Positions 1-64,000 of a DNA stretch of 64,000 bases are shown here, piece after piece. This DNA comes from Terriglobus albidus (GTDB lineage: Bacteria; Acidobacteriota; Terriglobia; Terriglobales; Acidobacteriaceae): contig NZ_CP042806.1 of the NCBI RefSeq assembly GCF_008000815.1, positions 6,200,001 to 6,264,000 of the forward strand, written 5' to 3'. How positions within the stretch are numbered: position 1 is the first letter of the stretch; every line of letters begins with the position of its first letter. The notes beneath the pieces were generated by a model that was given only the letters and a program-made list of their open reading frames with translations, searched no databases and was not told the origin of the DNA. Both the position numbers and the translations under genes were made by a program.

Positions 1-415
1 TCTTCACCCGGGTCCGGATCTCCACCAGCTTGTGTCGGTGGATCAGCAGCTGACGAAGATCCCGCTGCTTGGCTGAAGGTGTCCACAACCGCGGAAACCG
101 GTCCTCCACCAGCAGCTTCAGGATATGGTCCGCATCCCGGCGGTCCGTCTTCTGCTTCCGTACATAGCTGGCTCGGATCTTCGCCGCATCTCCGACCCAC
201 ACCGTGTGACCCAGACTGCTTAGAAGATCAATAAACCACTGCGCGTTGCCGCACGACTCGATCCCTACAAGCGCTCCTGGAGACAACGACCGGTAGAACC
301 GCTCCGCCTCCCCGTCCCCATTGACCAGCTTCGCTTCCCGGTACTCGCCAGTCTCCTGATCTAAAAATGAAACCTGCTGCCACTGCGGATGGAAATCACA
401 ACCTACAATCTGCAT
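1..415 (-). mobile_element. IS110-family transposase, N-terminal part (cut by left edge)
   Basis: Reading the minus strand from an ATG at 415 gives an open frame of 138 codons running off the left edge. It begins MQIVGCDFHPQWQQV and contains GIESCGNAQWFIDLL and KTDRRDADHILKLLVEDRFP. These are the hallmarks of the RuvC-like DEDD domain at the N-terminus of IS110/IS1111 transposases: the first Asp at residue 7, Glu in GIES, and the KTD-x-x-DA motif. The C-terminal Tnp_20 domain with the catalytic serine would lie outside the window. In this family the transposase is guided by a structured bridge RNA encoded in a non-coding end of the element. Whether this copy is intact cannot be judged here. 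Confidence 0.88.
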
Positions 416-492
416 AAGAAGGCTTCTCCTGATTTTCCCGATAGGTCAGTCCTCTAACCCTTACCTATCTCGATCTTCGCTGAAGCCTTCTT
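416..492 (-). promoter_or_regulatory. Nested hairpin directly upstream of the IS110 transposase
   Basis: A perfect 11-bp inverted repeat (416-426 with 482-492, arms AAGAAGGCTTC / GAAGCCTTCTT) encloses a second perfect 7-bp repeat (440-446 with 463-469, GATAGGT / ACCTATC). It abuts the transposase start codon, so it sits in the element's left non-coding end or 5' UTR. It could be part of a bridge-RNA-like structured transcript or a hairpin limiting transposase translation. Seen: the repeats. Inferred: any function. Confidence 0.5.
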
Positions 493-662
493 CCTTATCC
501 CATCAACGCCCGGGGTCCCCAACGAGCTCGCTCGTTGGGGTGGTGTCTGGCGGCTTTATCGCCAGATGTGGGTGTGGTTCCTCGACAGTCCGGTCGTACC
601 ATCACGTAGGCATGGCGTTCTGCAAACCCACATCTCGGCTTAGCCGAGATATGGGGCACCCA
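493..662. repeat. Palindromic host repeats flanking the IS110 element (one REP-like copy)
   Basis: Three consecutive hairpins occupy this stretch. The first is a perfect 10-bp stem with a 4-nt loop (517-526 / 531-540). The second has arms CTGGCG / CGCCAG within 547-565. The third, 627-662, reads CCCACATCTCGGC..GCCGAGATATGGGG and then CACCC. The third belongs to the REP-like family also found near 6973, 16463, 16616, 31101 and 46657. The first resembles the CGGGGTCCCC-arm-loop-arm-GGGG element at 31176-31207. No coding region was identified here; the reverse-strand reading frames across it are repeat sequence. Confidence 0.7.
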
Positions 663-700
663 ATTGTTCGGGGGCAAAGGAATCTTTGCGAGGGATAGGA

Positions 701-1495
701 ATGAGTAGTCAGACAATTCGGTCGCTTCTCTGCTTCTGTATTGGGCTGTTGTGGGTTCTTCCTTTGGCTGCGGCGCCGGTAGTGGGATATCGAATAATTG
801 CGACGTATCCGCACGCAACGGACAACTACACCGAGGGCCTCTTCTACCGGGACGGCATGTTCTATGAGGGCACGGGGCGTGAGGGCGACTCACGCCTTGT
901 CGTGACCGATCCCGCAACCGGCAAGGTGTTGCAGCAGACCACCACCCTGCCGTCGCAGTTTTTCGGAGAAGGCATCGTCGACTGGGGTGCGAACCTCTAC
1001 CAGTGGACTTGGCAGACACACGCCGGCTTCGTCTATGACCGCTTTTCCCTGCAGCCGATCCGGCGGTTCACCTACGAGGGCGAGGGCTGGGGGATGACCC
1101 GCTCCTCGCAAGAGATCATCACCAGCGATGGCTCAGCAAAACTATCGTTTCGCGATCCCATAACCTTCAAGGTGCGGCGGACGATCACAGTGCGCGACGG
1201 CGGCCGACCGGTGACACAACTCAATGAGCTGGAGTTTATTAAAGGTGCGATCTATGCGAACGTCTGGCATTCGGACCGCATCGCCCGCATCTCGCCCGCG
1301 ACCGGCCGGGTTCTTGGCTGGATCGACCTGACCGGCATTCTGCCGGCGGATCAACGGCGGGATAGCGAGTCCGTCCTGAACGGGATTGCCTACGACGCGA
1401 AACAGAACCGCATCTTTGTGACCGGCAAAAACTGGCCAAAGATCTTCGAGATTCAAGCCGTCCCCAGAATCACTACGACCGGCGCAAAACACTGA
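701..1495 (+). CDS. Secreted glutaminyl-peptide cyclotransferase (plant/bacterial type)
   Basis: The 264-residue product has a hydrophobic N-terminal signal segment (roughly residues 8-26, ending in AAAAP). It is followed by a beta-propeller-type sequence with TEGLFY, EGTGREGDSRL, LNELEFIKGAIYANVW and LNGIAYD. These match the glutamine cyclotransferase family (PF05096), which converts N-terminal Gln of peptides to pyroglutamate. The ATG at 701 is preceded by GAGGG at 690-694. An in-frame TTG at 686 would add five residues but has no better ribosome site. The gene is monocistronic, ending just before the his leader. Export to the periplasm is inferred. Confidence 0.85.
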   Translation: MSSQTIRSLLCFCIGLLWVLPLAAAPVVGYRIIATYPHATDNYTEGLFYRDGMFYEGTGREGDSRLVVTDPATGKVLQQTTTLPSQFFGEGIVDWGANLYQWTWQTHAGFVYDRFSLQPIRRFTYEGEGWGMTRSSQEIITSDGSAKLSFRDPITFKVRRTITVRDGGRPVTQLNELEFIKGAIYANVWHSDRIARISPATGRVLGWIDLTGILPADQRRDSESVLNGIAYDAKQNRIFVTGKNWPKIFEIQAVPRITTTGAKH

Positions 1496-1499
1496 CAAA

Positions 1500-1529
1500 T
1501 TGACAAAACGGAGCCCTGTTCGGTACTTT
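1500..1529 (+). promoter_or_regulatory. Candidate promoter of the his operon
   Basis: A perfect -35 hexamer TTGACA (1500-1505) is followed after 18 nt by TACTTT (1524-1529) as a weak -10 candidate. It lies between the end of the glutaminyl cyclase gene and the his leader peptide. The predicted start site would fall close to the leader's ribosome-binding site, so the true transcription start could be slightly different. Confidence 0.35.
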
Positions 1530-1542
1530 CGAAGGTAGAGAT

Positions 1543-1626
1543 ATGCGCTTTGTGCACCATCATGGCCACCATCACCATCACGCGATCAGCGTGTCGGCGG
1601 CGGTGTCTGGTGCGGTAGAGAAGTAA
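1543..1626 (+). CDS. hisL: his operon leader peptide (histidine-rich, attenuation)
   Basis: A 27-codon frame starts ATG CGC TTT GTG and then encodes His-His-His-Gly-His-His-His-His-His (eight His codons of nine, 1555-1581). It continues Ala-Ile-Ser-Val-Ser and ends at TAA 1624-1626. An AAGG-rich ribosome site (1532-1535) lies 7 nt upstream. A strong hairpin follows at 1650-1682 and hisI begins at 1729. This is the arrangement of a ribosome-mediated attenuator. When His-tRNA is scarce, stalling in the His run should favour an alternative pairing and allow readthrough into the his genes. No other function is likely for such a peptide. Confidence 0.88.
   Translation: MRFVHHHGHHHHHAISVSAAVSGAVEK
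1581..1591 (+). promoter_or_regulatory. Candidate antiterminator strand of the his attenuator
   Basis: GCG-ATCAGCG (1582-1591), just after the His codon run, is complementary with one bulge to CGCTGATGCGC (1656-1666). That target is the left arm and loop of the downstream terminator, so the two pairings are mutually exclusive. This gives a plausible antiterminator that a stalled ribosome would leave free and a ribosome completing the leader would melt. Seen: complementarity. Inferred: regulatory role. Confidence 0.5.
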
Positions 1627-1649
1627 GCACAGAGACACTCAAAGGATTC

Positions 1650-1690
1650 AAAGCCCGCTGATGCGCAAAGCCAGCGGGCTTTGTTGTGTC
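1650..1690 (+). terminator. Attenuator terminator hairpin upstream of hisI
   Basis: A perfect 11-bp stem AAAGCCCGCTG (1650-1660) / CAGCGGGCTTT (1672-1682) with an 11-nt loop is followed by TTGTTGTGT, a modest U-rich tract. It lies 24 nt after the leader stop codon and 47 nt before the hisI ATG, the position expected of a his attenuator terminator. The 11-mer GCTGATGCGCA occurs in the stem/loop (1657-1667) and again at 1695-1705. Confidence 0.8.
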
Positions 1691-1728
1691 TGCGGCTGAT
1701 GCGCACGGCAAGAAACGGAAAACAGGAC

Positions 1729-2070
1729 ATGGCAGAACCTATACAGCTCGACTTCGCAAAAGAAAACGGACTCGTCCCCGGCATTGTGCAGGACGCGAAC
1801 ACCGGCCAGGTGCTGATGCTTGGCTTTTTGAATGAGACCAGCTATCAGAAGACGCTGGAGAGCGGCTTCGTCACCTTCTGGTCGCGCACGCGGCAGAAGC
1901 TGTGGATGAAGGGCGAGACCAGCGGCAACCGCCTGCGTATTGTGTCGATCTCGACCGATTGCGACAGCGATGCGCTGCTCTTCAAGGTAACCGTCGACGG
2001 CGACGGCCTGGTGTGCCACGAAGGCACTGTAAGCTGCTTCACCAAACCGATTCAGCAGGAGACGAAGTAA
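1729..2070 (+). CDS. hisI: Phosphoribosyl-AMP cyclohydrolase
   Basis: This 113-residue monofunctional HisI opens the ring of phosphoribosyl-AMP, step three of histidine synthesis. The family signatures SRTRQKLWMKGETSGN, DCDSDALLF and GLVCHEGTVSCF are all present and include the metal-binding Asp and Cys residues. It lacks the HisE pyrophosphohydrolase domain that many bacteria fuse to HisI, and no hisE was found in the window. The ATG at 1729 is chosen because MAEPIQLDF is a typical HisI beginning. An in-frame ATG at 1699 lies close to the terminator and is less likely. First structural gene of the operon. Confidence 0.95.
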   Translation: MAEPIQLDFAKENGLVPGIVQDANTGQVLMLGFLNETSYQKTLESGFVTFWSRTRQKLWMKGETSGNRLRIVSISTDCDSDALLFKVTVDGDGLVCHEGTVSCFTKPIQQETK

Positions 2071-2073
2071 GTC

Positions 2074-2949
2074 ATGGCGAACAAACTGAAGCTTGGCATT
2101 CCGAAGGGCAGCCTGCAGGACGCAACCATTGCGCTGTTCCAGCGCGCGGGCTGGGAGATCTACGCGAGCGGCCGCTCCTACTTCCCCACCATCAACGACG
2201 GCGACATCGAATGCATGCTGGTACGCGCGCAGGAGATGGCCCGCTACGTAGAACACGGCGCCCTCGACGCCGGCCTGACCGGCAATGACTGGGTCCTGGA
2301 GAACCTGTCGGACGTGGAGCGCGTCACCTCGCTGACCTACTCCAAGCAGAGCCGCCAGAAGGTGAAGTGGGTACTCGCGGTTCCGGAAGATTCGCCCTTC
2401 CAGAAGCCCGAGGACCTGGCCGGAAAGATCATCGCCACGGAGCTGGTGGAGTTCACCAAGCGCTACTTCGCCGAGAAGAACATCCCGGTCAAGGTGGAGT
2501 TCAGTTGGGGCGCTACCGAGGTAAAGCCCCCGATGCTGGCTGATGCGATCGTCGAAGTGACCGAGACCGGCAGCTCGCTACGCGCCAACCGTCTGCGCAT
2601 CATCGAGACCCTGATGGAGAGCGAGACCCAGCTCATCGCCAACAAGACCGCCTGGCAGAATGACTGGAAGCGCGAAAAGATCCAGAACATCAGCCTGATG
2701 CTCAACGGCGCCATGGCCGCACAGACACAGGTCGGCCTGATGCTGAACGTAAAGAACGAGAGCCTGAAGGATGTGCTGGCGGTGCTGCCGGCGCTGAACT
2801 CGCCGACCATCTCGCACCTGTCGAACTCGGAGTGGGTGGCTGTAAACACCATCCTGGATGAGTCGACCGTGCGCGAGGTGATTCCCAAGCTCAAGGCCGC
2901 GGGTGGCACCGGCATCGTCGAATATCCGCTGAGCAAGGTGGTCCTGTAA
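2074..2949 (+). CDS. hisG: ATP phosphoribosyltransferase, long form
   Basis: The 291-residue protein catalyses the committed first step, joining PRPP and [15 protein letters not shown] at the start and the PRPP-binding stretch [16 protein letters not shown] (about residues 157-172) identify HisG. Its length and the C-terminal segment after about residue 215 match the long, HisZ-independent form with its own ACT-like regulatory domain, so direct histidine feedback is expected from family knowledge. It begins 3 nt after hisI and its stop overlaps the hisD start (TAATG). Confidence 0.96.
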
Positions 2950-4211
2950 TGAAGCTGATCCGCACCTTCGGCAAATCGGCGGCTGAGGCAACGGCAGTTA
3001 TCCAGGAGATCGCGGCGCGTGGAGCAACCTCCACCGCCTCGGTCGCTCCCGCGGTGAAGAAGATCGTCACCGATGTGAAGCGCAAGGGCGACAAGGCCGT
3101 GCGCGAGTATGCGGAGCAGTTCGACGGCCTGCAGCCGGAGCAGGACATCCTGGTCGATCCCTCCGAGATGGAAGCCGCTTGGAACGCCCTGCCGAAGCAT
3201 CTGAAGGCCGCGATGAAAGAGGCCGCGGCCAACATCCACGCCTTCGCCGAGGCGCAGATGCCCGAGGAGTGGATCATTGAACCCGCAACGGGTGTACGCA
3301 CCGGACAGGTCGTACGCCCGCTTGACGCTGTAGGCTGCTATGTTCCCGGCGGCCGCTATCCCCTGCCCTCGACGCTGCTGATGACCACGCTGCCGGCGCA
3401 GGTCGCAGGCGTGGAGCGCATCGTTGTCTGTTCTCCTAAGCCCGGGCAGGAGACGCTGGCGGCAGCCCACCTGTGCGGCGTAAGTGAGTTCTACCGTGTG
3501 GGCGGAGCGCAGGCGATTGCCATGATGGCCTACGGCACCGACTCCACGCCGCCGGTCACGCGTATCGTCGGTCCTGGCAACCTGTACGTCACCGCGGCGA
3601 AGCAGCTTGTCTCGCAGGACTGCGGCATCGATATGCCTGCCGGCCCGACGGAGATTGTAGTGACCAGCGACCTGGGCGACGCCCTTGGCATTGCCACCGA
3701 TCTGGTAGCGCAGGCCGAGCACGATCCGGAGACGCTGGCGATCTTCATCACCACCAATGAGCTGCTGGCCAAAGAGGTACAGAAGCAGGCCAAGGCTCTG
3801 GCGCGGAAGAACAAGCTGGCCAAGCAGTCGCTGGAGGCGCGCGGCACCATCTTTATCTGCGAGACGCCGATGGAAGCCCAGGCGCTGACCAACCTGCTGG
3901 CTCCGGAGCACCTGACGATCGACCGGCCCGAGGATCTGCAGTGGGTCCGCAACGCCGGGTCAGTCTTCATCGGCCCGCAGTCGCCGCAGTCGATGGGCGA
4001 CTACGTCTCCGGTCCAAATCATGTGCTGCCAACAGGCCGCACCGGCAGGCTGCGCGGCGGGCTTTCCGTCATGGACTTCGTCAAGCTGATCACCGTACAG
4101 CAATACACCTCCAGGGGATTGGCTAAGCTGGGACCGCATGCCATTGCGATGGCCGAGGCCGAGGGCCTAGTGGGTCATGCCGAAAGTGTCCGTGTGAGGT
4201 TGAAGCCATGA
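2949..4211 (+). CDS. hisD: Histidinol dehydrogenase
   Basis: The 420-residue enzyme oxidises L-histidinol to histidine in two NAD-dependent steps. It carries the HisD signatures VPGGRYPLPSTLLM, GPGNLYVTAAKQLV, DMPAGPTEIVV, QAEHDPET (zinc-ligand region) and LAPEHLTID (catalytic Glu-His pair). The length is normal for the family. The start overlaps the hisG stop by one base and the end overlaps hisC by four bases (ATGA), indicating translational coupling. Confidence 0.97.
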   Translation: MKLIRTFGKSAAEATAVIQEIAARGATSTASVAPAVKKIVTDVKRKGDKAVREYAEQFDGLQPEQDILVDPSEMEAAWNALPKHLKAAMKEAAANIHAFAEAQMPEEWIIEPATGVRTGQVVRPLDAVGCYVPGGRYPLPSTLLMTTLPAQVAGVERIVVCSPKPGQETLAAAHLCGVSEFYRVGGAQAIAMMAYGTDSTPPVTRIVGPGNLYVTAAKQLVSQDCGIDMPAGPTEIVVTSDLGDALGIATDLVAQAEHDPETLAIFITTNELLAKEVQKQAKALARKNKLAKQSLEARGTIFICETPMEAQALTNLLAPEHLTIDRPEDLQWVRNAGSVFIGPQSPQSMGDYVSGPNHVLPTGRTGRLRGGLSVMDFVKLITVQQYTSRGLAKLGPHAIAMAEAEGLVGHAESVRVRLKP

Positions 4212-5344
4212 GCGCAGCACTCAAGTCGCAGGTAAAGCCGCGTAAAGCCATCGACGAGATGCCGGAGTATCATCCGCCGCTGGCTGGACGCAACGCGTTA
4301 CGCCTGGACTTCAACGAGAACACCTTCGCGCCGTCACCAAAGGTGCTGGAACGTATCCGCTCGCTCTCGGCAGAAAGCTTCACCATCTATCCCGAGCGCG
4401 AGCCGGTAGAGCGCAAGCTTGCGAAGCACCTCAAGCTGCCCCCGAACCAGGTGCTGCTAACCAACGCTGTTGATGAGGCCATTCACCTTGTGACCTTCAC
4501 CTTCTTGAACGAAGGCGATGAGGCGGTGGTCGCGGTGCCCAGCTTCTTCATGTACGACGTCAATGTGCTGGCCATGGGCGCGAAGCTGCATCGCATTCAG
4601 GCCGATAAGACGCTGGCCTTTCCGTATGAGCGGTTTGTCGCCGCCATTAATGAGAAGACCAGGCTCATCATTCTGTGCTCGCCGAACAATCCGACGGGCG
4701 CGACGATGACAAGGGAGCAGATCCGCAACATCGCGAACCTCGCGCCTTGGGCCGCGGTGCTAGTGGATGAGGCCTACTACCACTTCTTCGGCGAGACCAT
4801 TCTGGACGAGCTCGCTTCGCTGCCGAACGTGATCGTCGCGCGCACCTTCTCGAAGGCTTATGGCCTGGCAAATCTGCGCGCCGGGGCTCTGATTGCCTCC
4901 ACCGAACTGATGACGCATCTGCGCAAGGCAGCCTCGCCGTACAACGTGAACGGTGTAGCGCTGGCGGCGCTGGAGGCCTCGCTCGACGACGATGTGTATC
5001 TCGACTGGTATGCGGACCAGATCCGCCTTGGCCGCGACCGCATGGCCAAAGGTCTGGATGAGCTGGGGGTTCCGTACTACCCCTCGCACGCGAACTTTAT
5101 CCTGATGCGGATTGGACCGCGCCACAAGCAGTTTGTCGCCGACGCGCGGGCACATGGTGTGTTGCTGCGTGACCGCTCGAACGATCCCGGACTGTCAGGA
5201 TGTGTGCGCATCACCATCGGCCCGAACGATCATGTAGAACGTGGCCTGGCTGCGCTGAAACTGGCGATCCACGCCATGAACTGGACGCCGGCCGAGGCCG
5301 GCCTGAGCAAAGGAACAAGCGGAGAAGAACATGAGTACGAGTAA
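4208..5344 (+). CDS. hisC: Histidinol-phosphate aminotransferase
   Basis: This 378-residue fold-type I PLP enzyme transfers the amino group from glutamate to imidazole-acetol phosphate. It shows [15 protein letters not shown] near the N-terminus, [11 protein letters not shown], the pyridine-binding DEAYYHF, and the Schiff-base lysine in [15 protein letters not shown]. It starts within the ATGA overlap with hisD and overlaps hisB by 14 bp. Operon position distinguishes it from other class I/II aminotransferases. Confidence 0.95.
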
Positions 5345-5981
5345 GACCACGAAGAAGAAGTCTGTTGCTGCCCCTGCCGTAAAGCCGCTGAAGGCGCGCA
5401 CCGGAGCCGTCAAGCGCGATACGACCGAGACCCAGATTGCGCTGAAGCTGAACATCGATGGCACTGGCGTCTACAAGGTTACGACCGGCATCCGCTTTTT
5501 CGATCACATGCTGGAGCTCTTTACCCGCCACGGCGGCTTCGACCTGACGCTAACCTGCAACGGCGATCTTGATGTCGATCAGCACCACACGGTAGAAGAT
5601 GTGGGCATCGCGCTGGGCGAGGCATTCGACAAGGCTCTGGGCAACAAGAAGGGCATCCTGCGCGCCGGCTACTTCGTGATGGCGATGGATGAGACGCTGG
5701 CCGTTGCCGCGGTCGATCTCTCAGGCCGTGTGGCTTATGTGGTCGATGACAAGGTGAAAACCCGCCTCGTCGGCGACTTCCAGGCCGAGCTGCTGGCCGA
5801 CTTCTTCGACGGCTTCGCCCGCGGAGCTCGCGCGAATGTGCATGTGAAGACGATGTACGGCCGCAGCAACCATCACAAGATCGAGGCGATCTTCAAGGCG
5901 TTTGCCCGCGCGTTGCGCGGAGCCTGCAGCCGCGATGAGCGTATGGCTGAGATTCTGCCGAGCACGAAGGGATTGCTATGA
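5331..5981 (+). CDS. hisB: Imidazoleglycerol-phosphate dehydratase
   Basis: This 216-residue monofunctional IGPD dehydrates imidazoleglycerol phosphate at a di-manganese centre. It has the paired metal motifs [16 protein letters not shown] and [16 protein letters not shown] and the substrate region [20 protein letters not shown]. There is a Lys/Ala-rich N-terminal extension of about 25 residues before the fold. No HAD-type histidinol-phosphatase domain is fused to it. The stop overlaps the next gene's start (ATGA at 5978-5981). Confidence 0.96.
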
Positions 5982-6322
5982 GTACGGTCAAGTCGCCTGT
6001 CGAAAAGAAGCGGCTGAGTCTTTTAAATGATTGTAGAAACATGTACTGGTGGAACGATAAGGCCAGCCGCAAGCTCATCCCTTTGGGGAGACAACGTGGA
6101 CACCAGGCGCTTCGCCGTGCCGCCAATCGGTCGCTTCAAAATGCCGGCCGGTTCATCGATGAAGACGCCGCCATCGCCGCTGAACAGGAAGCCCGCGATT
6201 CCATCAAAGCGCGGAAACGTGACCTCTTTCGCAAAATGTCGGATTTTCCTCTTGGAAAAGTATTGAACGCCCAACGAACTGGTGATCGGACACCTCTTTA
6301 CCGGAGTTGGTCAAAAACATGA
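5978..6322 (+). CDS. Unrecognised small basic protein inside the his operon
   Basis: No family is recognised for this 114-residue product. It overlaps hisB upstream and hisH downstream by 4 bp each (ATGA at 5978 and at 6319), so it is likely translated and coupled to both. The protein is rich in Arg/Lys, with an aromatic patch NMYWWND near residue 22, a basic middle ([15 protein letters not shown]) and a helical charged C-terminal half. There is no signal peptide or membrane segment. Local base composition is less GC-rich than the flanking his genes. The reverse strand is also open across much of it, so a non-coding explanation is not fully excluded. Confidence 0.6.
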
Positions 6323-6927
6323 TTGCCGTAATCGACTACAAAGCCGGAAATCTCACCAGCGTCGTCAAAGCGCTGAACTACCTTGGCGCACCGACTGAGG
6401 TCACGCAGTCTCCTGACGTTGTTCGTCGCGCACAAAAGATCGTGCTTCCTGGCGTGGGGCACTTTCAGGCAACGCAACTACTGCATGACCTGAAGCTGAC
6501 CGAAGCAACACGTGAGGCGGCCGCCAAAGGCACGCCCTTCCTCGGTATCTGCGTGGGACTTCAGTGGCTCTATGTCGGTTCGACCGAAGCGCCGTCGACC
6601 GATGGACTGTGCCACTTCAATGGCCGGTGCGAGCGCTTCCCCGCGACCTGGGAAGGCGCTGACCTGAAGAGCCCACACGTCGGCTGGAACTCGCTGGAGC
6701 AGATTCGTCCAGACTCGCGGCTGTTGCGCGGTATCTCCAATGGGAGCTTTGTCTACTACACCCACTCCTGGCGCGCCCCGGTAAGCGAAGACACGGCTGC
6801 GGTGACGAACTATGGGGGAGCCTTCACCGCTGCCGTCGAACGTGACAACGTGATGGGTGTTCAGTTCCATCCGGAGAAATCCAGTGAGACCGGACTGCAG
6901 TTGTTGAAGAACTTCCTGGAGATCTAG
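6319..6927 (+). CDS. hisH: Imidazole glycerol phosphate synthase, glutamine amidotransferase subunit
   Basis: This 202-residue class I glutaminase supplies ammonia to HisF. The catalytic triad is visible: Cys78 in FLGICVGLQ, and His184 and Glu186 in VQFHPEKSS. The N-terminus [12 protein letters not shown] and SPHVGWNSL are typical. The ATG at 6319 is chosen over an upstream in-frame GTG at 6307 because it begins the conserved first strand and overlaps the preceding stop by 4 bp. Unusually, the partner hisF is separated from it by a 292-bp repeat-containing gap. Confidence 0.95.
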   Translation: MIAVIDYKAGNLTSVVKALNYLGAPTEVTQSPDVVRRAQKIVLPGVGHFQATQLLHDLKLTEATREAAAKGTPFLGICVGLQWLYVGSTEAPSTDGLCHFNGRCERFPATWEGADLKSPHVGWNSLEQIRPDSRLLRGISNGSFVYYTHSWRAPVSEDTAAVTNYGGAFTAAVERDNVMGVQFHPEKSSETGLQLLKNFLEI

Positions 6928-7219
6928 GGATGAACCGTCTGGCAAGCCGAAACGTCAAGTGCGCCGATGTCCTGGGTGCCCCATATCTGCGTAGCAGATG
7001 TGGGATATTCGCGCTCTGCGCGAACCGCTTTCCCTGCGATTTGGCTATCGAGTCGAAGAGCAATGTTCAGACCGCCCGGGTGCCCCACCGTCACAGAGTT
7101 AGGGTGGGCAAGGAAGCCACGAAATTCCGAACAGAACGCAGAATCAATTCTTTCGATGTACCTCAATTCTTTGTGAAGACATCATCTACGAACCAGCAAC
7201 TTCTTACGGAAGCAAACGC
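6928..7219. repeat. Repeat-bearing gap inside the his operon
   Basis: This gap between hisH and hisF holds a REP-like hairpin at 6973-7005 (GGGTGCCCCATATCTGC..GCAGATGTGGGA) and its usual companion arm CGCGCTCTGCGCG. A second GTGCCCCACC..GGGTGGGCA hairpin lies near 7079-7109. The plus-strand reading frames through it are short and consist largely of the repeats. No gene is called. A GGAAG ribosome site for hisF lies at the right end (about 7206). Confidence 0.65.
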
Positions 7220-7999
7220 ATGCTGACCAAACGCATCATCGCCTGCCTCGACGTCCGTGATGGACGCGTCGTCAAAGGCATTCAGTTTGTCGACATCATC
7301 GACGCCGGTGACCCGGCGGAACTGGCGCATCGCCACGCTGCTGCAGGAGCGGATGAGATTGTTCTTCTCGACATCACTGCCACCCACGAAGGCCGAGCTA
7401 CGCTGATTGACACCGTGCGCCGCGCTGCATCGCAGCTCTTTATTCCCTTCACCGTCGGTGGCGGGATTCGTTCCGCACAGGAAGCAGAGGCAGTCTTCAC
7501 CGCGGGCGCAGACAAGATCAGCATTAACTCCGCCGCCATCGCGCGGCCGGAGCTGATCGGCGAGATAGGCGGAGCCTTCGGGGCACAGGCGGTCGTCGTC
7601 GCCATCGATGCTCGCCGCGCTGCTGATTCACCCGATCCGGTACGCAATGCAGAGGTCTACGTTGCCGGTGGACGCAAACCTACGGGACGCAGAGTCGTCG
7701 ACTGGGCTCGTGAAGCGGAAGATCGCGGCGCCGGAGAGATTCTGCTGACCAGCATGGACTCCGACGGTACTCGCGCAGGCTTTGATTGCGAGCTCACCGC
7801 TGCAGTTTCTGAGGCCGTTCAGATTCCCGTCATCGCCAGCGGCGGTGCCGGCACGGCGCAGCACTTCGCCGATGTCTTTACGCGGGGCAAGGCTGATGCC
7901 GCACTCGCGGCAAGCATCTTCCATTTCGGCGTCACCTCGAGCCGTGCACTCAAGGAAGAGCTGGCCAAGAGCAGTATCCCCATGCGCTTACCCTGCTGA
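7220..7999 (+). CDS. hisF: Imidazole glycerol phosphate synthase, cyclase subunit
   Basis: This 259-residue (beta/alpha)8 barrel closes the imidazole ring using ammonia from HisH. The two catalytic aspartates are at the expected positions: Asp11 in IACLDVRDG and Asp130 in VVVAIDARR. Phosphate-binding glycines appear in TVGGGIRS and IASGGAGT. The gene precedes hisA, whereas hisA-hisF is the more common order. Its stop codon lies inside a dispersed repeat copy (7998-8036). Confidence 0.96.
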
Positions 8000-8036
8000 G
8001 AAGCAGACCCTCCGCTTACGCTGCGGATGACAAAAC
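7998..8036. repeat. Dispersed GAGAAGCAG..GGATGACAAA repeat copy
   Basis: GAGAAGCAGACC, a short palindromic middle, then GCGGATGACAAAAC overlaps the hisF stop codon and fills most of the 77-bp hisF-hisA gap. It belongs to the loose family also seen at 9460, 10765, 10940, 16677, 21895, 31156, 41661, 49131 and 53286. Confidence 0.6.
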
Positions 8037-8076
8037 AGATTTGAGAAAGATTCAACGTTAGAAAGGTTGTCGTGAC

Positions 8077-8772
8077 GTGCTGATTCCATCCATAGACCTG
8101 ATGAACGGAAAGATTGTGCAGCTTCGCCAGGGAGCGGAGCTGAAGCTGAGCTTCGATGACTTCGACTACTGGATCAATAAATTCAGCAAGTACCCTCTGG
8201 TGCAGTTGATCGATCTCGACGCCGCCATGCGCAAGGGCGACAACCGTGCGCTGATTCATGACATCGCCAAGCGCCTGCCGGTGCAGGTGGGCGGAGGCAT
8301 TCGCACCGCCGACGATGCCCGTGCGCTGCTCGACAGTGGAGCCAAACGCGTGATCTTCGGCAGCTCGCTCTTCAACACCGAGCCGGATGCCAAGCCCGAT
8401 CAGTTGATCCGCAAAGACTTTGCCGCCTCGCTGCAGAAAGAAGTCGGCGAAGAGAACCTGGTCTTCTCCGTCGATACCAAGAACGGCAAGGTTGCGGTGC
8501 GCGGATGGCAGGCCAACGTTGACCTGACCCCGGAAGAGGCCATCACCTGGCTGGAGCCGTACTGCGCCGCCTTCCTCTACACCCACGTCGATACCGAAGG
8601 CACCATGCAGGGCTTCCCCATCGACACCGCGGCCATTCTTCGCGCAACGACGACGAAGCAGTTGATCGTCGCCGGCGGTATCCGCTCGAAGCAGGAGGTC
8701 GACGATCTTGACGCCTTCGGCGTGGACGCCGTGGTCGGTATGGCGGTCTACTCGGGAGCGATGGAGGCTTAA
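8077..8772 (+). CDS. hisA: ProFAR isomerase (phosphoribosylformimino-5-aminoimidazole carboxamide ribotide isomerase)
   Basis: This 231-residue barrel isomerises ProFAR to PRFAR, the substrate of HisFH. It shows MLIPSIDLMNGKIVQLRQG (Asp7), VGGGIRTADD, FSVDTKNGKVAVRGW (second acid, about residue 133) and VAGGIRSKQEV. The start is a GTG at 8077 with GAAAGG at 8061-8066; no ATG lies upstream in frame near the conserved N-terminus. It is the last his gene, and ogt follows after 43 bp. Confidence 0.95.
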   Translation: MLIPSIDLMNGKIVQLRQGAELKLSFDDFDYWINKFSKYPLVQLIDLDAAMRKGDNRALIHDIAKRLPVQVGGGIRTADDARALLDSGAKRVIFGSSLFNTEPDAKPDQLIRKDFAASLQKEVGEENLVFSVDTKNGKVAVRGWQANVDLTPEEAITWLEPYCAAFLYTHVDTEGTMQGFPIDTAAILRATTTKQLIVAGGIRSKQEVDDLDAFGVDAVVGMAVYSGAMEA

Positions 8773-8815
8773 ACCCGCGCGGGCGGGTGGTCTATGATCA
8801 AAGCACGGTTGTGTC

Positions 8816-9370
8816 ATGAAGAAGCTCTACTCCAGCGTCTTTCAGACTCCGCTCGGACTGATGATCGCCATGGCCGAAGACAACGGTCTTGTGCTGCTGG
8901 AGTTCTACGACCGCCCCGCCCTGCCTACCGAAGAGCACGAGTTGCAGAAGCGCTATGGCTATACCATTCTGCCGGGACGGACGCCACATCACGATGCCAT
9001 TGAGCGGGAGATAGCGGAGTACTTCGCCTGTACCCTGCAGGAGTTCACCGTGCCTCTTATCACTCCAGGCACAAGCTTTCAGCTTCGCGTGTGGAATGCC
9101 TTGCGGCAGGTTCCCTACGGCACAACCGCCAGCTACGGTGAGCTTGCAATTGCTGCCGGTACGACGATGGGCGCCTCGCGTGCGGTGGGTGCGGCCAACG
9201 GACAGAACCGCCTGGCCGTCGTGATTCCGTGCCATCGAGTGATTGGCGCCGATGGCTCGCTGACCGGCTATGGCGGCGGAAAGCATCGCAAGGAGGCGCT
9301 GTTGAGGCTGGAGCGTGCGACCAGGTTCGATGGTCCCCCGGCGGAGCAGGCGTTGTTATTTCCGGAGTAG
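8816..9370 (+). CDS. ogt: Methylated-DNA--protein-cysteine methyltransferase
   Basis: This 184-residue suicide repair protein removes O6-alkyl groups from guanine. The active-site motif IPCHRVIG places the acceptor cysteine at about residue 139. The helix-turn-helix region FQLRVWNALRQVPYGTTASY and the GYGGGKHRKEALL segment are typical of Ogt/MGMT. It lies close behind hisA on the same strand and may be co-transcribed. There is no AdaA domain, so it is the stand-alone form. Confidence 0.94.
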   Translation: MKKLYSSVFQTPLGLMIAMAEDNGLVLLEFYDRPALPTEEHELQKRYGYTILPGRTPHHDAIEREIAEYFACTLQEFTVPLITPGTSFQLRVWNALRQVPYGTTASYGELAIAAGTTMGASRAVGAANGQNRLAVVIPCHRVIGADGSLTGYGGGKHRKEALLRLERATRFDGPPAEQALLFPE

Positions 9371-9532
9371 CGGAAACAACAGTTGAAAGTTAAAAGTTGA
9401 AAAGTTGAAGACGTACCGTATGGATAGGTAAGAGATCTTTCCACTCCAAACGAAAGACGAGAAGCAGGTCCTTCCGCTACACTGCGGGACGACAAATCAA
9501 AAGACAGTGGCATCAGCTACACTCGCTTCACT
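9371..9532. repeat. Repeat-containing gap after ogt
   Basis: It contains an array of GTTGAAAG/GTTAAAAGTTGAAAAGTTGAA units (about 9382-9409) and a GAGAAGCAGGTCC..GCGGGACGACAAATC copy (9460-9498). No coding frame is supported. Confidence 0.5.
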
Positions 9533-10756
9533 ATGCGGAAGTTGATCCTGTTGCTGAGTCTTGTCACACCGCTCTTTGCGCAACACCCGGAAGACACAAC
9601 GCCCGAGCGTCCGCCTTCGATCGTCTATGACCAGACGATGCATCCCTTCGATACCACCCGCGCCGACGCGAATAACTGGTCGGAGACAGAACTGGCGGCG
9701 CTTGGCACCGCTGTCCACGAAGCCAGCCACGAATGCGAACGGCTGGAGAAGACGGCGTATGAAGGCGAGGAACTCTTCTCGCTCGCTCGTCTTTGTGGCG
9801 TAGGGCTGAACTGGCCTGGAGCGTATTCGGCATCAGTCCGCTATGTGCGCGTGGAAGACGGTAAACCTGCGCCAGAGCATGTGGCACAGGGCTACTACCT
9901 GCTGGTGCAGTCGCTTCTGAACCTGCAGAGACTCTCCGATGTCGTCACGACTCTGGACGAGATCTCGAAGAAGCTTCCGTTGAATGCGCAGACCGCCGCA
10001 GTCTTCGATCTTGCGATCGATGGACTTTCAGTGCCGCAGCTCAACTTTGCGCTGAAGGCGGCCGCCACCTACCAGCCGCTGCTGCTGGAGTGCATTCACA
10101 ACTCGTGCGATGGTCTGTCGGCGACGCAGGCGCAAGTGCGTGCTTACACCAATCTCTCGCTGTTGCGGAACGCACAGAAAATCTCCGACGCCAATACGGG
10201 CCTTGCAGTGCTGGACGCCGTCATCGCAGAACATAAGACGCCGCCGAGCCCGGCTGAGACTTACGTTGCGGACATGGCCAGGCGGCGATACCTTGCGCTT
10301 GAAAAACCATTTCCGAAAGCCACGCCGCTTCCGCGCCCTAAGGGGAATACCGGTAACACCATCTACACCGCGCCCGCGGCGAGTGCGAATCTTTATCTCT
10401 TTGTCCCGGAGACTTGCGGCGGCTGTAAAGCGCTACTCCAGCAGACAGGCACAATGTCGAAGGGCCTGAATGACCGAGCTACGGTCCGCATTGCGTTGTT
10501 GCATTCCGAGATCCCGGCAGATCCGGCCGCGCTGCAGCCTCTTTCATCGTTCTCCGCCGCGCTGGTCCCAGAGGAGTTTGTCCGTGGGTTGGGGATCACC
10601 GATACCCCCGCAATCGTCGTCACCGATAAACAGGATCGGGTGCGGTTTATCAGCAGTGTCGACACGAACTGGTTTATTGCGAATGGCCGTGCTCTGCTGG
10701 TGCTGGATAGGGTGGTTGGGGATCAGGAGACGAAGGAAGAAAAGCCGGACAAATGA
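9533..10756 (+). CDS. Secreted protein with C-terminal thioredoxin-like CGGC domain
   Basis: The 407-residue product has a short signal peptide (about residues 1-17, ending LFAQ). A long alpha-helical middle (about 50-260) contains several Cys and TPR-like spacing. The C-terminal domain begins LYLFVPETCGGCKALLQ with Cys295/Cys298, followed by GLGITDTPAIVVTDKQDRV, the cis-Pro region of a thioredoxin fold. This suggests a periplasmic thiol-disulfide or redox-linked protein; the specific role is unknown. I recognise no family for the helical part. It stands alone between repeat-filled gaps. Confidence 0.6.
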   Translation: MRKLILLLSLVTPLFAQHPEDTTPERPPSIVYDQTMHPFDTTRADANNWSETELAALGTAVHEASHECERLEKTAYEGEELFSLARLCGVGLNWPGAYSASVRYVRVEDGKPAPEHVAQGYYLLVQSLLNLQRLSDVVTTLDEISKKLPLNAQTAAVFDLAIDGLSVPQLNFALKAAATYQPLLLECIHNSCDGLSATQAQVRAYTNLSLLRNAQKISDANTGLAVLDAVIAEHKTPPSPAETYVADMARRRYLALEKPFPKATPLPRPKGNTGNTIYTAPAASANLYLFVPETCGGCKALLQQTGTMSKGLNDRATVRIALLHSEIPADPAALQPLSSFSAALVPEEFVRGLGITDTPAIVVTDKQDRVRFISSVDTNWFIANGRALLVLDRVVGDQETKEEKPDK

Positions 10757-11039
10757 TCGCTTCCTTGTTTGTCATTTCGTAGCGACCGAAGGAAGCGGAG
10801 AAATCTGCTTTTTCTACGATTGGATGGAGCTCTATAGGTCGGGCCTTCAGCCCTTCTTTTTCTTTGGCACCTGGAACCTGGGGCGTTGCCCGGCTGGTAT
10901 AGAGCGCGCCTTCAGCGCTTAGATCTGTGACACCTTTTTCTTTGTTATTTCGTAGCGCAGCGGAGAAATCCGCTTCTCTACCTATGCTCTTTTTGAAAAG
11001 CAGATCCCTGCGGGATGACAAACAAAAACGCGGCCGCCC
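10757..11039. repeat. Cluster of dispersed repeats
   Basis: Three modules are seen. The first is TTTGTCATTTCGTAGCG..GCGGAGAAATCTGC at about 10767-10812. The second is a CCTGGGGCGTTGCCC / AGCGCGCCTTCAGCGCTT module at 10877-10920, repeated at 53401-53443. The third is a complete two-armed copy at 10940-11026, ending GAAAAGCAGATCCC..GGGATGACAAAC. Reading frames across this stretch are not credible genes. The gap lies between two convergent genes. Confidence 0.7.
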
Positions 11040-12092
11040 CTAATCCTTCGCCGCTTCGTCGATCGCGTAGTAGCCGCGGCGTGCCTGGACCTTCAGGCCC
11101 TTGCCGCACTCGATCTCCTGCTTGCGGAAGGTGCCGTCGAGCTTCAGGTTGGTAGACGTATAGCTCATCAGGTATTGCGTACGGAGTTCGTCGCTGATCT
11201 GGGTAAACGCATCTTTCAGCTTCTTGCCGTTAGAGCCGACATCGATCATGCGGCCGCCACTCTCTTCCGCCAGCTTCTTCATGTAGCCGCCGCCACCGCC
11301 GCCAAACGCGATGCCGCCGTTGGAGTAGAAGCTGCGGTCTTCCACCAGGATGACGTAGACGATGGCGTTAGCCTTCTGTGCCGTCTCGATGGAGGACTTC
11401 AGCGTCTCCTGGCTGCCCTGGTCGACACCGTCGGTCAGCATGACGATCACCTTACGGCCTGCCTCGGGGCGCAGCTTATCGTGTGCCGCCAGGTAGACCG
11501 CGTCATAGAGCAATGTTCCGCGCGGATTGCTGGTGGGTACCGGGCCGCCGCCGATGCCGGGGATGCCGCCGGAGGAAGACGAGGTGTTGATGCGGGCCTT
11601 GCGGATCTGGTGGTCGAGTTCGCGTTGATTGTTGGTGTAGTCGGCCAGCAGATCGACATTCACGTCGAAGGTAATGAGGAAGGCTTCGTCCTTCGGAGTG
11701 AGTACGTCTTTCAGAAACTCCGAGCCGGCATCCTGTTCCATCGGCAGCATGCGTTCCATGCTGCCCGAGGTGTCGAGCAGGATGCCGATCGTCAGCGGAA
11801 GGCTCTTTTCGGTGGTGAAGTTCTTGATGGTCTGCGGATTTCCGTCTTCGCGAACGGTGCAGGCGTCCTTGGTCAGGTCGGTAATGAATCCGTTCTTGTC
11901 GCGGACGGAGAAGTAGGTATTGACCAGGTTGACGTTCACCCGAAGGGTGGGTTGGGCGTCAGTGACCTCTTGTGCCGCGCTGGGGGCAGAGCTCATGGGC
12001 GGAGCACCACCAGGGGACGGAGCCTCCTGGGCGAGCGCCGAGGCGCATGCCACGCTTAACACTGCTGCAACACACCACGTCAATCGCGCCAT
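11040..12092 (-). CDS. Secreted VWFA-domain protein (acidobacterial type)
   Basis: From the ATG at 12092 the product is 350 residues with a signal peptide (MARLTWCVAAVLSVACASALAQ). The N-terminal strand domain has LRVNVNLVNTYFSVRDKNG. The von Willebrand A domain carries the MIDAS-type DTSGSM motif after LPLTIGILL. Later come VIVMLTDGVDQGS and a Gly-rich loop. The architecture fits the VWFA-related family typical of Acidobacteria (TIGR03436 from memory). The role is unknown and probably involves extracytoplasmic protein interactions. A longer frame upstream exists but would run antisense into the divergent VWFA gene. Confidence 0.82.
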   Translation of the reverse strand: MARLTWCVAAVLSVACASALAQEAPSPGGAPPMSSAPSAAQEVTDAQPTLRVNVNLVNTYFSVRDKNGFITDLTKDACTVREDGNPQTIKNFTTEKSLPLTIGILLDTSGSMERMLPMEQDAGSEFLKDVLTPKDEAFLITFDVNVDLLADYTNNQRELDHQIRKARINTSSSSGGIPGIGGGPVPTSNPRGTLLYDAVYLAAHDKLRPEAGRKVIVMLTDGVDQGSQETLKSSIETAQKANAIVYVILVEDRSFYSNGGIAFGGGGGGYMKKLAEESGGRMIDVGSNGKKLKDAFTQISDELRTQYLMSYTSTNLKLDGTFRKQEIECGKGLKVQARRGYYAIDEAAKD

Positions 12093-12184
12093 AGGTACCC
12101 TTGTCACCCTTTTAGACGCGATTCCCACCCATTGGTGCACGTCTAGCAACCCTAACCATACTCCAGCGTCAAAAACTATAGAAA

Positions 12185-12205
12185 GCGGTGACTCCGAATC
12201 ACCGC
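12185..12205. promoter_or_regulatory. Inverted repeat between divergent VWFA genes
   Basis: A perfect 7-bp inverted repeat GCGGTGA (12185-12191) / TCACCGC (12199-12205) with a 7-nt spacer lies in the 154-bp gap between the two divergent VWFA genes, nearer the plus-strand gene. It could be an operator or a small hairpin; function is inferred only from position. Confidence 0.35.
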
Positions 12206-12246
12206 GCTGGTAGTCTTCTATAGGTAAGGAAGCGAGGCAAGATCTA

Positions 12247-13524
12247 GTGAAACTGGGACTTATGGCAGGCGTCATGGCGGTTGCCCTGGCGGGGCAACAG
12301 TCGGCGACGCAATCGGCACAGCAGCAGGCCATCCCGGACGCTCCTTCGGCCGCGCCCTCACCGATCTTTTCGGGCATTGCGCCCGGCAAAGGCACGGTGC
12401 CTGACGCCCCCAAGCCGGCGAATGAAAACCAGATTCCACAGGCCGCAAAGCCAGCCGTTCCGGACGACAATCCAGGCCCCCCGCCGGATCTTCCAGCGCC
12501 CGGGGAGGCTCCGCAGTACATTCTGCGTACGAACGTCAACTTCGTGCAGGTGCCCTTCACCGTCAAAGACAAAAAGGGAAATCTGGTCTACGGCCTGACC
12601 TGGCGCGACGTCCGCGTCTATGAGAACAATCTCCGCCAGGACCCGAAGGTCTTTCTTGTGGATCCGTTGCCACTCTCCATCGCCCTGGTGATCGACCAGA
12701 GCCTGCCGTACAACGTGATGGAGAAAGTGAACTCATCGCTCGGAGCCCTTCCCGGCGCCTTCACCCCGCAGGATGAAGTAGCCGTCTTTACGTACAACAA
12801 CGGCACCAAGAAGCAGACGGACTTTACCGGATCACAGTCGGCGCGTCTCCCCGCAATTCTGGAGCGCTCGAAGTCGAAGGGCCGCGAGGTGGATCTCTAC
12901 GACAACAGCGGCCCTCTGGCGCAGACCACCACGATCAACGGCCGCCAGTTCGACGCCAACACCTCGCCGCGCCGCAACCAGCAGGGCATGACGCTGACCA
13001 TTCCGAAGGAACAGCACACCCTCAATGACGCGATCTTGGCCGCGGCAGAGGAGTTGTCGACGCGTCCGAAGGACCGCCGCCGGATGATCTATGTCATCTC
13101 TGACGGCAAGGAGTATGGCTCCAACGCCAAGTTCGCCGAGGTTCGCCGCTATCTGCAGACCAACCAGATCTCGGTCTGGGGCACGCTGGTAGGCGATTCT
13201 GCCGCCTGGGGCCTTGGTTGGATAGAGAAGTTCCACATGCCGCTGATGATGCAGGACAACATCCTGCCGAAGTACGTCAATTCCACCGGCGGTACGCTGT
13301 ACTCCGAGTGGCGGCAGCGCGCCATTGAAGACAGCTTTGCCGAGATCGGCCGCACCATGCGTGCGCAATACACGATCGGCTATTACAGCAAGAACTTCAT
13401 GGATGGGAAATACCGCTCCATCGAAGTGCGCGTGTTGCGCCCGAACTTGACCGTCACCGCGAAGGAAGGTTTCATCCCGAGCCTCCGCGATGCCCGGGAG
13501 AACACTCCGACCCGCGTCCGATAA
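12247..13524 (+). CDS. Secreted VWFA-like protein, divergent partner
   Basis: This 425-residue protein starts with a GTG preceded by GAGG at 12234-12237. It has a hydrophobic leader, a Pro/Ala-rich linker (about 20-90) and the strand domain ILRTNVNFVQVPFTVKDKKG. The VWFA-like domain has the segment SIALVIDQSLPYNVMEKV where the MIDAS motif would be DxSxS. Here it is DQSLP, so metal binding may be altered. MIYVISDGKEYG and GRTMRAQYTIGYYSKN resemble the neighbouring gene's C-terminal half. It is therefore a diverged paralogue of the minus-strand VWFA gene. A strong terminator follows. Confidence 0.78.
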   Translation: MKLGLMAGVMAVALAGQQSATQSAQQQAIPDAPSAAPSPIFSGIAPGKGTVPDAPKPANENQIPQAAKPAVPDDNPGPPPDLPAPGEAPQYILRTNVNFVQVPFTVKDKKGNLVYGLTWRDVRVYENNLRQDPKVFLVDPLPLSIALVIDQSLPYNVMEKVNSSLGALPGAFTPQDEVAVFTYNNGTKKQTDFTGSQSARLPAILERSKSKGREVDLYDNSGPLAQTTTINGRQFDANTSPRRNQQGMTLTIPKEQHTLNDAILAAAEELSTRPKDRRRMIYVISDGKEYGSNAKFAEVRRYLQTNQISVWGTLVGDSAAWGLGWIEKFHMPLMMQDNILPKYVNSTGGTLYSEWRQRAIEDSFAEIGRTMRAQYTIGYYSKNFMDGKYRSIEVRVLRPNLTVTAKEGFIPSLRDARENTPTRVR

Positions 13525-13530
13525 AACACC

Positions 13531-13581
13531 AAAAGGCTCAGTTCCCGGCCACGCAACCGGCCATGGGAACTGAGCCTTTTT
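13531..13581 (+). terminator. Strong intrinsic terminator
   Basis: AAAAGGCTCAGTTCCCGGCC pairs almost perfectly with GGCCATGGGAACTGAGCCTTTTT around an ACGCAACC loop, a stem of about 18 bp followed by a T run. It ends the VWFA transcription unit. The A-run on the other side could allow bidirectional use. Confidence 0.9.
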
Positions 13582-13641
13582 GTTTGCAGCAACTTACGCA
13601 CCCCAGGGCCATGCTGCCGCATCAGTATCACTGACTACTAA

Positions 13642-14559
13642 ATGCAAGCTCTCCTCCAATCGAATGCCATCTTCGGTCTGCTGGCCGCCATCTTCTGGGG
13701 CGGCGGAGACTTCTGCGGCGGTCTGGCCTCGAAACACTCCGGCGGAACCGTGCCCGCGGCCCTGCGGGTGGTCTTGCTGTCGCACACCATCTCCATGACG
13801 GCAGTCTGCCTGATCGCGTGGTCCCTGGGCGACCCAATTCCGGGCAGGACTGCGATTCTGTGGGGCCTTGTTGCGGGCGTAGCCAACGGCCTGGCGCTGG
13901 CGATCTTCTACGTCTCGCTCTCAGGCGGAGCGATGGGTGCGGCGGCGGCAATCAGCGGGCTGCTGGCTGCGGCGCTGCCGGCGGTGATCTCGGCCTTTAC
14001 AGAGGGATCGCCGGGCTGGCGCCGGTATCTGGGCTTCCTGCTGGCCGCGGTGGCGATCTGGTTCATTGCCGGGGTGGAAGGCGAGCACGAGTTGGCTGAG
14101 GCGGCGCATGCCCATGCCAAGCGGTCGACCTGGCTGGCGTTGGCTGCCGGCCTGGGTTTCGGCATCTTTTTTACGGCAATCAAGTGGGCCGGAGAAGGAA
14201 GCAAAGGGGTTCTGCTGCCGATGGCCACCACCCGTGTGGGATCGCTGGCAACCTGCGCCATCACCCTTGCCCTGATCAGCGCCGCCGGACGCCGCAGGGG
14301 AGCACCTGCGGGCGGGCTTACGCTCCCGCGGAAATCGGTTTACTGGGTACTGGCGGGGTGCGTCGTCGATACCTCCGGCAACCTGTTCTATATCGCGGCG
14401 ACGCAGGCGGGACGGCTGGATGTGGCGGCCGTGCTGGGGTCACTCTACCCGGCGTCCACCATTATTCTGGCCAGCCGGATCCTGAAAGAACGCACCACAG
14501 GGCGGCAGAATCTTGGCTTCGCGATCGCGGTGGCTGCGGCGGTGCTGATTACGCTGTAA
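13642..14559 (+). CDS. EamA/DMT-family membrane transporter
   Basis: The 305-residue protein consists of about ten hydrophobic helices in two homologous halves. It begins with a Gly/Trp-rich first helix (LLAAIFWGGGDFCGGL). The last-helix region VLGSLYPASTIILASRILKERT is characteristic of EamA permeases of the drug/metabolite transporter superfamily. A soluble His-containing insertion (EGEHELAEAAHAHAKR) lies between the halves. The substrate cannot be assigned. The gene follows a strong terminator and precedes uppS by 63 bp. Confidence 0.85.
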   Translation: MQALLQSNAIFGLLAAIFWGGGDFCGGLASKHSGGTVPAALRVVLLSHTISMTAVCLIAWSLGDPIPGRTAILWGLVAGVANGLALAIFYVSLSGGAMGAAAAISGLLAAALPAVISAFTEGSPGWRRYLGFLLAAVAIWFIAGVEGEHELAEAAHAHAKRSTWLALAAGLGFGIFFTAIKWAGEGSKGVLLPMATTRVGSLATCAITLALISAAGRRRGAPAGGLTLPRKSVYWVLAGCVVDTSGNLFYIAATQAGRLDVAAVLGSLYPASTIILASRILKERTTGRQNLGFAIAVAAAVLITL

Positions 14560-14622
14560 CACAGCGTCAATTGCCCCGAGCCGCCTGGCGTGCTACGGTC
14601 GAAGATGACGAGGTGACCTGTT

Positions 14623-15477
14623 TTGCCCCTTTCACAGCCCAGCCGTGTGCATGAGCTCTCTCCCGAAGAGATGGCAATCTACCGCACGCTGGACCCCGCC
14701 CGTATTCCTGAGCACGTTGCGATCATCATGGACGGCAATGGACGCTGGGCCGGTAAACGGCTGTTAAAGCGATTCTTCGGCCACAAGCAAGGTGCCGAAT
14801 CCGTGCAGTTTGTCGTCGAAACGGCGACGCGCATCAACCTGCCCTGGTTGACGCTCTATGCCTTCTCTATCGAGAACAACCTCCGCCGGCCGAAGTCGGA
14901 GGTCAACTTCCTGATGAAGCTACTGAAGAGCTATCTGGTCTCGAACCTGAAGCGGATGAACGACAACAACGTCCGCATGAACTATATCGGCCGCCTTTCC
15001 GAGCTTCCTGCCGAGGTGCAGGAGAGCATGCTGTGGGCGCAGGAGCAGACAGCGAAGAACACCGGCACCACACTGACCCTGGCGTTGAACTACGGCTCAC
15101 GCTCAGAGATTGTGGATAGCTGCCGCGCCATTCTGCGTGATGCCATTGCCGCCGGCAAGACCGGCGAAGAGCTGCTCAACGCCATCAACGAAGAGACGAT
15201 CGGACCTCGGCTGTACACCGGCCAGATGCCTGACCCTGATCTGCTGGTACGCACCTCGGGCGAGATGCGCATCTCGAACTTCCTTCTATGGCAGATCGCT
15301 TATTCAGAGATCTTCGTGACGCCACGCCTATGGCCTGACTTCCGCGGAGCGCACCTGCTGGAAGCTATCGCTGCCTACCAGGGACGCGAACGCCGCTATG
15401 GTGGTCTGGGCGATTCCACGACCGATGAAGAAGCGCTTCAGGGAACGGCGGCTGAAGCCGAAGCACTTGTGAAGTAG
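14623..15477 (+). CDS. uppS: Isoprenyl transferase (undecaprenyl diphosphate synthase)
   Basis: This 284-residue cis-prenyltransferase makes the C55 lipid carrier for peptidoglycan. Signatures include VAIIMDGNGRWA (catalytic Asp at about residue 37), GHKQGAESV, LTLYAFSIENNLRR, LTLALNYGSRSEIVD and PDLLVRTSGEMRISNFLLWQ. The start appears to be TTG at 14623 with GAGGTG at 14610-14615. The C-terminal 25 residues extend beyond the fold and are acidic. First gene of the uppS-cdsA-dxr-rseP cluster, an order common in bacteria. Confidence 0.95.
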   Translation: MPLSQPSRVHELSPEEMAIYRTLDPARIPEHVAIIMDGNGRWAGKRLLKRFFGHKQGAESVQFVVETATRINLPWLTLYAFSIENNLRRPKSEVNFLMKLLKSYLVSNLKRMNDNNVRMNYIGRLSELPAEVQESMLWAQEQTAKNTGTTLTLALNYGSRSEIVDSCRAILRDAIAAGKTGEELLNAINEETIGPRLYTGQMPDPDLLVRTSGEMRISNFLLWQIAYSEIFVTPRLWPDFRGAHLLEAIAAYQGRERRYGGLGDSTTDEEALQGTAAEAEALVK

Positions 15478-15570
15478 TTGAATGGTTGAATAGTTGAATG
15501 GTGTGGAGCTAACAGCTATCGCGCTGGGGCCTTTACTATTCAACGATTCAACCATTCAACTATTCAACCC
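15476..15570. repeat. TTGAAT-array long hairpin between uppS and cdsA
   Basis: GTTGAATGGTTGAATAGTTG (from 15477) is mirrored by TTCAACCATTCAACTATTCA (to about 15567), giving a long imperfect hairpin made of 8-bp units. A similar structure follows the AsmA-like gene at 59890-59987, and a one-armed array follows ogt. No gene is present. Confidence 0.65.
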
Positions 15571-15620
15571 GCTTCCCTTGCTCCCTACGCCCCCCACCTA
15601 GTACCTTCCCTTTAGCACTC

Positions 15621-16442
15621 ATGCAACGGATTCTTACCGCCACAGTTTTAATTCTCGCCGTCGCGGCTTTGCTGTGGTTCGGCAATCGTTATCCATGGCT
15701 TCTGCTGTTGGCGGGCACGCTGGTCGCTCTGCTTGCGGGGTTTGAGTACACCAGCCTGGTGAATCTCTCCGGAGCGAAGATTCCTTACTGGTGGACTGGC
15801 ATCGCCATCCTCACCTTCTTCGCGGCGACGTTTTTCACGCCCAACCTGCAGCTGCCGGTGCTGACACTGCTCGCGTTTTCGCTCTTCGTTATCTCTCTGT
15901 TTGCCGAGCCAACAGCGCGTGTATTGAAAGACGCTGCCGCCGGAGCGTTTGGCCTGCTGTACATAGCCTGGCCGCTGTCGCTGCTGTATCTGCTGGCGGC
16001 GCAGTCGACCGGATTGTTGATCTTCCTCTTCGTCTGCGTATGGTCCGGCGATATCGCTGCGCTGTATATCGGCCGCGCGATCGGCGGAAAGAAGCTGGCG
16101 CCGTCGATCTCTCCAGGTAAGACGTGGTCGGGATCGATCGCCTCGGTAGTTGCATCCGTTGTTCTGGGACTGCTGCTCACATGGTTCGGACAGTGGCTCG
16201 CCGCGCGTGGACAGTCGATTCTGGATGTGGGTCTCACCCTGCTGCAGGTACCGCTCTTCGCCGCACTGATCAATGTCGCGGCACAGATCGGCGACTTGCT
16301 GGAGTCGGCGATCAAGCGCGGAGCAGGCGTGAAGGACTCCGGCAACCTGCTGCCTGGACACGGCGGCGTTCTGGACCGGATTGATGCGTTGCTCTTTGCG
16401 GCCCCCGTGCTGTACTACGCGCTGCTGCTGCAGTCGTTCTAG
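15621..16442 (+). CDS. cdsA: Phosphatidate cytidylyltransferase
   Basis: This 273-residue integral membrane enzyme forms CDP-diacylglycerol from phosphatidate and CTP. It has about eight hydrophobic segments. The complete C-terminal signature SAIKRGAGVKDSGNLLPGHG continues with GVLDRID, containing the conserved K-R, K-D, H-G-G and D-R residues. SPGKTWSGSIA is also typical. It supplies phospholipid precursors and sits in the conserved uppS-cdsA-dxr-rseP cluster. Confidence 0.95.
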   Translation: MQRILTATVLILAVAALLWFGNRYPWLLLLAGTLVALLAGFEYTSLVNLSGAKIPYWWTGIAILTFFAATFFTPNLQLPVLTLLAFSLFVISLFAEPTARVLKDAAAGAFGLLYIAWPLSLLYLLAAQSTGLLIFLFVCVWSGDIAALYIGRAIGGKKLAPSISPGKTWSGSIASVVASVVLGLLLTWFGQWLAARGQSILDVGLTLLQVPLFAALINVAAQIGDLLESAIKRGAGVKDSGNLLPGHGGVLDRIDALLFAAPVLYYALLLQSF

Positions 16443-16824
16443 GAGTCGGTCGCCCATGCACCGGGTGCCCCACATACGCGAAGCTTATGTGGGAGTATCG
16501 AGCGTCAGCTCGATAATGCTTTGCGATGGTATTTAGCAACACTCGTTCCTCAGGTTTCCCGATAAAGGCGTTTCGATCCTAGTAAAGATAAAACGCTTCG
16601 AGCTAAGCTCGAATGCCCACATAAGCTTCGCGTATGTGGGGCACCCGGTTCGTTGTGTCGCGCTCTGCATGACCCTTTGTTTGTCATCCCGCAGGGATCT
16701 GCTTTTTCGTCTGGCTCTCCCCAACACTTGAGGTAGAAAAGCGGATTTCTCCGCTGCGCTGCGAAATGACAAACAAAACGACAAAGTCATAGCCGAAAGC
16801 TCCAAACGCTAGAATTGAGGAGCA
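16443..16824. repeat. Inverted pair of REP-like hairpins plus dispersed repeat
   Basis: A REP-like copy at 16463-16494 (GGGTGCCCCACATACGCG..TATGTGGGA) faces an inverted copy at 16616-16648, about 120 bp apart, each with a TCGAGC/GCTCGA companion. A two-armed TTTGTCATCCCGCAGGGATC..GCGGATTTCTCC..ATGACAAAC element follows (16677-16779). No credible gene is present. The dxr ribosome site GAGGAG lies at the right end. Confidence 0.75.
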
Positions 16825-18003
16825 ATGTCCGTAAAGAAGATCGCTATCCTCGGTTCTACCGGATCCATCGGCACCAGCACCCTGTCCATCTGCGAAAGCT
16901 TTCCGGATCGTTTCCAGCCGGTCTCGCTTGCCGCCGGTCGCAACCTCGATGTAGCCGTTGCGCAGTGCAAACAGTGGCGGCCGCGGCTGGTCTCCATGGC
17001 GACCGAAGAGCTGGCTGATCAGCTTGCCGCGCGGCTACGCTCTGAAGGCGTGACCGGCATCGATGTAGTGCATGGAACTGCAGGAACCGTTGCCGTGGCC
17101 ACGCTGCCGGAGGTCGACTTTGTTGTCTCTGCTATCGTCGGCGTCTCCGGCCTCGAAGCTACGTATGAGGCAGTTAAAGCGGGCAAAGACATCGGCCTGG
17201 CGAACAAAGAGGCTCTGGTCGCCGCAGGCGAACTGATCATCGCGGAGGCGCGGCGGAACAAGGTTGCATTGCTACCCATCGATTCCGAGCACAATGCCAT
17301 TCACCAGTGCATGCGCGGTGGAACCGCAGCCGAAGTAAAACAGATCTGGCTCACCGCCTCTGGCGGCCCTTTCCGCAGCACGCCTCTTGACCTGTTCGCA
17401 TCCATCACACCGGCGCAGGCGTTGAAACATCCGACCTGGGTGATGGGTCAGCGAATCACCATCGATTCGGCGACCATGTTGAACAAAGGTCTGGAGATCA
17501 TTGAGGCCTGCCGCCTGTTCGATCTACCTCCCGCCAAGGTCCAGGTGACGATTCACCCTCAGTCGACCATTCACTCCTTGGTGGAGTATGTGGATGGCAG
17601 CATCCTGGCGCAGCTTTCAGTCACCGACATGCGGCTGCCGATTCTGTACGCCATGGCGTATCCGGAGCGCATTCCTTCGGAGCTGACCTTCGACATGAAG
17701 TCATTGAGCCAGTTGGACTTCCAGCAACCGGACTTTGCACGGTTCCCCTGCCTGCGGCTGGCTTATGAGGCTGCCGAGGCCGGTCCGGCGCATTGCATCG
17801 CCCTGAATGCGGCCGACGAAATCGCGGTCGCAGCATTCCTTGAAGGACGTATTCCCTTCCTGGGGATTCCTCGTACAATAGAATCAGTGCTCCAGCTAAC
17901 CAAGCCCGGCCATCCCGCGTCCATTCAAGCGGTGCTTACGGCAGACCATGAGGCTCGGCAGCTTGCACGCGAGGTAGCCCTGGGCCAGGCTGCCACCCAC
18001 TGA
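16825..18003 (+). CDS. dxr: 1-deoxy-D-xylulose 5-phosphate reductoisomerase
   Basis: This 392-residue NADPH-dependent enzyme commits DXP to the MEP isoprenoid pathway. The NADPH-binding IAILGSTGSIGTSTL, the LANKEALVAAGEL segment, the metal/substrate motif PIDSEHNAIHQ and ASGGPFR are all present, as is MLNKGLEIIEACRLF. Length is normal. It provides the isopentenyl units that UppS (upstream) and the prenyl synthase at 29790 consume. Confidence 0.97.
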   Translation: MSVKKIAILGSTGSIGTSTLSICESFPDRFQPVSLAAGRNLDVAVAQCKQWRPRLVSMATEELADQLAARLRSEGVTGIDVVHGTAGTVAVATLPEVDFVVSAIVGVSGLEATYEAVKAGKDIGLANKEALVAAGELIIAEARRNKVALLPIDSEHNAIHQCMRGGTAAEVKQIWLTASGGPFRSTPLDLFASITPAQALKHPTWVMGQRITIDSATMLNKGLEIIEACRLFDLPPAKVQVTIHPQSTIHSLVEYVDGSILAQLSVTDMRLPILYAMAYPERIPSELTFDMKSLSQLDFQQPDFARFPCLRLAYEAAEAGPAHCIALNAADEIAVAAFLEGRIPFLGIPRTIESVLQLTKPGHPASIQAVLTADHEARQLAREVALGQAATH

Positions 18004-18022
18004 GGTCACCGACACACTCCCA

Positions 18023-19375
18023 ATGACAACCATTATTTATCTCGCCATCGTGCTGGGCATTATGGTGCTCGTGCATGAGCTGGGCCACTTCCTTGCCGCC
18101 AAGTGGTGTGGCGTTCGCGTTGAAACCTTCTCCATCGGCTTCGGCCGCCGACTCATCGGCTTCCGCCGCGGAGATACGGATTACCGGCTCTCGCTGTTGC
18201 CCTTCGGTGGCTACGTGAAGATGGCAGGCGATAATCCCGGCGAAGAACCGTCCGGCGATCCCGGTGAGTTCAATGCGCATCCGCGCTGGCAGCGCGTGAT
18301 TATTGCGCTGGCAGGACCGGTTGCGAACTTCATCCTGGCCTTCGCCATCATGGTCCTGGTGTTCCACTTCCATAACGAAGTGGATGAGTACATTTCCGGG
18401 CCGGCACGTGTGAACTACGTCGTGAAGGGCTCTCCGGCAGACGCCGCCGGCCTGCGTAGCGGTGACACGATTGTCCACTTCGACAACGCCGCCAATCCGG
18501 ACTGGGAAGGCGTAATGCGTCGTGCCGCGTTGAACATGAACCAGACCGTGGCGATGAGCTACCTGCATGACGGGCAGCGCGTGAATACCCGCTTCAACGT
18601 CAACGTTGGCAAGACTACCGAGTTCAACGCCGAAGCGATGCAGAGCCTGGGTATGATTCCGACGATGCAGGATGCACCGATCGGCGTCAATGAGGTGGCT
18701 GGAGGAACTCCGGCGCAGCGTGCCGGTCTGCAGGCGGGCGACAAGATTCTTGCGATCGACGGTCTGCAGCTTCGTTCTGTCCTCGCACTGCTGGCGTATC
18801 TGAACGACCAGGCCGGAAAGACCTCAACCCTGCAGGTACTGCGGAACGGCAAGACGCTGACAACGGAAGTCACGCCGGAGGTCGGTGACATCGGCAATGG
18901 CATCAAGAAGTATCGCCTTGGCTTCCTCCCGGCGCAGATGCCTCTTCGGATCTCACAGTTACCTTGGGGCGAGGCAGTCGTGCAGTCGGCCCAGGAGAAC
19001 TGGAAAGACTCAACCATGATCGTCGAGGTGCTGAAGCGGATGTTCACGCACCAGGTCTCGGTGAAGAGCCTCTCCGGACCGATTGGTATCGGCCAGCAGA
19101 TCGGCGCTGCCGCGCGTGACTCAGTGTGGACGGTCTTCCGTCTGATGGCAATGATCTCGATCAACCTTGGCATCTTCAACCTGTTGCCGATTCCGATTCT
19201 GGATGGCGGCATGATCCTGATGCTGATCGTGGAATCGGTCATCCGCCGCGACTTGAACCAGCAGCTCAAGGAGCGGGTCTACCAGGTAGCCTTCGTCTGC
19301 CTGCTGCTCTTCGCGGCTATGGTGATCTTCAATGACATCTCGAAGCTGGGATGGTTTGCGAAGCTGAAACCGTAG
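18023..19375 (+). CDS. rseP: RseP-type site-2 metalloprotease
   Basis: This 450-residue inner-membrane zinc protease has the HExxH motif in VHELGHFLAAKWCGV (His18, Glu19, His22). Two periplasmic PDZ-like domains follow (about 115-200 and 205-290, the latter with AGLQAGDKILAIDGLQL). The C-terminal NLLPIPILDGG provides the third zinc ligand Asp. Family members cut anti-sigma factors and remnant signal peptides within the membrane. It starts 19 bp after dxr and ends the cluster before a clear terminator. Confidence 0.94.
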   Translation: MTTIIYLAIVLGIMVLVHELGHFLAAKWCGVRVETFSIGFGRRLIGFRRGDTDYRLSLLPFGGYVKMAGDNPGEEPSGDPGEFNAHPRWQRVIIALAGPVANFILAFAIMVLVFHFHNEVDEYISGPARVNYVVKGSPADAAGLRSGDTIVHFDNAANPDWEGVMRRAALNMNQTVAMSYLHDGQRVNTRFNVNVGKTTEFNAEAMQSLGMIPTMQDAPIGVNEVAGGTPAQRAGLQAGDKILAIDGLQLRSVLALLAYLNDQAGKTSTLQVLRNGKTLTTEVTPEVGDIGNGIKKYRLGFLPAQMPLRISQLPWGEAVVQSAQENWKDSTMIVEVLKRMFTHQVSVKSLSGPIGIGQQIGAAARDSVWTVFRLMAMISINLGIFNLLPIPILDGGMILMLIVESVIRRDLNQQLKERVYQVAFVCLLLFAAMVIFNDISKLGWFAKLKP

Positions 19376-19393
19376 TTGTCTTTATGGCATTGC

Positions 19394-19422
19394 AAAGCCC
19401 GGCGTAATACGCCGGGCTTTTG
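19394..19422 (+). terminator. Intrinsic terminator after rseP
   Basis: AAAGCCCGGCG TAATA CGCCGGGCTTTT: an 11-bp stem with a short loop and a T run, 18 bp after the rseP stop codon. It closes the uppS-cdsA-dxr-rseP unit. Confidence 0.9.
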
Positions 19423-19448
19423 CTTTTGTGCTTACGACCATGACGCTA

Positions 19449-19558
19449 GAGCATTTTTCCTGTTGCTGGGTATCCCGAAAATGGGTGCAGCGGCGTTTTC
19501 ATCGCGGAAAACGCCCATTGATGCTGAATCCCTCCATTACACCTACAGGAAAATGCTC
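19449..19558. mobile_element. MITE-like element, copy 1
   Basis: A 110-bp element has ends GAGCATTTTTCCTG and CAGGAAAATGCTC (inverted repeats of about 13 bp) and an internal hairpin GGCGTTTTC / GAAAACGCC. Three relatives occur at 23127, 41531 and 55498 in both orientations. It encodes no protein. The terminal repeats and uniform size suggest a non-autonomous mobile element. No clear target duplication is seen. Confidence 0.65.
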
Positions 19559-19582
19559 CGGGGTAAACCTGATTACACAGAT

Positions 19583-19972
19583 TTACTTCTTGAGTGCAAC
19601 CGCCTCCGCCTCGTAGCAAGCGGCCTGGTCCCCCGAGTACTGCTCGTAAAGTTGGCGCAGTTCACACTCTCCTTCTCCGACCACCTTGAGGAACTGCCGC
19701 ACCAACTCGATTGCCTCTTCCTTCGAGTCCGCCTTCAACAGAGCAAATCCACCCACCACCTCTTTCGCTTCGGTGAAAGGCCCATCTGTTACGGTGATCT
19801 TGTCATCAGAGCGCCGAACCCGCACACCAAGCGCCGAAGGCAGGCAGCCCTCAGTGCCGAGAAGCCAGCCCTTGGTAAAGCCTTCCTCGATTAGCTTACC
19901 CATGGTTGCCATCTCTTCCGGGGAGGGCGGGGTGCTTCGTTCAGGCGCCTTGTAGATGCTTAGAAATTTCAT
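19583..19972 (-). CDS. YCII/DGPF-domain protein
   Basis: This 129-residue cytoplasmic protein begins MKFLSIYKAPERSTPPSPEE and contains VTDGPFTEAKEVVGGFALLK, the DGPF motif of the YCII-related family (PF03795). The fold is a dimeric ferredoxin-like barrel with a conserved His/Asp pocket in some members. The function is not established, and many members sit beside ECF sigma genes. No sigma gene is adjacent here. It ends just outside MITE copy 1. Confidence 0.85.
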   Translation of the reverse strand: MKFLSIYKAPERSTPPSPEEMATMGKLIEEGFTKGWLLGTEGCLPSALGVRVRRSDDKITVTDGPFTEAKEVVGGFALLKADSKEEAIELVRQFLKVVGEGECELRQLYEQYSGDQAACYEAEAVALKK

Positions 19973-20174
19973 CGTTGTCTCCTTAGAAAACGTTGGGGTT
20001 GTGAGCTGGGCTATTTGAGGCCATCAGCCTGCGAAGTCCGAGCTCTATCTATGCGTCGAATCAGGGCTCCCCTATTCGACAAAAGAATTAGAAAAATGTT
20101 TATTTTTCTTTTGCGGCCATCTCGGACAGCCTTCGCTGTCGCTCCGTCGCCTCAGACCAAATTTGTCGATGCTG

Positions 20175-21623
20175 CTAGGAGTGGGTTCCATTGTTCTGGG
20201 CCAGCGGGAGTTCCAGGTGAAATGCGGTCGCAAATGGTGCTGCGTAGTCGCTGAGGATGAGACGTCCACCACACCGGATTGCGAGTTCTCTCGCCATCCA
20301 AAGACCGACGCCTGTGCCGATGTCTGTTTTGGTGGTGAAGAACGGCTCGAAAAGATGACTGAGCACCTCGGCAGGGATACCCGGCCCGTTGTCCAGAATT
20401 CGTATACAGGCAACTTCTCCCTGAGAAAAGACCTCGACCACAATCTCTCCCATACCTTCGGCTACGGCATCGCAGGAGTTATTCAGAAGATTGATCAGGA
20501 TCTGGGTTACGTCCTCTTTGGAAGCGCTGGTTCTCGCCGGGCTCTTCTCGATTGCTCTGATCTGGCATCCTTTGGATGCGCACCGCGCGGCGAACAGATC
20601 GACTGCTTCCATCGCAATCTCGTGGAGATCGGCTGGGCTTCCCTGAGGGAAGGCCCGCTGGGTCGGGAGATGCCTGGCAACCGTGCTCAAACGTCTGATT
20701 TGCGTGTGGGCGATTACAAGATATTCGCGAGATTCTTCCGACAATGCGGGATCGGACAGCGCAAGATAGATCAGGTTCGTCAGCGCGGCCAGCGGATTAT
20801 TCAGTTCATGGGCAATGGTGGAAGACAGACGTCCGATCGCTGCCAGCTTTTCCGATCGGATCAGCGCCTGCTCCGATCGCTTCCTGGTGTCTACGTTGCT
20901 TGTGATGCCAATCCATGTATGCGGCCTTGCGGTCGAGGGTTTCCCCCGAGCCTCAAGCCAGTGCATCTCCCCATTCGGCCATAGACACCGGAACTCAATC
21001 TCAAACGGCGCGTTTTTCGCAAGCGCTTCCTGATACATCTGTGTGACGCGAGTGCGATCGTCCTCATAGACAAGCTCCAATGAGGTCGCAGGGGTGGAGG
21101 CATCCAGCAGCGGCCTGCCGAAGACATCGAGGCCATCCTCCTCCCATGTCATTCGGCCGGTCAAAAGATCGTAAGACCATGCCACGGCCTTTGAGGCTTT
21201 CTGTGCCTCGGTTAGTACTTCTCTGCGTGCGTTGAGTTCCGACAAGGCAAAGGCCAGGCAATCACGGTTCCGTCTCTGCCACTCCCAGCCGGCAGCGAAA
21301 AGATACCCTACACCAAAGGTCACGGTCGCTCGCAACACAGCGCGAACCGGATGCTCGCCCTGGTCGATTTCGAGAAACTTCCGCCATGCTCCAAAAGCCA
21401 TCGATAGGGAGGCCACGATCCCAGCCGGGAGCCGCTGCCAGAGAGTCATCGCCCCAACAAAGAGCAATGCCAGCGCGAACGGCACGTGCTTCAGGACCTC
21501 AATATGCAGGCTGACACGCGTGAGGAGGAAAGGAAGAAAAAGAGCCGCAATCAGTCCGCCTACCGTTCGCAGGGAGGGGACCTTGCCGGAGGATATTAGA
21601 CCAAGGCGAGAAGACATGCGCAT
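20175..21623 (-). CDS. Membrane-anchored PAS sensor histidine kinase, orphan
   Basis: The 482-residue protein has three or four hydrophobic segments (about 20-115) and a coiled stretch. A PAS domain follows (about 140-250, FEIEFRCLWPNGEMHWLEARG). The HisKA dimerisation helix has phospho-acceptor His272 in IAHELNNPLAAL. A HATPase_c domain follows with N box ILINLLNNSCDAV, G1 box DNGPGIP, F box LFEPFFTTK and G2 box GTGVGLWMARELA. It should autophosphorylate and donate to a response regulator, but none is encoded nearby. Signal unknown. An alternative start lies two codons downstream. Confidence 0.88.
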   Translation of the reverse strand: MRMSSRLGLISSGKVPSLRTVGGLIAALFLPFLLTRVSLHIEVLKHVPFALALLFVGAMTLWQRLPAGIVASLSMAFGAWRKFLEIDQGEHPVRAVLRATVTFGVGYLFAAGWEWQRRNRDCLAFALSELNARREVLTEAQKASKAVAWSYDLLTGRMTWEEDGLDVFGRPLLDASTPATSLELVYEDDRTRVTQMYQEALAKNAPFEIEFRCLWPNGEMHWLEARGKPSTARPHTWIGITSNVDTRKRSEQALIRSEKLAAIGRLSSTIAHELNNPLAALTNLIYLALSDPALSEESREYLVIAHTQIRRLSTVARHLPTQRAFPQGSPADLHEIAMEAVDLFAARCASKGCQIRAIEKSPARTSASKEDVTQILINLLNNSCDAVAEGMGEIVVEVFSQGEVACIRILDNGPGIPAEVLSHLFEPFFTTKTDIGTGVGLWMARELAIRCGGRLILSDYAAPFATAFHLELPLAQNNGTHS

Positions 21624-22083
21624 TCAAAATTCTCTGGGATCGGCGCAGCTTCTCCGATAAAGAGACAGTATCGATCAATCTGGCTGAAGTGGTTTAAAGA
21701 TAGCCTCATTCTTTCGCAAAAGATTACTGAATTTATTCGATTCAGACTTACCTTTTCCCGAAAAAGTTAGCCGGTTTACTTCTATACAACAGCCTTATTA
21801 CGAATCATTACCTTTGTTTATCCCTCTGGTAATCGTGCGTCGATAAACGCACTCAGGAAAGATGACGAAGAAAGGGTGGCGGAAAAGGTAGCAGGTAGAG
21901 AAGCAGATTTCTCCGCTCCCTTCGGTCACCACGAAACGACAAAAATACGGTCGCGCGAAGCGCGATACCCGACGCTAAACCCCACTCTTCGCGATAAAAC
22001 CGCGAAGAATGGGGCAACGGGTGTCTGCTGCTTTTGAATTTATCAATGCGCCCTGATACATGGGCTTTCGCTGATTGTGTGGC
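21624..22083. repeat. Non-coding gap with two repeat modules
   Basis: The AT-richer left part (21661-21880) shows no gene or structure I can support and may hold the kinase promoter. The right part holds a GAGAAGCAGATTTCTCCGCT..ACGAAACGACAAA copy (21895-21945). A CCCCACTCTTCGCG / CGCGAAGAATGGGG hairpin follows (21980-22014) with CAACGG; a relative is at 49224-49260. Confidence 0.55.
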
Positions 22084-23109
22084 TCAGCCTTCGTATGCAG
22101 TTCGCAGCTCGTCCACGATCACCTTGGCGGCTTCGCGGGCATCGGATTCCTTGTCAGGCGGGAAGCTGATGGCGCCGACGCGGGCGTGGCCGCCACCTCC
22201 GTAACGCTCGCAGATTGCGGCCAGGTTCACTAATTTCTCTACCGGAACCTTTGTCCATGGGTTAGTGCCCACAGCTACCTTTGTACGGAACGACGATTTG
22301 CTGAGGCCGATGTTGTAGACGCCATCGGGGAAGAGATAGTAAGGGATGAACTTGTTGTAGCCCTCGGTCGGCTGATCGGTGATATCGAATGTAATCACAC
22401 CGCGCTCACAGGTCGCGCGTGAACCAATTAACTCGACCGAGGCCTGATGCTTGGCCAGCAACGGCTCCAGCAGATCGGCGACAAACGGCTGCTTCAGAAT
22501 CTCTTCCAGCGGCATCTCGGTGAGCATCGGAATCAGACGCGGAATCAGCGTATCGTCCTGCGTGGACTCAATCACCATGGTCAGGCGCATGGCTGCTTCT
22601 TTCATGCCGACTGCTGCCTCGGCGCTCTCATACTTGGCGCCGTCCACGATATTGGCCCAATAAATAAGGTCCTTCAGGCCGCTGACATCCATTCCGAACG
22701 TTGTGCTGGCGATGTGCGCAATAAAGCTGGTGCACGAGGTGTAGGTGGGGTCGAAGAAGTGCCGCAGCGTCTTCGAGCCGTCATGCTGACCCGCCTCGAA
22801 GGCAGCCTGATCTTCTTTGGTGAGAAAGGCCGACTGATGGTGGTCGAACCACCAGGTCAGTTTCGGTGAGGGCGAGTACTTGAAATCGACAATGGCATTC
22901 TCATCGCCGACGAACTCGTCGCCATCGAACAAAGCTCCGGCACGATGCACCAGGCCCTGATATTGGTACTCCGTCGCTGTGCCGATGCACTCCCGGTGGA
23001 AGCGCGTAAACAGCGATGCAGAGCATGCTCCGTCAAAACATCTGTCGTGATAAAAGACGCGGCAGTTCAAATGCGGGTAAGACCTCACTCGATCGCAGCC
23101 TGTTTTCAC
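22084..23109 (-). CDS. DHH-family phosphoesterase
   Basis: This 341-residue protein has an N-terminal DHH domain. It shows VFYHDRCFDGACSASLF, NAIVDFKYSP and WWFDHHQSAF, the metal-binding Asp-His-His. The C-terminal DHHA1 segment ERYGGGGHARVGAISF binds the nucleotide or phosphate. Family members hydrolyse phosphodiesters (nanoRNA, cyclic dinucleotides, pAp) or are RecJ-like. This short two-domain form resembles oligoribonuclease/exopolyphosphatase-type members, but the substrate cannot be fixed. The start is a GTG at 23109; a second in-frame GTG lies seven codons inside. Confidence 0.85.
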   Translation of the reverse strand: MKTGCDRVRSYPHLNCRVFYHDRCFDGACSASLFTRFHRECIGTATEYQYQGLVHRAGALFDGDEFVGDENAIVDFKYSPSPKLTWWFDHHQSAFLTKEDQAAFEAGQHDGSKTLRHFFDPTYTSCTSFIAHIASTTFGMDVSGLKDLIYWANIVDGAKYESAEAAVGMKEAAMRLTMVIESTQDDTLIPRLIPMLTEMPLEEILKQPFVADLLEPLLAKHQASVELIGSRATCERGVITFDITDQPTEGYNKFIPYYLFPDGVYNIGLSKSSFRTKVAVGTNPWTKVPVEKLVNLAAICERYGGGGHARVGAISFPPDKESDAREAAKVIVDELRTAYEG

Positions 23110-23126
23110 TGCGAAATTCTAAGCAT

Positions 23127-23240
23127 AGAGTATTTTCCCTGCAGGTGTAGCGTAGGGCTTCCGCATCTATGGGCGTTTTCCGCAATGAAAACGCCGCTGC
23201 ACTCCTCTTCCGGGATACCCAGCATCAGGGAAAATGCTCT
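23127..23240. mobile_element. MITE-like element, copy 2 (inverted orientation)
   Basis: AGAGTATTTTCCCTG at the left and CAGGGAAAATGCTCT at the right bound a 114-bp element, in opposite orientation to copy 1. It has the same internal GGCGTTTTC..GAAAACGCC hairpin and a CGGGATACCCAGCA segment. It lies between two minus-strand genes. Confidence 0.65.
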
Positions 23241-23259
23241 AGTGGTCGGGCGGGAGGTG

Positions 23260-23943
23260 TCAAGCAAGCTGCATGCCGCGGAAGCTGATATTTCTGGTAT
23301 GGGTGAAGCCCAGCCGCTCGTAGATCGCAATGGCGCGATGATTTGCAGCCGCCGCATGCAGATAGTTTTCCGCGCCTTCGTTGCGGTGTTCGGCCATCAC
23401 GTGGCGGATCAACGTAGCGGCGTACCCCTTCCCGGTGTGTTGCGGATGCGTGCATACAGCGCTGATCTCGCGCCAGCCCGGCAGCGAGACCCGCACCCCC
23501 GCCATGGCAATCAACTCTCCCTCGACACGGAGGCCATAATACTGCCCCAGCTTCCAGGTCGCGGGACGGAAATAGCCGGGAAAGGCCACATCGGTCAGGG
23601 CAACCATCTCATGCGCCTCGGCTTCGCCCAGGAGAACGACCTGGTCGCTGAAGGCCGCCACCGAGGAGTCGCCCGCGAAGTGCATCTGCACGCCCGGGAG
23701 AAGAACACTCTCCACCAGGCCGTCCACAGCGGCCAGATCGTCGCCGGTGAGATAGACCTTTTCGCCGGGATGCAGTAGATCGCGGAAGGCGGCCATGCAA
23801 GCGGGGTCGCGGACATCCGCAACGCCGCCGAAGGGAATTACCTCAGCCGGATAACGGCGCGCGAGATCGCCGCCGATGGCGAGTGGGGCATTCGCGGTGA
23901 CCAGGCCGCTCCAGAATGGATTGGTGAAATCGGGATGACTCAT
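23260..23943 (-). CDS. GNAT-family N-acetyltransferase (FR47-like)
   Basis: The 227-residue protein has its C-terminal half as the acetyltransferase fold. LIAMAGVRVSLPGWREISAV is strand 4, and VCTHPQHTGKGYAATLIRHV is the acetyl-CoA pyrophosphate loop. LHAAAANHRAIAIYERLGF is the conserved C-terminal helix and strand. The N-terminal 110 residues are less conserved. The pattern matches FR47-like acetyltransferases of unknown substrate. Its start overlaps the stop of the upstream antiporter gene by four bases, so the two are probably one transcript. Confidence 0.87.
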   Translation of the reverse strand: MSHPDFTNPFWSGLVTANAPLAIGGDLARRYPAEVIPFGGVADVRDPACMAAFRDLLHPGEKVYLTGDDLAAVDGLVESVLLPGVQMHFAGDSSVAAFSDQVVLLGEAEAHEMVALTDVAFPGYFRPATWKLGQYYGLRVEGELIAMAGVRVSLPGWREISAVCTHPQHTGKGYAATLIRHVMAEHRNEGAENYLHAAAANHRAIAIYERLGFTHTRNISFRGMQLA

Positions 23944-25526
23944 AGTGGCGCCTCTCTGCGGGCTTCGCTTAGATCGAGCTCACGTTCGATCTTGCGCTGC
24001 ACCTCATCGCTGATGCGTCCCTCGTCGCGCAGACGGAGAAGCGCGTTGCGCTCCGTATGAATGGCGGCGAGAGCGACCTCGCGATAGCGATGCGAATGAC
24101 CCTCGGTCGTATCAGGAGTGCCGCAGTCGGTCACTGCCTCCAGGCGATGCTCGTATTGATGGATCAGATCCTCGTAGGCGTGCCCGGCGTGATCTCCCGC
24201 CCGGTCCCTGCTCTCCTGCAGATAGGCCAGCGCCTCTTCCAGCACAAGCTTGCGCGCCTCGTTCTCTTCGCAGTCGGGACCGCTCTGATTATCGAGACCA
24301 AGCGCACGGATGACCTTCGGCAGCGTAAGCCCCTGCAGCACCAGCGTGACAAAGATGACGCAGAAGGTCAGAAAGACGATCAGGTTCTTCTGCGGAATCT
24401 GCTCCGGCAGCGAGAGCGCGGCAGCCAGAGCCACGACACCGCGCATTCCCGTCCAGCCGATAACGAAGGACGACTTCATGGCCGGATAAGGCACATGCTG
24501 CCTGAGCAGACGCCGGCGAATAAAGTAGGCTACACGCGAGCCGGGAGCGACCCACACAATTCGAAGGACAATCAGGGCAACGGACAGAATGATGCCGTTG
24601 CGGATCATCTCCATGTGGCTGTAACCCTTGATTCCCGCCAGCACGGTAGGCAGTTGCAGACCGATGAGGACGAAGACCAGACCGTTGAGGGTGAACTCCA
24701 ACGTATCCCACACCGCATAGGCCTGCATGCGAACCTGGGGCGAGAAGATACGAGCCGCCTGCTGGCCGAGATAAAGACCGCAGGCCACCACGGCCAGGAC
24801 GCCTGAGGCTTTGACCTCTTCCGCGGCAAGATAGGCGCCGTAGGGGACGACCAGCCCGAGAGCGATCTCAACCGGACCATCGTCGATCCAATGCTCCAGC
24901 CGGGTAAAGACGGCGCCGAGCAGCAGACCTACTCCGACACCGCCGACAACCAGCCAGAGCAGCCGCAGAAGCCCGCCCGTAACCGTAGGGGTTGTACCGC
25001 GCAGCATGAGGTCCAGGCCGAATTCCAGCGCCAGAAGGCCGGTGGCGTCATTCAACAGGCTTTCACCTTCCAGCACGTCTACGATGCGGCGAGGCAATCC
25101 CAGGCGCTTGGCGATTGCGCTGGCGGCGATCGCGTCGGTCGGCGAGACCACAGCCCCCAGAAGCACGCCGGCACGCCAGTCGAACTCCTTCAAAAGCCAG
25201 CGGTTAGCTACCCACGCGACGCCGATGACGGTAAATCCGACCAGGCCCACGGCAAGCATAGCAATGCTGGTGAAATTGAAACGGAAGTCGCGCCACGAGG
25301 TCTGCCATGCAGCCGAATAGAGCAGCGGAGGCAGGAAGACCAGAAAGACGATATCCGGATTCAGAGGAATAGCCGGAAGGTGCGGTACAAAACTGAGCAG
25401 CAGGCCGCCAATTACCAAAACAATGGGATACGGCTTCTGCCACCGCCGGGCCACGCCCGCGATTGAGGCGACGAAGGCCAGCAGAAGCATCAGCACCAAT
25501 TCCAGCGAGTGCAGATTTCCACCCAT
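23940..25526 (-). CDS. Na+/H+ antiporter, CPA1 family
   Basis: The 528-residue protein has about twelve membrane helices followed by a cytoplasmic tail of roughly 130 residues rich in Glu/Arg. Conserved elements include FLPPLLYSAAWQTSW, GAVVSPTDAIAASAIAKRLG and VLEGESLLNDATGLLALEFG, which carry the transport Asp of this superfamily, plus GWTGMRGVVALAAALSLP. It probably exchanges cytosolic Na+ for external protons. It is divergent from the penicillin-acylase-family gene with only about 40 bp between start codons. Confidence 0.92.
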   Translation of the reverse strand: MGGNLHSLELVLMLLLAFVASIAGVARRWQKPYPIVLVIGGLLLSFVPHLPAIPLNPDIVFLVFLPPLLYSAAWQTSWRDFRFNFTSIAMLAVGLVGFTVIGVAWVANRWLLKEFDWRAGVLLGAVVSPTDAIAASAIAKRLGLPRRIVDVLEGESLLNDATGLLALEFGLDLMLRGTTPTVTGGLLRLLWLVVGGVGVGLLLGAVFTRLEHWIDDGPVEIALGLVVPYGAYLAAEEVKASGVLAVVACGLYLGQQAARIFSPQVRMQAYAVWDTLEFTLNGLVFVLIGLQLPTVLAGIKGYSHMEMIRNGIILSVALIVLRIVWVAPGSRVAYFIRRRLLRQHVPYPAMKSSFVIGWTGMRGVVALAAALSLPEQIPQKNLIVFLTFCVIFVTLVLQGLTLPKVIRALGLDNQSGPDCEENEARKLVLEEALAYLQESRDRAGDHAGHAYEDLIHQYEHRLEAVTDCGTPDTTEGHSHRYREVALAAIHTERNALLRLRDEGRISDEVQRKIERELDLSEARREAPL

Positions 25527-25567
25527 CTCAGCAGCATACCGGAGCGTCGGTTAGACTCAAGCTGACC

Positions 25568-28060
25568 ATGGAAGTAACCGACCTCCAGGCTGTTGCGACC
25601 TCCCCAGAGCGCAAACGCCGGATTTTGAAGTACGTTGGCATCAGCGCCGGCGTTGTTCTGGTTCTCGTGCTGATTGCCGGCGTCTCATTGCGGCTGTGGC
25701 TGTCACATGCTCTCAATGCGAGTCTGCCGCAGGTAGACGGAACCGTGCATACACGCGGGCTTACCGCAGCCGTCAAGGTAGAACGAACAGCAGAGGGAAT
25801 GCCGGCGATCCACGCGGGCAATCTGCACGATCTCTCCTTCGCACAGGGATATATCACCGCGCAGGACCGCCTGTGGCAGATGGACATGCTGCGCCGCTAC
25901 GCCGAGGGACGTCTGTCGGAGATCCTCGGCTCCATGACACTGGAGCATGACCGGACGCAGCGCTATCTGCAACTGGGTGCCGCGGCCGATGCCGCGCTCC
26001 CTCACGTAGCACCAGACCAGATGCAGTTGCTGAACGCGTACGCCGATGGTGTAAATGCGTACATCGCCGAGAGCGAGGGACATCTTCCGCTGGAGTTCCG
26101 GCTGCTGCACTACGCTCCGGCGAAGTGGACACCGCACGATTCGCTGCTCGTAGGCCTGTCGATGAGCCAGGAGCTCTCCACCTCATTCCCCACCAAGCTG
26201 GCCCGCGAGACACTCACGGCACGGCTGTCGCCCGAGCTGCTGGCTGATCTCTATCCGGTTGGCTCATGGCGCGATCATCCTCCCGTCGATGGCCATCCTA
26301 GCCTCTCCGCCCCTAATCAGGATCCTCCTGACGCTCCACTGGATGAGACGCAGACGAAGCTAACGCTTCCCGCCTCTTCCATCGAAGATCTGCAACATGT
26401 CCTTCATCCCTTCACCTGCGATGGCTGCGTCTCCGGATCGAACAACTGGGCGGTGAGTGGAGCACACACCGCAACAGGCAAGCCGCTGCTGTCGAACGAT
26501 ATGCACCTGGGGCTCGACATTCCAGGCATCTGGTACGAGACATCTCTCGAATCGCCTGAGCTGCACGCCACCGGCGTCGCACTGCCCGGCGTACCCTTCA
26601 TCATCGTTGGCCACAATCAGCACATCGCCTGGGGCTTCACGGCGTCACTCGCTGACGTGCAGGATCTCTACATCGAAAAGCTGCGGACGTCCGCAGCAAA
26701 TCCGAAGCAGCGTGAGTTCCAGACGCATGACGGCGCCTGGCTGCCCGTAGCGACCCGTCAGGAAGTGATCCACGTCCGCGGAGGGAAAGACGTACCGCTG
26801 GAGATCAGCCTGACCAGCCATGGCGGACATCCCACGCCTGTCATCAGCCCAATGATTCCGCGGGAACAGCGGCCGCTGGCGCTGGCATGGACCGTCTATG
26901 ATCCTGAGATCACCGCCAGCCTCCCCTTCCAGGCCGTGAATCAGGCAAGCAACTACGAACAGTTCGTCACAGCCTTCCGCAGCTTCGGAGGACCATCGCT
27001 CTCAGCCGTCTATGCGGACGACCAGGGGCATATCGGCTATCACGCCATCGGCAAAGTACCAGTGCGTGGCGATGCGCAGCATCCTTCCGGCCTGTCTCCG
27101 GTTCCTGTCACCGATGGCTCGTATGAGTGGAGCGGATATGTGAGCTACGACCTGATGCCGCAGGCGCTGGATCCCGAATCTGGCGTGCTGGCCACTGCGA
27201 ATGCCCGCATTACGGCAGATGACGCTCCGTACACGCTGTCGCTCGACTGGGAGAACCCTTACCGCAATGAGCGCATCTGGAAGCAACTGCTGCCTTCCAA
27301 GGGACTGACCGCAGCCGACATGATGAAGCTCCAGCTCGATGTCTACTCTGACGGCGACCGCGTCATTGCACAGAAGCTGGCGTATGCCATCGACCACTCA
27401 AAGACCAAGGACAAGCGGCTGCATCAGGCCGCCGATCTGCTGCGCGTATGGAATGGCAACATGGAAATCAACTCTCCGGCAGCAGCGATCGTGAGTGCGA
27501 CGCGGACAGCGTTGTGGCCCATGCTGCTACGGCCTCTGCTGGGCAACGATTGGAGGCTGTACCGCTGGAATTCCCGCTCGTTTGTGCAGGAAGAGCTGAT
27601 CTCACATGCCCCGGCGCGGTGGCTGCCGAGCCCGTACAGTGACTGGAACGATCTGTTGACGGCTGCTGTCCAGGAAGGACTGCGAGATGCGCATGCTCCC
27701 GGAGACCTGTCGCACTGGAGCTATGGCGCCATGCACCGCATCGACCTGCAGCATCCCCTCTACGGAACGAACCGGATCTTCCGCCGCATCTTCCCTGCCC
27801 CGGCCGGCCCTGGTAGCTTCCCGTTACCCGGCGACACCATCACCGTGCGTGCAGGTTCAGCGACCTTCGGCGCGAGCGAACGTTTCACCGCAGATCTTGC
27901 CGACTGGGAGAACTCAAATCTCAATGTGCCTGTCGGTCAGTCCGGCAATCCGCGCAGCACAAACTTCCGCGACCAGTGGAGCAACTGGTATGACGGTAAG
28001 CCTCTGCCGCTTCCCTGGAATACGGTGAAGGCGCAGCACACCCTTACGCTGGAACCATGA
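25568..28060 (+). CDS. Penicillin acylase-family N-terminal-nucleophile hydrolase
   Basis: The 830-residue protein has an N-terminal membrane anchor or signal (about residues 20-45). The alpha-chain region includes VKVERTAEGMPAIHAGNLHD and AQDRLWQMDMLRRYAEGRLSE. The autocatalytic site CVSGSNNWAVSG would make Ser291 the first residue of the mature beta chain. AWGFTASLADVQDLY follows. Family members are self-cleaving amidases acting on beta-lactams, homoserine lactones or other acyl amides; the natural substrate is not predictable. The ATG at 25568 is preferred over upstream frame extension. It overlaps the next gene by 4 bp. Confidence 0.9.
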   Translation: MEVTDLQAVATSPERKRRILKYVGISAGVVLVLVLIAGVSLRLWLSHALNASLPQVDGTVHTRGLTAAVKVERTAEGMPAIHAGNLHDLSFAQGYITAQDRLWQMDMLRRYAEGRLSEILGSMTLEHDRTQRYLQLGAAADAALPHVAPDQMQLLNAYADGVNAYIAESEGHLPLEFRLLHYAPAKWTPHDSLLVGLSMSQELSTSFPTKLARETLTARLSPELLADLYPVGSWRDHPPVDGHPSLSAPNQDPPDAPLDETQTKLTLPASSIEDLQHVLHPFTCDGCVSGSNNWAVSGAHTATGKPLLSNDMHLGLDIPGIWYETSLESPELHATGVALPGVPFIIVGHNQHIAWGFTASLADVQDLYIEKLRTSAANPKQREFQTHDGAWLPVATRQEVIHVRGGKDVPLEISLTSHGGHPTPVISPMIPREQRPLALAWTVYDPEITASLPFQAVNQASNYEQFVTAFRSFGGPSLSAVYADDQGHIGYHAIGKVPVRGDAQHPSGLSPVPVTDGSYEWSGYVSYDLMPQALDPESGVLATANARITADDAPYTLSLDWENPYRNERIWKQLLPSKGLTAADMMKLQLDVYSDGDRVIAQKLAYAIDHSKTKDKRLHQAADLLRVWNGNMEINSPAAAIVSATRTALWPMLLRPLLGNDWRLYRWNSRSFVQEELISHAPARWLPSPYSDWNDLLTAAVQEGLRDAHAPGDLSHWSYGAMHRIDLQHPLYGTNRIFRRIFPAPAGPGSFPLPGDTITVRAGSATFGASERFTADLADWENSNLNVPVGQSGNPRSTNFRDQWSNWYDGKPLPLPWNTVKAQHTLTLEP

Positions 28061-29778
28061 GTCCACCGGCGTGGAAGCGACAGCTTGCGCCTGCCGCCGT
28101 CATCGCGGTGGCGGCGTTTCTTGCTGTGCTTCCGCTTGTGCTGCATGGCTGCTCCTGCGGCCATGACTTCGACTTCCACCTGGTGAACTGGCTTGAAGTA
28201 CACGCACAGTTTCAGCGTGGCATACTGCATCCGCAATGGGCCTTCACCGCAGCCTGGGGAGCGGGAGAGCCTCGCTTCGTCTTTTATCCGCCGCTTTCAT
28301 GGATGATCGGGGGCCTGCTTGGCTTCCTGATGCCTTACACAGTGGCCCCGATTGTCTACACCTGGCTCTGCCTCTTCCTTGCGGGTGTGGCATGTCTGCG
28401 CATGGTGTCGTCAGTGGGCGGTGAAACGATAAGCCAGAACCGCTGGATACCGGCGGCGATTGCTGTCGCGTACCTTGCAAACCCGTATCTCATGTTTACG
28501 GCCTACGAGCGTACGGCCTACGCCGAACTGCTTGCGGCATCGTGGATGCCGTTGCTGCTGACAGCATTGCTGCGCGAGAGACCGCGATGGCTGGAGATCG
28601 CCATCCCGATCGCGCTGCTATGGCTGACGAACGCTCCTGCCGCGGTGCTGGGATGCTACGGACTGCTGATGCTGGGTCTGCTGCGGCTGGTGCTGTGGCC
28701 ACGTGCGCTGCGCCGCGAGACGATCACGCAGTTCACGCTGGGCACCCTCTTCGGTCTGCTGTTCGCGGCGTTTTACATTGTGCCGGCGGTCGTCGACCGC
28801 AAATGGGTGCAGGCGGCAATGGCGACGGTCGAGGGTATGCGGCCCGACGATAACTTTCTCTTCGGACACACGACCGATCCGCTGCACGATACCGTCCTGT
28901 GGCAAGCCTCGCGGATCGCCGTCGTGCTGTTCGCCGTAAGCCTCACCCTGGTGCTGTTGCTTCGCAGAGATAAGACAGCGCGCCTGCTGGGCGCCATGAC
29001 CCTGCTGCTGCTTGTGCTGCTGCTCCCGGTCTCAGCCGTCGTCTGGCATCACGCGCCTCAGCTCGGCTTCCTGCAGTTCCCCTGGCGTTTCCTATGTCTG
29101 CAGCAGACCATCGCAGCCGTACTGCTGACGTTAAGTGTGCCGGCGCTTACGCGCATACGGGGCACATGGGTGATGCCTGCCGGTGCCATAGCAGTTCTGG
29201 CCGTGACTACTGTCATCACACATCACTTCTACCTGCAGGAGTGTGACGACGAAGACGCACCCGGGGCACATATTGTTCTGTTTGCCCGCGGCGGCGGCGT
29301 GATGCCCACGGATGAATACACCGTACGAGATGCCGACAACGACGTGCTGCAACAGGGCAATCCGGTATGGTGGATCGCCGGCAAGCCTGACGCTCCGGTG
29401 CCCGTACTGGGTCCGGGGACGGAGATGCGCATGCGCGTTCTGGGCCTCCCTCCCCGTTCGGAAGACATCACCTGGGAGACAGAACATACGCGGCTGCAGG
29501 TGCTGTGGCCGCGGTCATTCTGGCTGATCGTCAATCGCCGGGCCTATCCCGCCTGGCAGGTGACCAACAACGGCGCTCCAGTACCTGTTACCGAGCGAGA
29601 AGACGGTTTGATGGCGATTCCTCTGCCTGCCGGGCCGAACGAGGTGGAGATCCACTATCACCACACGCCGGCAGAGTTGTTGGGCCTGGTCCTGTGCCTG
29701 ATGGGCATACTGCTGGCAGTTCTGGTGCATCGGATAGAGACCCAGCGGCAGCACGCGCTGCCGACCATTTATTCTTAA
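28057..29778 (+). CDS. Polytopic membrane protein, GT-C/YfhO-like
   Basis: The 573-residue protein has a first helix followed by CGHDFDFHLVNWLEVHAQF, an acidic His-rich loop. About ten more helices follow, then a soluble C-terminal beta-rich domain (about 400-540), then a last helix. The acidic loop after helix 1 and overall layout resemble GT-C glycosyltransferases and YfhO-type or 6-pyruvoyl-tetrahydropterin-synthase-related membrane proteins. It may transfer a sugar from a lipid carrier, but this is inference. It starts in an ATGA overlap with the acylase-family gene. Confidence 0.65.
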   Translation: MSPPAWKRQLAPAAVIAVAAFLAVLPLVLHGCSCGHDFDFHLVNWLEVHAQFQRGILHPQWAFTAAWGAGEPRFVFYPPLSWMIGGLLGFLMPYTVAPIVYTWLCLFLAGVACLRMVSSVGGETISQNRWIPAAIAVAYLANPYLMFTAYERTAYAELLAASWMPLLLTALLRERPRWLEIAIPIALLWLTNAPAAVLGCYGLLMLGLLRLVLWPRALRRETITQFTLGTLFGLLFAAFYIVPAVVDRKWVQAAMATVEGMRPDDNFLFGHTTDPLHDTVLWQASRIAVVLFAVSLTLVLLLRRDKTARLLGAMTLLLLVLLLPVSAVVWHHAPQLGFLQFPWRFLCLQQTIAAVLLTLSVPALTRIRGTWVMPAGAIAVLAVTTVITHHFYLQECDDEDAPGAHIVLFARGGGVMPTDEYTVRDADNDVLQQGNPVWWIAGKPDAPVPVLGPGTEMRMRVLGLPPRSEDITWETEHTRLQVLWPRSFWLIVNRRAYPAWQVTNNGAPVPVTEREDGLMAIPLPAGPNEVEIHYHHTPAELLGLVLCLMGILLAVLVHRIETQRQHALPTIYS

Positions 29779-29789
29779 ACGCGAACACA

Positions 29790-30695
29790 ATGTCTGTTGA
29801 AACCATCCTTACCGAAGCCGTCACGGTGACGGACGCCGCGCTGGAGCGTTTGCTGCCCGGCCCCGATGCCCAGCCCCACTCCATTCACCGCGCCATGCGC
29901 CATTCGACCTTTGCCGGCGGGAAACGTCTTCGGCCCGCGCTGGTGCTCGAGGCCGCGCGGATGGTTGCAGGCAATCTGCCCGAGGGCGTGGAAGAGTGTG
30001 GCGCAGCCATCGAGATGCTGCACACCTATTCGCTGATCCACGACGATCTTCCGGCGCTGGACAACGATGACCTGCGCCGCGGCAAGCCCACCTGTCATGT
30101 GGTCTTCGGCGAAGCCATCGCCATCCTCGCCGGCGACGCCTTGCAGACAACCGCCTTCCAGACACTGGCTCATCTAAAGTGCCCAGCGACATCCGCGGTG
30201 CAGATTCTTCGCGAGGTTGCCATCGCCGTGAATACCGGCGTTGGCGCCGATGGACTCGCTCCCGGCATGATCGGCGGGCAGGTGGTGGATATCGAGAGCG
30301 AGGGCAAGAAGCCGACGGCAGAGCTGGTAGAGGCGATTCACCGCTCGAAGACCGGAGCCCTGATCACGGTCTCCATCGTTGCCGGCGGCCTGTATGCCGG
30401 AGCATCCGCGGAGGATGTGGCGCGCCTTCGCACCTTCGGCGAAAAGCTGGGCCTGGCCTTCCAGATCGTGGACGACGTGCTGGACCTCACGCAGGACTCC
30501 GCCCAACTGGGCAAGACGGCAGGCAAGGACGCCGCAACCGACAAGGCCACCTGGCCCGCGGTCTACGGCCTCGAAAAGTCGATTGCCGATGCCGATGCCA
30601 TGATCCGCGAAGCGTATGACGCCATTGCCCCCTGGGGAGAAGCAGCAGAACCGCTGAAGACGATTGCCCGCTTCCTCGTCGAACGGAAACATTAG
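29790..30695 (+). CDS. ispA: Short-chain polyprenyl diphosphate synthase (FPP/GGPP type)
   Basis: This 301-residue trans-prenyltransferase has GGKRLRPALVLEAARM, the first Asp-rich motif HDDLPALDNDD (about residues 84-94) and GDALQTTAF. MIGGQVVDIE and the second Asp-rich motif FQIVDDVLDLT follow, then GKTAGKDAATDKATWP typical of bacterial FPP synthases. It condenses IPP onto allylic diphosphates. Chain length is not certain. The ATG at 29790 follows the preceding stop by 11 bp; a longer frame upstream is only the out-of-frame shadow of that gene. Confidence 0.92.
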   Translation: MSVETILTEAVTVTDAALERLLPGPDAQPHSIHRAMRHSTFAGGKRLRPALVLEAARMVAGNLPEGVEECGAAIEMLHTYSLIHDDLPALDNDDLRRGKPTCHVVFGEAIAILAGDALQTTAFQTLAHLKCPATSAVQILREVAIAVNTGVGADGLAPGMIGGQVVDIESEGKKPTAELVEAIHRSKTGALITVSIVAGGLYAGASAEDVARLRTFGEKLGLAFQIVDDVLDLTQDSAQLGKTAGKDAATDKATWPAVYGLEKSIADADAMIREAYDAIAPWGEAAEPLKTIARFLVERKH

Positions 30696-30697
30696 GC

Positions 30698-31072
30698 ATG
30701 ACTGTCGAAGAGATTCGCCGGGCCCTGCGTGACTGCTTCCACCCTGCACTGAAGCTGAACGTAGAAGCTCTGGGCCTGATCGACGACATCAACGTCTCTC
30801 CTGACAAAGACGCGCCGGGAGCAGGAATTCCCGGCGTTCCGCAGAAGCACATCGTCAGGTTGTCGGTGTATCGTCCGACTGAGGATGAGACGGCGACGGC
30901 GATGATGACGGAGCTGATTCGCAATCGCCTCTACGGCTTCCCCGAGACCGGAACGGTCGAAATCACCCTGCTGGATGGCTGGACACCGCAACGGCTAACA
31001 GACGAAGCCCGCGAACAGCTTGCGGCACAGTTGCGGCCGCAACAGTTGGTGCAGATAAGAGCTAAAGGTTGA
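30698..31072 (+). CDS. DUF59/MIP18-like small protein
   Basis: This 124-residue protein starts 2 bp after the ispA stop. Its pattern is EEIRRALRDCFHPALKLNV, LGLIDDINVS, a variable loop, a strand (HIVRLSVYRPT), a helix (MMTELIRNRLYGF) and VEITLLDGWTPQRLTDEAR. This follows the DUF59 (SufT/PaaD/MIP18) fold used in Fe-S cluster assembly. The Cys-Pro motif common in that family is not visible, so an Fe-S role is uncertain. Confidence 0.55.
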   Translation: MTVEEIRRALRDCFHPALKLNVEALGLIDDINVSPDKDAPGAGIPGVPQKHIVRLSVYRPTEDETATAMMTELIRNRLYGFPETGTVEITLLDGWTPQRLTDEAREQLAAQLRPQQLVQIRAKG

Positions 31073-31341
31073 AGGCGTACGGCATCGAAGCCCATGCACC
31101 GGGTGCCCCACATACGCGAAGCTTATGTGGGTTGTTCGAGCGAAGCTCGAATATCTTTTTGTCATTTCGTAGCGACCGGGGTCCCCGGCCAGCTTGGCTG
31201 GCTGGGGAAAAGCGTAGCGGGGAAATCCGCTTCTCTACTGATACGGATATCCCGACGTGAACAGATTTCTCCGTTCCCTTCGGTCACCGCGAAATGACAA
31301 AGAAAAGCCGGACGACTCTCACGCACATCCCATCCGGATTA
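31073..31341. repeat. REP-like hairpin and dispersed repeats
   Basis: A REP-like copy at 31101-31131 (GGGTGCCCCACATACGCG..TATGTGGG) is followed by a TTCGAGCGAAGCTCGAA hairpin. A CGGGGTCCCCGGCCAGC..GGGG hairpin follows at 31176-31207. Two GCGGAGAAATC-type arms, TTTGTCATTTCGTAGCG..GCGAAATGACAAAG, span 31156-31302. No gene is present; it separates convergent genes. Confidence 0.7.
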
Positions 31342-31905
31342 CTACTCCGCAATAAGACGCTTAATGTTGCCCTCAACATCCTCTTTGCTTACGATGCCCA
31401 CGTAGGTTGCAGCAATGCGTCCCGATTTGTCGATCAGGTATGTCGCCGGATACGAAGCAAAGCCATACGACTTGATAACCGCGTCGTTGCCCATCACGAT
31501 CGGGTAGTTGACGTGATTGCTGCGGACAAACGGCCGCACTTTTCCCCACGCCTCATGCTCATTCTTCAGCCCTTCATAAGGGATATCCGCCGAGATACCG
31601 AGGGCGGTGAAGCCTTTAGCTTCGTAGGCGTGATGAAGTTCGATGAACGAAGGGATCTCCAGCACGCAGCCGCCGCACTCTGTCGCCCAGAAGTTCAGCA
31701 GAACGACCTTTCCACGAAAATCCGAGATCTGAACTCTTTTTCCATTCGAATTGGCAAGATGAAAGACCGGAGCAGCTTTCCGATTGGCCGTGGCGACAAG
31801 AACGGCGTGAACATTCCTCTGCCCGTAGGCAGATGGCATGAGGGTGGATGCGAAAGCACACGTAATTAGAAGAACGAATCCAACTCTGCGGCGAGCGTTC
31901 TGCAT
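31342..31905 (-). CDS. TlpA/ResA-like periplasmic thioredoxin
   Basis: The 187-residue protein has an N-terminal hydrophobic signal (about 8-28). The redoxin-TlpA domain contains KVVLLNFWATECGGCVLEIP with the redox pair Cys77/Cys80, then GFTALGISADI and the cis-Pro segment FASYPATYLIDKSGRI. The active site is CGGC rather than the usual CxPC. It is likely a membrane-tethered or secreted thiol reductase acting on periplasmic disulfides, possibly cytochrome maturation. No partner genes adjoin. Confidence 0.88.
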   Translation of the reverse strand: MQNARRRVGFVLLITCAFASTLMPSAYGQRNVHAVLVATANRKAAPVFHLANSNGKRVQISDFRGKVVLLNFWATECGGCVLEIPSFIELHHAYEAKGFTALGISADIPYEGLKNEHEAWGKVRPFVRSNHVNYPIVMGNDAVIKSYGFASYPATYLIDKSGRIAATYVGIVSKEDVEGNIKRLIAE

Positions 31906-32046
31906 GACGAACCTTCCTTTTCAAAGGGCGGAATCTTGAATATTGCTATTATGAATCCCTGTTTGGTGCGGGGAACCGGTCTACACGGACTTGCCGACGA
32001 TCATTTATCGCGAGCTGCGATCCAAAGACAATGAGGAGGACGCTTC

Positions 32047-32775
32047 ATGCCACTCGTTGACAAGCTAAAGCTAGGATTCTCCCTGGGCGTGGTCTTGCTA
32101 CTTCAAGCTCACTGGAGTGTTGCGCAGAAACCATTAAAGCTGGTGAGCGGGCCGCAGATTCGGAAGGAGGTTGCTGCGCTGCCTCGCATCGTGGCTCCGA
32201 ATGCTGCCGAGGCAAAAATCAATGCCGCGCTCGATCGGCAGGACCTCTGGGTCAGGAAAGCTGCAGAAGCATGCAGCGGGCCTGACATGTTTTGGAAACG
32301 AGTTGTTCGGGTCACGAAAAGCGGCCCGGCATTGCTGAGCGTGCTTGTGTCAGACAGCGGGGACTGCGGTGGTGTTCATCCTTTTGATGAAACCTTTCCA
32401 TTGGTCTACGATCTGCGGACGGGTGATGCCGTGAGGTGGGACAAAGTCTTTCCGAAGGGGAGGGCTGAAGAAATCAACACGTCTTCCGACGATGGCATGC
32501 CGTGGATCACCATTCGATCGAAACGTCTTCAGGCACTCTATGTAGCCAATTACAAGAGCCGTGGCGATTGCGGGATAGAAATCGTAGCTGAGGTGACAGA
32601 GTTTCACCTCTATCCGGATGAGAAGGCGAATGCATTGAAAGTTTTTCCCGCAGCCTTGCCACAAGTGGCTCATCCGTGTGCTAGCTCATTCGCGCTGGGT
32701 GCAAAAGAACTACAGGCCCTTGGGGTTTCGCAACAGTGGCGGGACGCGATCCTTAGTCAGGATGGGAAGCCGTAG
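32047..32775 (+). CDS. Secreted protein resembling DUF3298/RsiV-type domain
   Basis: This 242-residue protein has a signal peptide (about 1-26, ending SVAQ) and starts after a strong GAGGAGGA ribosome site. The body has INAALDRQDLWVR, VSDSGDCGGVHPFDETFPLV and YDLRTGDAVRWDKVFPKG. That is the pattern of an N-terminal helix, then Gly-x-His-Pro, then D-x-x-T-G, then D-x-F, seen in DUF3298/PdaC/RsiV lysozyme-binding-like domains. Four cysteines could form disulfides. The specific function is unknown. Confidence 0.55.
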   Translation: MPLVDKLKLGFSLGVVLLLQAHWSVAQKPLKLVSGPQIRKEVAALPRIVAPNAAEAKINAALDRQDLWVRKAAEACSGPDMFWKRVVRVTKSGPALLSVLVSDSGDCGGVHPFDETFPLVYDLRTGDAVRWDKVFPKGRAEEINTSSDDGMPWITIRSKRLQALYVANYKSRGDCGIEIVAEVTEFHLYPDEKANALKVFPAALPQVAHPCASSFALGAKELQALGVSQQWRDAILSQDGKP

Positions 32776-32825
32776 GCAATCGACTTCGGTCTGGTTCACG
32801 AAATGACAAATAGAAGAGAGTCTTA

Positions 32826-34070
32826 CTAAACTTCCAGCACCCGCTCCTCTTCCACCGGGATGTGGTCCATCGAGCAGGGGCCTTTCTTTCCAGTCGCATG
32901 CACCAGCGCGGCGACGCTCAGCAGGGCCAGCGCCAGGATGCAGACGCCATTCCACTGCCAATGCACCCAGGCGAAGGTCACCAGGGCTGAACCGACGGCC
33001 GCGCCCGTGAAGTACACCGTCATGTAGACCGTGTTCAGGCGGCTACGGGCTGAGGCGTCGAGGCCAAAGATGCGGGTCTGGTTGGCGATCTGCGACATCT
33101 GCGCGCCCATATCGAGGACAATGACGCCAACCACCATGGCGCCCACGTGAGCCGCCATCGGCATATGCAAGCGGTCCTGCACCCACAACCAGACAAAGCT
33201 GGCCGCAAGCGTTACCAGCGCCCAGGAGAGGACGTAGCGCGGTCCGTGGCGGTCTGCCATGCGTCCTGCAAGCGGAGCGACGACAGCTCCGGCTGCGCCG
33301 ACGACACCGAAGGTGCCGGCAACACCGGCTCCGAGACCATAGCGGGTACCGAGAAAGAAGGCCAGCGTAGTCCAGAAGCAGGAGAAAGAAGCAAAGATGA
33401 GTGCGCCCATCGCAGCCGACTCGCGGAGCAGCCGCTGGCTCGACCACAGTGTCCATAAGGAGCGGATGGCCTCGCCATAGCTGAGCTTATGCTTGGGCGG
33501 CAGCGCAGGCATGGTGCGGCGCAGCATGGGTACAAAGCTGAGGTTGATCACCGCAGCGACGACGAAGACCGTTCTCCAGCCCGCGGCCGCCCCGAAGTGG
33601 ATCCGGCTGACCCAGCCGGAGAAGGTGCGGGCCAGCAGTACGCCCAAAAGCAGACCGGTCATCACGGTGCCGATCGCACGGCCCCGCTCTTCATCGCTGG
33701 CAAGGTCGGGGGCAATCGGCAGCACGATGTGCGTTACGGAAGCCAGCAAGCCCACCAGCGCACTCGCAGCGATGAGCCATGGCAGCGACTGGGCGGCAGC
33801 CGTCAGAAGCAGCGCAATGGAGACCGCGGCGTACATGCGGAGCATGAGGCCACGGCGCTCCTTCAGATCGCCCATGGGGACAAAGGCCAGCATGCCCAGC
33901 GCATAGCCCACCTGCGTCGCTACGGCGACATATCCGGTGGCTCCGCTGGTGGCGCCGAAGGTGTGACCCATCTCCACCAGCAATGGCTGGTTGTAGTAAA
34001 TGCTGGACACGCCCACAGCGCAGGCAAGACCAAGAAATGGCAGTGGGGTGTGCTTTTGGGCCTTACTCAT
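32826..34070 (-). CDS. Major facilitator superfamily transporter
   Basis: From the ATG at 34070 the product is 414 residues with about twelve hydrophobic helices. The MFS loop motif MGDLKERRGLMLRMYA lies between helices 2 and 3, and a second copy AGRMADRHGPRYVLSW between helices 8 and 9. The sequence resembles YnfM/AraJ-like drug or sugar efflux permeases. The C-terminal 15 residues are polar. A longer frame upstream would overlap the next gene antisense to its own reading and is not used. Confidence 0.88.
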   Translation of the reverse strand: MSKAQKHTPLPFLGLACAVGVSSIYYNQPLLVEMGHTFGATSGATGYVAVATQVGYALGMLAFVPMGDLKERRGLMLRMYAAVSIALLLTAAAQSLPWLIAASALVGLLASVTHIVLPIAPDLASDEERGRAIGTVMTGLLLGVLLARTFSGWVSRIHFGAAAGWRTVFVVAAVINLSFVPMLRRTMPALPPKHKLSYGEAIRSLWTLWSSQRLLRESAAMGALIFASFSCFWTTLAFFLGTRYGLGAGVAGTFGVVGAAGAVVAPLAGRMADRHGPRYVLSWALVTLAASFVWLWVQDRLHMPMAAHVGAMVVGVIVLDMGAQMSQIANQTRIFGLDASARSRLNTVYMTVYFTGAAVGSALVTFAWVHWQWNGVCILALALLSVAALVHATGKKGPCSMDHIPVEEERVLEV

Positions 34071-34105
34071 AGTGGTCCTACCACTGATTGTAGGCCCTTT
34101 GAGAA

Positions 34106-35020
34106 CTATTTGCTTGCGTGACGTTTCACGATGGACAGCTTTTCGCCGGCCAGGATGCGCCTGGCCTGGCTGCGTGCGTGGGTGGCCCAGGGGCCGATGG
34201 GGTCCAGGCGGACATAGGCGAGCCAGTGCGGCAGCGCCCGGCGGCGCTCCGCGCAACGCTCGTAGGTCAGCGCCAGGTTGTAATGCGCGTCGGCATAGGA
34301 GGGCGACAGAGCGATGGCGCGCTTGTAAGCCTCAACAGCCTCGGGAAGCCGCTGCAACTCGTCCAGGACGTTGCCAAGGTCGAAGAAAGCCAATGCGTAG
34401 CTGGGGTCGGCAATCGTAGCGCGACGGTAGAGCTGCTCGGCACGACCGTAGAGCTTCTGGTTGTAGTAGATGGTGCCGAGATTGATGCAGCCTGGAGCGT
34501 GGTTCGGATCGAGCTCCAGCAGGTCGACATAGATCTGTTGTGCCTGACCGATGGTCGCGGTGTGCTCTTCCAGTTGCACCGCCTGCAGGAACATCTCCTG
34601 CACCTGCATCGCCTTGTCGATGGCCGCCTCATGGGCGTGCACTACAGCGAGTGGACGCGATGTCTGCGGATCGAAGTCGAAGAGAAGCTGCTGCGCTACC
34701 GGATCCACCAGAGCGCCGGAGTGACGAAAGACCAGACGGGAGCCGCGACGAGCAATGGAAGCGGCCTCAACCAGCGGGTTGGTCATTCCTGAGACGCGAC
34801 GCATGGCGTCGATACCGGCGCGGATAGAGCGGGATGAGATGCGTGAAGTACTGAGATCGCGCAGACGGCGCAGACGCACCAGATCTTCAAAGCTGTAACT
34901 TTCTTTGACGACGGAGAGGCCGGCACGCTCCCACCCGGCCAGTTGCCGGGGATGGAGCCGCAGAATACGAAGCACATCCTGACGGCTGTAGCTATCGCTT
35001 GTGGTTATCTCGGTCGGCAC
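34106..35020 (-). CDS. MerR-like HTH and TPR fusion protein
   Basis: This 304-residue protein has an N-terminal MerR-type winged helix (about 10-75: YSRQDVLRILRLHPRQLAGW, YSFEDLVRLRRLRDL). A linker follows, then tetratricopeptide repeats at about 165-270 (GCINLGTIYYNQKLYGRAEQ, AFFDLGNVLDELQRLPEAVE, AHYNLALTYERCAERRRALP). The TPR probably binds another protein while the HTH binds DNA. There is no Cys-based metal site as in metal-sensing MerR proteins. It lies 35 bp upstream of the MFS gene on the same strand and might control it. Confidence 0.82.
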   Translation of the reverse strand: MPTEITTSDSYSRQDVLRILRLHPRQLAGWERAGLSVVKESYSFEDLVRLRRLRDLSTSRISSRSIRAGIDAMRRVSGMTNPLVEAASIARRGSRLVFRHSGALVDPVAQQLLFDFDPQTSRPLAVVHAHEAAIDKAMQVQEMFLQAVQLEEHTATIGQAQQIYVDLLELDPNHAPGCINLGTIYYNQKLYGRAEQLYRRATIADPSYALAFFDLGNVLDELQRLPEAVEAYKRAIALSPSYADAHYNLALTYERCAERRRALPHWLAYVRLDPIGPWATHARSQARRILAGEKLSIVKRHASK

Positions 35021-35122
35021 CGTCTCCTCTTGTGCCGAGTATGCGTGGCAAACAGACAGTAATCAAGAGGGTTAGCGGGGTCAACGCAAGAAATCAGTGG
35101 AATTCGCGTACCAAATCTGATA

Positions 35123-35227
35123 CTAAAGTTCGCCCGTATCGTCAGTGAAGCCCAAAGCCACGAGACAAGGAGCAACAAGAATCACGAGAAAGAGAAGGGC
35201 GATGAAGACATCGTGCATGGTGAACAT
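35123..35227 (-). CDS. Putative small membrane protein (34 aa)
   Basis: An ATG at 35227 opens a 34-codon frame ending at TAG (35123-35125). The protein begins MFTMHDVFIALLFLV and contains one hydrophobic helix (about residues 7-26) with a short acidic tail ending DDTGEL. A second in-frame ATG (35218) gives MHDVFIAL. It lies in the 423-bp gap between the MerR-TPR gene and tRNA-Thr, where no other gene is visible. The ribosome site is weak, so this is a candidate only. Confidence 0.45.
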   Translation of the reverse strand: MFTMHDVFIALLFLVILVAPCLVALGFTDDTGEL

Positions 35228-35439
35228 TACCGGATCATCGGCGAATCACAGTGGAGCGTGAACGGTGTTTGTTTTTAGGGCGTACCTGGACAGAACGGGT
35301 AGAAAAGCAGATCGATGGCTCTATGGACCCGGATTTCACTCAAAATTCTGGTTGAATCCTCTTGAAACGAACAAAAGGATTGCTGAGCAGTGATCTTTGA
35401 TTGTCGAGGTGTTGTCGCAGGACGCGGAGTGGAAGTGAC

Positions 35440-35515
35440 TGGAGCCGACGGCCGGACTTGAACCGGCGACCTGCTGATTACGAATCAGCTGCTCTACCAA
35501 CTGAGCTACGTCGGC
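35440..35515 (-). tRNA. tRNA-Thr (anticodon CGU)
   Basis: On the minus strand the sequence folds as a canonical 76-nt tRNA. The acceptor is GCCGACG/CGTCGGC, the D arm GCTC..GAGC, the anticodon arm GCTGA-TTCGTAA-TCAGC with anticodon CGT (codon ACG, threonine), and the T arm GCCGG-TTCAAGT-CCGGC. The discriminator is U and the 3' CCA is encoded. The apparent reverse-strand protein frame across it is the usual tRNA artefact. Confidence 0.97.
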
Positions 35516-35860
35516 GGACTCCTCAGTGATTTTATCGGGGATTGACGCTGCACGCAAAGCCAGCGGAAATGAAAAGGAAGAAGCCGCCCGGCAACAGGGC
35601 GGCCTCTTCGTAGGGAGAATAGTTCCAACGGAGGCAAAGCCATCAGAACTTTCTGGCGAAATACTATGGTTCGCCCAAACGGGGTGTCAAGGCAATTTCT
35701 GGCCGTCCACAAACCGCTTATTATCAATGAGATAAAGAGTGACCAAACAGTAACCTGAGCCAAAATCCATTCGCCCTTTGTTCTCCTCAGGAAGGGTAAC
35801 CTTTTCCGGCAAACCTGCCTGAATTCAGCCCGTTAGATATTTTGCTGCACCAGAAACGAG
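35516..35860. other. Gene-free gap upstream of tRNA-Thr
   Basis: One clear hairpin (GCCGCCC 35583-35589 / GGGCGGC 35597-35603, flanked by GAAG/CTTC) is present. Further right the DNA is AT-richer with no supported gene. The tRNA promoter should lie just right of 35515, but I see no convincing hexamers. Confidence 0.4.
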
Positions 35861-36997
35861 TCAGTTTTGCCGAGGCGGGGGTGGAGCGTCCTGACGCAGA
35901 TCCTGGCGCAGATCAAGGTGAATGAACTCGGCATCATGCATCGATGAGGCAGGTTTCCCCTGCAACACGCGAATCAACGCACGGCCTCCACCGAAGAATG
36001 CACCCAGCACCAATGCAGCAAGACCCATGGCAAAGACACCAAGGATGATGTTGACCAACAGACGTGCTGCCTTGCTGGCTTCACTGATGTAGCCCTCTGG
36101 TTTGTTCCAGGTGACGTTGGTCTCATAGTGCACCTGGTCAAGAAGCTTGTTGGCCTCTTCCGCGGTGAACTGACCATAGGTGATCGCAACAATAGGACCA
36201 GCTCGCCGAACTGCGATGGAGTCTGTTGTCGCTCCTGCAGGCAGATGATCGAGCAGATCTTTCAGCAGCGCACGCGAGCGATCGCCGGCAATCGTCGGCG
36301 TGGGATAGTAGATCGCAACGAAGGTGCCGTGGGGATATTGCCCCGTGGCGATCTCAGGCGACTTAGAGAAATCTACGAGGGATGGATTCAACTGCCCGCC
36401 ATCGTGCTGATAGGTCGCGGGACCAACGGCGTACTTCACGCTCTCCGCACGAAGACCTGACTTCGGCAGATACGAGAGCAGTCCCGGAGCGCGGCCGGCG
36501 GCGCCGCCAAGCTTCGGCAGGCCATTGGTCAATGTCTCCAATGCTTTGTAGTCAGGCTGCGTTTGGAACGATGCGGAGACCAGCGTTGGTCCGCTCCAGA
36601 AGAGCACCTCGTTTCCCTTCACATCAGCCTCATTGCCGATCTTTGCCGGAGCGGCGTGTGTGCCCGCCTGCCGCAGCGAAGCGAAGGCCGCATAAGCGCC
36701 GGTTGCATCCATATACTGCGTCGCGACGATCGAGAGCTGATTGTTTCCGGAAGTGTAAACGCCGGCCTGCGACCGCTTTACACCCAGCTCTTTGTTGATG
36801 ACGTCGTTGAGGCCTGTATCGGTGACAGCGGGCTTCTGATCGCTGAGGGTCCAAGTGCCAAGCGACTGCGGGAGTAGCGGCGCCGGAGGAAGCTGCACTG
36901 TGGTCGACGGCGTTTTCCCCTGCGCCGGCTGCTGGGCAGACACACCTGTCCCCAGAGCAACACTGAGAAGAATCGCGGAGAAGCAACGCCTGATCAC
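35861..36997 (-). CDS. Secreted/membrane-anchored protein resembling DUF6599
   Basis: From a GTG at 36997 the product is 378 residues beginning with a signal peptide (RRCFSAILLSVALGTGVSAQ). An ATG 51 bp upstream would give a longer, less signal-like N-terminus. The body contains LLPQSLGTWTLSDQKPAVTD and LSIVATQYMDATGAYAAFAS, resembling DUF6599 proteins common in Acidobacteria. A single membrane helix near the C-terminus (IILGVFAMGLAALVLGAFFG) precedes a charged tail. The function is unknown. Possibly periplasmic with a C-terminal anchor. Confidence 0.62.
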   Translation of the reverse strand: MIRRCFSAILLSVALGTGVSAQQPAQGKTPSTTVQLPPAPLLPQSLGTWTLSDQKPAVTDTGLNDVINKELGVKRSQAGVYTSGNNQLSIVATQYMDATGAYAAFASLRQAGTHAAPAKIGNEADVKGNEVLFWSGPTLVSASFQTQPDYKALETLTNGLPKLGGAAGRAPGLLSYLPKSGLRAESVKYAVGPATYQHDGGQLNPSLVDFSKSPEIATGQYPHGTFVAIYYPTPTIAGDRSRALLKDLLDHLPAGATTDSIAVRRAGPIVAITYGQFTAEEANKLLDQVHYETNVTWNKPEGYISEASKAARLLVNIILGVFAMGLAALVLGAFFGGGRALIRVLQGKPASSMHDAEFIHLDLRQDLRQDAPPPPRQN

Positions 36998-37210
36998 AAT
37001 TGTGAGACTACCACTCGACCGCCAATGGAAGCACGCCGCATCCTGCATGAAGAGATAGACAACGGCGGGGTTGATTTAGTTCCCGAGACGGCTATGGCGC
37101 AGAGCGCCTGATGTGTATAACTCAGGTATCCGTTCCATCTTTATGAAGCGGCGCGGCTTCCCGGTAGCCGCACGTGTCTGGCAGTTCAACTCTGTTCGAA
37201 GGAGTGTGCT

Positions 37211-38722
37211 GTGACGAGTTCCCGTATTCTGTCTCTTCTTGCACTTACCTGCAGTATGGTCTCTACCCTGGCGGCGCAGCAGTCAGAGTTCGACAAGGTT
37301 CGCACGTACGCTAACGCACATCGCCACGAGATTGTCGCAGAGTATCTCAAGCTGCTGTCGCTCCCGAATATTCATGGAGACGCGAAGGCGCTGCAGGCGA
37401 ATGCCGATCTGCTGGCCGCGATGATGAAGAAGCGCGGTCTGGATACAGAGATATGGCCGACGAGCAGTGGGGTTCCGATGGTTTTTGGAGAGAAGCGAGT
37501 TCCGGGAGCCAAACGGACGATCCTCTTCTATATCCACTACGACGGCCAACCGGTGGATGTAAAACGGTGGGCGCAACCGGATCCATTTGTCCCCGTCGTG
37601 CGGACCGACGGCATCGAAGCCGGTGGCGAGCTGGTGACCGATCTGTCGAGCGCAACCTTTCCAGATGCATGGCGGATCTATGCACGCGCTGCGGGAGATG
37701 ACAAAGCTCCGATCGAGGCGATGCTCTGCGCTCTGGACGCGATTGGATCCACACAGAAGGAGAACGTAAAGATCTTCCTCGATGGCGAAGAGGAAGGCGG
37801 CGGCAAAGGTCTGGCCGAAGTGATTCAGAAGTATCCGGAGAAGCTTCGCTCCGATCTCCTGGTCATACTCGATGGGCCGCAGCATCCTAGCGGGCCGACC
37901 ATCTATTACGGCGCGCGTGGCGGAGCCAGCGTCAACGTAACCGTCTACACCGCCAAACAGGGGATGCACAGCGGCAACTACGGCAACTGGATGCCAGACG
38001 CCAATGTGCGCCTGGCGCAACTGATCGCATCGATGGTGGACAGCACGGGCAAGGTCGTCATCCCCGGTTTCTACAGCGATGTGCTTCCCTTCTCTACCGA
38101 GGCGAAGGCAATGATCGACGCGGTACCCGACCAGAGCGCGCAGATGCAGCGCGACTTCGGCGTCGGATCGCTGGACGGGGCGGCGCATTCGCTGCAGGAG
38201 GGTCTTAACCTTCCCGCGTTCAGCGTGCACACGATGAAAGGCGGCGAGGTCGGTGGTGTGATTGCCGCCAACGCGACCGCAGAGATCGCGATGCGGCTGG
38301 TGAAAGAGAACCGTCCTCAGGTGATGGCGGAACGGGTCATCGACTTCATCCGCGCGCAGGGCTACTACATCGTCGACAAGGATCCGGATGTGGCAATGCT
38401 TGCGTCGCATGCGAAGGTGGCCAAGGTGACCTCGCGGGCTCTCACTGCCACGAGCGGCGGAGCGTGGAGAACAGACCCGAACGATCCTCAGGCAGTATTC
38501 GCAACCAACGCGCTGAAAGCTGTCTGGGGAGACAAGGTCGTGCGCATTCGCACGCTGGGCGGCAGCGTGCCGGCTTCACCATTTATCGATGCGTTTCATG
38601 TGCCGACCGTGGGGGTATCGATTGCGAACTATGACGATAACCAGCACACGGATAACGAGAATATCCGGTTGGGGAATCTATTTGACGGCATGACGACGCT
38701 GGCGAGTTTGATGCTGCAGTAG
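37211..38722 (+). CDS. M20-family metallopeptidase, exported
   Basis: This 503-residue protein starts at a GTG after GGAG and has a signal peptide ending TLAAQQ. M20 signatures are ILFYIHYDGQPVDVKRW (first metal His), FLDGEEEGGGKGLAE (catalytic Glu and metal Glu) and the dimerisation domain entry GGASVNVTVYTAKQGMHSGN. The C-terminal GGSVPASPFIDAFHVPTVGV follows. It probably cleaves dipeptides or acyl-amino acids using two zinc ions in the periplasm. It is convergent with the glycosidase gene, with a three-hairpin repeat between. Confidence 0.9.
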   Translation: MTSSRILSLLALTCSMVSTLAAQQSEFDKVRTYANAHRHEIVAEYLKLLSLPNIHGDAKALQANADLLAAMMKKRGLDTEIWPTSSGVPMVFGEKRVPGAKRTILFYIHYDGQPVDVKRWAQPDPFVPVVRTDGIEAGGELVTDLSSATFPDAWRIYARAAGDDKAPIEAMLCALDAIGSTQKENVKIFLDGEEEGGGKGLAEVIQKYPEKLRSDLLVILDGPQHPSGPTIYYGARGGASVNVTVYTAKQGMHSGNYGNWMPDANVRLAQLIASMVDSTGKVVIPGFYSDVLPFSTEAKAMIDAVPDQSAQMQRDFGVGSLDGAAHSLQEGLNLPAFSVHTMKGGEVGGVIAANATAEIAMRLVKENRPQVMAERVIDFIRAQGYYIVDKDPDVAMLASHAKVAKVTSRALTATSGGAWRTDPNDPQAVFATNALKAVWGDKVVRIRTLGGSVPASPFIDAFHVPTVGVSIANYDDNQHTDNENIRLGNLFDGMTTLASLMLQ

Positions 38723-38730
38723 CCAGAATA

Positions 38731-38886
38731 GGTGGGAGCCGCGGGCTTCAGCCCGCGGTTTTTCATGTCTTATAAGAAATGGGCTTTAGCCCTGGGCCTT
38801 CGTCCTGACAGAGATGAAATGCCCAGGGCTAAAGCCCATCATTTTAGGGGCTCATATCAGCGGGCTGAAGCCCGCTGCTCCCACCT
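38731..38886. repeat. Three-hairpin 156-bp repeat, copy 1
   Basis: The ends GGTGGGAGC and GCTCCCACC are inverted. Inside are three hairpins: CCGCGGGCTTCAGCCCGCGG; AAATGGGCTTTAGCCC paired with GGGCTAAAGCCCAT; and AGCGGGCTGAAGCCCGCT. A second copy with covarying arms lies at 57135-57292. The copies sit between genes and encode nothing. Confidence 0.7.
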
Positions 38887-38919
38887 GGTTCGAGCTGCGC
38901 TCGAATACATAGGTCCCTG

Positions 38920-41481
38920 TTACCAGGTCAGAGTGACGGTTTTGGACATGTACTTCGGCGAGGACTGTGGCGTTCCTTCGAAAGAAAGCCGCAATATATC
39001 GTCATGAAGTTCCCCGCCGGTGGCGTGCAACACAAGTTTCCGCTTGGTGTTCGTCCGCACCCTTAATTGTTGTGACGTTCCTGCGGGCGCTTCCAGGGTG
39101 AGCGTCAGACGACGATCCGTCAGCTGTTGATCGACGACTTTGAGCCCTGAGGTCTCTTCTCCCTCCCGCGGTTGCGCAAGCGGGAGAGCCACCTCAACCG
39201 CCGGTAACGGCAGGCGAAGTACATGATGCGTCGATGGCTTCTGCGGAGCTGCGGGCGCTTCAGAATCCGCAGCCAGCGTGAGTGTCGTCGGCTTTTCCGA
39301 AGTAGCCTCCACTTCCAGTGATCCGTCGACGCGCCGCATGGTGACCGTGTAGAAGTCATCGCCAACGCGAACGTTCTTCAATGTGGCTTCGTTCCAATCC
39401 GCCGGCAGTTGGGGGTGGGCATACAGAGCATGCCGCTGTGCATCCGCTTCAATTCCAAAGAGCCCACGGATGGCAGGCGAGAGCACCATCGCCGACGACC
39501 ACAACTGGTGCGAACTGCTGCGCCCCAGCGGCTGATAGAACTTGCCTGACAAGACCTCAGTAACGAAGCCGGGATCCTGCAGCCAGGTAAGCTGCATGTT
39601 CTGACGCAGATGTTCAATCGCCGAAAGACTGTGTCCGGAGCGGAACTCCGCCATACTGACCCAGCCGGTGTAGAGCGGCCACACTGAGCCGTGGTGATAA
39701 CTGATGGGATCGTAGATCGCCGCTGAACTCGCCACCGAACGCGTTCCCCAGTCCGTGCTGAACTGCGAGCCTGCCCACGCAGCAAACATCGGATTTGCAT
39801 CCGGCAAACTCAGATGTCCGTTCCACCATGCGACGCTGGAGAAGATCGACGGCACATGTTCATACGCTCCATCGGTATCGCGGCTGAAGGCATACATGCC
39901 GTCGCTGCCGCGGAACTCCTTGAGGAGCGTTGCAATCGACTTTGCCGTACTGACTGCGGACGCAGAGGCTTCCGCATCCTTCATCAGCGTTGCCAGCCGC
40001 GACATGGCTTCACTGCTCTGCTGATCGAGAGCGACCAGGTAGACCTCCTGATGCGGCAGCTTCGGCAGCCACTCTTCCACCCAGCCCGTACCCTGCGAGT
40101 TATCGAAGGCGCCCGCGGTGGTGTGAGCGCGGGTAAATGCATAGGCCCGCTTCACGTTGTCCCAGTGCGTCCGCAGGAACGCAATATCACCCGTAGCGCG
40201 GACATAGTCTTCCATCTGCATGACGAACAGAGGCGTCGCATCGGCGGAGGCATAGAGATACGGCAGCTTTGTCCACTCCACCGCTTCGGCTGTCTGCGAA
40301 TACTCATGCATCATCTTGCCGTCTTCGCGCTGATGCGAGATAAGGAACTCAAGCGCCTGGCGGCTGAGAGTGAAGTCGCCATAACTATTCACCGCATAGA
40401 GCGTCCACAACGTGTCGCGGCCGAAGAACCAGCCGAAGCCTGGGCGTGCTGAATCACCCGAGGTATACCATCCGCCGGCGAGACCTGCGCCATCGCTGCG
40501 CGTAATCTTCGATTGCTCGATTGCCACCTCGGCCCACTGCAGAGCTTCATCAAATTTCTTGTCGGGCGTGTGAGCGGTCAGACGCTGATCGAAGAAATGA
40601 GCGAAGTAGTCTGCCGTAGATCGATAGAGGTCCTGAACGTGATCGCCGGCGGCAAAGGTCTTTTCCAGCAGCGCGCGCCTGTCTTGCTGTGTGCCACTCG
40701 ACAGATCTGCGACAGAACATAGCAGCGGGAAAAAATGCGCATCGTCCTTTGCAGGATCGTAGGTAAAGGTAAAGGTCAGCGGTGTGGTTTGTGGACGCTC
40801 CTGATAAGGACGGATATCGCCATGTGTCGCCTGCGGCATGGCGATAGCGCCGAAGAAAGCGGGATTGTCCGTCTCCAGCAGATAGGCGCCGCCGGTGCCG
40901 GCGGGAATCCAGCTACCGTTCGGACGGCCGAAGTTCGGCGCGGGCCACTGGCGTTCCAGGCTTGGATCGAGTGAGAGCGTAATTGCCGCGGGGCGTGATG
41001 CGTGCACTTCGAAGAGCACCACCGCTGTCGCCTGGCCGGCGGGCTGTCCACGCGGGATGAACATGTGCTGCTTCACCGTAATCGCCGCATGCGAGTAAGT
41101 AATCGTCGTATGGTCGGGACGGACCTCGATCTCCGCGGCCTGGGCGTTCAGATCGATGAGTGCCGGATATCCCTCAAGCCGCGCCGAGAGCTTTGCGTTG
41201 TGAAAGATCTTCACGGGGAGCAGCCACAGCTCAAAGCTTCCATCCTGCTGGCCGAGAATGGCTCCGCGCTCTCCTGTTACAGAAAAGGGCTGATTGGGGC
41301 GGGCAGCACGAGGGATGACGAGTGGATTCGCATTCAGCGCAAACGCATCGGCGGCACGGAAGTCACGCTGCAGGTACGCGCGATCGAGCGGCAGTGATTG
41401 TGCGTGTGCACTCGGCATAGAGAGAAGCTGCAGTGCAGCAAGAACGGGCAGATGCAAAATGCGTGGCATGGCGGAACGCAT
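38920..41481 (-). CDS. Secreted six-hairpin glycoside hydrolase (debranching-enzyme-like)
   Basis: This 853-residue protein has a signal peptide (about 1-27, ending SAHAQ), an N-terminal beta-sandwich (about 30-280) and a central (alpha/alpha)6 barrel (about 290-680). Characteristic stretches are GFGWFFGRDTLWTLYAVNSY, HEYSQTAEAVEWTKLPYLYA, WVEEWLPKLPHQEVY and DPISYHHGSVWPLYTGW. The C-terminal beta region has appended repeats. It resembles amylo-alpha-1,6-glucosidase/GH63-like catalytic domains. The exact CAZy family and substrate are not assignable by eye. It lies downstream of the TonB receptor on the same strand. Confidence 0.75.
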   Translation of the reverse strand: MRSAMPRILHLPVLAALQLLSMPSAHAQSLPLDRAYLQRDFRAADAFALNANPLVIPRAARPNQPFSVTGERGAILGQQDGSFELWLLPVKIFHNAKLSARLEGYPALIDLNAQAAEIEVRPDHTTITYSHAAITVKQHMFIPRGQPAGQATAVVLFEVHASRPAAITLSLDPSLERQWPAPNFGRPNGSWIPAGTGGAYLLETDNPAFFGAIAMPQATHGDIRPYQERPQTTPLTFTFTYDPAKDDAHFFPLLCSVADLSSGTQQDRRALLEKTFAAGDHVQDLYRSTADYFAHFFDQRLTAHTPDKKFDEALQWAEVAIEQSKITRSDGAGLAGGWYTSGDSARPGFGWFFGRDTLWTLYAVNSYGDFTLSRQALEFLISHQREDGKMMHEYSQTAEAVEWTKLPYLYASADATPLFVMQMEDYVRATGDIAFLRTHWDNVKRAYAFTRAHTTAGAFDNSQGTGWVEEWLPKLPHQEVYLVALDQQSSEAMSRLATLMKDAEASASAVSTAKSIATLLKEFRGSDGMYAFSRDTDGAYEHVPSIFSSVAWWNGHLSLPDANPMFAAWAGSQFSTDWGTRSVASSAAIYDPISYHHGSVWPLYTGWVSMAEFRSGHSLSAIEHLRQNMQLTWLQDPGFVTEVLSGKFYQPLGRSSSHQLWSSAMVLSPAIRGLFGIEADAQRHALYAHPQLPADWNEATLKNVRVGDDFYTVTMRRVDGSLEVEATSEKPTTLTLAADSEAPAAPQKPSTHHVLRLPLPAVEVALPLAQPREGEETSGLKVVDQQLTDRRLTLTLEAPAGTSQQLRVRTNTKRKLVLHATGGELHDDILRLSFEGTPQSSPKYMSKTVTLTW

Positions 41482-41530
41482 GAGACCTCAGGTGCTGATG
41501 GGAGAGATTCTTGTGTTTTTCAGGAGACTT

Positions 41531-41642
41531 GAGCATTTTTCCTGTTGCTGGGTATCCCGGAATGGGCGCGCAGCGGCATTTTCATTGCGGAAAACGCCCA
41601 TAGATGCGGAAGCCCTACGCTACCCCTACAGGAAAAATGTTC
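41531..41642. mobile_element. MITE-like element, copy 3
   Basis: The 112-bp copy runs from GAGCATTTTTCCTG to CAGGAAAAATGTTC, in the same orientation as copy 1, with the internal GGCATTTTC..GAAAACGCC hairpin. A GAAAAGCAGGTCC..GGATGACA repeat fragment follows at 41661-41692. Confidence 0.65.
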
Positions 41643-41728
41643 TTGCCGTCCGAAGCGTTGAAAAGCAGGTCCTTCGCGATGCTCAGGATGACACCATTTT
41701 GATACGGACTTCCAAAACATTGCACTAG

Positions 41729-41770
41729 CAAGTGGGCGTGAAGACCGATACCGGTCTTCACGCCCACTTG
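41729..41770 (-). terminator. Long perfect hairpin after the TonB receptor gene
   Basis: A 19-bp perfect stem (41729-41747 / 41752-41770) with a 4-nt loop lies 5 bp beyond the receptor stop codon on the minus strand. The following minus-strand sequence reaches TTTT only after about 15 nt, so termination efficiency is uncertain. Position and stability still favour a terminator or an mRNA 3'-end stabiliser. Confidence 0.7.
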
Positions 41771-41775
41771 CATGG

Positions 41776-44700
41776 TTAGAACTGCAGACGTGCCGCGAAT
41801 TGCAGACGGCGCATCGTGCTGTTGGGTTCGAGGGAGGTGATGGTGCCGGCGGTCGACTGTGTTGAAGCGGAGCAGTCGACGCAGCGGCCGTAGGTTGCAG
41901 TGGGAATATCCAGAGCCACGTGGTTGAAGACGTTGAAGGCCTGGAACTGGAACTGGCCCTTTACACGCTCGGTGATCGGGAAGTCCTTGATGAGCGAGGC
42001 ATCCGCAAAGAAGTCGCGGGGCCCGACCATCGAGAGACGGCCGACGTTGCCAAACTGTCCGACCTGAGGACGGCTGAATGGACCGGAAACAGCTCCATTG
42101 GTTGCAAGCGCGGACACCGGCGTGAAGTAACGGCGGGAGTGACTGGACGTATCGAACGAACCAACCGACAGCGGAAAGGCCGAAGCGTTGCCGTTAGGAC
42201 GGCAGAGGCTGGTCGTTCCCGGACTGGCGAAGCCGGTGTCGAGGTCCTGATCGGACGCGCACTCTGCATAGGTGGGCGTGAACGGACGTCCGCTCTCCCA
42301 CGTGCTCTGTCCGGAGAGAGACCATCCGCCGATCACGTAATCGACCGGCTTGTTCACCTTGGAGAAGAGCATGCGGTTCTTGCCGAAGGGCAGCTCATAC
42401 ACGCCACTCAACACAAAGATGTGTTCGCGGTTGGTGTCGTTGCGGCCCCACGAGGCACGCTTGTACTGCGCAAAGGCGGCGTCGTTGGCATAGTTCATTG
42501 CCCTCGACCAGGTGTAGTTAGCGTTGAATGACAGACCATTCGACATATGCTGCGTCACCTTGGTCTGTAGTGCGTTGTAGATAGCGCGGCCGTTCGGCTG
42601 GGCGCTGGTCATACCGCTTGAGCAGCAGGTAACGACCTGTCCCTGATACACACCGGAGAACCGGTTGTAGTACGGACGGCGCAAGGTATTGCCGGCGGCA
42701 AGCTGTGCCGCCGAGGTTGGCAGACTTGGGCTGTTCAGATCGTAGCCATAGGTCTCACCGGGATAGACGCGATCGCCGATATTACCGACATAGGCGATCT
42801 CAGCCGTGGTTTTGCTGCCGAACTGCTGCTGGATAGCGACGTTGTACTGGAAGACCCGAGGCAGCGTGATGCGGTCGCCGCGGAACTGCTGCGCATACTT
42901 ATCCTGGAACGGAATGATGCCGTTCGTCGGAATGGTGAACGCCGTGGGCCGTGCCGGTGGTGCGGCCAGCGTAGAGGCATATTGATTGGCTGCGTAGTTA
43001 CCGGTGCGATCGGTATCTTCATTGCCCTGCACCGGCAGGTTGTGCGAGAGTACGCTGCCGAAGAGCGTTCCGAAGTAGCCGACCGTGTCATAGGTCATGC
43101 CCGCGCCGGCGCGGACGACGGTGTTGGGATGAAGCTGGTAAGCGATGCCGAGACGGCCTGCGACGTTGGTGTAATCCATGCGCTGGCCGCCGTTGGTGCC
43201 GATGCCGTTCGCACCCGCGACACGGATGCCGCCCGCCTCAAGCGAGGCAAAGCCGCCATGACCCACGCCATTGACCGCTTCGGGGAAGATGAGATCCCAG
43301 CGCACGCCGTAGTTCACGGTGAGCTTCGGCGTAACGCGCCAGTTGTCCTGCGCATAGAAAGCAAGACGTTTTTGATAGCTGTACTGATCGTTGATGAAGA
43401 CATCGAAGCGCTGGAAGCGCGCTGCATAGCCGACGAGGAACGAAGCGACATCACTGCCGCCGGATCCATTGAGACCCGTCGATGAGTTGTCGAAGAGGAA
43501 CTGGCCGCTGCGGTTGAAGTCGCTGGCGTTACGGACGTTCTTCGCGTAACGCAAATCGGCGCCGAAACGGATGGTGTGATTGCCGCGGGTCTTGGTCCAG
43601 TTATTCACAAGCTGGAAGACCTGCTCGCTCTGCAGCAGCGGGCAGTTGCAGCCCTGGTTTCCCAGGCCGCTGAAGCCGCCCTGGTTGAAGTTGAAGGTCG
43701 GGGCTCCGCCGGTATCAGCGGCAACATTCAGGTTGGGGATGCCTAGAGTATCTGCAGATACCTGGCCGGGATACTTGCTCTCGGCAACGTGATAGCTGAG
43801 AAAGCCGAAGCGTAGATCGGTTGCAAGCGAAGGTGAGAGCGCCCAGTCGAGACCGGCGGTCGCGCTCTGGTTCTGCGTGTTGGTGAGGCCGCTGGTGTTC
43901 TGCAGACCAAAGCCCTGTCCGCCGGCAGCGCCGAAGACCGGAACACCGGTCAGGCGGAAGAGAGCGTAATCATAGCGGCCGAAAAGATGCAGGTTCTGCG
44001 TCGCCTGATGATCCAGACGAACGTCCGCCTGGTCTCCATTGAGAACGCCGTTGCCGCTGGCGACGTAGTTGTTCGTCGCCGCCGTTCCGTTGGCGTTGGG
44101 GGCGGGGATAAGATGAAGCAGATTTACTGCCTGCGCGGAGAGAGCGCTTACCGGAATCTGTCCGGGCGTGCTGCTATACGGAGTCTTGGTGACAGGGTTA
44201 TAGAGCACCTGGCTGGTGTACTGCGAAAGGTTGCAATTTCCGCTCGACGCAAGGCAGGTGGAACGCAGCAGCGCCGTGGGCACGTTCTGTTGCAGCGTGC
44301 TGCCGAGCCGCTGACGCAGCCCCTGGTAGTCGAGGAAGAAAAATGCCTTGTCCTTAATAATGGGACCGCTGAGGGCTCCGCCGAACTGGCTGTAGAGCTC
44401 ACTGGGGATAAAGCGGTTGCTGACAGGATCGGCCTGGTACTGCGTGAATGGGTTGCGGGCGTAGAAGTAGTCGCTGTGGCGGAAGAAGAAGGCATCGCCG
44501 TGAAGGTCGTTGCCGCCCGACTTGGTAGTGACGTTGACGATGCCGCCGGCAGCGCCGCCGAACTCGGCATCGTAGTTCTGCGTAATGACCTTGGTCTCGG
44601 CAATGGAGTCGAGGGTGGGGTTAATCACGATGATTCCCAGGACGGGGTCACGGTTGTCGGTACCGTCGAGGATGAATCCCTGTTCGCCGTAGTTCGAGCC

Positions 44701-45273
44701 GTTGGAATTGAGAGCGATGCCGCCCTGCGGGTTCTCCGGACCGGCGATGTTGAAGCTGGAGTGCTGCACGCCCGGGGTCAGCAGCAGGAAGTTGGTGAAG
44801 TTCCGGGTGAAGTTGGGGACGTTCGCGATCGTGGTCTGATCAAGCACCGTCGCAACGTCCGCCTTATCTGTCTTCAGGGCTGGAGCTTCGGTGGTGACGT
44901 TGATGGTAGTGGTCGCGGCTTGCAGGCCGACGGTGAGATCTACTTTCTGCGCGCTGTCCGCGTGGACGTCAACGGGCTGCGATTCTGTCGGGGAGAAGTT
45001 GGGAGCCTCGACCTTTACCTTATAGGTATCGGGAATCAGGCGATCGACCCTCCAACCACCATCAGGTCCAGAGGTGACGACCTGCTGGGTTCCCTTCTGA
45101 GTGTCTGTCACGGTCACTGTGGCTCCAGGAATGGCGGCACCGGTCGCGTCGAGTACGTTGCCGTACAGCGATCCGTAGAGTGCCTGGGCAGAGAGCTGCA
45201 CCGCACCGGTCATCAAAAAGACCAGTGCGAGCAGACAGTAGCCCACTAGGGATACACGTCGTTGCTTCTTCAT
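41776..45273 (-). CDS. Oar-like TonB-dependent receptor with CarboxypepD_reg domain
   Basis: This 1165-residue outer-membrane protein has a signal peptide (about 8-30). A carboxypeptidase-regulatory-like beta domain follows (about 33-115, GNVLDATGAAIPGATVTVTD). The plug domain contains NFLLLTPGVQ, GSNYGEQGFILDGTDNRDPV and GIVNVTTKSGGNDLHGDAFF. A long beta-barrel ends in the aromatic LQFAARLQF. This is the expanded acidobacterial Oar/TonB type, inferred to import large substrates such as oligosaccharides or peptides. GGAG 8 nt before the ATG supports the start. A divergent regulator and a downstream glycosidase may share its regulation. Confidence 0.93.
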   Translation of the reverse strand: MKKQRRVSLVGYCLLALVFLMTGAVQLSAQALYGSLYGNVLDATGAAIPGATVTVTDTQKGTQQVVTSGPDGGWRVDRLIPDTYKVKVEAPNFSPTESQPVDVHADSAQKVDLTVGLQAATTTINVTTEAPALKTDKADVATVLDQTTIANVPNFTRNFTNFLLLTPGVQHSSFNIAGPENPQGGIALNSNGSNYGEQGFILDGTDNRDPVLGIIVINPTLDSIAETKVITQNYDAEFGGAAGGIVNVTTKSGGNDLHGDAFFFRHSDYFYARNPFTQYQADPVSNRFIPSELYSQFGGALSGPIIKDKAFFFLDYQGLRQRLGSTLQQNVPTALLRSTCLASSGNCNLSQYTSQVLYNPVTKTPYSSTPGQIPVSALSAQAVNLLHLIPAPNANGTAATNNYVASGNGVLNGDQADVRLDHQATQNLHLFGRYDYALFRLTGVPVFGAAGGQGFGLQNTSGLTNTQNQSATAGLDWALSPSLATDLRFGFLSYHVAESKYPGQVSADTLGIPNLNVAADTGGAPTFNFNQGGFSGLGNQGCNCPLLQSEQVFQLVNNWTKTRGNHTIRFGADLRYAKNVRNASDFNRSGQFLFDNSSTGLNGSGGSDVASFLVGYAARFQRFDVFINDQYSYQKRLAFYAQDNWRVTPKLTVNYGVRWDLIFPEAVNGVGHGGFASLEAGGIRVAGANGIGTNGGQRMDYTNVAGRLGIAYQLHPNTVVRAGAGMTYDTVGYFGTLFGSVLSHNLPVQGNEDTDRTGNYAANQYASTLAAPPARPTAFTIPTNGIIPFQDKYAQQFRGDRITLPRVFQYNVAIQQQFGSKTTAEIAYVGNIGDRVYPGETYGYDLNSPSLPTSAAQLAAGNTLRRPYYNRFSGVYQGQVVTCCSSGMTSAQPNGRAIYNALQTKVTQHMSNGLSFNANYTWSRAMNYANDAAFAQYKRASWGRNDTNREHIFVLSGVYELPFGKNRMLFSKVNKPVDYVIGGWSLSGQSTWESGRPFTPTYAECASDQDLDTGFASPGTTSLCRPNGNASAFPLSVGSFDTSSHSRRYFTPVSALATNGAVSGPFSRPQVGQFGNVGRLSMVGPRDFFADASLIKDFPITERVKGQFQFQAFNVFNHVALDIPTATYGRCVDCSASTQSTAGTITSLEPNSTMRRLQFAARLQF

Positions 45274-45428
45274 TGTGTTTACTCCTGCGTGGTGGAAGCA
45301 CCATGCGTCGTCTCTTTTCGGGACGTCGTGTTGGATGCATCAGCTTTGCACCCGGACTGCTGCCTGACACCCGTTGGCAAGGCGCTTTACGGTCAATTCA
45401 CCGTGCTTCACGGGGAGTAAACTGTTGA
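45274..45428. promoter_or_regulatory. Divergent promoter region, TonB receptor / regulator
   Basis: The 155-bp gap between divergent genes is bounded by a mirrored 9-mer, GTTTACTCC (45277-45285) and GGAGTAAAC (45414-45422). Each reads GGAGTAAAC toward its own gene and serves as ribosome-binding site. An 8-bp palindrome GATGCATC lies near 45336. Promoter hexamers are not obvious. Confidence 0.4.
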
Positions 45429-46631
45429 TTGGAAATGAAGTTCAGTCCGGAAGAGATCGAACAGTACCGGGGCGTCACGGAGCGGGTTTCAAACGGTTCT
45501 CAGCTTGCCGCTTCTCCGAAACTCAGGGAGTTCCTGAACTACATCGTGGACTGCGCTCTGCGTGAATGCCCGGAAGAGGCCTCAGAACAACAGATTGGAG
45601 TGAATGTCTTCGGCCGCAAGCCGGGCTACAACTCCAGCGAAGACTCGATCGTTCGATCGCAGGCGCGACTGCTGCGGCAGAAGCTCGCCTCCTTTTTTAA
45701 GGAGGAAGGTGCATCGGAGCCCATCACCATCGAGATTCCCAAGGGCCACTATCTACCTCTCTTTAAGGCGCGCTCGATCGGCGAAGTCAGTCTTCCCGCA
45801 GTGGCGTCCGCCCTCTCGCTTCCCTCATCAGTCATCGCTCCCGAGAGCCGAGGGCGAATATCGCTCGGCATCATCTTTATTCTGGTGGCACTGGCGGCGG
45901 GCCTGGTGCTTGGCTATGCCCTGCCGCGCCGGACTGTTGCATCGGCACAGTTGCACGATCCCTTGTGGGCGCCGTTTCTCAGCCAGGACCAGCCACCGCT
46001 GGTGATCTACAGCAACCCCGTCTTTCGTGGCGCTCCTTTAAAAGATGGGCTTCGGCTGCTTCCTCCCGGCACGGCCAGCAATGCGCCCGAAGACGACACC
46101 TACACCGGTACCGGCGAGGCACAGGCTATCTATACCCTGACGCGTTTCTTCGATCGCGCGAATCGTGACTTCGTGCTGAAGCGAAGCAGGCTGGTGACGT
46201 GGGATGACGCAAAGTCGCGCAACCTGGTCTTTCTGGGAGCTTCAACGCAGAACACGGCGCTGGCGGAGTTGCCAACGGCGACCCAGTTTGTCATCCGCCT
46301 GGATGAAAATGCCCACGGCTATGTGAGTAATGAACATCCGCTTGCGGGGGAGCCGCATAAGTTTGTCACCGACAGTAGCGATGAGTACGCCATCATCGCG
46401 CTGCTGCCTGGCCTTGAGTCTTCGACGCGGATTCTTGCTTTTACAGGATTGACGACCGTCGGTACACAGTCTGCTGTGGAGTTCGCACTGGATCCAATAC
46501 ATCGTGCGGATCTGGCAAAACGCGCCGGGCTGGACCACAATCTGGCGCGGCCGTTCGAAGCGTTGCTACGGGTACATGTAAGACGTAACGTCGGCCTGGA
46601 CTCAGAGATCGTCGCGTTTCATACGCGGTAG
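45429..46631 (+). CDS. Membrane-anchored putative transcriptional regulator, divergent to TonB receptor
   Basis: The 400-residue product has a cytoplasmic N-terminal domain (about 1-110) with LREFLNYIVDCALRECPEEA, IGVNVFGRKPGYNSSEDSIV and RSQARLLRQKLASFFKEEG. That is a winged-helix-like segment recurring in Acidobacteria beside Oar-type receptors. One membrane helix follows (about 143-165, IIFILVALAAGLVLGYALP) and then an extracytoplasmic domain of about 230 residues. This suggests a one-component sensor controlling the receptor. Starts at TTG 45429 and ATG 45435 are both possible; GGGGAG at 45412-45417 fits the former better. Confidence 0.65.
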   Translation: MEMKFSPEEIEQYRGVTERVSNGSQLAASPKLREFLNYIVDCALRECPEEASEQQIGVNVFGRKPGYNSSEDSIVRSQARLLRQKLASFFKEEGASEPITIEIPKGHYLPLFKARSIGEVSLPAVASALSLPSSVIAPESRGRISLGIIFILVALAAGLVLGYALPRRTVASAQLHDPLWAPFLSQDQPPLVIYSNPVFRGAPLKDGLRLLPPGTASNAPEDDTYTGTGEAQAIYTLTRFFDRANRDFVLKRSRLVTWDDAKSRNLVFLGASTQNTALAELPTATQFVIRLDENAHGYVSNEHPLAGEPHKFVTDSSDEYAIIALLPGLESSTRILAFTGLTTVGTQSAVEFALDPIHRADLAKRAGLDHNLARPFEALLRVHVRRNVGLDSEIVAFHTR

Positions 46632-46702
46632 TTGCGGTTCGAGCTTCGCTCGAAGACCCACATAAGCTTCGCGTATGTGGGGCACCCGGAGTCTGGGCTC
46701 GA
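46632..46702. repeat. REP-like hairpin
   Basis: CCCACATAAGCTTCGCG..TATGTGGGGCACCCGG at 46657-46689 is preceded by a TTCGAGCTTCGCTCGAA hairpin. It is nearly identical to the copies at 16616-16648 and, inverted, at 31101-31131. It separates convergent genes. Confidence 0.7.
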
Positions 46703-48979
46703 CTAGTTTCCGGTAGCCTTTGGGCCGCCGCTATTCGCGTCGGCGAGCTTCATACCGCTGAGGCCACTGGTATAGCGGGCAACACCTTTATAGATGGACT
46801 CGGCGATGCGCTCGCGATAGTCCGCCTGGCGGAGCTGCGAGGCATCTCTCGGGTTGGTCACGAACGAGATCTCGGTGAGGATCGAAGGCATGTTCGCACC
46901 AATGAGTACGACAAACGGAGCCTTCTTGATGCCGCGGTTCTTCAGGCCGTCATTCCCCTTCTGCAGGCCGCTGTAAAGCGACTGCTCGACGTCGAAGGCG
47001 AACTCACGCGACTCTTCGATCTTGTCCTTTAGCGTGATCTTCTTTACCAGGTCACTCAACTGCGAGATCGACTGATTGGAGACTGCGTTCTCACGAGCGG
47101 CAACCTCCAGCGCATCGGGCTGCGAGGTGAAGTTCAGATAGTAGGTCTCGACACCGCGCGCGGAGTCATCGCGTGAGCTGTTGGCGTGGATGGAGAGGAA
47201 GAGATCGGCCTGTGCCTTGTTGGCAATCGCCGTACGTGTCTCCAGCGGGATGAAGGTATCGTCGGAGCGTGTATAGACGATCTCCGCACCCAGACGCTCG
47301 TGCAGCAATTTGCCGAGACGTAGCGCGACGTCGAGCACGACATCTTTCTCCATCAGCCCGTCGACACCGATGGTGCCGGCGTCATGGCCACCGTGGCCGG
47401 CATCGATCACGATGCGGCCGATCTTCAGACCAAGCGCACGCACCAGAGAGGTTTCGCCCGCAGTGGTCGGTGTCGCGACATGGCCGATGGACTCATCCGC
47501 AGCGGTGATCTTCTTTCCTTTGCGCTGTTTCTTGTCCGCGGCGGGAGGAACGGGCAGGTCGCTCACCGCAACCTCCACCGGGCGCACACTCGCAGCGATG
47601 GGCTGTGTCGTGGGAGCGGACGTTGCCTTCACCTTGCCGGGCTGGGTGCTGAGATTCGCGACCTCACGCGTACTCGCCTGCTTCGTCGCAATCGTGCTGG
47701 GCACGGCCAAGACCGGAGCCACACTCTTCTCCGGAGCGGGAGGCAGAGGCTCATCCTCGGTAATGGGATCGCTTGCCGGGCGAGAGATACCTTCGTGCTC
47801 ATCGCCCGCGGGCTTGGCGGGTTTGTCGGCGACCTTTGCGGTTGCGCCATCGCTCGGCTGTTTAGCGGCAACTTCGGTGGGCTTGTTCTTCCCTGCACCC
47901 TTCGATCCGTGAATATCGATGATGAGCCGGTAGGGATTCGGCAGCAGGAACGCGGAGTACTCAGTGACATTGCTCACGTCGAGCACGACGCGGGTCACGT
48001 CATTCGAAAACTGGGCGATGCGGATCTTCTTCAGGAAGCCGTCGTCGGTGACGGTAAAGTTCTTGCCGACCATGTCCTGAGCCAGCCGTGTGCCGTGCAG
48101 ATCGAAGAAGATGCGCTCGGGATTGGGCACGCGCGCGGCCTCATACTGGACTTCATCCCCGAGGTCGATGGCAACGCGTGTGTAGTCCGGCGTGGACCAG
48201 TGGCGAATGCCGCTGACCTGTGCCAGCGCTCCCTTGTGGCGAGGTATGGGCGCGGTCGAGACCGGCTGCAGTTTCTGCGAAGAAGTATCAACCGGTGCAC
48301 TCGAAGGCGTTGGATCGATCGCAGACCCCGAAGCCGCTCCAGAGGTAAGAGGCATCGCGGGCAACCGTGCCAGGTTGTTTTGGCGAGGCTGCGGCATCTC
48401 CACCGGAGGCGGCGCTGGCGGAGCAGCCGCAACTACCGGCTGACGCGGAGCAGGACGGTCGCCATGCTTGATGGCGTCGAGACCGGCGCGAGCGTCCTGC
48501 GCTTCCGTCGAGCGAGGATAACGGCGCAGCAGCTCGTCATAGTGCTGGCGGGCGAGCTTCGCGTCGCGGAGATCGTTCTGCGCAATGATGCCTTCGGCCA
48601 GGAGCGCCGGGATCCGCAATGACGAGCCGGGATACTGCTTGCGCAGGAACTCGAATTGACCGAGCGCGGCCTGGAACGACTTCGGATCGTTCAGACTGCG
48701 GCCCTGCTCGGCGAGCAGCTCTCCCACGGCGAAGATGGAGCCGGGAGCGTGCACGTCGGCGGGGTTGGCGTGATAAATGGCGCGGTAAGCGTCCATGGCA
48801 TGGGCAAAGGCCACTCGGGTCCGCTGTTGCTCGGGCGTTGCTTCGAGCTGCTCGCGCAACTGCTCGGCCTGTTGCCAGGGCGAGACCGTGACCGCCTTCT
48901 TCCGCACCGCCGCCATCGCCAGCGTAGAGACGCACAGACCAACAACGATTCCAGAGCGAATTGAGGCAAAGACACGCAT
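46703..48979 (-). CDS. N-acetylmuramoyl-L-alanine amidase with AMIN domain
   Basis: From the ATG at 48979 the product is 758 residues with a signal peptide, an N-terminal TPR-like helical region (about 30-180) and a Pro-rich linker. An AMIN domain follows (about 245-355, WSTPDYTRVAIDLGDEVQYE), then a long low-complexity linker. The Amidase_3 domain (about 535-745) has zinc/catalytic motifs IVIDAGHGGHDAGTIG, MEKDVVLDVALRLG, LFLSIHANSSRD and SILTEISFVTN. It splits the peptide stem from glycan strands in the periplasm, usually during cell separation. The TPR-like addition is unusual. Confidence 0.9.
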   Translation of the reverse strand: MRVFASIRSGIVVGLCVSTLAMAAVRKKAVTVSPWQQAEQLREQLEATPEQQRTRVAFAHAMDAYRAIYHANPADVHAPGSIFAVGELLAEQGRSLNDPKSFQAALGQFEFLRKQYPGSSLRIPALLAEGIIAQNDLRDAKLARQHYDELLRRYPRSTEAQDARAGLDAIKHGDRPAPRQPVVAAAPPAPPPVEMPQPRQNNLARLPAMPLTSGAASGSAIDPTPSSAPVDTSSQKLQPVSTAPIPRHKGALAQVSGIRHWSTPDYTRVAIDLGDEVQYEAARVPNPERIFFDLHGTRLAQDMVGKNFTVTDDGFLKKIRIAQFSNDVTRVVLDVSNVTEYSAFLLPNPYRLIIDIHGSKGAGKNKPTEVAAKQPSDGATAKVADKPAKPAGDEHEGISRPASDPITEDEPLPPAPEKSVAPVLAVPSTIATKQASTREVANLSTQPGKVKATSAPTTQPIAASVRPVEVAVSDLPVPPAADKKQRKGKKITAADESIGHVATPTTAGETSLVRALGLKIGRIVIDAGHGGHDAGTIGVDGLMEKDVVLDVALRLGKLLHERLGAEIVYTRSDDTFIPLETRTAIANKAQADLFLSIHANSSRDDSARGVETYYLNFTSQPDALEVAARENAVSNQSISQLSDLVKKITLKDKIEESREFAFDVEQSLYSGLQKGNDGLKNRGIKKAPFVVLIGANMPSILTEISFVTNPRDASQLRQADYRERIAESIYKGVARYTSGLSGMKLADANSGGPKATGN

Positions 48980-49287
48980 GCGGCAGCGCCGGCAAAAGCC
49001 GAAACGCTTCCAGTTTACCGAGCAGTTAACCCGGAAACACTGCACAAAAACCGGAGCGTACTTGGGTGGTAAATGGGGGTGTCGGGATCGATCCCGGGAA
49101 AGCCACCCAACCGATTGGGCCACTTTTGGGTTTGTCATTTCGTAGCGAAGCGGAGAAATCTGCTTTCCGCCTATATCTTGGCGCCCCTCGGAACGAGGAA
49201 ACCAGGTCTCGCTTCGCTCGATACCCCACCCTTTGCTTGCGCAAAGAATGGGGCAACGAGATCTGTGGTTCCTAAACTTCGGTTTCT
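48980..49287. repeat. Repeat-bearing gap between amidase and alaS
   Basis: A TTTGTCATTTCGTAGCG..GCGGAGAAATCTGC copy (49131-49165) and a CCCCACCCTTTGC / GCAAAGAATGGGG hairpin with CAACGAG (49224-49260) are present. The remainder (48980-49130) shows no gene. Frames crossing alaS antisense are artefacts. Confidence 0.6.
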
Positions 49288-51966
<2,679 letters not shown>

Positions 51967-52092
51967 GACCTGTTAAGTCTAGCAGCGCGGCGCGGCCATT
52001 TTTGCCGTTGCGTTGCCGCCCTCCGCCTGCAACACTAAGCGCAAGTACCCCAAATGATGTTTTTATCCGTTCTCTGAACGGACTACGGCCCA

Positions 52093-53241
52093 ATGGATAT
52101 CAATACTCTTTTCTTCGTGGAGTCGAGCCTGTTTTTCCTCTTCGGCCTCACGATGCTCGTAAATTCCCTTGCGAACCCGGGTCTGCGCGGAGCGTACTGG
52201 TTCGTTGCCTCGAACCTGGCCGGAGGCGTTGCCCTGTCGCTGCAGGGCGCACGCGCGCATCTGCCGGTGACGATAGGCATTGTCCTCTCAAACCTGCTCT
52301 TCGTAACGCAGTTGGTGTGCCTGAACCGCGCCGTCACCGCCTTTCTGGGCCGCATGGAACGGATGTGGATCGCCGTACTCGGCGTCTGCATGGTGGGAAT
52401 GTGCGGTGTCGCGTATTTTTCGCTGGTGCACCCTGATATCGGCGTACGGGTTGCGGTCATCTCCGCCATGATGGCAGCGCCGGCGCTGATGACAGCATGG
52501 GTACTCTTCGGGCCGGCGGCCCCCGGCGTACGGACCGCATCGCGTCTGCTGGGCTCAGTCTTCCTGTTCTTTGCCGCAGTCACCTCCGTGCGCGGGTATG
52601 CGGTCTACCGCTTTCACGTCCCCAGCTTCTACTTCATCTGGCTGGACCTGATCGTGATTGCAGGCATCGCCTTCGGGTTTATCTGGATGTCGGCGGCCCA
52701 GTTGCGTGAGGATCTGGAGCGCCAGGCTATGACCGACCCGCTCACCGGGGTGCTGAACCGCCGCGCCGTGGAGCGTGAGGTGGTAGAGCTGCTGCAGCGC
52801 TCGGCGAAGACCGGTGGAACCATCTCGGCGCTGATGCTGGATATGGACCACTTCAAAGGCATCAACGATCGCTTCGGCCATCATGGCGGCGACAAGGCGC
52901 TACTGGCGGTAACGCATGCCATCCGGCGCTCGGTGCGCGGCACCGACCTGGTGGCTCGGCTGGGCGGGGATGAGTTCATGGTGGTACTGCCGGATACCCC
53001 TATGGAGATGGCCCGTATGATCGCCGAACTCATCCGCGGAGAGGTCTCCTCCCTGAGGGTGCAGACCGAAACCCATCAGTTCCAGGTGCGGGTCTCAGTC
53101 GGCATCACCACGCTGGTGGGCCAGATTGTGGGGCTGGAAGATCTGATCAAGCAGTCTGATCGCGCGCTGTATGAGGCGAAAGCGGCAGGACGGAATCGGG
53201 TATTCCCTTCAGGCGAATTTGAGCCGGCGTTTATGGCTTAG
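52093..53241 (+). CDS. Membrane diguanylate cyclase (GGDEF)
   Basis: The 382-residue protein has about six N-terminal membrane helices (5-200). A GGDEF domain follows, opening TDPLTGVLNRRAVERE, with the substrate helix LDMDHFKGINDRFGHHGGDKAL, the intact active site ARLGGDEFMVVLP and an inhibitory-site RxxD (RGTD) five residues upstream. It should convert two GTP to c-di-GMP with product feedback. The sensory membrane module has no recognised name to me. No EAL or PilZ partner is adjacent. Confidence 0.93.
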   Translation: MDINTLFFVESSLFFLFGLTMLVNSLANPGLRGAYWFVASNLAGGVALSLQGARAHLPVTIGIVLSNLLFVTQLVCLNRAVTAFLGRMERMWIAVLGVCMVGMCGVAYFSLVHPDIGVRVAVISAMMAAPALMTAWVLFGPAAPGVRTASRLLGSVFLFFAAVTSVRGYAVYRFHVPSFYFIWLDLIVIAGIAFGFIWMSAAQLREDLERQAMTDPLTGVLNRRAVEREVVELLQRSAKTGGTISALMLDMDHFKGINDRFGHHGGDKALLAVTHAIRRSVRGTDLVARLGGDEFMVVLPDTPMEMARMIAELIRGEVSSLRVQTETHQFQVRVSVGITTLVGQIVGLEDLIKQSDRALYEAKAAGRNRVFPSGEFEPAFMA

Positions 53242-53285
53242 GTTTCCAGGCGGATCGATAAATTCGGTTGAGCCACCGCTTTTTG

Positions 53286-53446
53286 ATTTGTCATCCCGCA
53301 GGGATCTGCTTTTCTTCCGATTTTGCCCAGGCAAAAGCATCGGAAGAAAAGCAGATTTCTCCGCTATCCTTCACCCCAACCCGGCAAAGCCGGTTGGGGA
53401 CCTGGGGCGTTGCCCAGGCTGGTATAGAGCGCGCCTTCAGCGCTTG
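53286..53446. repeat. Composite dispersed repeats
   Basis: A two-armed TTTGTCATCCCGCAGGGATC..GAAAAGCAGATTTCTCCGCT element (53288-53367) is followed by a CCCCAACCCGGC / GCCGGTTGGGG hairpin. A CCTGGGGCGTTGCCCAGG plus GCGCGCCTTCAGCGCTT module follows at 53401-53445, also at 10877-10920. It lies between convergent genes; no coding frame is credible. Confidence 0.65.
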
Positions 53447-53461
53447 GGGCCCTGGCACCCT

Positions 53462-53977
53462 TCAGAGTCCTTCAAACAACTCCCAGATGCGGGCCAGGTG
53501 ATGGTCATCGTGTTCTGCGACAAAGAACAGATGGTCCGTCAGCGTCATGGGCTGCTTCAGACGTGGGTGCACAATGCTGCGGTCCCATGCCTCTTCTTCC
53601 AGAGAAACCACGCGGGTCAGAAGCCTGCTGCGCGCACTGCGGAAGCCGGAGAGTATCTCTTCCAGTGGACGCTCGTTATATCCACCGTCGGTTGTTGCGC
53701 GATTGGCAAGGTCAGTAGGTGTAAGGGTGTTGCTGCCTCGGACGAAGTCTTCCACCCGGGTGAGCCATAGCGGCTCGAGCTGCAGCAGATGGCCGGCATT
53801 CTCCTGCGCGGACCAGCCATGTTCAGGTCTGGCGATCAGCCGCTGATGGGTATAGCCTCGCAGCTCTTCCTCCAGTCGCGCTGGCGTGCCGCGCAGACGC
53901 GCCATCAGGTTGGGTAACAGCTCCTTTGGATATCCGAAGGAAAACTTCCGCTCAAACCACACTGCAATCTGCGTCAT
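53462..53977 (-). CDS. DinB-family protein
   Basis: This 171-residue four-helix-bundle protein has the three metal-binding histidine positions of DinB/YfiT proteins. They are GWSAQENAGHLLQLEPLW (first His) and LFFVAEHDDHHLARIWEL (second and third), with LTDHL between. Members bind divalent metal and include thiol S-transferases (bacillithiol/mycothiol type), but most are uncharacterised. The gene stands alone. Confidence 0.86.
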   Translation of the reverse strand: MTQIAVWFERKFSFGYPKELLPNLMARLRGTPARLEEELRGYTHQRLIARPEHGWSAQENAGHLLQLEPLWLTRVEDFVRGSNTLTPTDLANRATTDGGYNERPLEEILSGFRSARSRLLTRVVSLEEEAWDRSIVHPRLKQPMTLTDHLFFVAEHDDHHLARIWELFEGL

Positions 53978-54223
53978 GCTTGCTCTCCTTAAATTCCGCG
54001 AGAGAAGTGTGCTTTACCTTCACGGCTCCGCGCCATCGTTATAAGTAAAAATGCATTACGCATAAACAGAGCAGTGGATGCGCAACCCCTGCCGCAGGTT
54101 TTGGTTGCCTTTTGCTGACGAAATTTATTTTCCTCCTCCGCTGCAACATTCTTAAATCGCGAGGGTATGAGGGAGTGGACCCGCCGTATATAAGCGGACA
54201 CAAAGGTCGCAGGAGTTTCCCCC

Positions 54224-55456
54224 ATGTCGCTTCTCACCCGAGGTCGTACACTTTTCGTCGCCGCCGCGATGTTGTTCTCCGCAGCCGTTATTCAGGTGCC
54301 GCAGAGCCAGGCAGGCGTGTTTATCTCAGTTAATTTTGCTCCGCCGGCGTTGCCTGTCTACACGCAGCCGCCGCTTCCTGCACCCGGCTACATCTGGACT
54401 CCTGGTTATTGGGCCTATGGCCCCGGAGGCTACTACTGGGTTCCCGGCGTATGGGTTGCGCCTCCACGTCCAGGTTTCTTGTGGACCCCTGCCTACTGGG
54501 GCTGGGAGAATGGCGCCTATCTCTTCCACCCCGGCTACTGGGGACCGCACGTCGGCTTCTATGGCGGCGTTAACTACGGCTTTGGCTACTTCGGTTCCGG
54601 CTTTGGCGGAGGCGAGTGGCGGGGCGGCAGCTTCTTCTATAACAGCGCCGCCGCGAACTTCGGCAGCGTTCACGTCACCAATGTGTACGTGAACAAGACC
54701 GTGATTGTGAACAACACCACGATCAATCGCGTCAGCTATAACGGCGGCAATGGCGGCATCCAGATGCGTCCGACTCAGTTCGAAGCAAGCGCCATGCGCG
54801 AGAACCACGTAGTAGCGACCAACGAACAGATGCAGCACCAGACCTTCGCCTCGCAGAACCGCGCGCAGTTCGCCACAGCGAATGGCGGACATCCTGGAGT
54901 GATGGCGGCCGCGACTCCTGCCTCGTTCCATGCCAATCCGACGAATGCGGCGGCAGCAGCGCGCTTCAACCCGAATCAGCGTGAAGCCAACCAGGACCAG
55001 CGCATCGCCAATGGACTGCATAGTGGACAGATGACCTCCGGCGAGGCTGCCCAGGCGGAACGGACACAGGCCAACATCGATCGGCAGGTCCATAACGACC
55101 GTGCCGCGAACGGTGGCTCACTGACCCCCCAGGAGCGCCAACAGGTCAACCGCGAACAGAATGCGGCCAGCCGCCAGATCTACAACGACAACCACAACGC
55201 CAACCGCGTTGCTCCGAACGCCGTGAACAATCGCGAAGCCTATCAGCAGCAGCGGGTTGCCAACGGACTGCGTGATGGCCAGCTCAACTCAGCCCAGGCT
55301 GCACGCGACAATCGCCAGCAGGCCGGAATTGCCCAGCAGGTGCACAACGAGCGTGTCGCGAACGGCGGCGCCATGACCCAGCAGCAGCGGCAACAGGTCA
55401 ACCGCGAACAGAACCACGCGGGACGCCAGATTAACCGCGAGGAGGGCCGGCGTTAG
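54224..55456 (+). CDS. Secreted YXWGXW-repeat protein with tandem C-terminal repeats
   Basis: This 410-residue protein has a signal peptide (about 1-31, ending SQAG). A Pro/Gly/Tyr/Trp-rich region (about 40-135) follows with PGYIWTPGYWAYGPGGYYWV and FLWTPAYWGWENGAYLFHPG, the YXWGXW pattern of some envelope proteins. After an Asn/Thr-rich middle, two homologous Gln/Asn/Arg-rich units occupy about 255-330 and 337-400. Both carry QR-[IV]-ANGL, QVHN-[DE]-R, ANGG and RQQVNREQN. The protein lacks membrane helices after the signal. Its role is unknown, probably structural or surface-associated. The upstream 246-bp gap holds no gene. Confidence 0.78.
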   Translation: MSLLTRGRTLFVAAAMLFSAAVIQVPQSQAGVFISVNFAPPALPVYTQPPLPAPGYIWTPGYWAYGPGGYYWVPGVWVAPPRPGFLWTPAYWGWENGAYLFHPGYWGPHVGFYGGVNYGFGYFGSGFGGGEWRGGSFFYNSAAANFGSVHVTNVYVNKTVIVNNTTINRVSYNGGNGGIQMRPTQFEASAMRENHVVATNEQMQHQTFASQNRAQFATANGGHPGVMAAATPASFHANPTNAAAAARFNPNQREANQDQRIANGLHSGQMTSGEAAQAERTQANIDRQVHNDRAANGGSLTPQERQQVNREQNAASRQIYNDNHNANRVAPNAVNNREAYQQQRVANGLRDGQLNSAQAARDNRQQAGIAQQVHNERVANGGAMTQQQRQQVNREQNHAGRQINREEGRR

Positions 55457-55497
55457 CCGTTCCCTTCCCGCCCTAACCGAAGAAGAGCCGTGGCCTG

Positions 55498-55608
55498 AAG
55501 CATTTCCCTGTAGATGTGGTGTAGGGCTTCCGCATCGATGGGCGATATCCGCAATGAAAACGCCGCTGCAATTCTTTTCCGGGATACCCAGCAACAGGGA
55601 AATGCTCT
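55498..55608. mobile_element. MITE-like element, copy 4 (inverted orientation)
   Basis: The 111-bp copy runs from AAGCATTTCCCTG to CAGGGAAATGCTCT, in the same orientation as copy 2. It has the internal GGCGATATC..GAAAACGCC segment partly eroded and CGGGATACCCAGCAACAGG intact. It lies 7 bp from the DUF429 gene's stop codon. Confidence 0.65.
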
Positions 55609-55614
55609 CTGTCG

Positions 55615-56511
55615 TCAGCCGCGGCTCTTCTTCTTTTGTGTCGTTTGCAGGTCGGGCGCCCATGTCCAGCCCTCCATCGCATGCAGCGGATCGCGTGGCT
55701 GAACAAGCTGCGGAAACTCATCGCGCCGTTCGACCATCACCATCATGCTGACCAGAGCATCAAAGGCGTCCTCCCCCGCACGAGCCGTCTGCAGCACCCC
55801 GCGCGGCAGAGCGGCATAGGCAGGATCTTCTTTCCGCTTCCGCAGCAGATACTCTGCACGCTTTTCCGGATTCGACTTGTGGACCGGCCCGGTGTTGAGC
55901 CGCGTGTATATCTCCACCACCAGCGGCAGCTTTGGCCGGTCAAAGGGCCAAACGGAAAAGCCTGCTTCGCGGAGTTGCAACAGCACCGGCATGCCGCGCA
56001 GCGAAGCCGTGCCTACCGAACCGGAACCGCCGATCTGGAAAACGGACTTCGGCGTGATGCCTTTCACGCGCAGCGCGCGCTCTTCCTCGGGAATCAGTGC
56101 CGCCAGCTTGCAGTCAATGTCAGTAGCGCGCAGCATGCGATGCAGCCGGTCGCCTGAGAACTCCGCGGGTCGCTTGTGTGGCTTCCCCCAGAAGCGGCGG
56201 TCTTCACACTCGCGCGAGAGCCATCGCTCGCCGTGCTGCTCGGCCACCAACCGCCAAAAAGCAGGAGCGCTCTCCATCTCCAACTCACGCAGGAACCATG
56301 CCGGGAAAGAAAAGCAGAAATCGAAGCCGACGACCAGCGACGGATCTTCCTTTGCCAGCTTGATCAGCCACTCGGCCGTCTCCTGCCGCGTGCGGCCGTT
56401 GGTCAGTGTGACTTTACCGTTGTGCCAGCGGGCGGCGTAGATGTGACGGCGTTGCCCAGCAGTATCGACGCGGCCTGACCAGTCGATCGCAATGACCTGC
56501 GCGACGCTCAT
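55615..56511 (-). CDS. DUF429-like predicted RNase H-fold protein
   Basis: This 298-residue protein begins AQVIAIDWSGRVDTAGQRRH, an RNase H-fold first strand with an acidic residue. It continues VVGFDFCFSFPAWFL (second acid) and ends its core with GEDAFDALVSMMVMVERRDE (third acidic site). This pattern fits the DUF429 predicted nuclease family. A basic segment lies in the middle. The substrate is unknown. Its ATG overlaps the recX stop by four bases, so the two are co-translated, hinting at a DNA-related role. Confidence 0.7.
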   Translation of the reverse strand: MSVAQVIAIDWSGRVDTAGQRRHIYAARWHNGKVTLTNGRTRQETAEWLIKLAKEDPSLVVGFDFCFSFPAWFLRELEMESAPAFWRLVAEQHGERWLSRECEDRRFWGKPHKRPAEFSGDRLHRMLRATDIDCKLAALIPEEERALRVKGITPKSVFQIGGSGSVGTASLRGMPVLLQLREAGFSVWPFDRPKLPLVVEIYTRLNTGPVHKSNPEKRAEYLLRKRKEDPAYAALPRGVLQTARAGEDAFDALVSMMVMVERRDEFPQLVQPRDPLHAMEGWTWAPDLQTTQKKKSRG

Positions 56512-57050
56512 TCCATCTCGTCCAGGCTTTCAACCTCAGCCAGCACATCATCGCTGGCCTTCAGTTCCTTGAGCGCCGCAAAGATGGTGCCGGTGGAGAA
56601 GCCGGCCGCAGCTAACCGCCGCACGATCCGTGCCGACTCTTTTTCGTTGGTCGGCGCGGCGATCCGCTTTTTGCGCAGGTGTTCGCGGGCCAGGTCGAGC
56701 TCTTTCACATCTTCGAACGCTGCCGTGAGTGTCTGCTCGATCAGAGGAGACGCAATCCCCTTCTGCCGGAGGTCATTGGCGATACGGCGCTTGCCGAAGG
56801 CCTGGTTCTCCTGGCGGAGCCGGGTGAAATCGGCGGCAAAGCGTGGATCGGAGAGATAGCGCATCTCTTCCAGCCGGGCAATGACACGGCCGATCTTTGC
56901 TTCGCCCTCGGCGGAGTCTTCCACACGGGCCTTCATCAGCTTCTTCAGCTCGGCCACGGTACGCATGCGGCGGCCCAGGGCGGCGGCAGCGTAATCCAGC
57001 AGCTCAGTCTCACTCATCGGTTCACGCGCTTTGGGTTTACGGAACGGCAT
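56508..57050 (-). CDS. recX: RecX-type regulator of RecA
   Basis: This 180-residue helical protein is made of three-helix RecX repeats: ALGRRMRTVAELKKLMKA, LEEMRYLSDPRFAADFTRLR, and FGKRRIANDLRQKGIASPLI with the conserved G-x-x-R-I segment. RecX binds the RecA filament and limits recombinase activity. recA is not in the window, as is common when recX is stand-alone. An internal ATG (MSETELLD) 11 residues in is an alternative start. Confidence 0.88.
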   Translation of the reverse strand: MPFRKPKAREPMSETELLDYAAAALGRRMRTVAELKKLMKARVEDSAEGEAKIGRVIARLEEMRYLSDPRFAADFTRLRQENQAFGKRRIANDLRQKGIASPLIEQTLTAAFEDVKELDLAREHLRKKRIAAPTNEKESARIVRRLAAAGFSTGTIFAALKELKASDDVLAEVESLDEME

Positions 57051-57134
57051 TGACGTGAGGAGATTCTAGAAGAATTGACGGACGGGGTTCGGGGATTGAT
57101 CGTCCCTGACGAATCTGGTTAGCTGGGTCGAACC

Positions 57135-57292
57135 GGGTGGGAGCCGTGGGCTTTTAGCCCACGGTCTATCGGCTCACTATAAAAATGGGCTTTAAGCCCT
57201 GGGCTTTTCTGCCCATCAGGAAAAGGCCCAGGGCTAAAGCCCATTTACTTTTGCGCCTTTATCAGCGGGCTGAAGCCCGCTGCTCCCACCCG
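57135..57292. repeat. Three-hairpin 158-bp repeat, copy 2
   Basis: GGGTGGGAGC and GCTCCCACCC form the ends. The internal hairpins CCGTGGGCTTTTAGCCCACGG, AAATGGGCTTTAAGCCC..GGGCTAAAGCCCATTT and AGCGGGCTGAAGCCCGCT correspond one-to-one with copy 1 at 38731-38886. In the first hairpin both arms changed together (CCGCGGGC to CCGTGGGC). The flanking 57293-57457 holds no gene other than the lepB ribosome site. Confidence 0.7.
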
Positions 57293-57457
57293 TTAAGCCA
57301 GGGTCCGGGCTGTCTCAAATCAATCGAATTTGCCGATACGCCCTAGTCTGCGGAGTGCTCGTTCAATAGCCTCTTTTAGCCCTCTTTGTTGACGACAAAG
57401 CCCCCTTTGGCCCCTCCGGAGACGCGACCAGTTACACTTGCTGAGGAGAAAGTTCCT

Positions 57458-58255
57458 TTGCCAAACGAAGAGCAGCAGCCTGCAGAACAAAAGCGCGAAG
57501 AGACCCTGCTCGAAAGCATTGCCTCCATCGCCAGTGTTCTGGCCGTGGGTCTCTTCGTCATGACGTTTATCTTCCAGAACTTTGAGATCCCGTCGGCCTC
57601 CATGGTGAAGACGCTGCTGATCGGCGACCATGTGCTGGTCGACCGTGTCACCCTGGCCCCGCAGAGCAAATGGATGCCTCTGGTGCACTACCGCCAGCCC
57701 CACCGCGGCGACGTCTTCGTCTTCCTGAAGCCCGGCTGGCCCGATCTCTTCCTGGTCAAGCGTCTGGTCGGCCTGCCCGGCGACAAGATCCATCTGCGCA
57801 ACGGCATTCTGTACGTCAACGGCGTTCAGCAGAACGAGTCCTACATCTCCAAGCCCGGTGACCGCGACGAGAACGGAAATATCCGCGAGTATCAGGAGTT
57901 CCGCGACGACTTCCCGATGTATCCGCCGCCGTCTTTTTATTCTTCAGAAGACGTGCCCGGTGTTTGGCGCGAGGACCTTCCCTCCCACATCCAGGGAGAG
58001 GATCTCGTTGTTCCCCCGGGCAAGGTCTTCGCCATGGGCGACAACCGCCTGGACTCACTGGACAGCCGCTTCTGGGGCTTCGTTCCCATGGACAACATCG
58101 TCGGCCGGCCTATGTTCGTCTACTGGTCGTTCGAGACTCCGGCGGACCAGATCAACAAACAGACGGTCGGCGACCGCATCGGCTTCGCAGCCCACGTGAT
58201 TCTGCACTTCTTCGACGAGACGCGCTGGAAGCGTACGCTGCACCTGGTGAAGTAG
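57458..58255 (+). CDS. lepB: Signal peptidase I
   Basis: From a TTG at 57458, preceded by GAGGAG at 57443-57448, the protein has 265 residues. It has one N-terminal membrane helix (about 22-40) and the Ser/Lys dyad. Ser48 lies in FEIPSASMVKTL and Lys101 in FLVKRLVGLPGD. The box E motif FAMGDNRLDSLDSRFWG is present. It removes signal peptides from exported proteins at the outer face of the inner membrane. An upstream in-frame TTG at 57386 has no good ribosome site. An insertion of about 40 residues between the Lys and GDNR boxes is present. Confidence 0.95.
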   Translation: MPNEEQQPAEQKREETLLESIASIASVLAVGLFVMTFIFQNFEIPSASMVKTLLIGDHVLVDRVTLAPQSKWMPLVHYRQPHRGDVFVFLKPGWPDLFLVKRLVGLPGDKIHLRNGILYVNGVQQNESYISKPGDRDENGNIREYQEFRDDFPMYPPPSFYSSEDVPGVWREDLPSHIQGEDLVVPPGKVFAMGDNRLDSLDSRFWGFVPMDNIVGRPMFVYWSFETPADQINKQTVGDRIGFAAHVILHFFDETRWKRTLHLVK

Positions 58256-59890
58256 ATGTCTGAGATCGGCGCACAACCGAAGCGTTCGCGGCGTCGGCGT
58301 ATCGCCATGGCTCTTGGCCTGATTGTTCTTGTGCTGGTAGCCATCTTTGCGCTGCCCCTGATCAACGTGGGCCGCTATCGCCTGCGGGTCGCGCAGAGCA
58401 TCAGCGAGGCCATCGGCCGGCCGGTGCACATCGACAACATCACCCTGAGCATGCTGCCCACGCCGGGCTTCACGCTGGAGAACTTCGTCATCAGCGAAGA
58501 TCCGGAGTTTGGCGCAGAGCCGGTGATGCGCGCCAACCAGGTGCACGTAACTCTTCGTTTGAGCTCGCTGTGGCGGCGAAAGCTGGAAGCTTCCTCTATC
58601 TCGCTGACAGAGCCCAGCGTGAACCTGGTCCGTGCCGAGAACGGCCGCTGGAATCTGCAGGGAATCCTGATGCACGCCACGCAGGTGGACGCCGCCCCTA
58701 CCGCGCAGCCCAAAGCCGGTGCCAAGCCCCGCTTTCCCTACATCGAAGCCACCAGCGCCCGCGTCAATCTGAAGCTGGGCAACGAAAAGACGCCCTTCTC
58801 TCTTACCGAAGCCGAGTTTGCGCTCTGGTTGCCGAATCCGGACGAGTGGCGCATTCGCCTGGAGGCGCATCCCTCGCGTACCGACACCGATGCCAGCGAT
58901 ACCGGCGTTCTGCGAGTTGAAGGCACTCTGAAACATGCCGACAGCTTCAGCCAGGTTCCGATCGATCTGCACGGCGTATGGACCAAGGCTCAGCTCGGCG
59001 AGACCAGCAAAGTACTGACCGGAGCCGATGCCGGTCTGCGCGGAACCCTCGAATGGGGAGCCAACGTCAAGGGCACCTTCTCCGAGTCCAACGTGCAGAC
59101 CTGGATCAAGCTGGAAGGCCTGCGCCGCGCGGAGTTCTTCCCGGCACAGCCGATCTCGGCGGAGATACGCTGCGGACTGCGCGCCACCAACCGTTTCCTG
59201 ACCCTGGATGATGTGAAGTGCGAGGCGCCCGTCGATGCCGGCGCCGTTGCCCTGGGCGGACGGATCGAAGACGTCCGCGAGCCGGAGAAGGCGGCGATCC
59301 AGCTCGGACTTCGCCAGGTTGCCGCGGATACGCTGCTGAACTGGGGCAAAGTTGCGAGCTCACGCGTATCGCCGCAATGGACCGCCTCCGGAACCGTCGA
59401 TGCGGATCTGACCTACGGAGCAGCTAGCGGATGGAAGGGGCATCTCACCGCCAACAAGCTGGGACTCTCCGCAAAGAACAATGAGGTCATCAAGGACCAG
59501 ACGGTCGAGCTGACTGACGTTGCCGTGACTCCAGTGGTATTCAAAGGACGCCCCGGCCGGAAACCCGAAATGAGCAATCCGCAGGGCGATCTGCGGCGCT
59601 ATGCCTTCACCTTCGATCGGCTGCCGGTGGAGCTTGGAGGAGAGGATCCTGCCCAGGTCAGCGGCCGATTCGATTCCCATCTGAGCCTGATCCAGATCAC
59701 GGGTGAGGCCGATGCGACGAAGACACGGGATCTGGCCGCGCTGACTCCACTGGGCGACCAGATCGATCCGCTGCTGCCGAAAGACGGCTCCACCCAGTTG
59801 AACCTGAGCTGCCAGCACAGCAATACCACTCCACCGTTTACGTGCGCCACGAATGTGGTGCCTCCTGCGCGCGTTGCGCGCAGGAGGTAA
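58256..59890 (+). CDS. AsmA-like protein
   Basis: This 544-residue protein starts immediately after the lepB stop. A basic N-terminus (QPKRSRRRR) precedes one membrane helix (about 15-36). Then comes LRVAQSISEAIGRPVHIDNI and TLENFVISEDPEFGAEPVMR, the AsmA N-terminal signature, followed by a long beta-rich periplasmic part. AsmA-family proteins are lipid-transfer or outer-membrane-biogenesis factors. The last residues (PPARVARRR) are encoded by a 12-bp perfect hairpin that reaches the stop codon, so the natural C-terminus may once have been longer. Confidence 0.82.
   Translation: MSEIGAQPKRSRRRRIAMALGLIVLVLVAIFALPLINVGRYRLRVAQSISEAIGRPVHIDNITLSMLPTPGFTLENFVISEDPEFGAEPVMRANQVHVTLRLSSLWRRKLEASSISLTEPSVNLVRAENGRWNLQGILMHATQVDAAPTAQPKAGAKPRFPYIEATSARVNLKLGNEKTPFSLTEAEFALWLPNPDEWRIRLEAHPSRTDTDASDTGVLRVEGTLKHADSFSQVPIDLHGVWTKAQLGETSKVLTGADAGLRGTLEWGANVKGTFSESNVQTWIKLEGLRRAEFFPAQPISAEIRCGLRATNRFLTLDDVKCEAPVDAGAVALGGRIEDVREPEKAAIQLGLRQVAADTLLNWGKVASSRVSPQWTASGTVDADLTYGAASGWKGHLTANKLGLSAKNNEVIKDQTVELTDVAVTPVVFKGRPGRKPEMSNPQGDLRRYAFTFDRLPVELGGEDPAQVSGRFDSHLSLIQITGEADATKTRDLAALTPLGDQIDPLLPKDGSTQLNLSCQHSNTTPPFTCATNVVPPARVARRR
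59861..59887 (+). terminator. Perfect hairpin overlapping the 3' end of the AsmA-like gene
   Basis: CCTCCTGCGCGC (59861-59872) / GCGCGCAGGAGG (59876-59887), a 12-bp GC-rich stem with a GTT loop, ends exactly at the TAA stop. No T run follows, so it may be an mRNA 3' structure, an inserted palindromic repeat or a factor-dependent terminator. Confidence 0.5.
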
Positions 59891-59987
59891 TTGAATCATG
59901 GAATAGATTGAATAATTGAAGAATGGGCTACGCGCTCCGTTCCTCTAAGCCCTCATTCAATTATTCCGTTATTCAATCATTCAATCC
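59890..59987. repeat. TTGAAT-array long hairpin between convergent genes
   Basis: AATTGAATCATGGAATAG..ATTGAATAATTGAA (59889-59921) is mirrored by TTCAATTATTCCGTTATTCA..TCATTCAATCCC (to about 59988) around a GGGC..GCCC inner stem. It is analogous to the 15476-15570 hairpin and could act as a bidirectional terminator. Confidence 0.6.
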
Positions 59988-61796
59988 CTACGGGGCTGCT
60001 TTCACATCCAGCACATGCACCGTCGAGCGTAGCTCCGGTGTCGTGCCGTCATTCACCTGGACCTGTTGTGGTGCGTCGTTGAAGACAATGCGGGTGGTGG
60101 AGCGGGAGCGCGCCGGAACGCGGAGGCGCTCCGTAGTGGTCAGGTTGCCGGAGCGGATCGTCACCGGCACGTCGACCGCAGCATAGCCGGCATTCGAGAC
60201 TTCGACGGAGATCAGGTAGCCGCCCGTGCGCTCGATGGCGCGCGGTGTTACGGAGACGATGGAGAGATCGGGCAAGCCACGGTCGTGGTCGACCCAGTCG
60301 TCAAAGAACCAGCCGAGATCTTTCTGCGATGTGTCTTCGAGCAGACGGCGGAAGGTTGCCGCATTCGGCGTGGGTTGCGTACGCAGCGCCGCCAGCGCCT
60401 GCTGCAGGGCGGTATCTCCGGCAATCGACCGCAGCATCCAGAGCACATAGGCCGCCTTGGTGCGGTAGATCAGATCGCTGTGTGCCTTCTCCAGCGGCTG
60501 TCCTTCACCGGCATCCGGCTGCGAGAGGTCAGGCTCGAGCAGCGTCAGCGCGCTGCGGCTGTCTTCCAATGCCGCAATTGCAGCTTCGCGACCTTCGGAG
60601 CGTTCGATCCAGAGCAGTTCCATAAAACGCGCCAGGCCTTCGTCCAGCCAAACGGGCTGGTTGCCGGTGTAGGCGTGCGTGAAGGCATGCACCAGCGCCT
60701 CGGCATCCTGGCCTGAGCCGCTCGGAATTTGCCCCACGAGGAATGGTCCGGACTCAAAAGGCTGCAGGATGTCTGCTTCCAGCATTGTTAGTGGTCCGTT
60801 AGGCCGCGCGCCCAGCCAGGTGGTGAGCAATGGAAAGACATTCAACGCCGTCTTGTTCAAATTGCTCGCCCGCTCAGCATCTTCAGAGATCACCGCCAGG
60901 TAACCACCGCCCAGCATCTCCGGCTGGTCTTTGCTGAGAAACAGGCTGAGCGGATGGAAGCCCAGGGGGAATGCCGCGAAGCTGGCGGTGGCAACACCGG
61001 TGGCAGCGGCGGAGGGCTGGTTCGGATTGTCCGGGTGCGTCTCCAATATCGCCTGGTGGCCGCACAAAAACGCCAGCCGCGGTGGGTCGCCGGCGTATTC
61101 GACTGTGAGACGTCCGCTCACGCGTGCCGTCTGCGTCGCCAGCCGATTGCGGCCGATGAGGTCATAGACACGGTTTCCATCACCCATGAACGCAGGCGGT
61201 GCACTGACGGGATACCAGAGCACATTACCGAAGCCGCGGACACCGGTAAAGTCGTCCGTGATGCGATCCCACTCCAGGGTGGAGGCCGAGGAAGAGCTCT
61301 CGGCGCCGGTGGTCTGTTCCACCTTGCCGGAGTACAGCACATCGAGGGTAACTGATGCATCAACAGAGAGAGGCCTGGGCAGATGTAGCACTGCCTCGGT
61401 GACCGCGGCGGTGTGGTCGAGATCGGTCTTCACCTGGTGTTGAGCCACCGGCAGGGTGACGGTGCGGCCATCTTCGACCAGCCGGGCCAGGTCCCACATC
61501 ATGGACGATGAGATCTGGAGCGGAAGATCCTCGATCGGCTTCGTTCCACCGTTGCGCACAGTCAGCCGCACCCGGGCAGAGAGCGTGCTCTCTGTCGTAT
61601 TCAGGTGAAGGTCCATGTCGTAGGCGGTAAAGATCAGCGAGGAACGAACCTCGTCCGGGACCTGGATCAGCACCGCCGGCTTCTTCTGGGGGGTCTCCGG
61701 AGGAGACTGAAAGATGACCTGGGGCGGTTGCTGCGCCCACGCCATACCGGCAGCCAGCAGCACAGCCGCACATCCCAATCGGTTTACAAAAGACAT
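59988..61796 (-). CDS. Secreted metallopeptidase-like protein with degenerate zinc motif
   Basis: This 602-residue protein has a signal peptide (about 1-22, ending MAWAQ). An N-terminal beta domain (about 50-160) resembles the M1 aminopeptidase N-domain. A helical domain has VHAFTHAYTGNQPVWLDEGL at residues 369-388, laid out like a gluzincin zinc site (HExxH plus Glu in DEGLA). The catalytic Glu is replaced by Ala371, while His370, His374 and Glu386 remain. WFFDDWVDHDRGLPDL and a C-terminal beta domain follow. It may be a binding pseudoenzyme or use an altered mechanism. Confidence 0.75.
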   Translation of the reverse strand: MSFVNRLGCAAVLLAAGMAWAQQPPQVIFQSPPETPQKKPAVLIQVPDEVRSSLIFTAYDMDLHLNTTESTLSARVRLTVRNGGTKPIEDLPLQISSSMMWDLARLVEDGRTVTLPVAQHQVKTDLDHTAAVTEAVLHLPRPLSVDASVTLDVLYSGKVEQTTGAESSSSASTLEWDRITDDFTGVRGFGNVLWYPVSAPPAFMGDGNRVYDLIGRNRLATQTARVSGRLTVEYAGDPPRLAFLCGHQAILETHPDNPNQPSAAATGVATASFAAFPLGFHPLSLFLSKDQPEMLGGGYLAVISEDAERASNLNKTALNVFPLLTTWLGARPNGPLTMLEADILQPFESGPFLVGQIPSGSGQDAEALVHAFTHAYTGNQPVWLDEGLARFMELLWIERSEGREAAIAALEDSRSALTLLEPDLSQPDAGEGQPLEKAHSDLIYRTKAAYVLWMLRSIAGDTALQQALAALRTQPTPNAATFRRLLEDTSQKDLGWFFDDWVDHDRGLPDLSIVSVTPRAIERTGGYLISVEVSNAGYAAVDVPVTIRSGNLTTTERLRVPARSRSTTRIVFNDAPQQVQVNDGTTPELRSTVHVLDVKAAP

Positions 61797-62582
61797 CTAG
61801 GAACCTAAACCCTTACGCGGTTTGGACGGCTTTGCCACCTGTACGGGAGCGCCGGCACGTTGTCGAACGGCCTCAAACATCACCACCGCGCCGGCGACTG
61901 AGACGTTCAGTGAGCTGACAGAGCCTGCCATCGGGATACGCAGCAGGTGATCGCAGGTGCGCTTGACCAGATCGTGCAGCCCGGCGCCCTCGCGTCCAAG
62001 GACCAGCGCCGTGTGTGTCTTGAAGTCGTGGTCGCTGTAATCGGGCGTACCACGTTCATCCAGACCGACCACCCAGACATTCGCCTCTTTCAGGCGTTCG
62101 AGAGCGCGCACAAGGTTGGTAACGCGGGCGATACGAACGTATTCGCTGGCTCCGGCAGACGACTTGGCGACCACCGCAGTCAGAGGCGCCGAGCGCCGTT
62201 CGGGCAGAAGGATGCCATCGACACCGGCTCCATCGGCGGTACGCAGCAGCGCGCCGAGATTATGGGGATCTTCGACGCCGTCGAGGGCGAGGAAGAAGTA
62301 ATGCTCTCCGTTCCGGGGCGGAGCGGCCAGCAAGTCCTCAATAGCCAGGAACTTACGCTCGCGTACCTGGGCGACGATGCCCTGGTGCATCTCCGTCTTG
62401 GCCAGCCGGGTAAGCTCGTCTTTGGAGGCCGGCGAGCACTTAACCCCTGCTTTGCGACAGAGATCGAGCACCGCTTCCAGCCGGGCATCGCGGCGGTCAC
62501 GGGCGAAACGGACGTGATCCAGCGGGCGGCCGCCGGAACGTACTGCCTCCTCTACCGGGTGAATGCCGTACAGAACTTCCAT
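61797..62582 (-). CDS. rlmB: SpoU-family rRNA 2'-O-methyltransferase (RlmB type)
   Basis: The 261-residue protein has an N-terminal L30e-like RNA-binding domain (YGIHPVEEAVRSGGRPLDHV). The SPOUT domain shows motif 1 DPHNLGALLRTADGAGVDGI, motif 2 TALVLGREGAGLHDLV and motif 3 IPMAGSVSSLNVSVAGAVVM, forming the trefoil-knot SAM site. RlmB methylates the ribose of a guanosine in 23S rRNA; a TrmH-like tRNA target is possible. Its stop directly abuts the start of the downstream metallopeptidase-like gene. Confidence 0.9.
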   Translation of the reverse strand: MEVLYGIHPVEEAVRSGGRPLDHVRFARDRRDARLEAVLDLCRKAGVKCSPASKDELTRLAKTEMHQGIVAQVRERKFLAIEDLLAAPPRNGEHYFFLALDGVEDPHNLGALLRTADGAGVDGILLPERRSAPLTAVVAKSSAGASEYVRIARVTNLVRALERLKEANVWVVGLDERGTPDYSDHDFKTHTALVLGREGAGLHDLVKRTCDHLLRIPMAGSVSSLNVSVAGAVVMFEAVRQRAGAPVQVAKPSKPRKGLGS

Positions 62583-62766
62583 CCAAGCAGTTTATCGTCC
62601 TGCAAGCCCGCAAACGGCTGTTGCCAATTACGGGAAAATCGGGCGAAAACACGGGAAATTCTGCTCCACGGCTACGGCCAGGCGACCTATACTGAGCTTC
62701 ACCCGATTTTTACGAAAAAATCGTCGCCTCCGAGTCTTTTGGCGCGAGAGGCCCGTCAGAGGAAAT

Positions 62767-63396
62767 GTGCCGTCCTTCTCTTTAGTCCGTACTGAAGCCG
62801 CCATCGCGGAGCAGGCGCAGGAAAACGCCGCAATCGCGCGCGGGCTGAAGCGGCAGGACCCGGACCTTCTGGACACACTGATCGAGCAGTATCAGCACCG
62901 CCTGATGCGGTACCTGACCTTCCTGACCGGACGCCGGGAGATGGCAGAGGACCTCTTCCAGGAGACCTGGATGCGGGTGCTGGTGCGTGGCTCGCAGTAC
63001 AACGGCAAAGCTCGTTTTGAGACCTGGCTGTTTACGATCGCCCGTAACCTGGTCATCGACAACGCCCGCCGCAAGACCATGGCCAGCCTGGACGAGATGA
63101 GCGAAGGCGGAGAGGACGAGCGCCCCTTCGAGATCGCCCTGGATGCGCCGTCTCCCTTTGAACAGTTTCAGGAGCGCGAGCACGCTGCCGAGGTAGCCGC
63201 GGTGTTGCTGACGCTGGAGCCAAGCTACCGCGAGGTACTGACGCTGCGCTTCCATGAAGACATGTCGCTGGAGGAAATCGCGACGGTAACGCGAGCTCCT
63301 CTCTCGACCGTAAAATCCCGGCTCTACCGCGGCCTCGCCGCCTTGCGACCGCAGGTCGAAGCCCTTCGCAGAGTACCAGCGGAAGGAACACGGTGA
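62767..63396 (+). CDS. ECF-type RNA polymerase sigma factor
   Basis: From a GTG at 62767 the product is 209 residues. Region 2 is at about 35-100 (LIEQYQHRLMRYLTFLTG, DLFQETWMRVLVRG, FETWLFTIARNLVIDNARR). A short acidic linker and region 4 follow at about 145-195 (VLLTLEPSYREVLTLRFHED, LEEIATVTRAPLSTVKSRLY). No region 1 or 3 is present, as expected of group 4 factors. AGAGGA lies close upstream. Two small membrane-protein genes follow with overlaps and may act as anti-sigma components. An AT-rich hairpin (CGATTTTT / AAAAATCG) lies at 62704-62722. Confidence 0.9.
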   Translation: MPSFSLVRTEAAIAEQAQENAAIARGLKRQDPDLLDTLIEQYQHRLMRYLTFLTGRREMAEDLFQETWMRVLVRGSQYNGKARFETWLFTIARNLVIDNARRKTMASLDEMSEGGEDERPFEIALDAPSPFEQFQEREHAAEVAAVLLTLEPSYREVLTLRFHEDMSLEEIATVTRAPLSTVKSRLYRGLAALRPQVEALRRVPAEGTR

Positions 63397-63719
63397 TGGC
63401 TACAATGACTCCCCCCGCTCCATCGCGCGTCGTCAATCGCACGCACCGGGCGATTCGCGCACAAGCTCTTAAGCAACAGGCACAGAAGAGGAAAGTGCGG
63501 AGTCTCTATCTCCCGCTGATCTTCGGAGGTGTCTTGCTGATTGCTGCCATGGTCACTACGGCGGTGATCCTTGCCTCGGACTCCGACGTGGAAGACACGT
63601 TGCCCTATGCCAGTGAGCAGATCTTCGTGCTGCTCATGTGGCTCATCCCTGTCTCCGCAGCAGCGATCGGCGTGGTTTGGTACAAGCGTGTGAATGCTGG
63701 CCGCGGAGGTCGTAACTAA
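63396..63719 (+). CDS. Small two-helix membrane protein in sigma operon
   Basis: This 107-residue protein has its ATG overlapping the sigma-factor stop (TGATG). A basic, Gln-rich N-terminus (AIRAQALKQQAQKRKVR) precedes two membrane helices (about 37-59 and 74-96). No family is recognised. The position suggests an anti-sigma or accessory role, but no zinc-binding anti-sigma HxxxCxxC motif is visible. Confidence 0.65.
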   Translation: MATMTPPAPSRVVNRTHRAIRAQALKQQAQKRKVRSLYLPLIFGGVLLIAAMVTTAVILASDSDVEDTLPYASEQIFVLLMWLIPVSAAAIGVVWYKRVNAGRGGRN

Positions 63720-64000
63720 TGGCGGAAGTTCACGAGCGCCGAGATAGAGATACCGGTAATGCCGAATACGATCTGAGCCTGGTTCCCACCTGGTCGATCC
63801 TGCTGGCTGCGATCTTCTTTGTCGGGCTGCAGTATCTCTTTCATTTCAAGATGCCCCATCGTCACGGCGAGCTGCTGGCGATGCGCATTGCGATGGGCTT
63901 CTTCTGGGGATCTGCGCTTGCCAGCTACGCCCTGCTGGCCGGTTACGTCAGCCGCGACGTCAAACGCCGCAATATGTCGGCGCCGCTGTGGGTGCTGATG
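63719..64000 (+). CDS. Membrane protein, partial (cut by right edge)
   Basis: An ATG at 63719 overlaps the previous stop by one base (TAATG) and opens a frame of 94 codons to the edge. It starts MAEVHERRDRDTGNAEYDLS, with two hydrophobic segments (about 24-42 and 58-80) joined by a His-containing loop (FHFKMPHRHGELL). It continues the sigma-factor operon. The function is unknown; the C-terminal part is outside the window. Confidence 0.65.
   Translation, partial: MAEVHERRDRDTGNAEYDLSLVPTWSILLAAIFFVGLQYLFHFKMPHRHGELLAMRIAMGFFWGSALASYALLAGYVSRDVKRRNMSAPLWVLM

Follow-up and report, generated by a model that had tools for sequence, protein, structure and literature searches.

The analysed window comprises 64,000 nt (positions 6,200,001-6,264,000) of the single-contig 6.41 Mb genome of Terriglobus albidus. 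Near its start, a histidine biosynthesis operon with the gene order hisI, hisG, hisD, hisC, hisB, hisH, hisF, and hisA is encoded on the forward strand (Table 1), and we infer that hisI to hisA lie on one transcript. Two of the products matched the same Pfam family, His_biosynth, and were taken to be HisF and HisA on the basis of sequence features. The open frames between hisB and hisH (5978-6322) and between hisH and hisF (6930-7226) had no Pfam match and may not be genes. Upstream of the operon, a glutaminyl-cyclase-like gene on the same strand ends at position 1495, and a partial IS110-type transposase (2-415, minus strand; Pfam DEDD_Tnp_IS110, 43.7 bits) runs off the window start.

Table 1. 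Features of the his leader and operon (window coordinates) and cysteine-rich frames found elsewhere in the same genome (genome coordinates).
Feature	Position	Strand	Basis or remark
Putative promoter: -35 TTGACA (1500-1505), 18-nt spacer, -10 TACTTT (1524-1529)	1500-1529	+	Sequence; position kept in relatives
Leader peptide ORF: ATG 1543, stop 1624-1626, 27 codons	1543-1626	+	Encodes MRFVHHHGHHHHHAISVSAAVSGAVEK
Putative sensor: eight His codons (1555-1563, 1567-1581) flanking one Gly codon	1555-1581	+	
Protector hairpin CACGC-GAUCA-GCGUG: segments 1:2 (1579-1583:1589-1593)	1579-1593	+	Excludes the antiterminator
Segment 2, 5' strand of the antiterminator	1589-1600	+	Pairs with 1655-1666
Antiterminator apical part: 1602-1608:1633-1639 and 1610-1613:1627-1630	1602-1639	+	Predicted fold only
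Terminator hairpin: segments 3:4, with segment 3 (1655-1666) on its 5' side	1649-1683	+	Fold and conservation
T-rich tail after the terminator hairpin	1680-1690	+	
hisI, phosphoribosyl-AMP cyclohydrolase, first operon gene	1729-2070	+	Pfam PRA-CH, 104.1 bits
hisG, ATP phosphoribosyltransferase, long form with C-terminal domain	2074-2949	+	Pfam HisG, HisG_C
Rest of the his operon	2949-8772	+	Pfam
hisD	2949-4211	+	Pfam
hisC-like aminotransferase	4208-5344	+	Pfam, general aminotransferase domain only
hisB	5331-5981	+	Pfam
hisH	6307-6927	+	Pfam
hisF (presumed)	7220-7999	+	Pfam His_biosynth
hisA (presumed)	8077-8772	+	Pfam His_biosynth
Cysteine-rich frame L164	G000:C1:3265772-3265810		Right after promoter spacing; hairpin and T run by eye
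Cysteine-rich frame L157	1861977-1862015		Right after promoter spacing; hairpin and T run by eye
Cysteine-rich frame L165	3329525-3329563		Right after promoter spacing
Cysteine-rich frame L167	4124718-4124759		Right after promoter spacing

An earlier note on this DNA had proposed a histidine attenuator from a 27-codon frame with a His3-Gly-His5 run, and this frame is present upstream of hisI. For comparison, 110 loci with hisG were taken from relatives: 30 from a collection in which 35 of 41 genomes gave a match, and the best 80 of at least 570 relatives. The HisG of the window was 99% identical to that of T. albidus DSM 26559 (L032). A hisI match lay upstream of hisG in all 110 loci, two of which have only the end of hisI on the contig. 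Removal of five copies (identical last 250 nt) left 105 distinct regions, which include close relatives and species present in both collections and are not independent. As leader start, the closest ATG preceding the His run was taken, with GTG or TTG as substitutes where there was no ATG. A leader ORF with at least four His in nine codons was found in 102 of the 105 distinct 400-nt regions upstream of hisI. The same search yielded 0/105 on the antisense strand, a mean of 0.96/105 in shuffles, 2/97 in the next 415 nt upstream, and 1/102 in the stretches after hisG. Three regions had no leader; two of these (L049 and L075) start within hisI, and in L027 the upstream sequence is only about 257 nt long.

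The leaders contain about seven His codons each (315 CAC and 395 CAT in total). In 57 aligned leaders, the codons at 1570 to 1579 had nearly invariant first and second positions and C or T at the third, so it is the amino acid that is conserved. The peptide downstream of the run varied in both length and sequence, and the run itself differed in length and spacing. Absence of the run in relatives had been named beforehand as grounds for abandoning the proposal; the run was found throughout the class and also in other classes of the phylum. Three records titled Verrucomicrobia, Rhodanobacteraceae, and Bordetella parapertussis (L036, L058, and L088) encode a HisG 69-86% identical to that of the window and carry leaders of the acidobacterial type; these assembled genomes appear to be mistitled.

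Between the leader stop and hisI, the segment 1643-1690 folds at -23.9 kcal/mol (z -4.94; none of 200 shuffles as good). The terminator hairpin begins 23-24 nt after the stop codon, in agreement with the 24 nt reported previously, and its T run is interrupted in the window (TTTGTTGTGT). The search for hairpins followed by T-rich tails succeeded in 95 of the 102 leaders, a count made without a shuffle control. The other seven (L025, L072, L086, L095, L102, L107, and L108) were left out of the structure counts; in L025, a hairpin and a T run are visible by eye. A loosely conserved AGGA/GAGATTC-like stretch lies between the leader stop and the terminator (1640-1652), also in the aligned relatives, and is unexplained by any of the counted helices.

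A second helix competes for the 5' arm of the terminator. In the window, segments 2 and 3 pair at -18.3 kcal/mol, and in the predicted fold the leader stop codon sits in the loop of the apical part of this antiterminator. The competing pairing put forward in the earlier note (1582-1591 with 1656-1666) can form, at -11.9 kcal/mol, but is not the main conserved antiterminator. The best local structure of 1567-1668 reached -34.2 kcal/mol with the pairing of segments 2 and 3 versus -31.2 kcal/mol with the other one, which was set aside as the main antiterminator at 61.2% versus 84.6% of cells paired over the 95 leaders. A third helix, the protector hairpin, joins the end of the His run to segment 2 and excludes the antiterminator in turn.

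All three helices covary in the alignment of relatives. Over the 95 hairpin-bearing leaders, the terminator helix (1650-1660:1672-1682) was paired in 86.1% of cells, with 63 double-change cells versus 28.0 in shuffles. The antiterminator had 34 double-change cells versus 17.0; the number of its pairs with any double change (6) was not above that in shuffles (5.3). For the protector, 80.8% of cells were paired and 38 double-change cells were counted versus 13.7. This shuffle control leaves the relatedness among the leaders in. Slid versions of the three helices were paired in 9.6-62.0% of cells, the highest value being that of the protector shifted by two columns. The first pair counts had been made on 57 of the 95 leaders, hand-chosen after the swap test described below, with 38 omitted (near copies, rows with weak pairing, and most of the divergent Bryobacterales-type leaders). 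They gave 89.6% for the antiterminator, 86.1% for the terminator, 89.8% for the protector, and 64.5% for the previously proposed pairing; as this subset leaned towards structure, the counts were redone on all 95. In the swap test, segment 2 paired with its own segment 3 at -20.7 kcal/mol versus -18.9 kcal/mol with those of other leaders (stronger in 64/95, p = 1.9e-5). Measured against 100 shuffles, the pairing of segments 2 and 3 was among the top five for 55 of the 95 leaders and not for the remaining 40 (e.g., L013-L017, L063, L073, and L084).

A plain consensus scan of 1200-2100 reported no promoter and also missed the terminator at 1649-1683, probably because the -10 box of the window matches TATAAT at only 3 of 6 positions and the top of the hairpin is irregular; positional conservation was relied on instead. 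Upstream of the leader start, the relatives share the pattern TTGACA, 17-18 nt, TANNNT. In 88 of 102 leaders, the end of the best TANNNT was 6-11 nt away from the leader start, and in 75 the TANNNT was accompanied by a -35 box with at least 5 of 6 matches, compared with 0 of 355 windows further upstream and 0.15/102 in shuffles. SD-like 4-mers preceded the leader start in 11/102 versus 9/102 in one shuffle and were thus not enriched. An in-frame hisI start with such a 4-mer was found in 74/102, a count that permits several starts per locus. By the usual spacing from the -10 box to the 5' end, a TANNNT at this distance implies a predicted RNA 5' end between the start codon and 5 nt upstream of it. 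A promoter adjoining the leader start, with no SD enrichment, suggests that in most relatives the RNA carrying the leader is probably leaderless or nearly so. Better examples of this arrangement exist than the window, in whose species group the -10 box ends 13 nt before the ATG. In the window itself, an AAGG lies in between (7-10 nt before the ATG), and the predicted 5' end near 1536 gives a 5' UTR of about 7 nt. Promoter-ATG spacing alone is not specific, as a scan of the own genome gave 21 matches versus 13 for the reversed pattern. According to the accessible part of a genome survey that used the same promoter-spacing logic, 9.7-19.4% of the genes in three Acidobacteria are leaderless (PMC3160421).

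Taken together, the leader frame with its conservation, the three exclusive covarying helices, and the promoter position argue for a ribosome-mediated transcription attenuator that senses charged tRNA-His, in a leaderless variant (probability about 0.88). The proposal of such an attenuator in an acidobacterial his operon is thereby supported. The protector hairpin and the promoter adjoining the leader ATG had not featured in the earlier note. In this model, RNA polymerase would start a few bases before the leader AUG, and at or beside it in many relatives, so that a ribosome could load immediately on the RNA 5' end. When charged tRNA-His is scarce, the ribosome would wait at the His codons and mask the 5' strand of the protector. 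Segment 2, left free, would then pair with segment 3, the terminator would be blocked, and the his operon would be transcribed. When histidine is plentiful, the ribosome would cross segment 2 towards the stop codon in the antiterminator loop. Segment 2 would be covered or refolded into the protector, the terminator would form, and transcription would end before hisI. From these features we infer the near-leaderless start, ribosome stalling, in vivo termination, and a response to histidine.

The effect of a ribosome was modelled by equilibrium folding with a footprint reaching from 15 nt upstream of a codon's first base to 14 nt downstream of it. With the ribosome at the ninth codon of the window leader, the free RNA (1582-1668) is predicted to fold into the antiterminator (-34.2 kcal/mol). 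With the ribosome at the stop codon, 1543-1608 folds around the protector hairpin and the terminator (-23.9 kcal/mol) is free. Over the 95 leaders, a footprint on the middle His codon gave a sequestration of the terminator 5' arm of 0.726 versus 0.590 with shuffled spacers (higher in 87/95). Moving the footprint to four codons past the last His lowered it by 0.347 versus 0.086 with shuffled spacers (87/95). Sequestration was 0.680 averaged over the His codons, 0.568 at the stop codon, and 0.578 without a ribosome; the expected drop from the His codons appeared in 58/95 leaders at the stop codon and in 50/95 without a ribosome. In the window, the contrast was modest (0.62-0.64 on the His codons, 0.49 at the stop, and 0.52 without a ribosome), with values of 0.39-0.62 from the second codon after the last His to the stop. 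The equilibrium model therefore favours freeing of the terminator during passage of the ribosome over segment 2, whereas the final state would be a matter of kinetics.

Other explanations differ in what the leader frame or the hairpin would do. The same attenuator could operate with a leader ORF that is SD-led from a longer 5' UTR, the promoter-like boxes not being the true start. The AAGG between the -10 box and the ATG of the window fits this reading, and a real start with a longer 5' UTR is possible, as the promoter was predicted from sequence. The fixed place of TTGAC(A)/TANNNT in 75/102 leaders versus 0/355 upstream windows, together with SD-like 4-mers about as frequent as in one shuffle, makes it unlikely. 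Translational attenuation, in which the hairpin would hide the hisI start instead of terminating transcription, would suit some Bryobacterales-type leaders (L092 and L093), where the hairpin and T run end a few bases from the projected hisI start. We consider it very unlikely, given that the hairpin of the window ends 46 nt before the hisI ATG and that the hairpins carry T-rich tails.

His-rich peptides are able to bind metals, and the conserved peptide could be a functional small protein, for example a metal-binding one, followed by an ordinary terminator before hisI. Against this, the peptide following the His run is variable in both length and sequence, the run changes in length and spacing, and double changes occur both in the pairing with the terminator arm and in the pairing with the end of the His run. 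The leader also accompanies hisI in 102 of 105 regions, and this explanation was judged extremely unlikely. That the hairpin merely terminates the upstream glutaminyl-cyclase-like gene, unrelated to his, is hardly conceivable: this gene does end on the same strand at 1495, but a predicted promoter intervenes between it and the leader, and the leader, the helices, and hisI remain together class-wide.

To describe the distribution of the attenuator, a model (R1) built from 57 of the 95 hairpin-bearing leaders was run on the own genome, where it gave one site at E ≤0.01, and on a draw of 198 genomes from the phylum. Each of the 21 same-family genomes in this draw had its best site just before hisI (E ≤6.9e-15; places compared by eye), with a second, weaker match in six of them (best 5.7e-6). 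Matches at E ≤0.01 occurred in 78 of the 198 genomes, many of which had weak ones only. These second and weak matches were mostly taken as chance. Forty further loci were read, of which 39 came from beyond the class: in 11 of these hisI immediately preceded hisG, in 18 hisG came first, and 10 were not judgeable. In 11/11 hisI-hisG loci, there was a His-rich leader whose start is preceded at 8-10 nt by a TANNNT, and seven of these loci also had a -35 box of at least 5/6. Of the 18 hisG-first loci, three (L139, L147, and L148) had a clear or fairly clear leader ahead of hisG; here the TANNNT was 9-15 nt upstream of the leader start. His-rich frames at L124, L131, and L143, and at L138 before hisD, were rejected as too distant or lacking the promoter spacing. 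From these readings, the His device extends to other classes of the phylum, though perhaps not to all.

The promoter-spacing scan of the own genome also matched short cysteine-rich frames, e.g., MQTAKNSCCCPVCCCV (Table 1). The gene after L164 had a nitrite/sulfite reductase family match below the NCBIfam cut-offs, and one gene after L157 matched YeiH-type putative sulfate exporters, also below the cut-off. A cysteine-rich frame lay upstream of the nitrite/sulfite-reductase-family gene in 13 of 30 relatives versus 2 of 30 in a rough control, and in 5/5 members of the T. albidus group. Inspection by eye of ATG frames (8-45 codons) ahead of the PF00425 (chorismate-binding) and leuA-type genes in the own genome showed no Trp or Leu leaders. 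The cysteine-rich frames support a possible wider use of the putative leaderless leader device. We give even odds to the broader reading that leaderless attenuation is an old, phylum-wide means of sensing charged tRNA, with a His module in several classes and a parallel Cys module before sulfur genes.

Attenuation of his operons is classical in enterics, where the hisL leader is SD-led. The acidobacterial leader resembles Rfam RF00514 (His_leader; hisL of enteric and other gamma-proteobacteria) in its His-codon run, terminator, and exclusive antiterminator. It belongs to another phylum and differs in the predicted promoter directly before the leader ATG, without SD enrichment in relatives. The enteric operon starts with hisG, whereas that of the window starts with hisI. 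Against the His_leader model, window 1566-1687 scored 28.0 bits, below the threshold of 49, and in a scan of the whole window with Rfam only a tRNA reached its threshold. For T-box elements, nothing reached threshold in the window, and within 1480-1760 there was no match even at E values up to 5. No acidobacterial his attenuator was found in the open literature, which leaves out most subscription papers; work of the Lyubetsky group from about 2010 is said to cover attenuation across many phyla and might include such a case. In the accessible part of a 2010 survey, hardly any predicted acidobacterial attenuator could be linked to a function (PMC2965389). Enteric his attenuation is treated as a known case in the available text of PMC9413887. 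This source and the 2010 survey, as far as their accessible parts go, propose candidate His leader attenuators in some Firmicutes, likewise with His codons in a short leader ORF and a predicted terminator and antiterminator (PMC2965389, PMC9413887). Those candidates differ in preceding hisZ, hisS, or his operons of the Bacillus cereus group, Peptostreptococcaceae, and Erysipelotrichales, and a leaderless start is not mentioned in the same parts (PMC2965389, PMC9413887).

Leaderless leaders are described in Actinobacteria. In Streptomyces lividans, leuL, trpL, ilvL, metL, and thrL are reported, in the portion of the paper available, as leaderless leader peptides that likewise combine a leaderless ORF, a codon run, and hairpins before the regulated gene. 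They belong to another phylum and concern Leu, Trp, Ile, Met, and Thr, with no His leader in the table of that portion (PMC8079986). The leaderless polycysteine ORFs of mycobacteria, as outlined in the accessible text of a review, are similar as short ORFs whose one-codon run acts as an attenuator; they differ in being specific for cysteine, in belonging to Actinobacteria, and in acting on the translation of downstream genes (PMC9031893). The available part of PMC4833913 cites a conference paper from 2015 that deals with His-containing leader peptides of Actinobacteria.

The attenuator described here has good support; it follows an ordinary logic and is apparently new for the phylum. The his leader offers a clear signal, with about one hundred sequences, from a phylum that is widespread in soils. 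Should the leaderless start hold true, ribosome-mediated attenuation without an SD-led leader ORF would reach beyond Actinobacteria, and whether the two phyla share one device or evolved it from two origins would become testable. If the phylum-wide reading is also true, a ribosome would occupy the codon run right from the 5' end of the RNA, and a codon run without a ribosome binding site would be the entire sensor, a parallel outside Actinobacteria to the known actinobacterial leaderless leaders.
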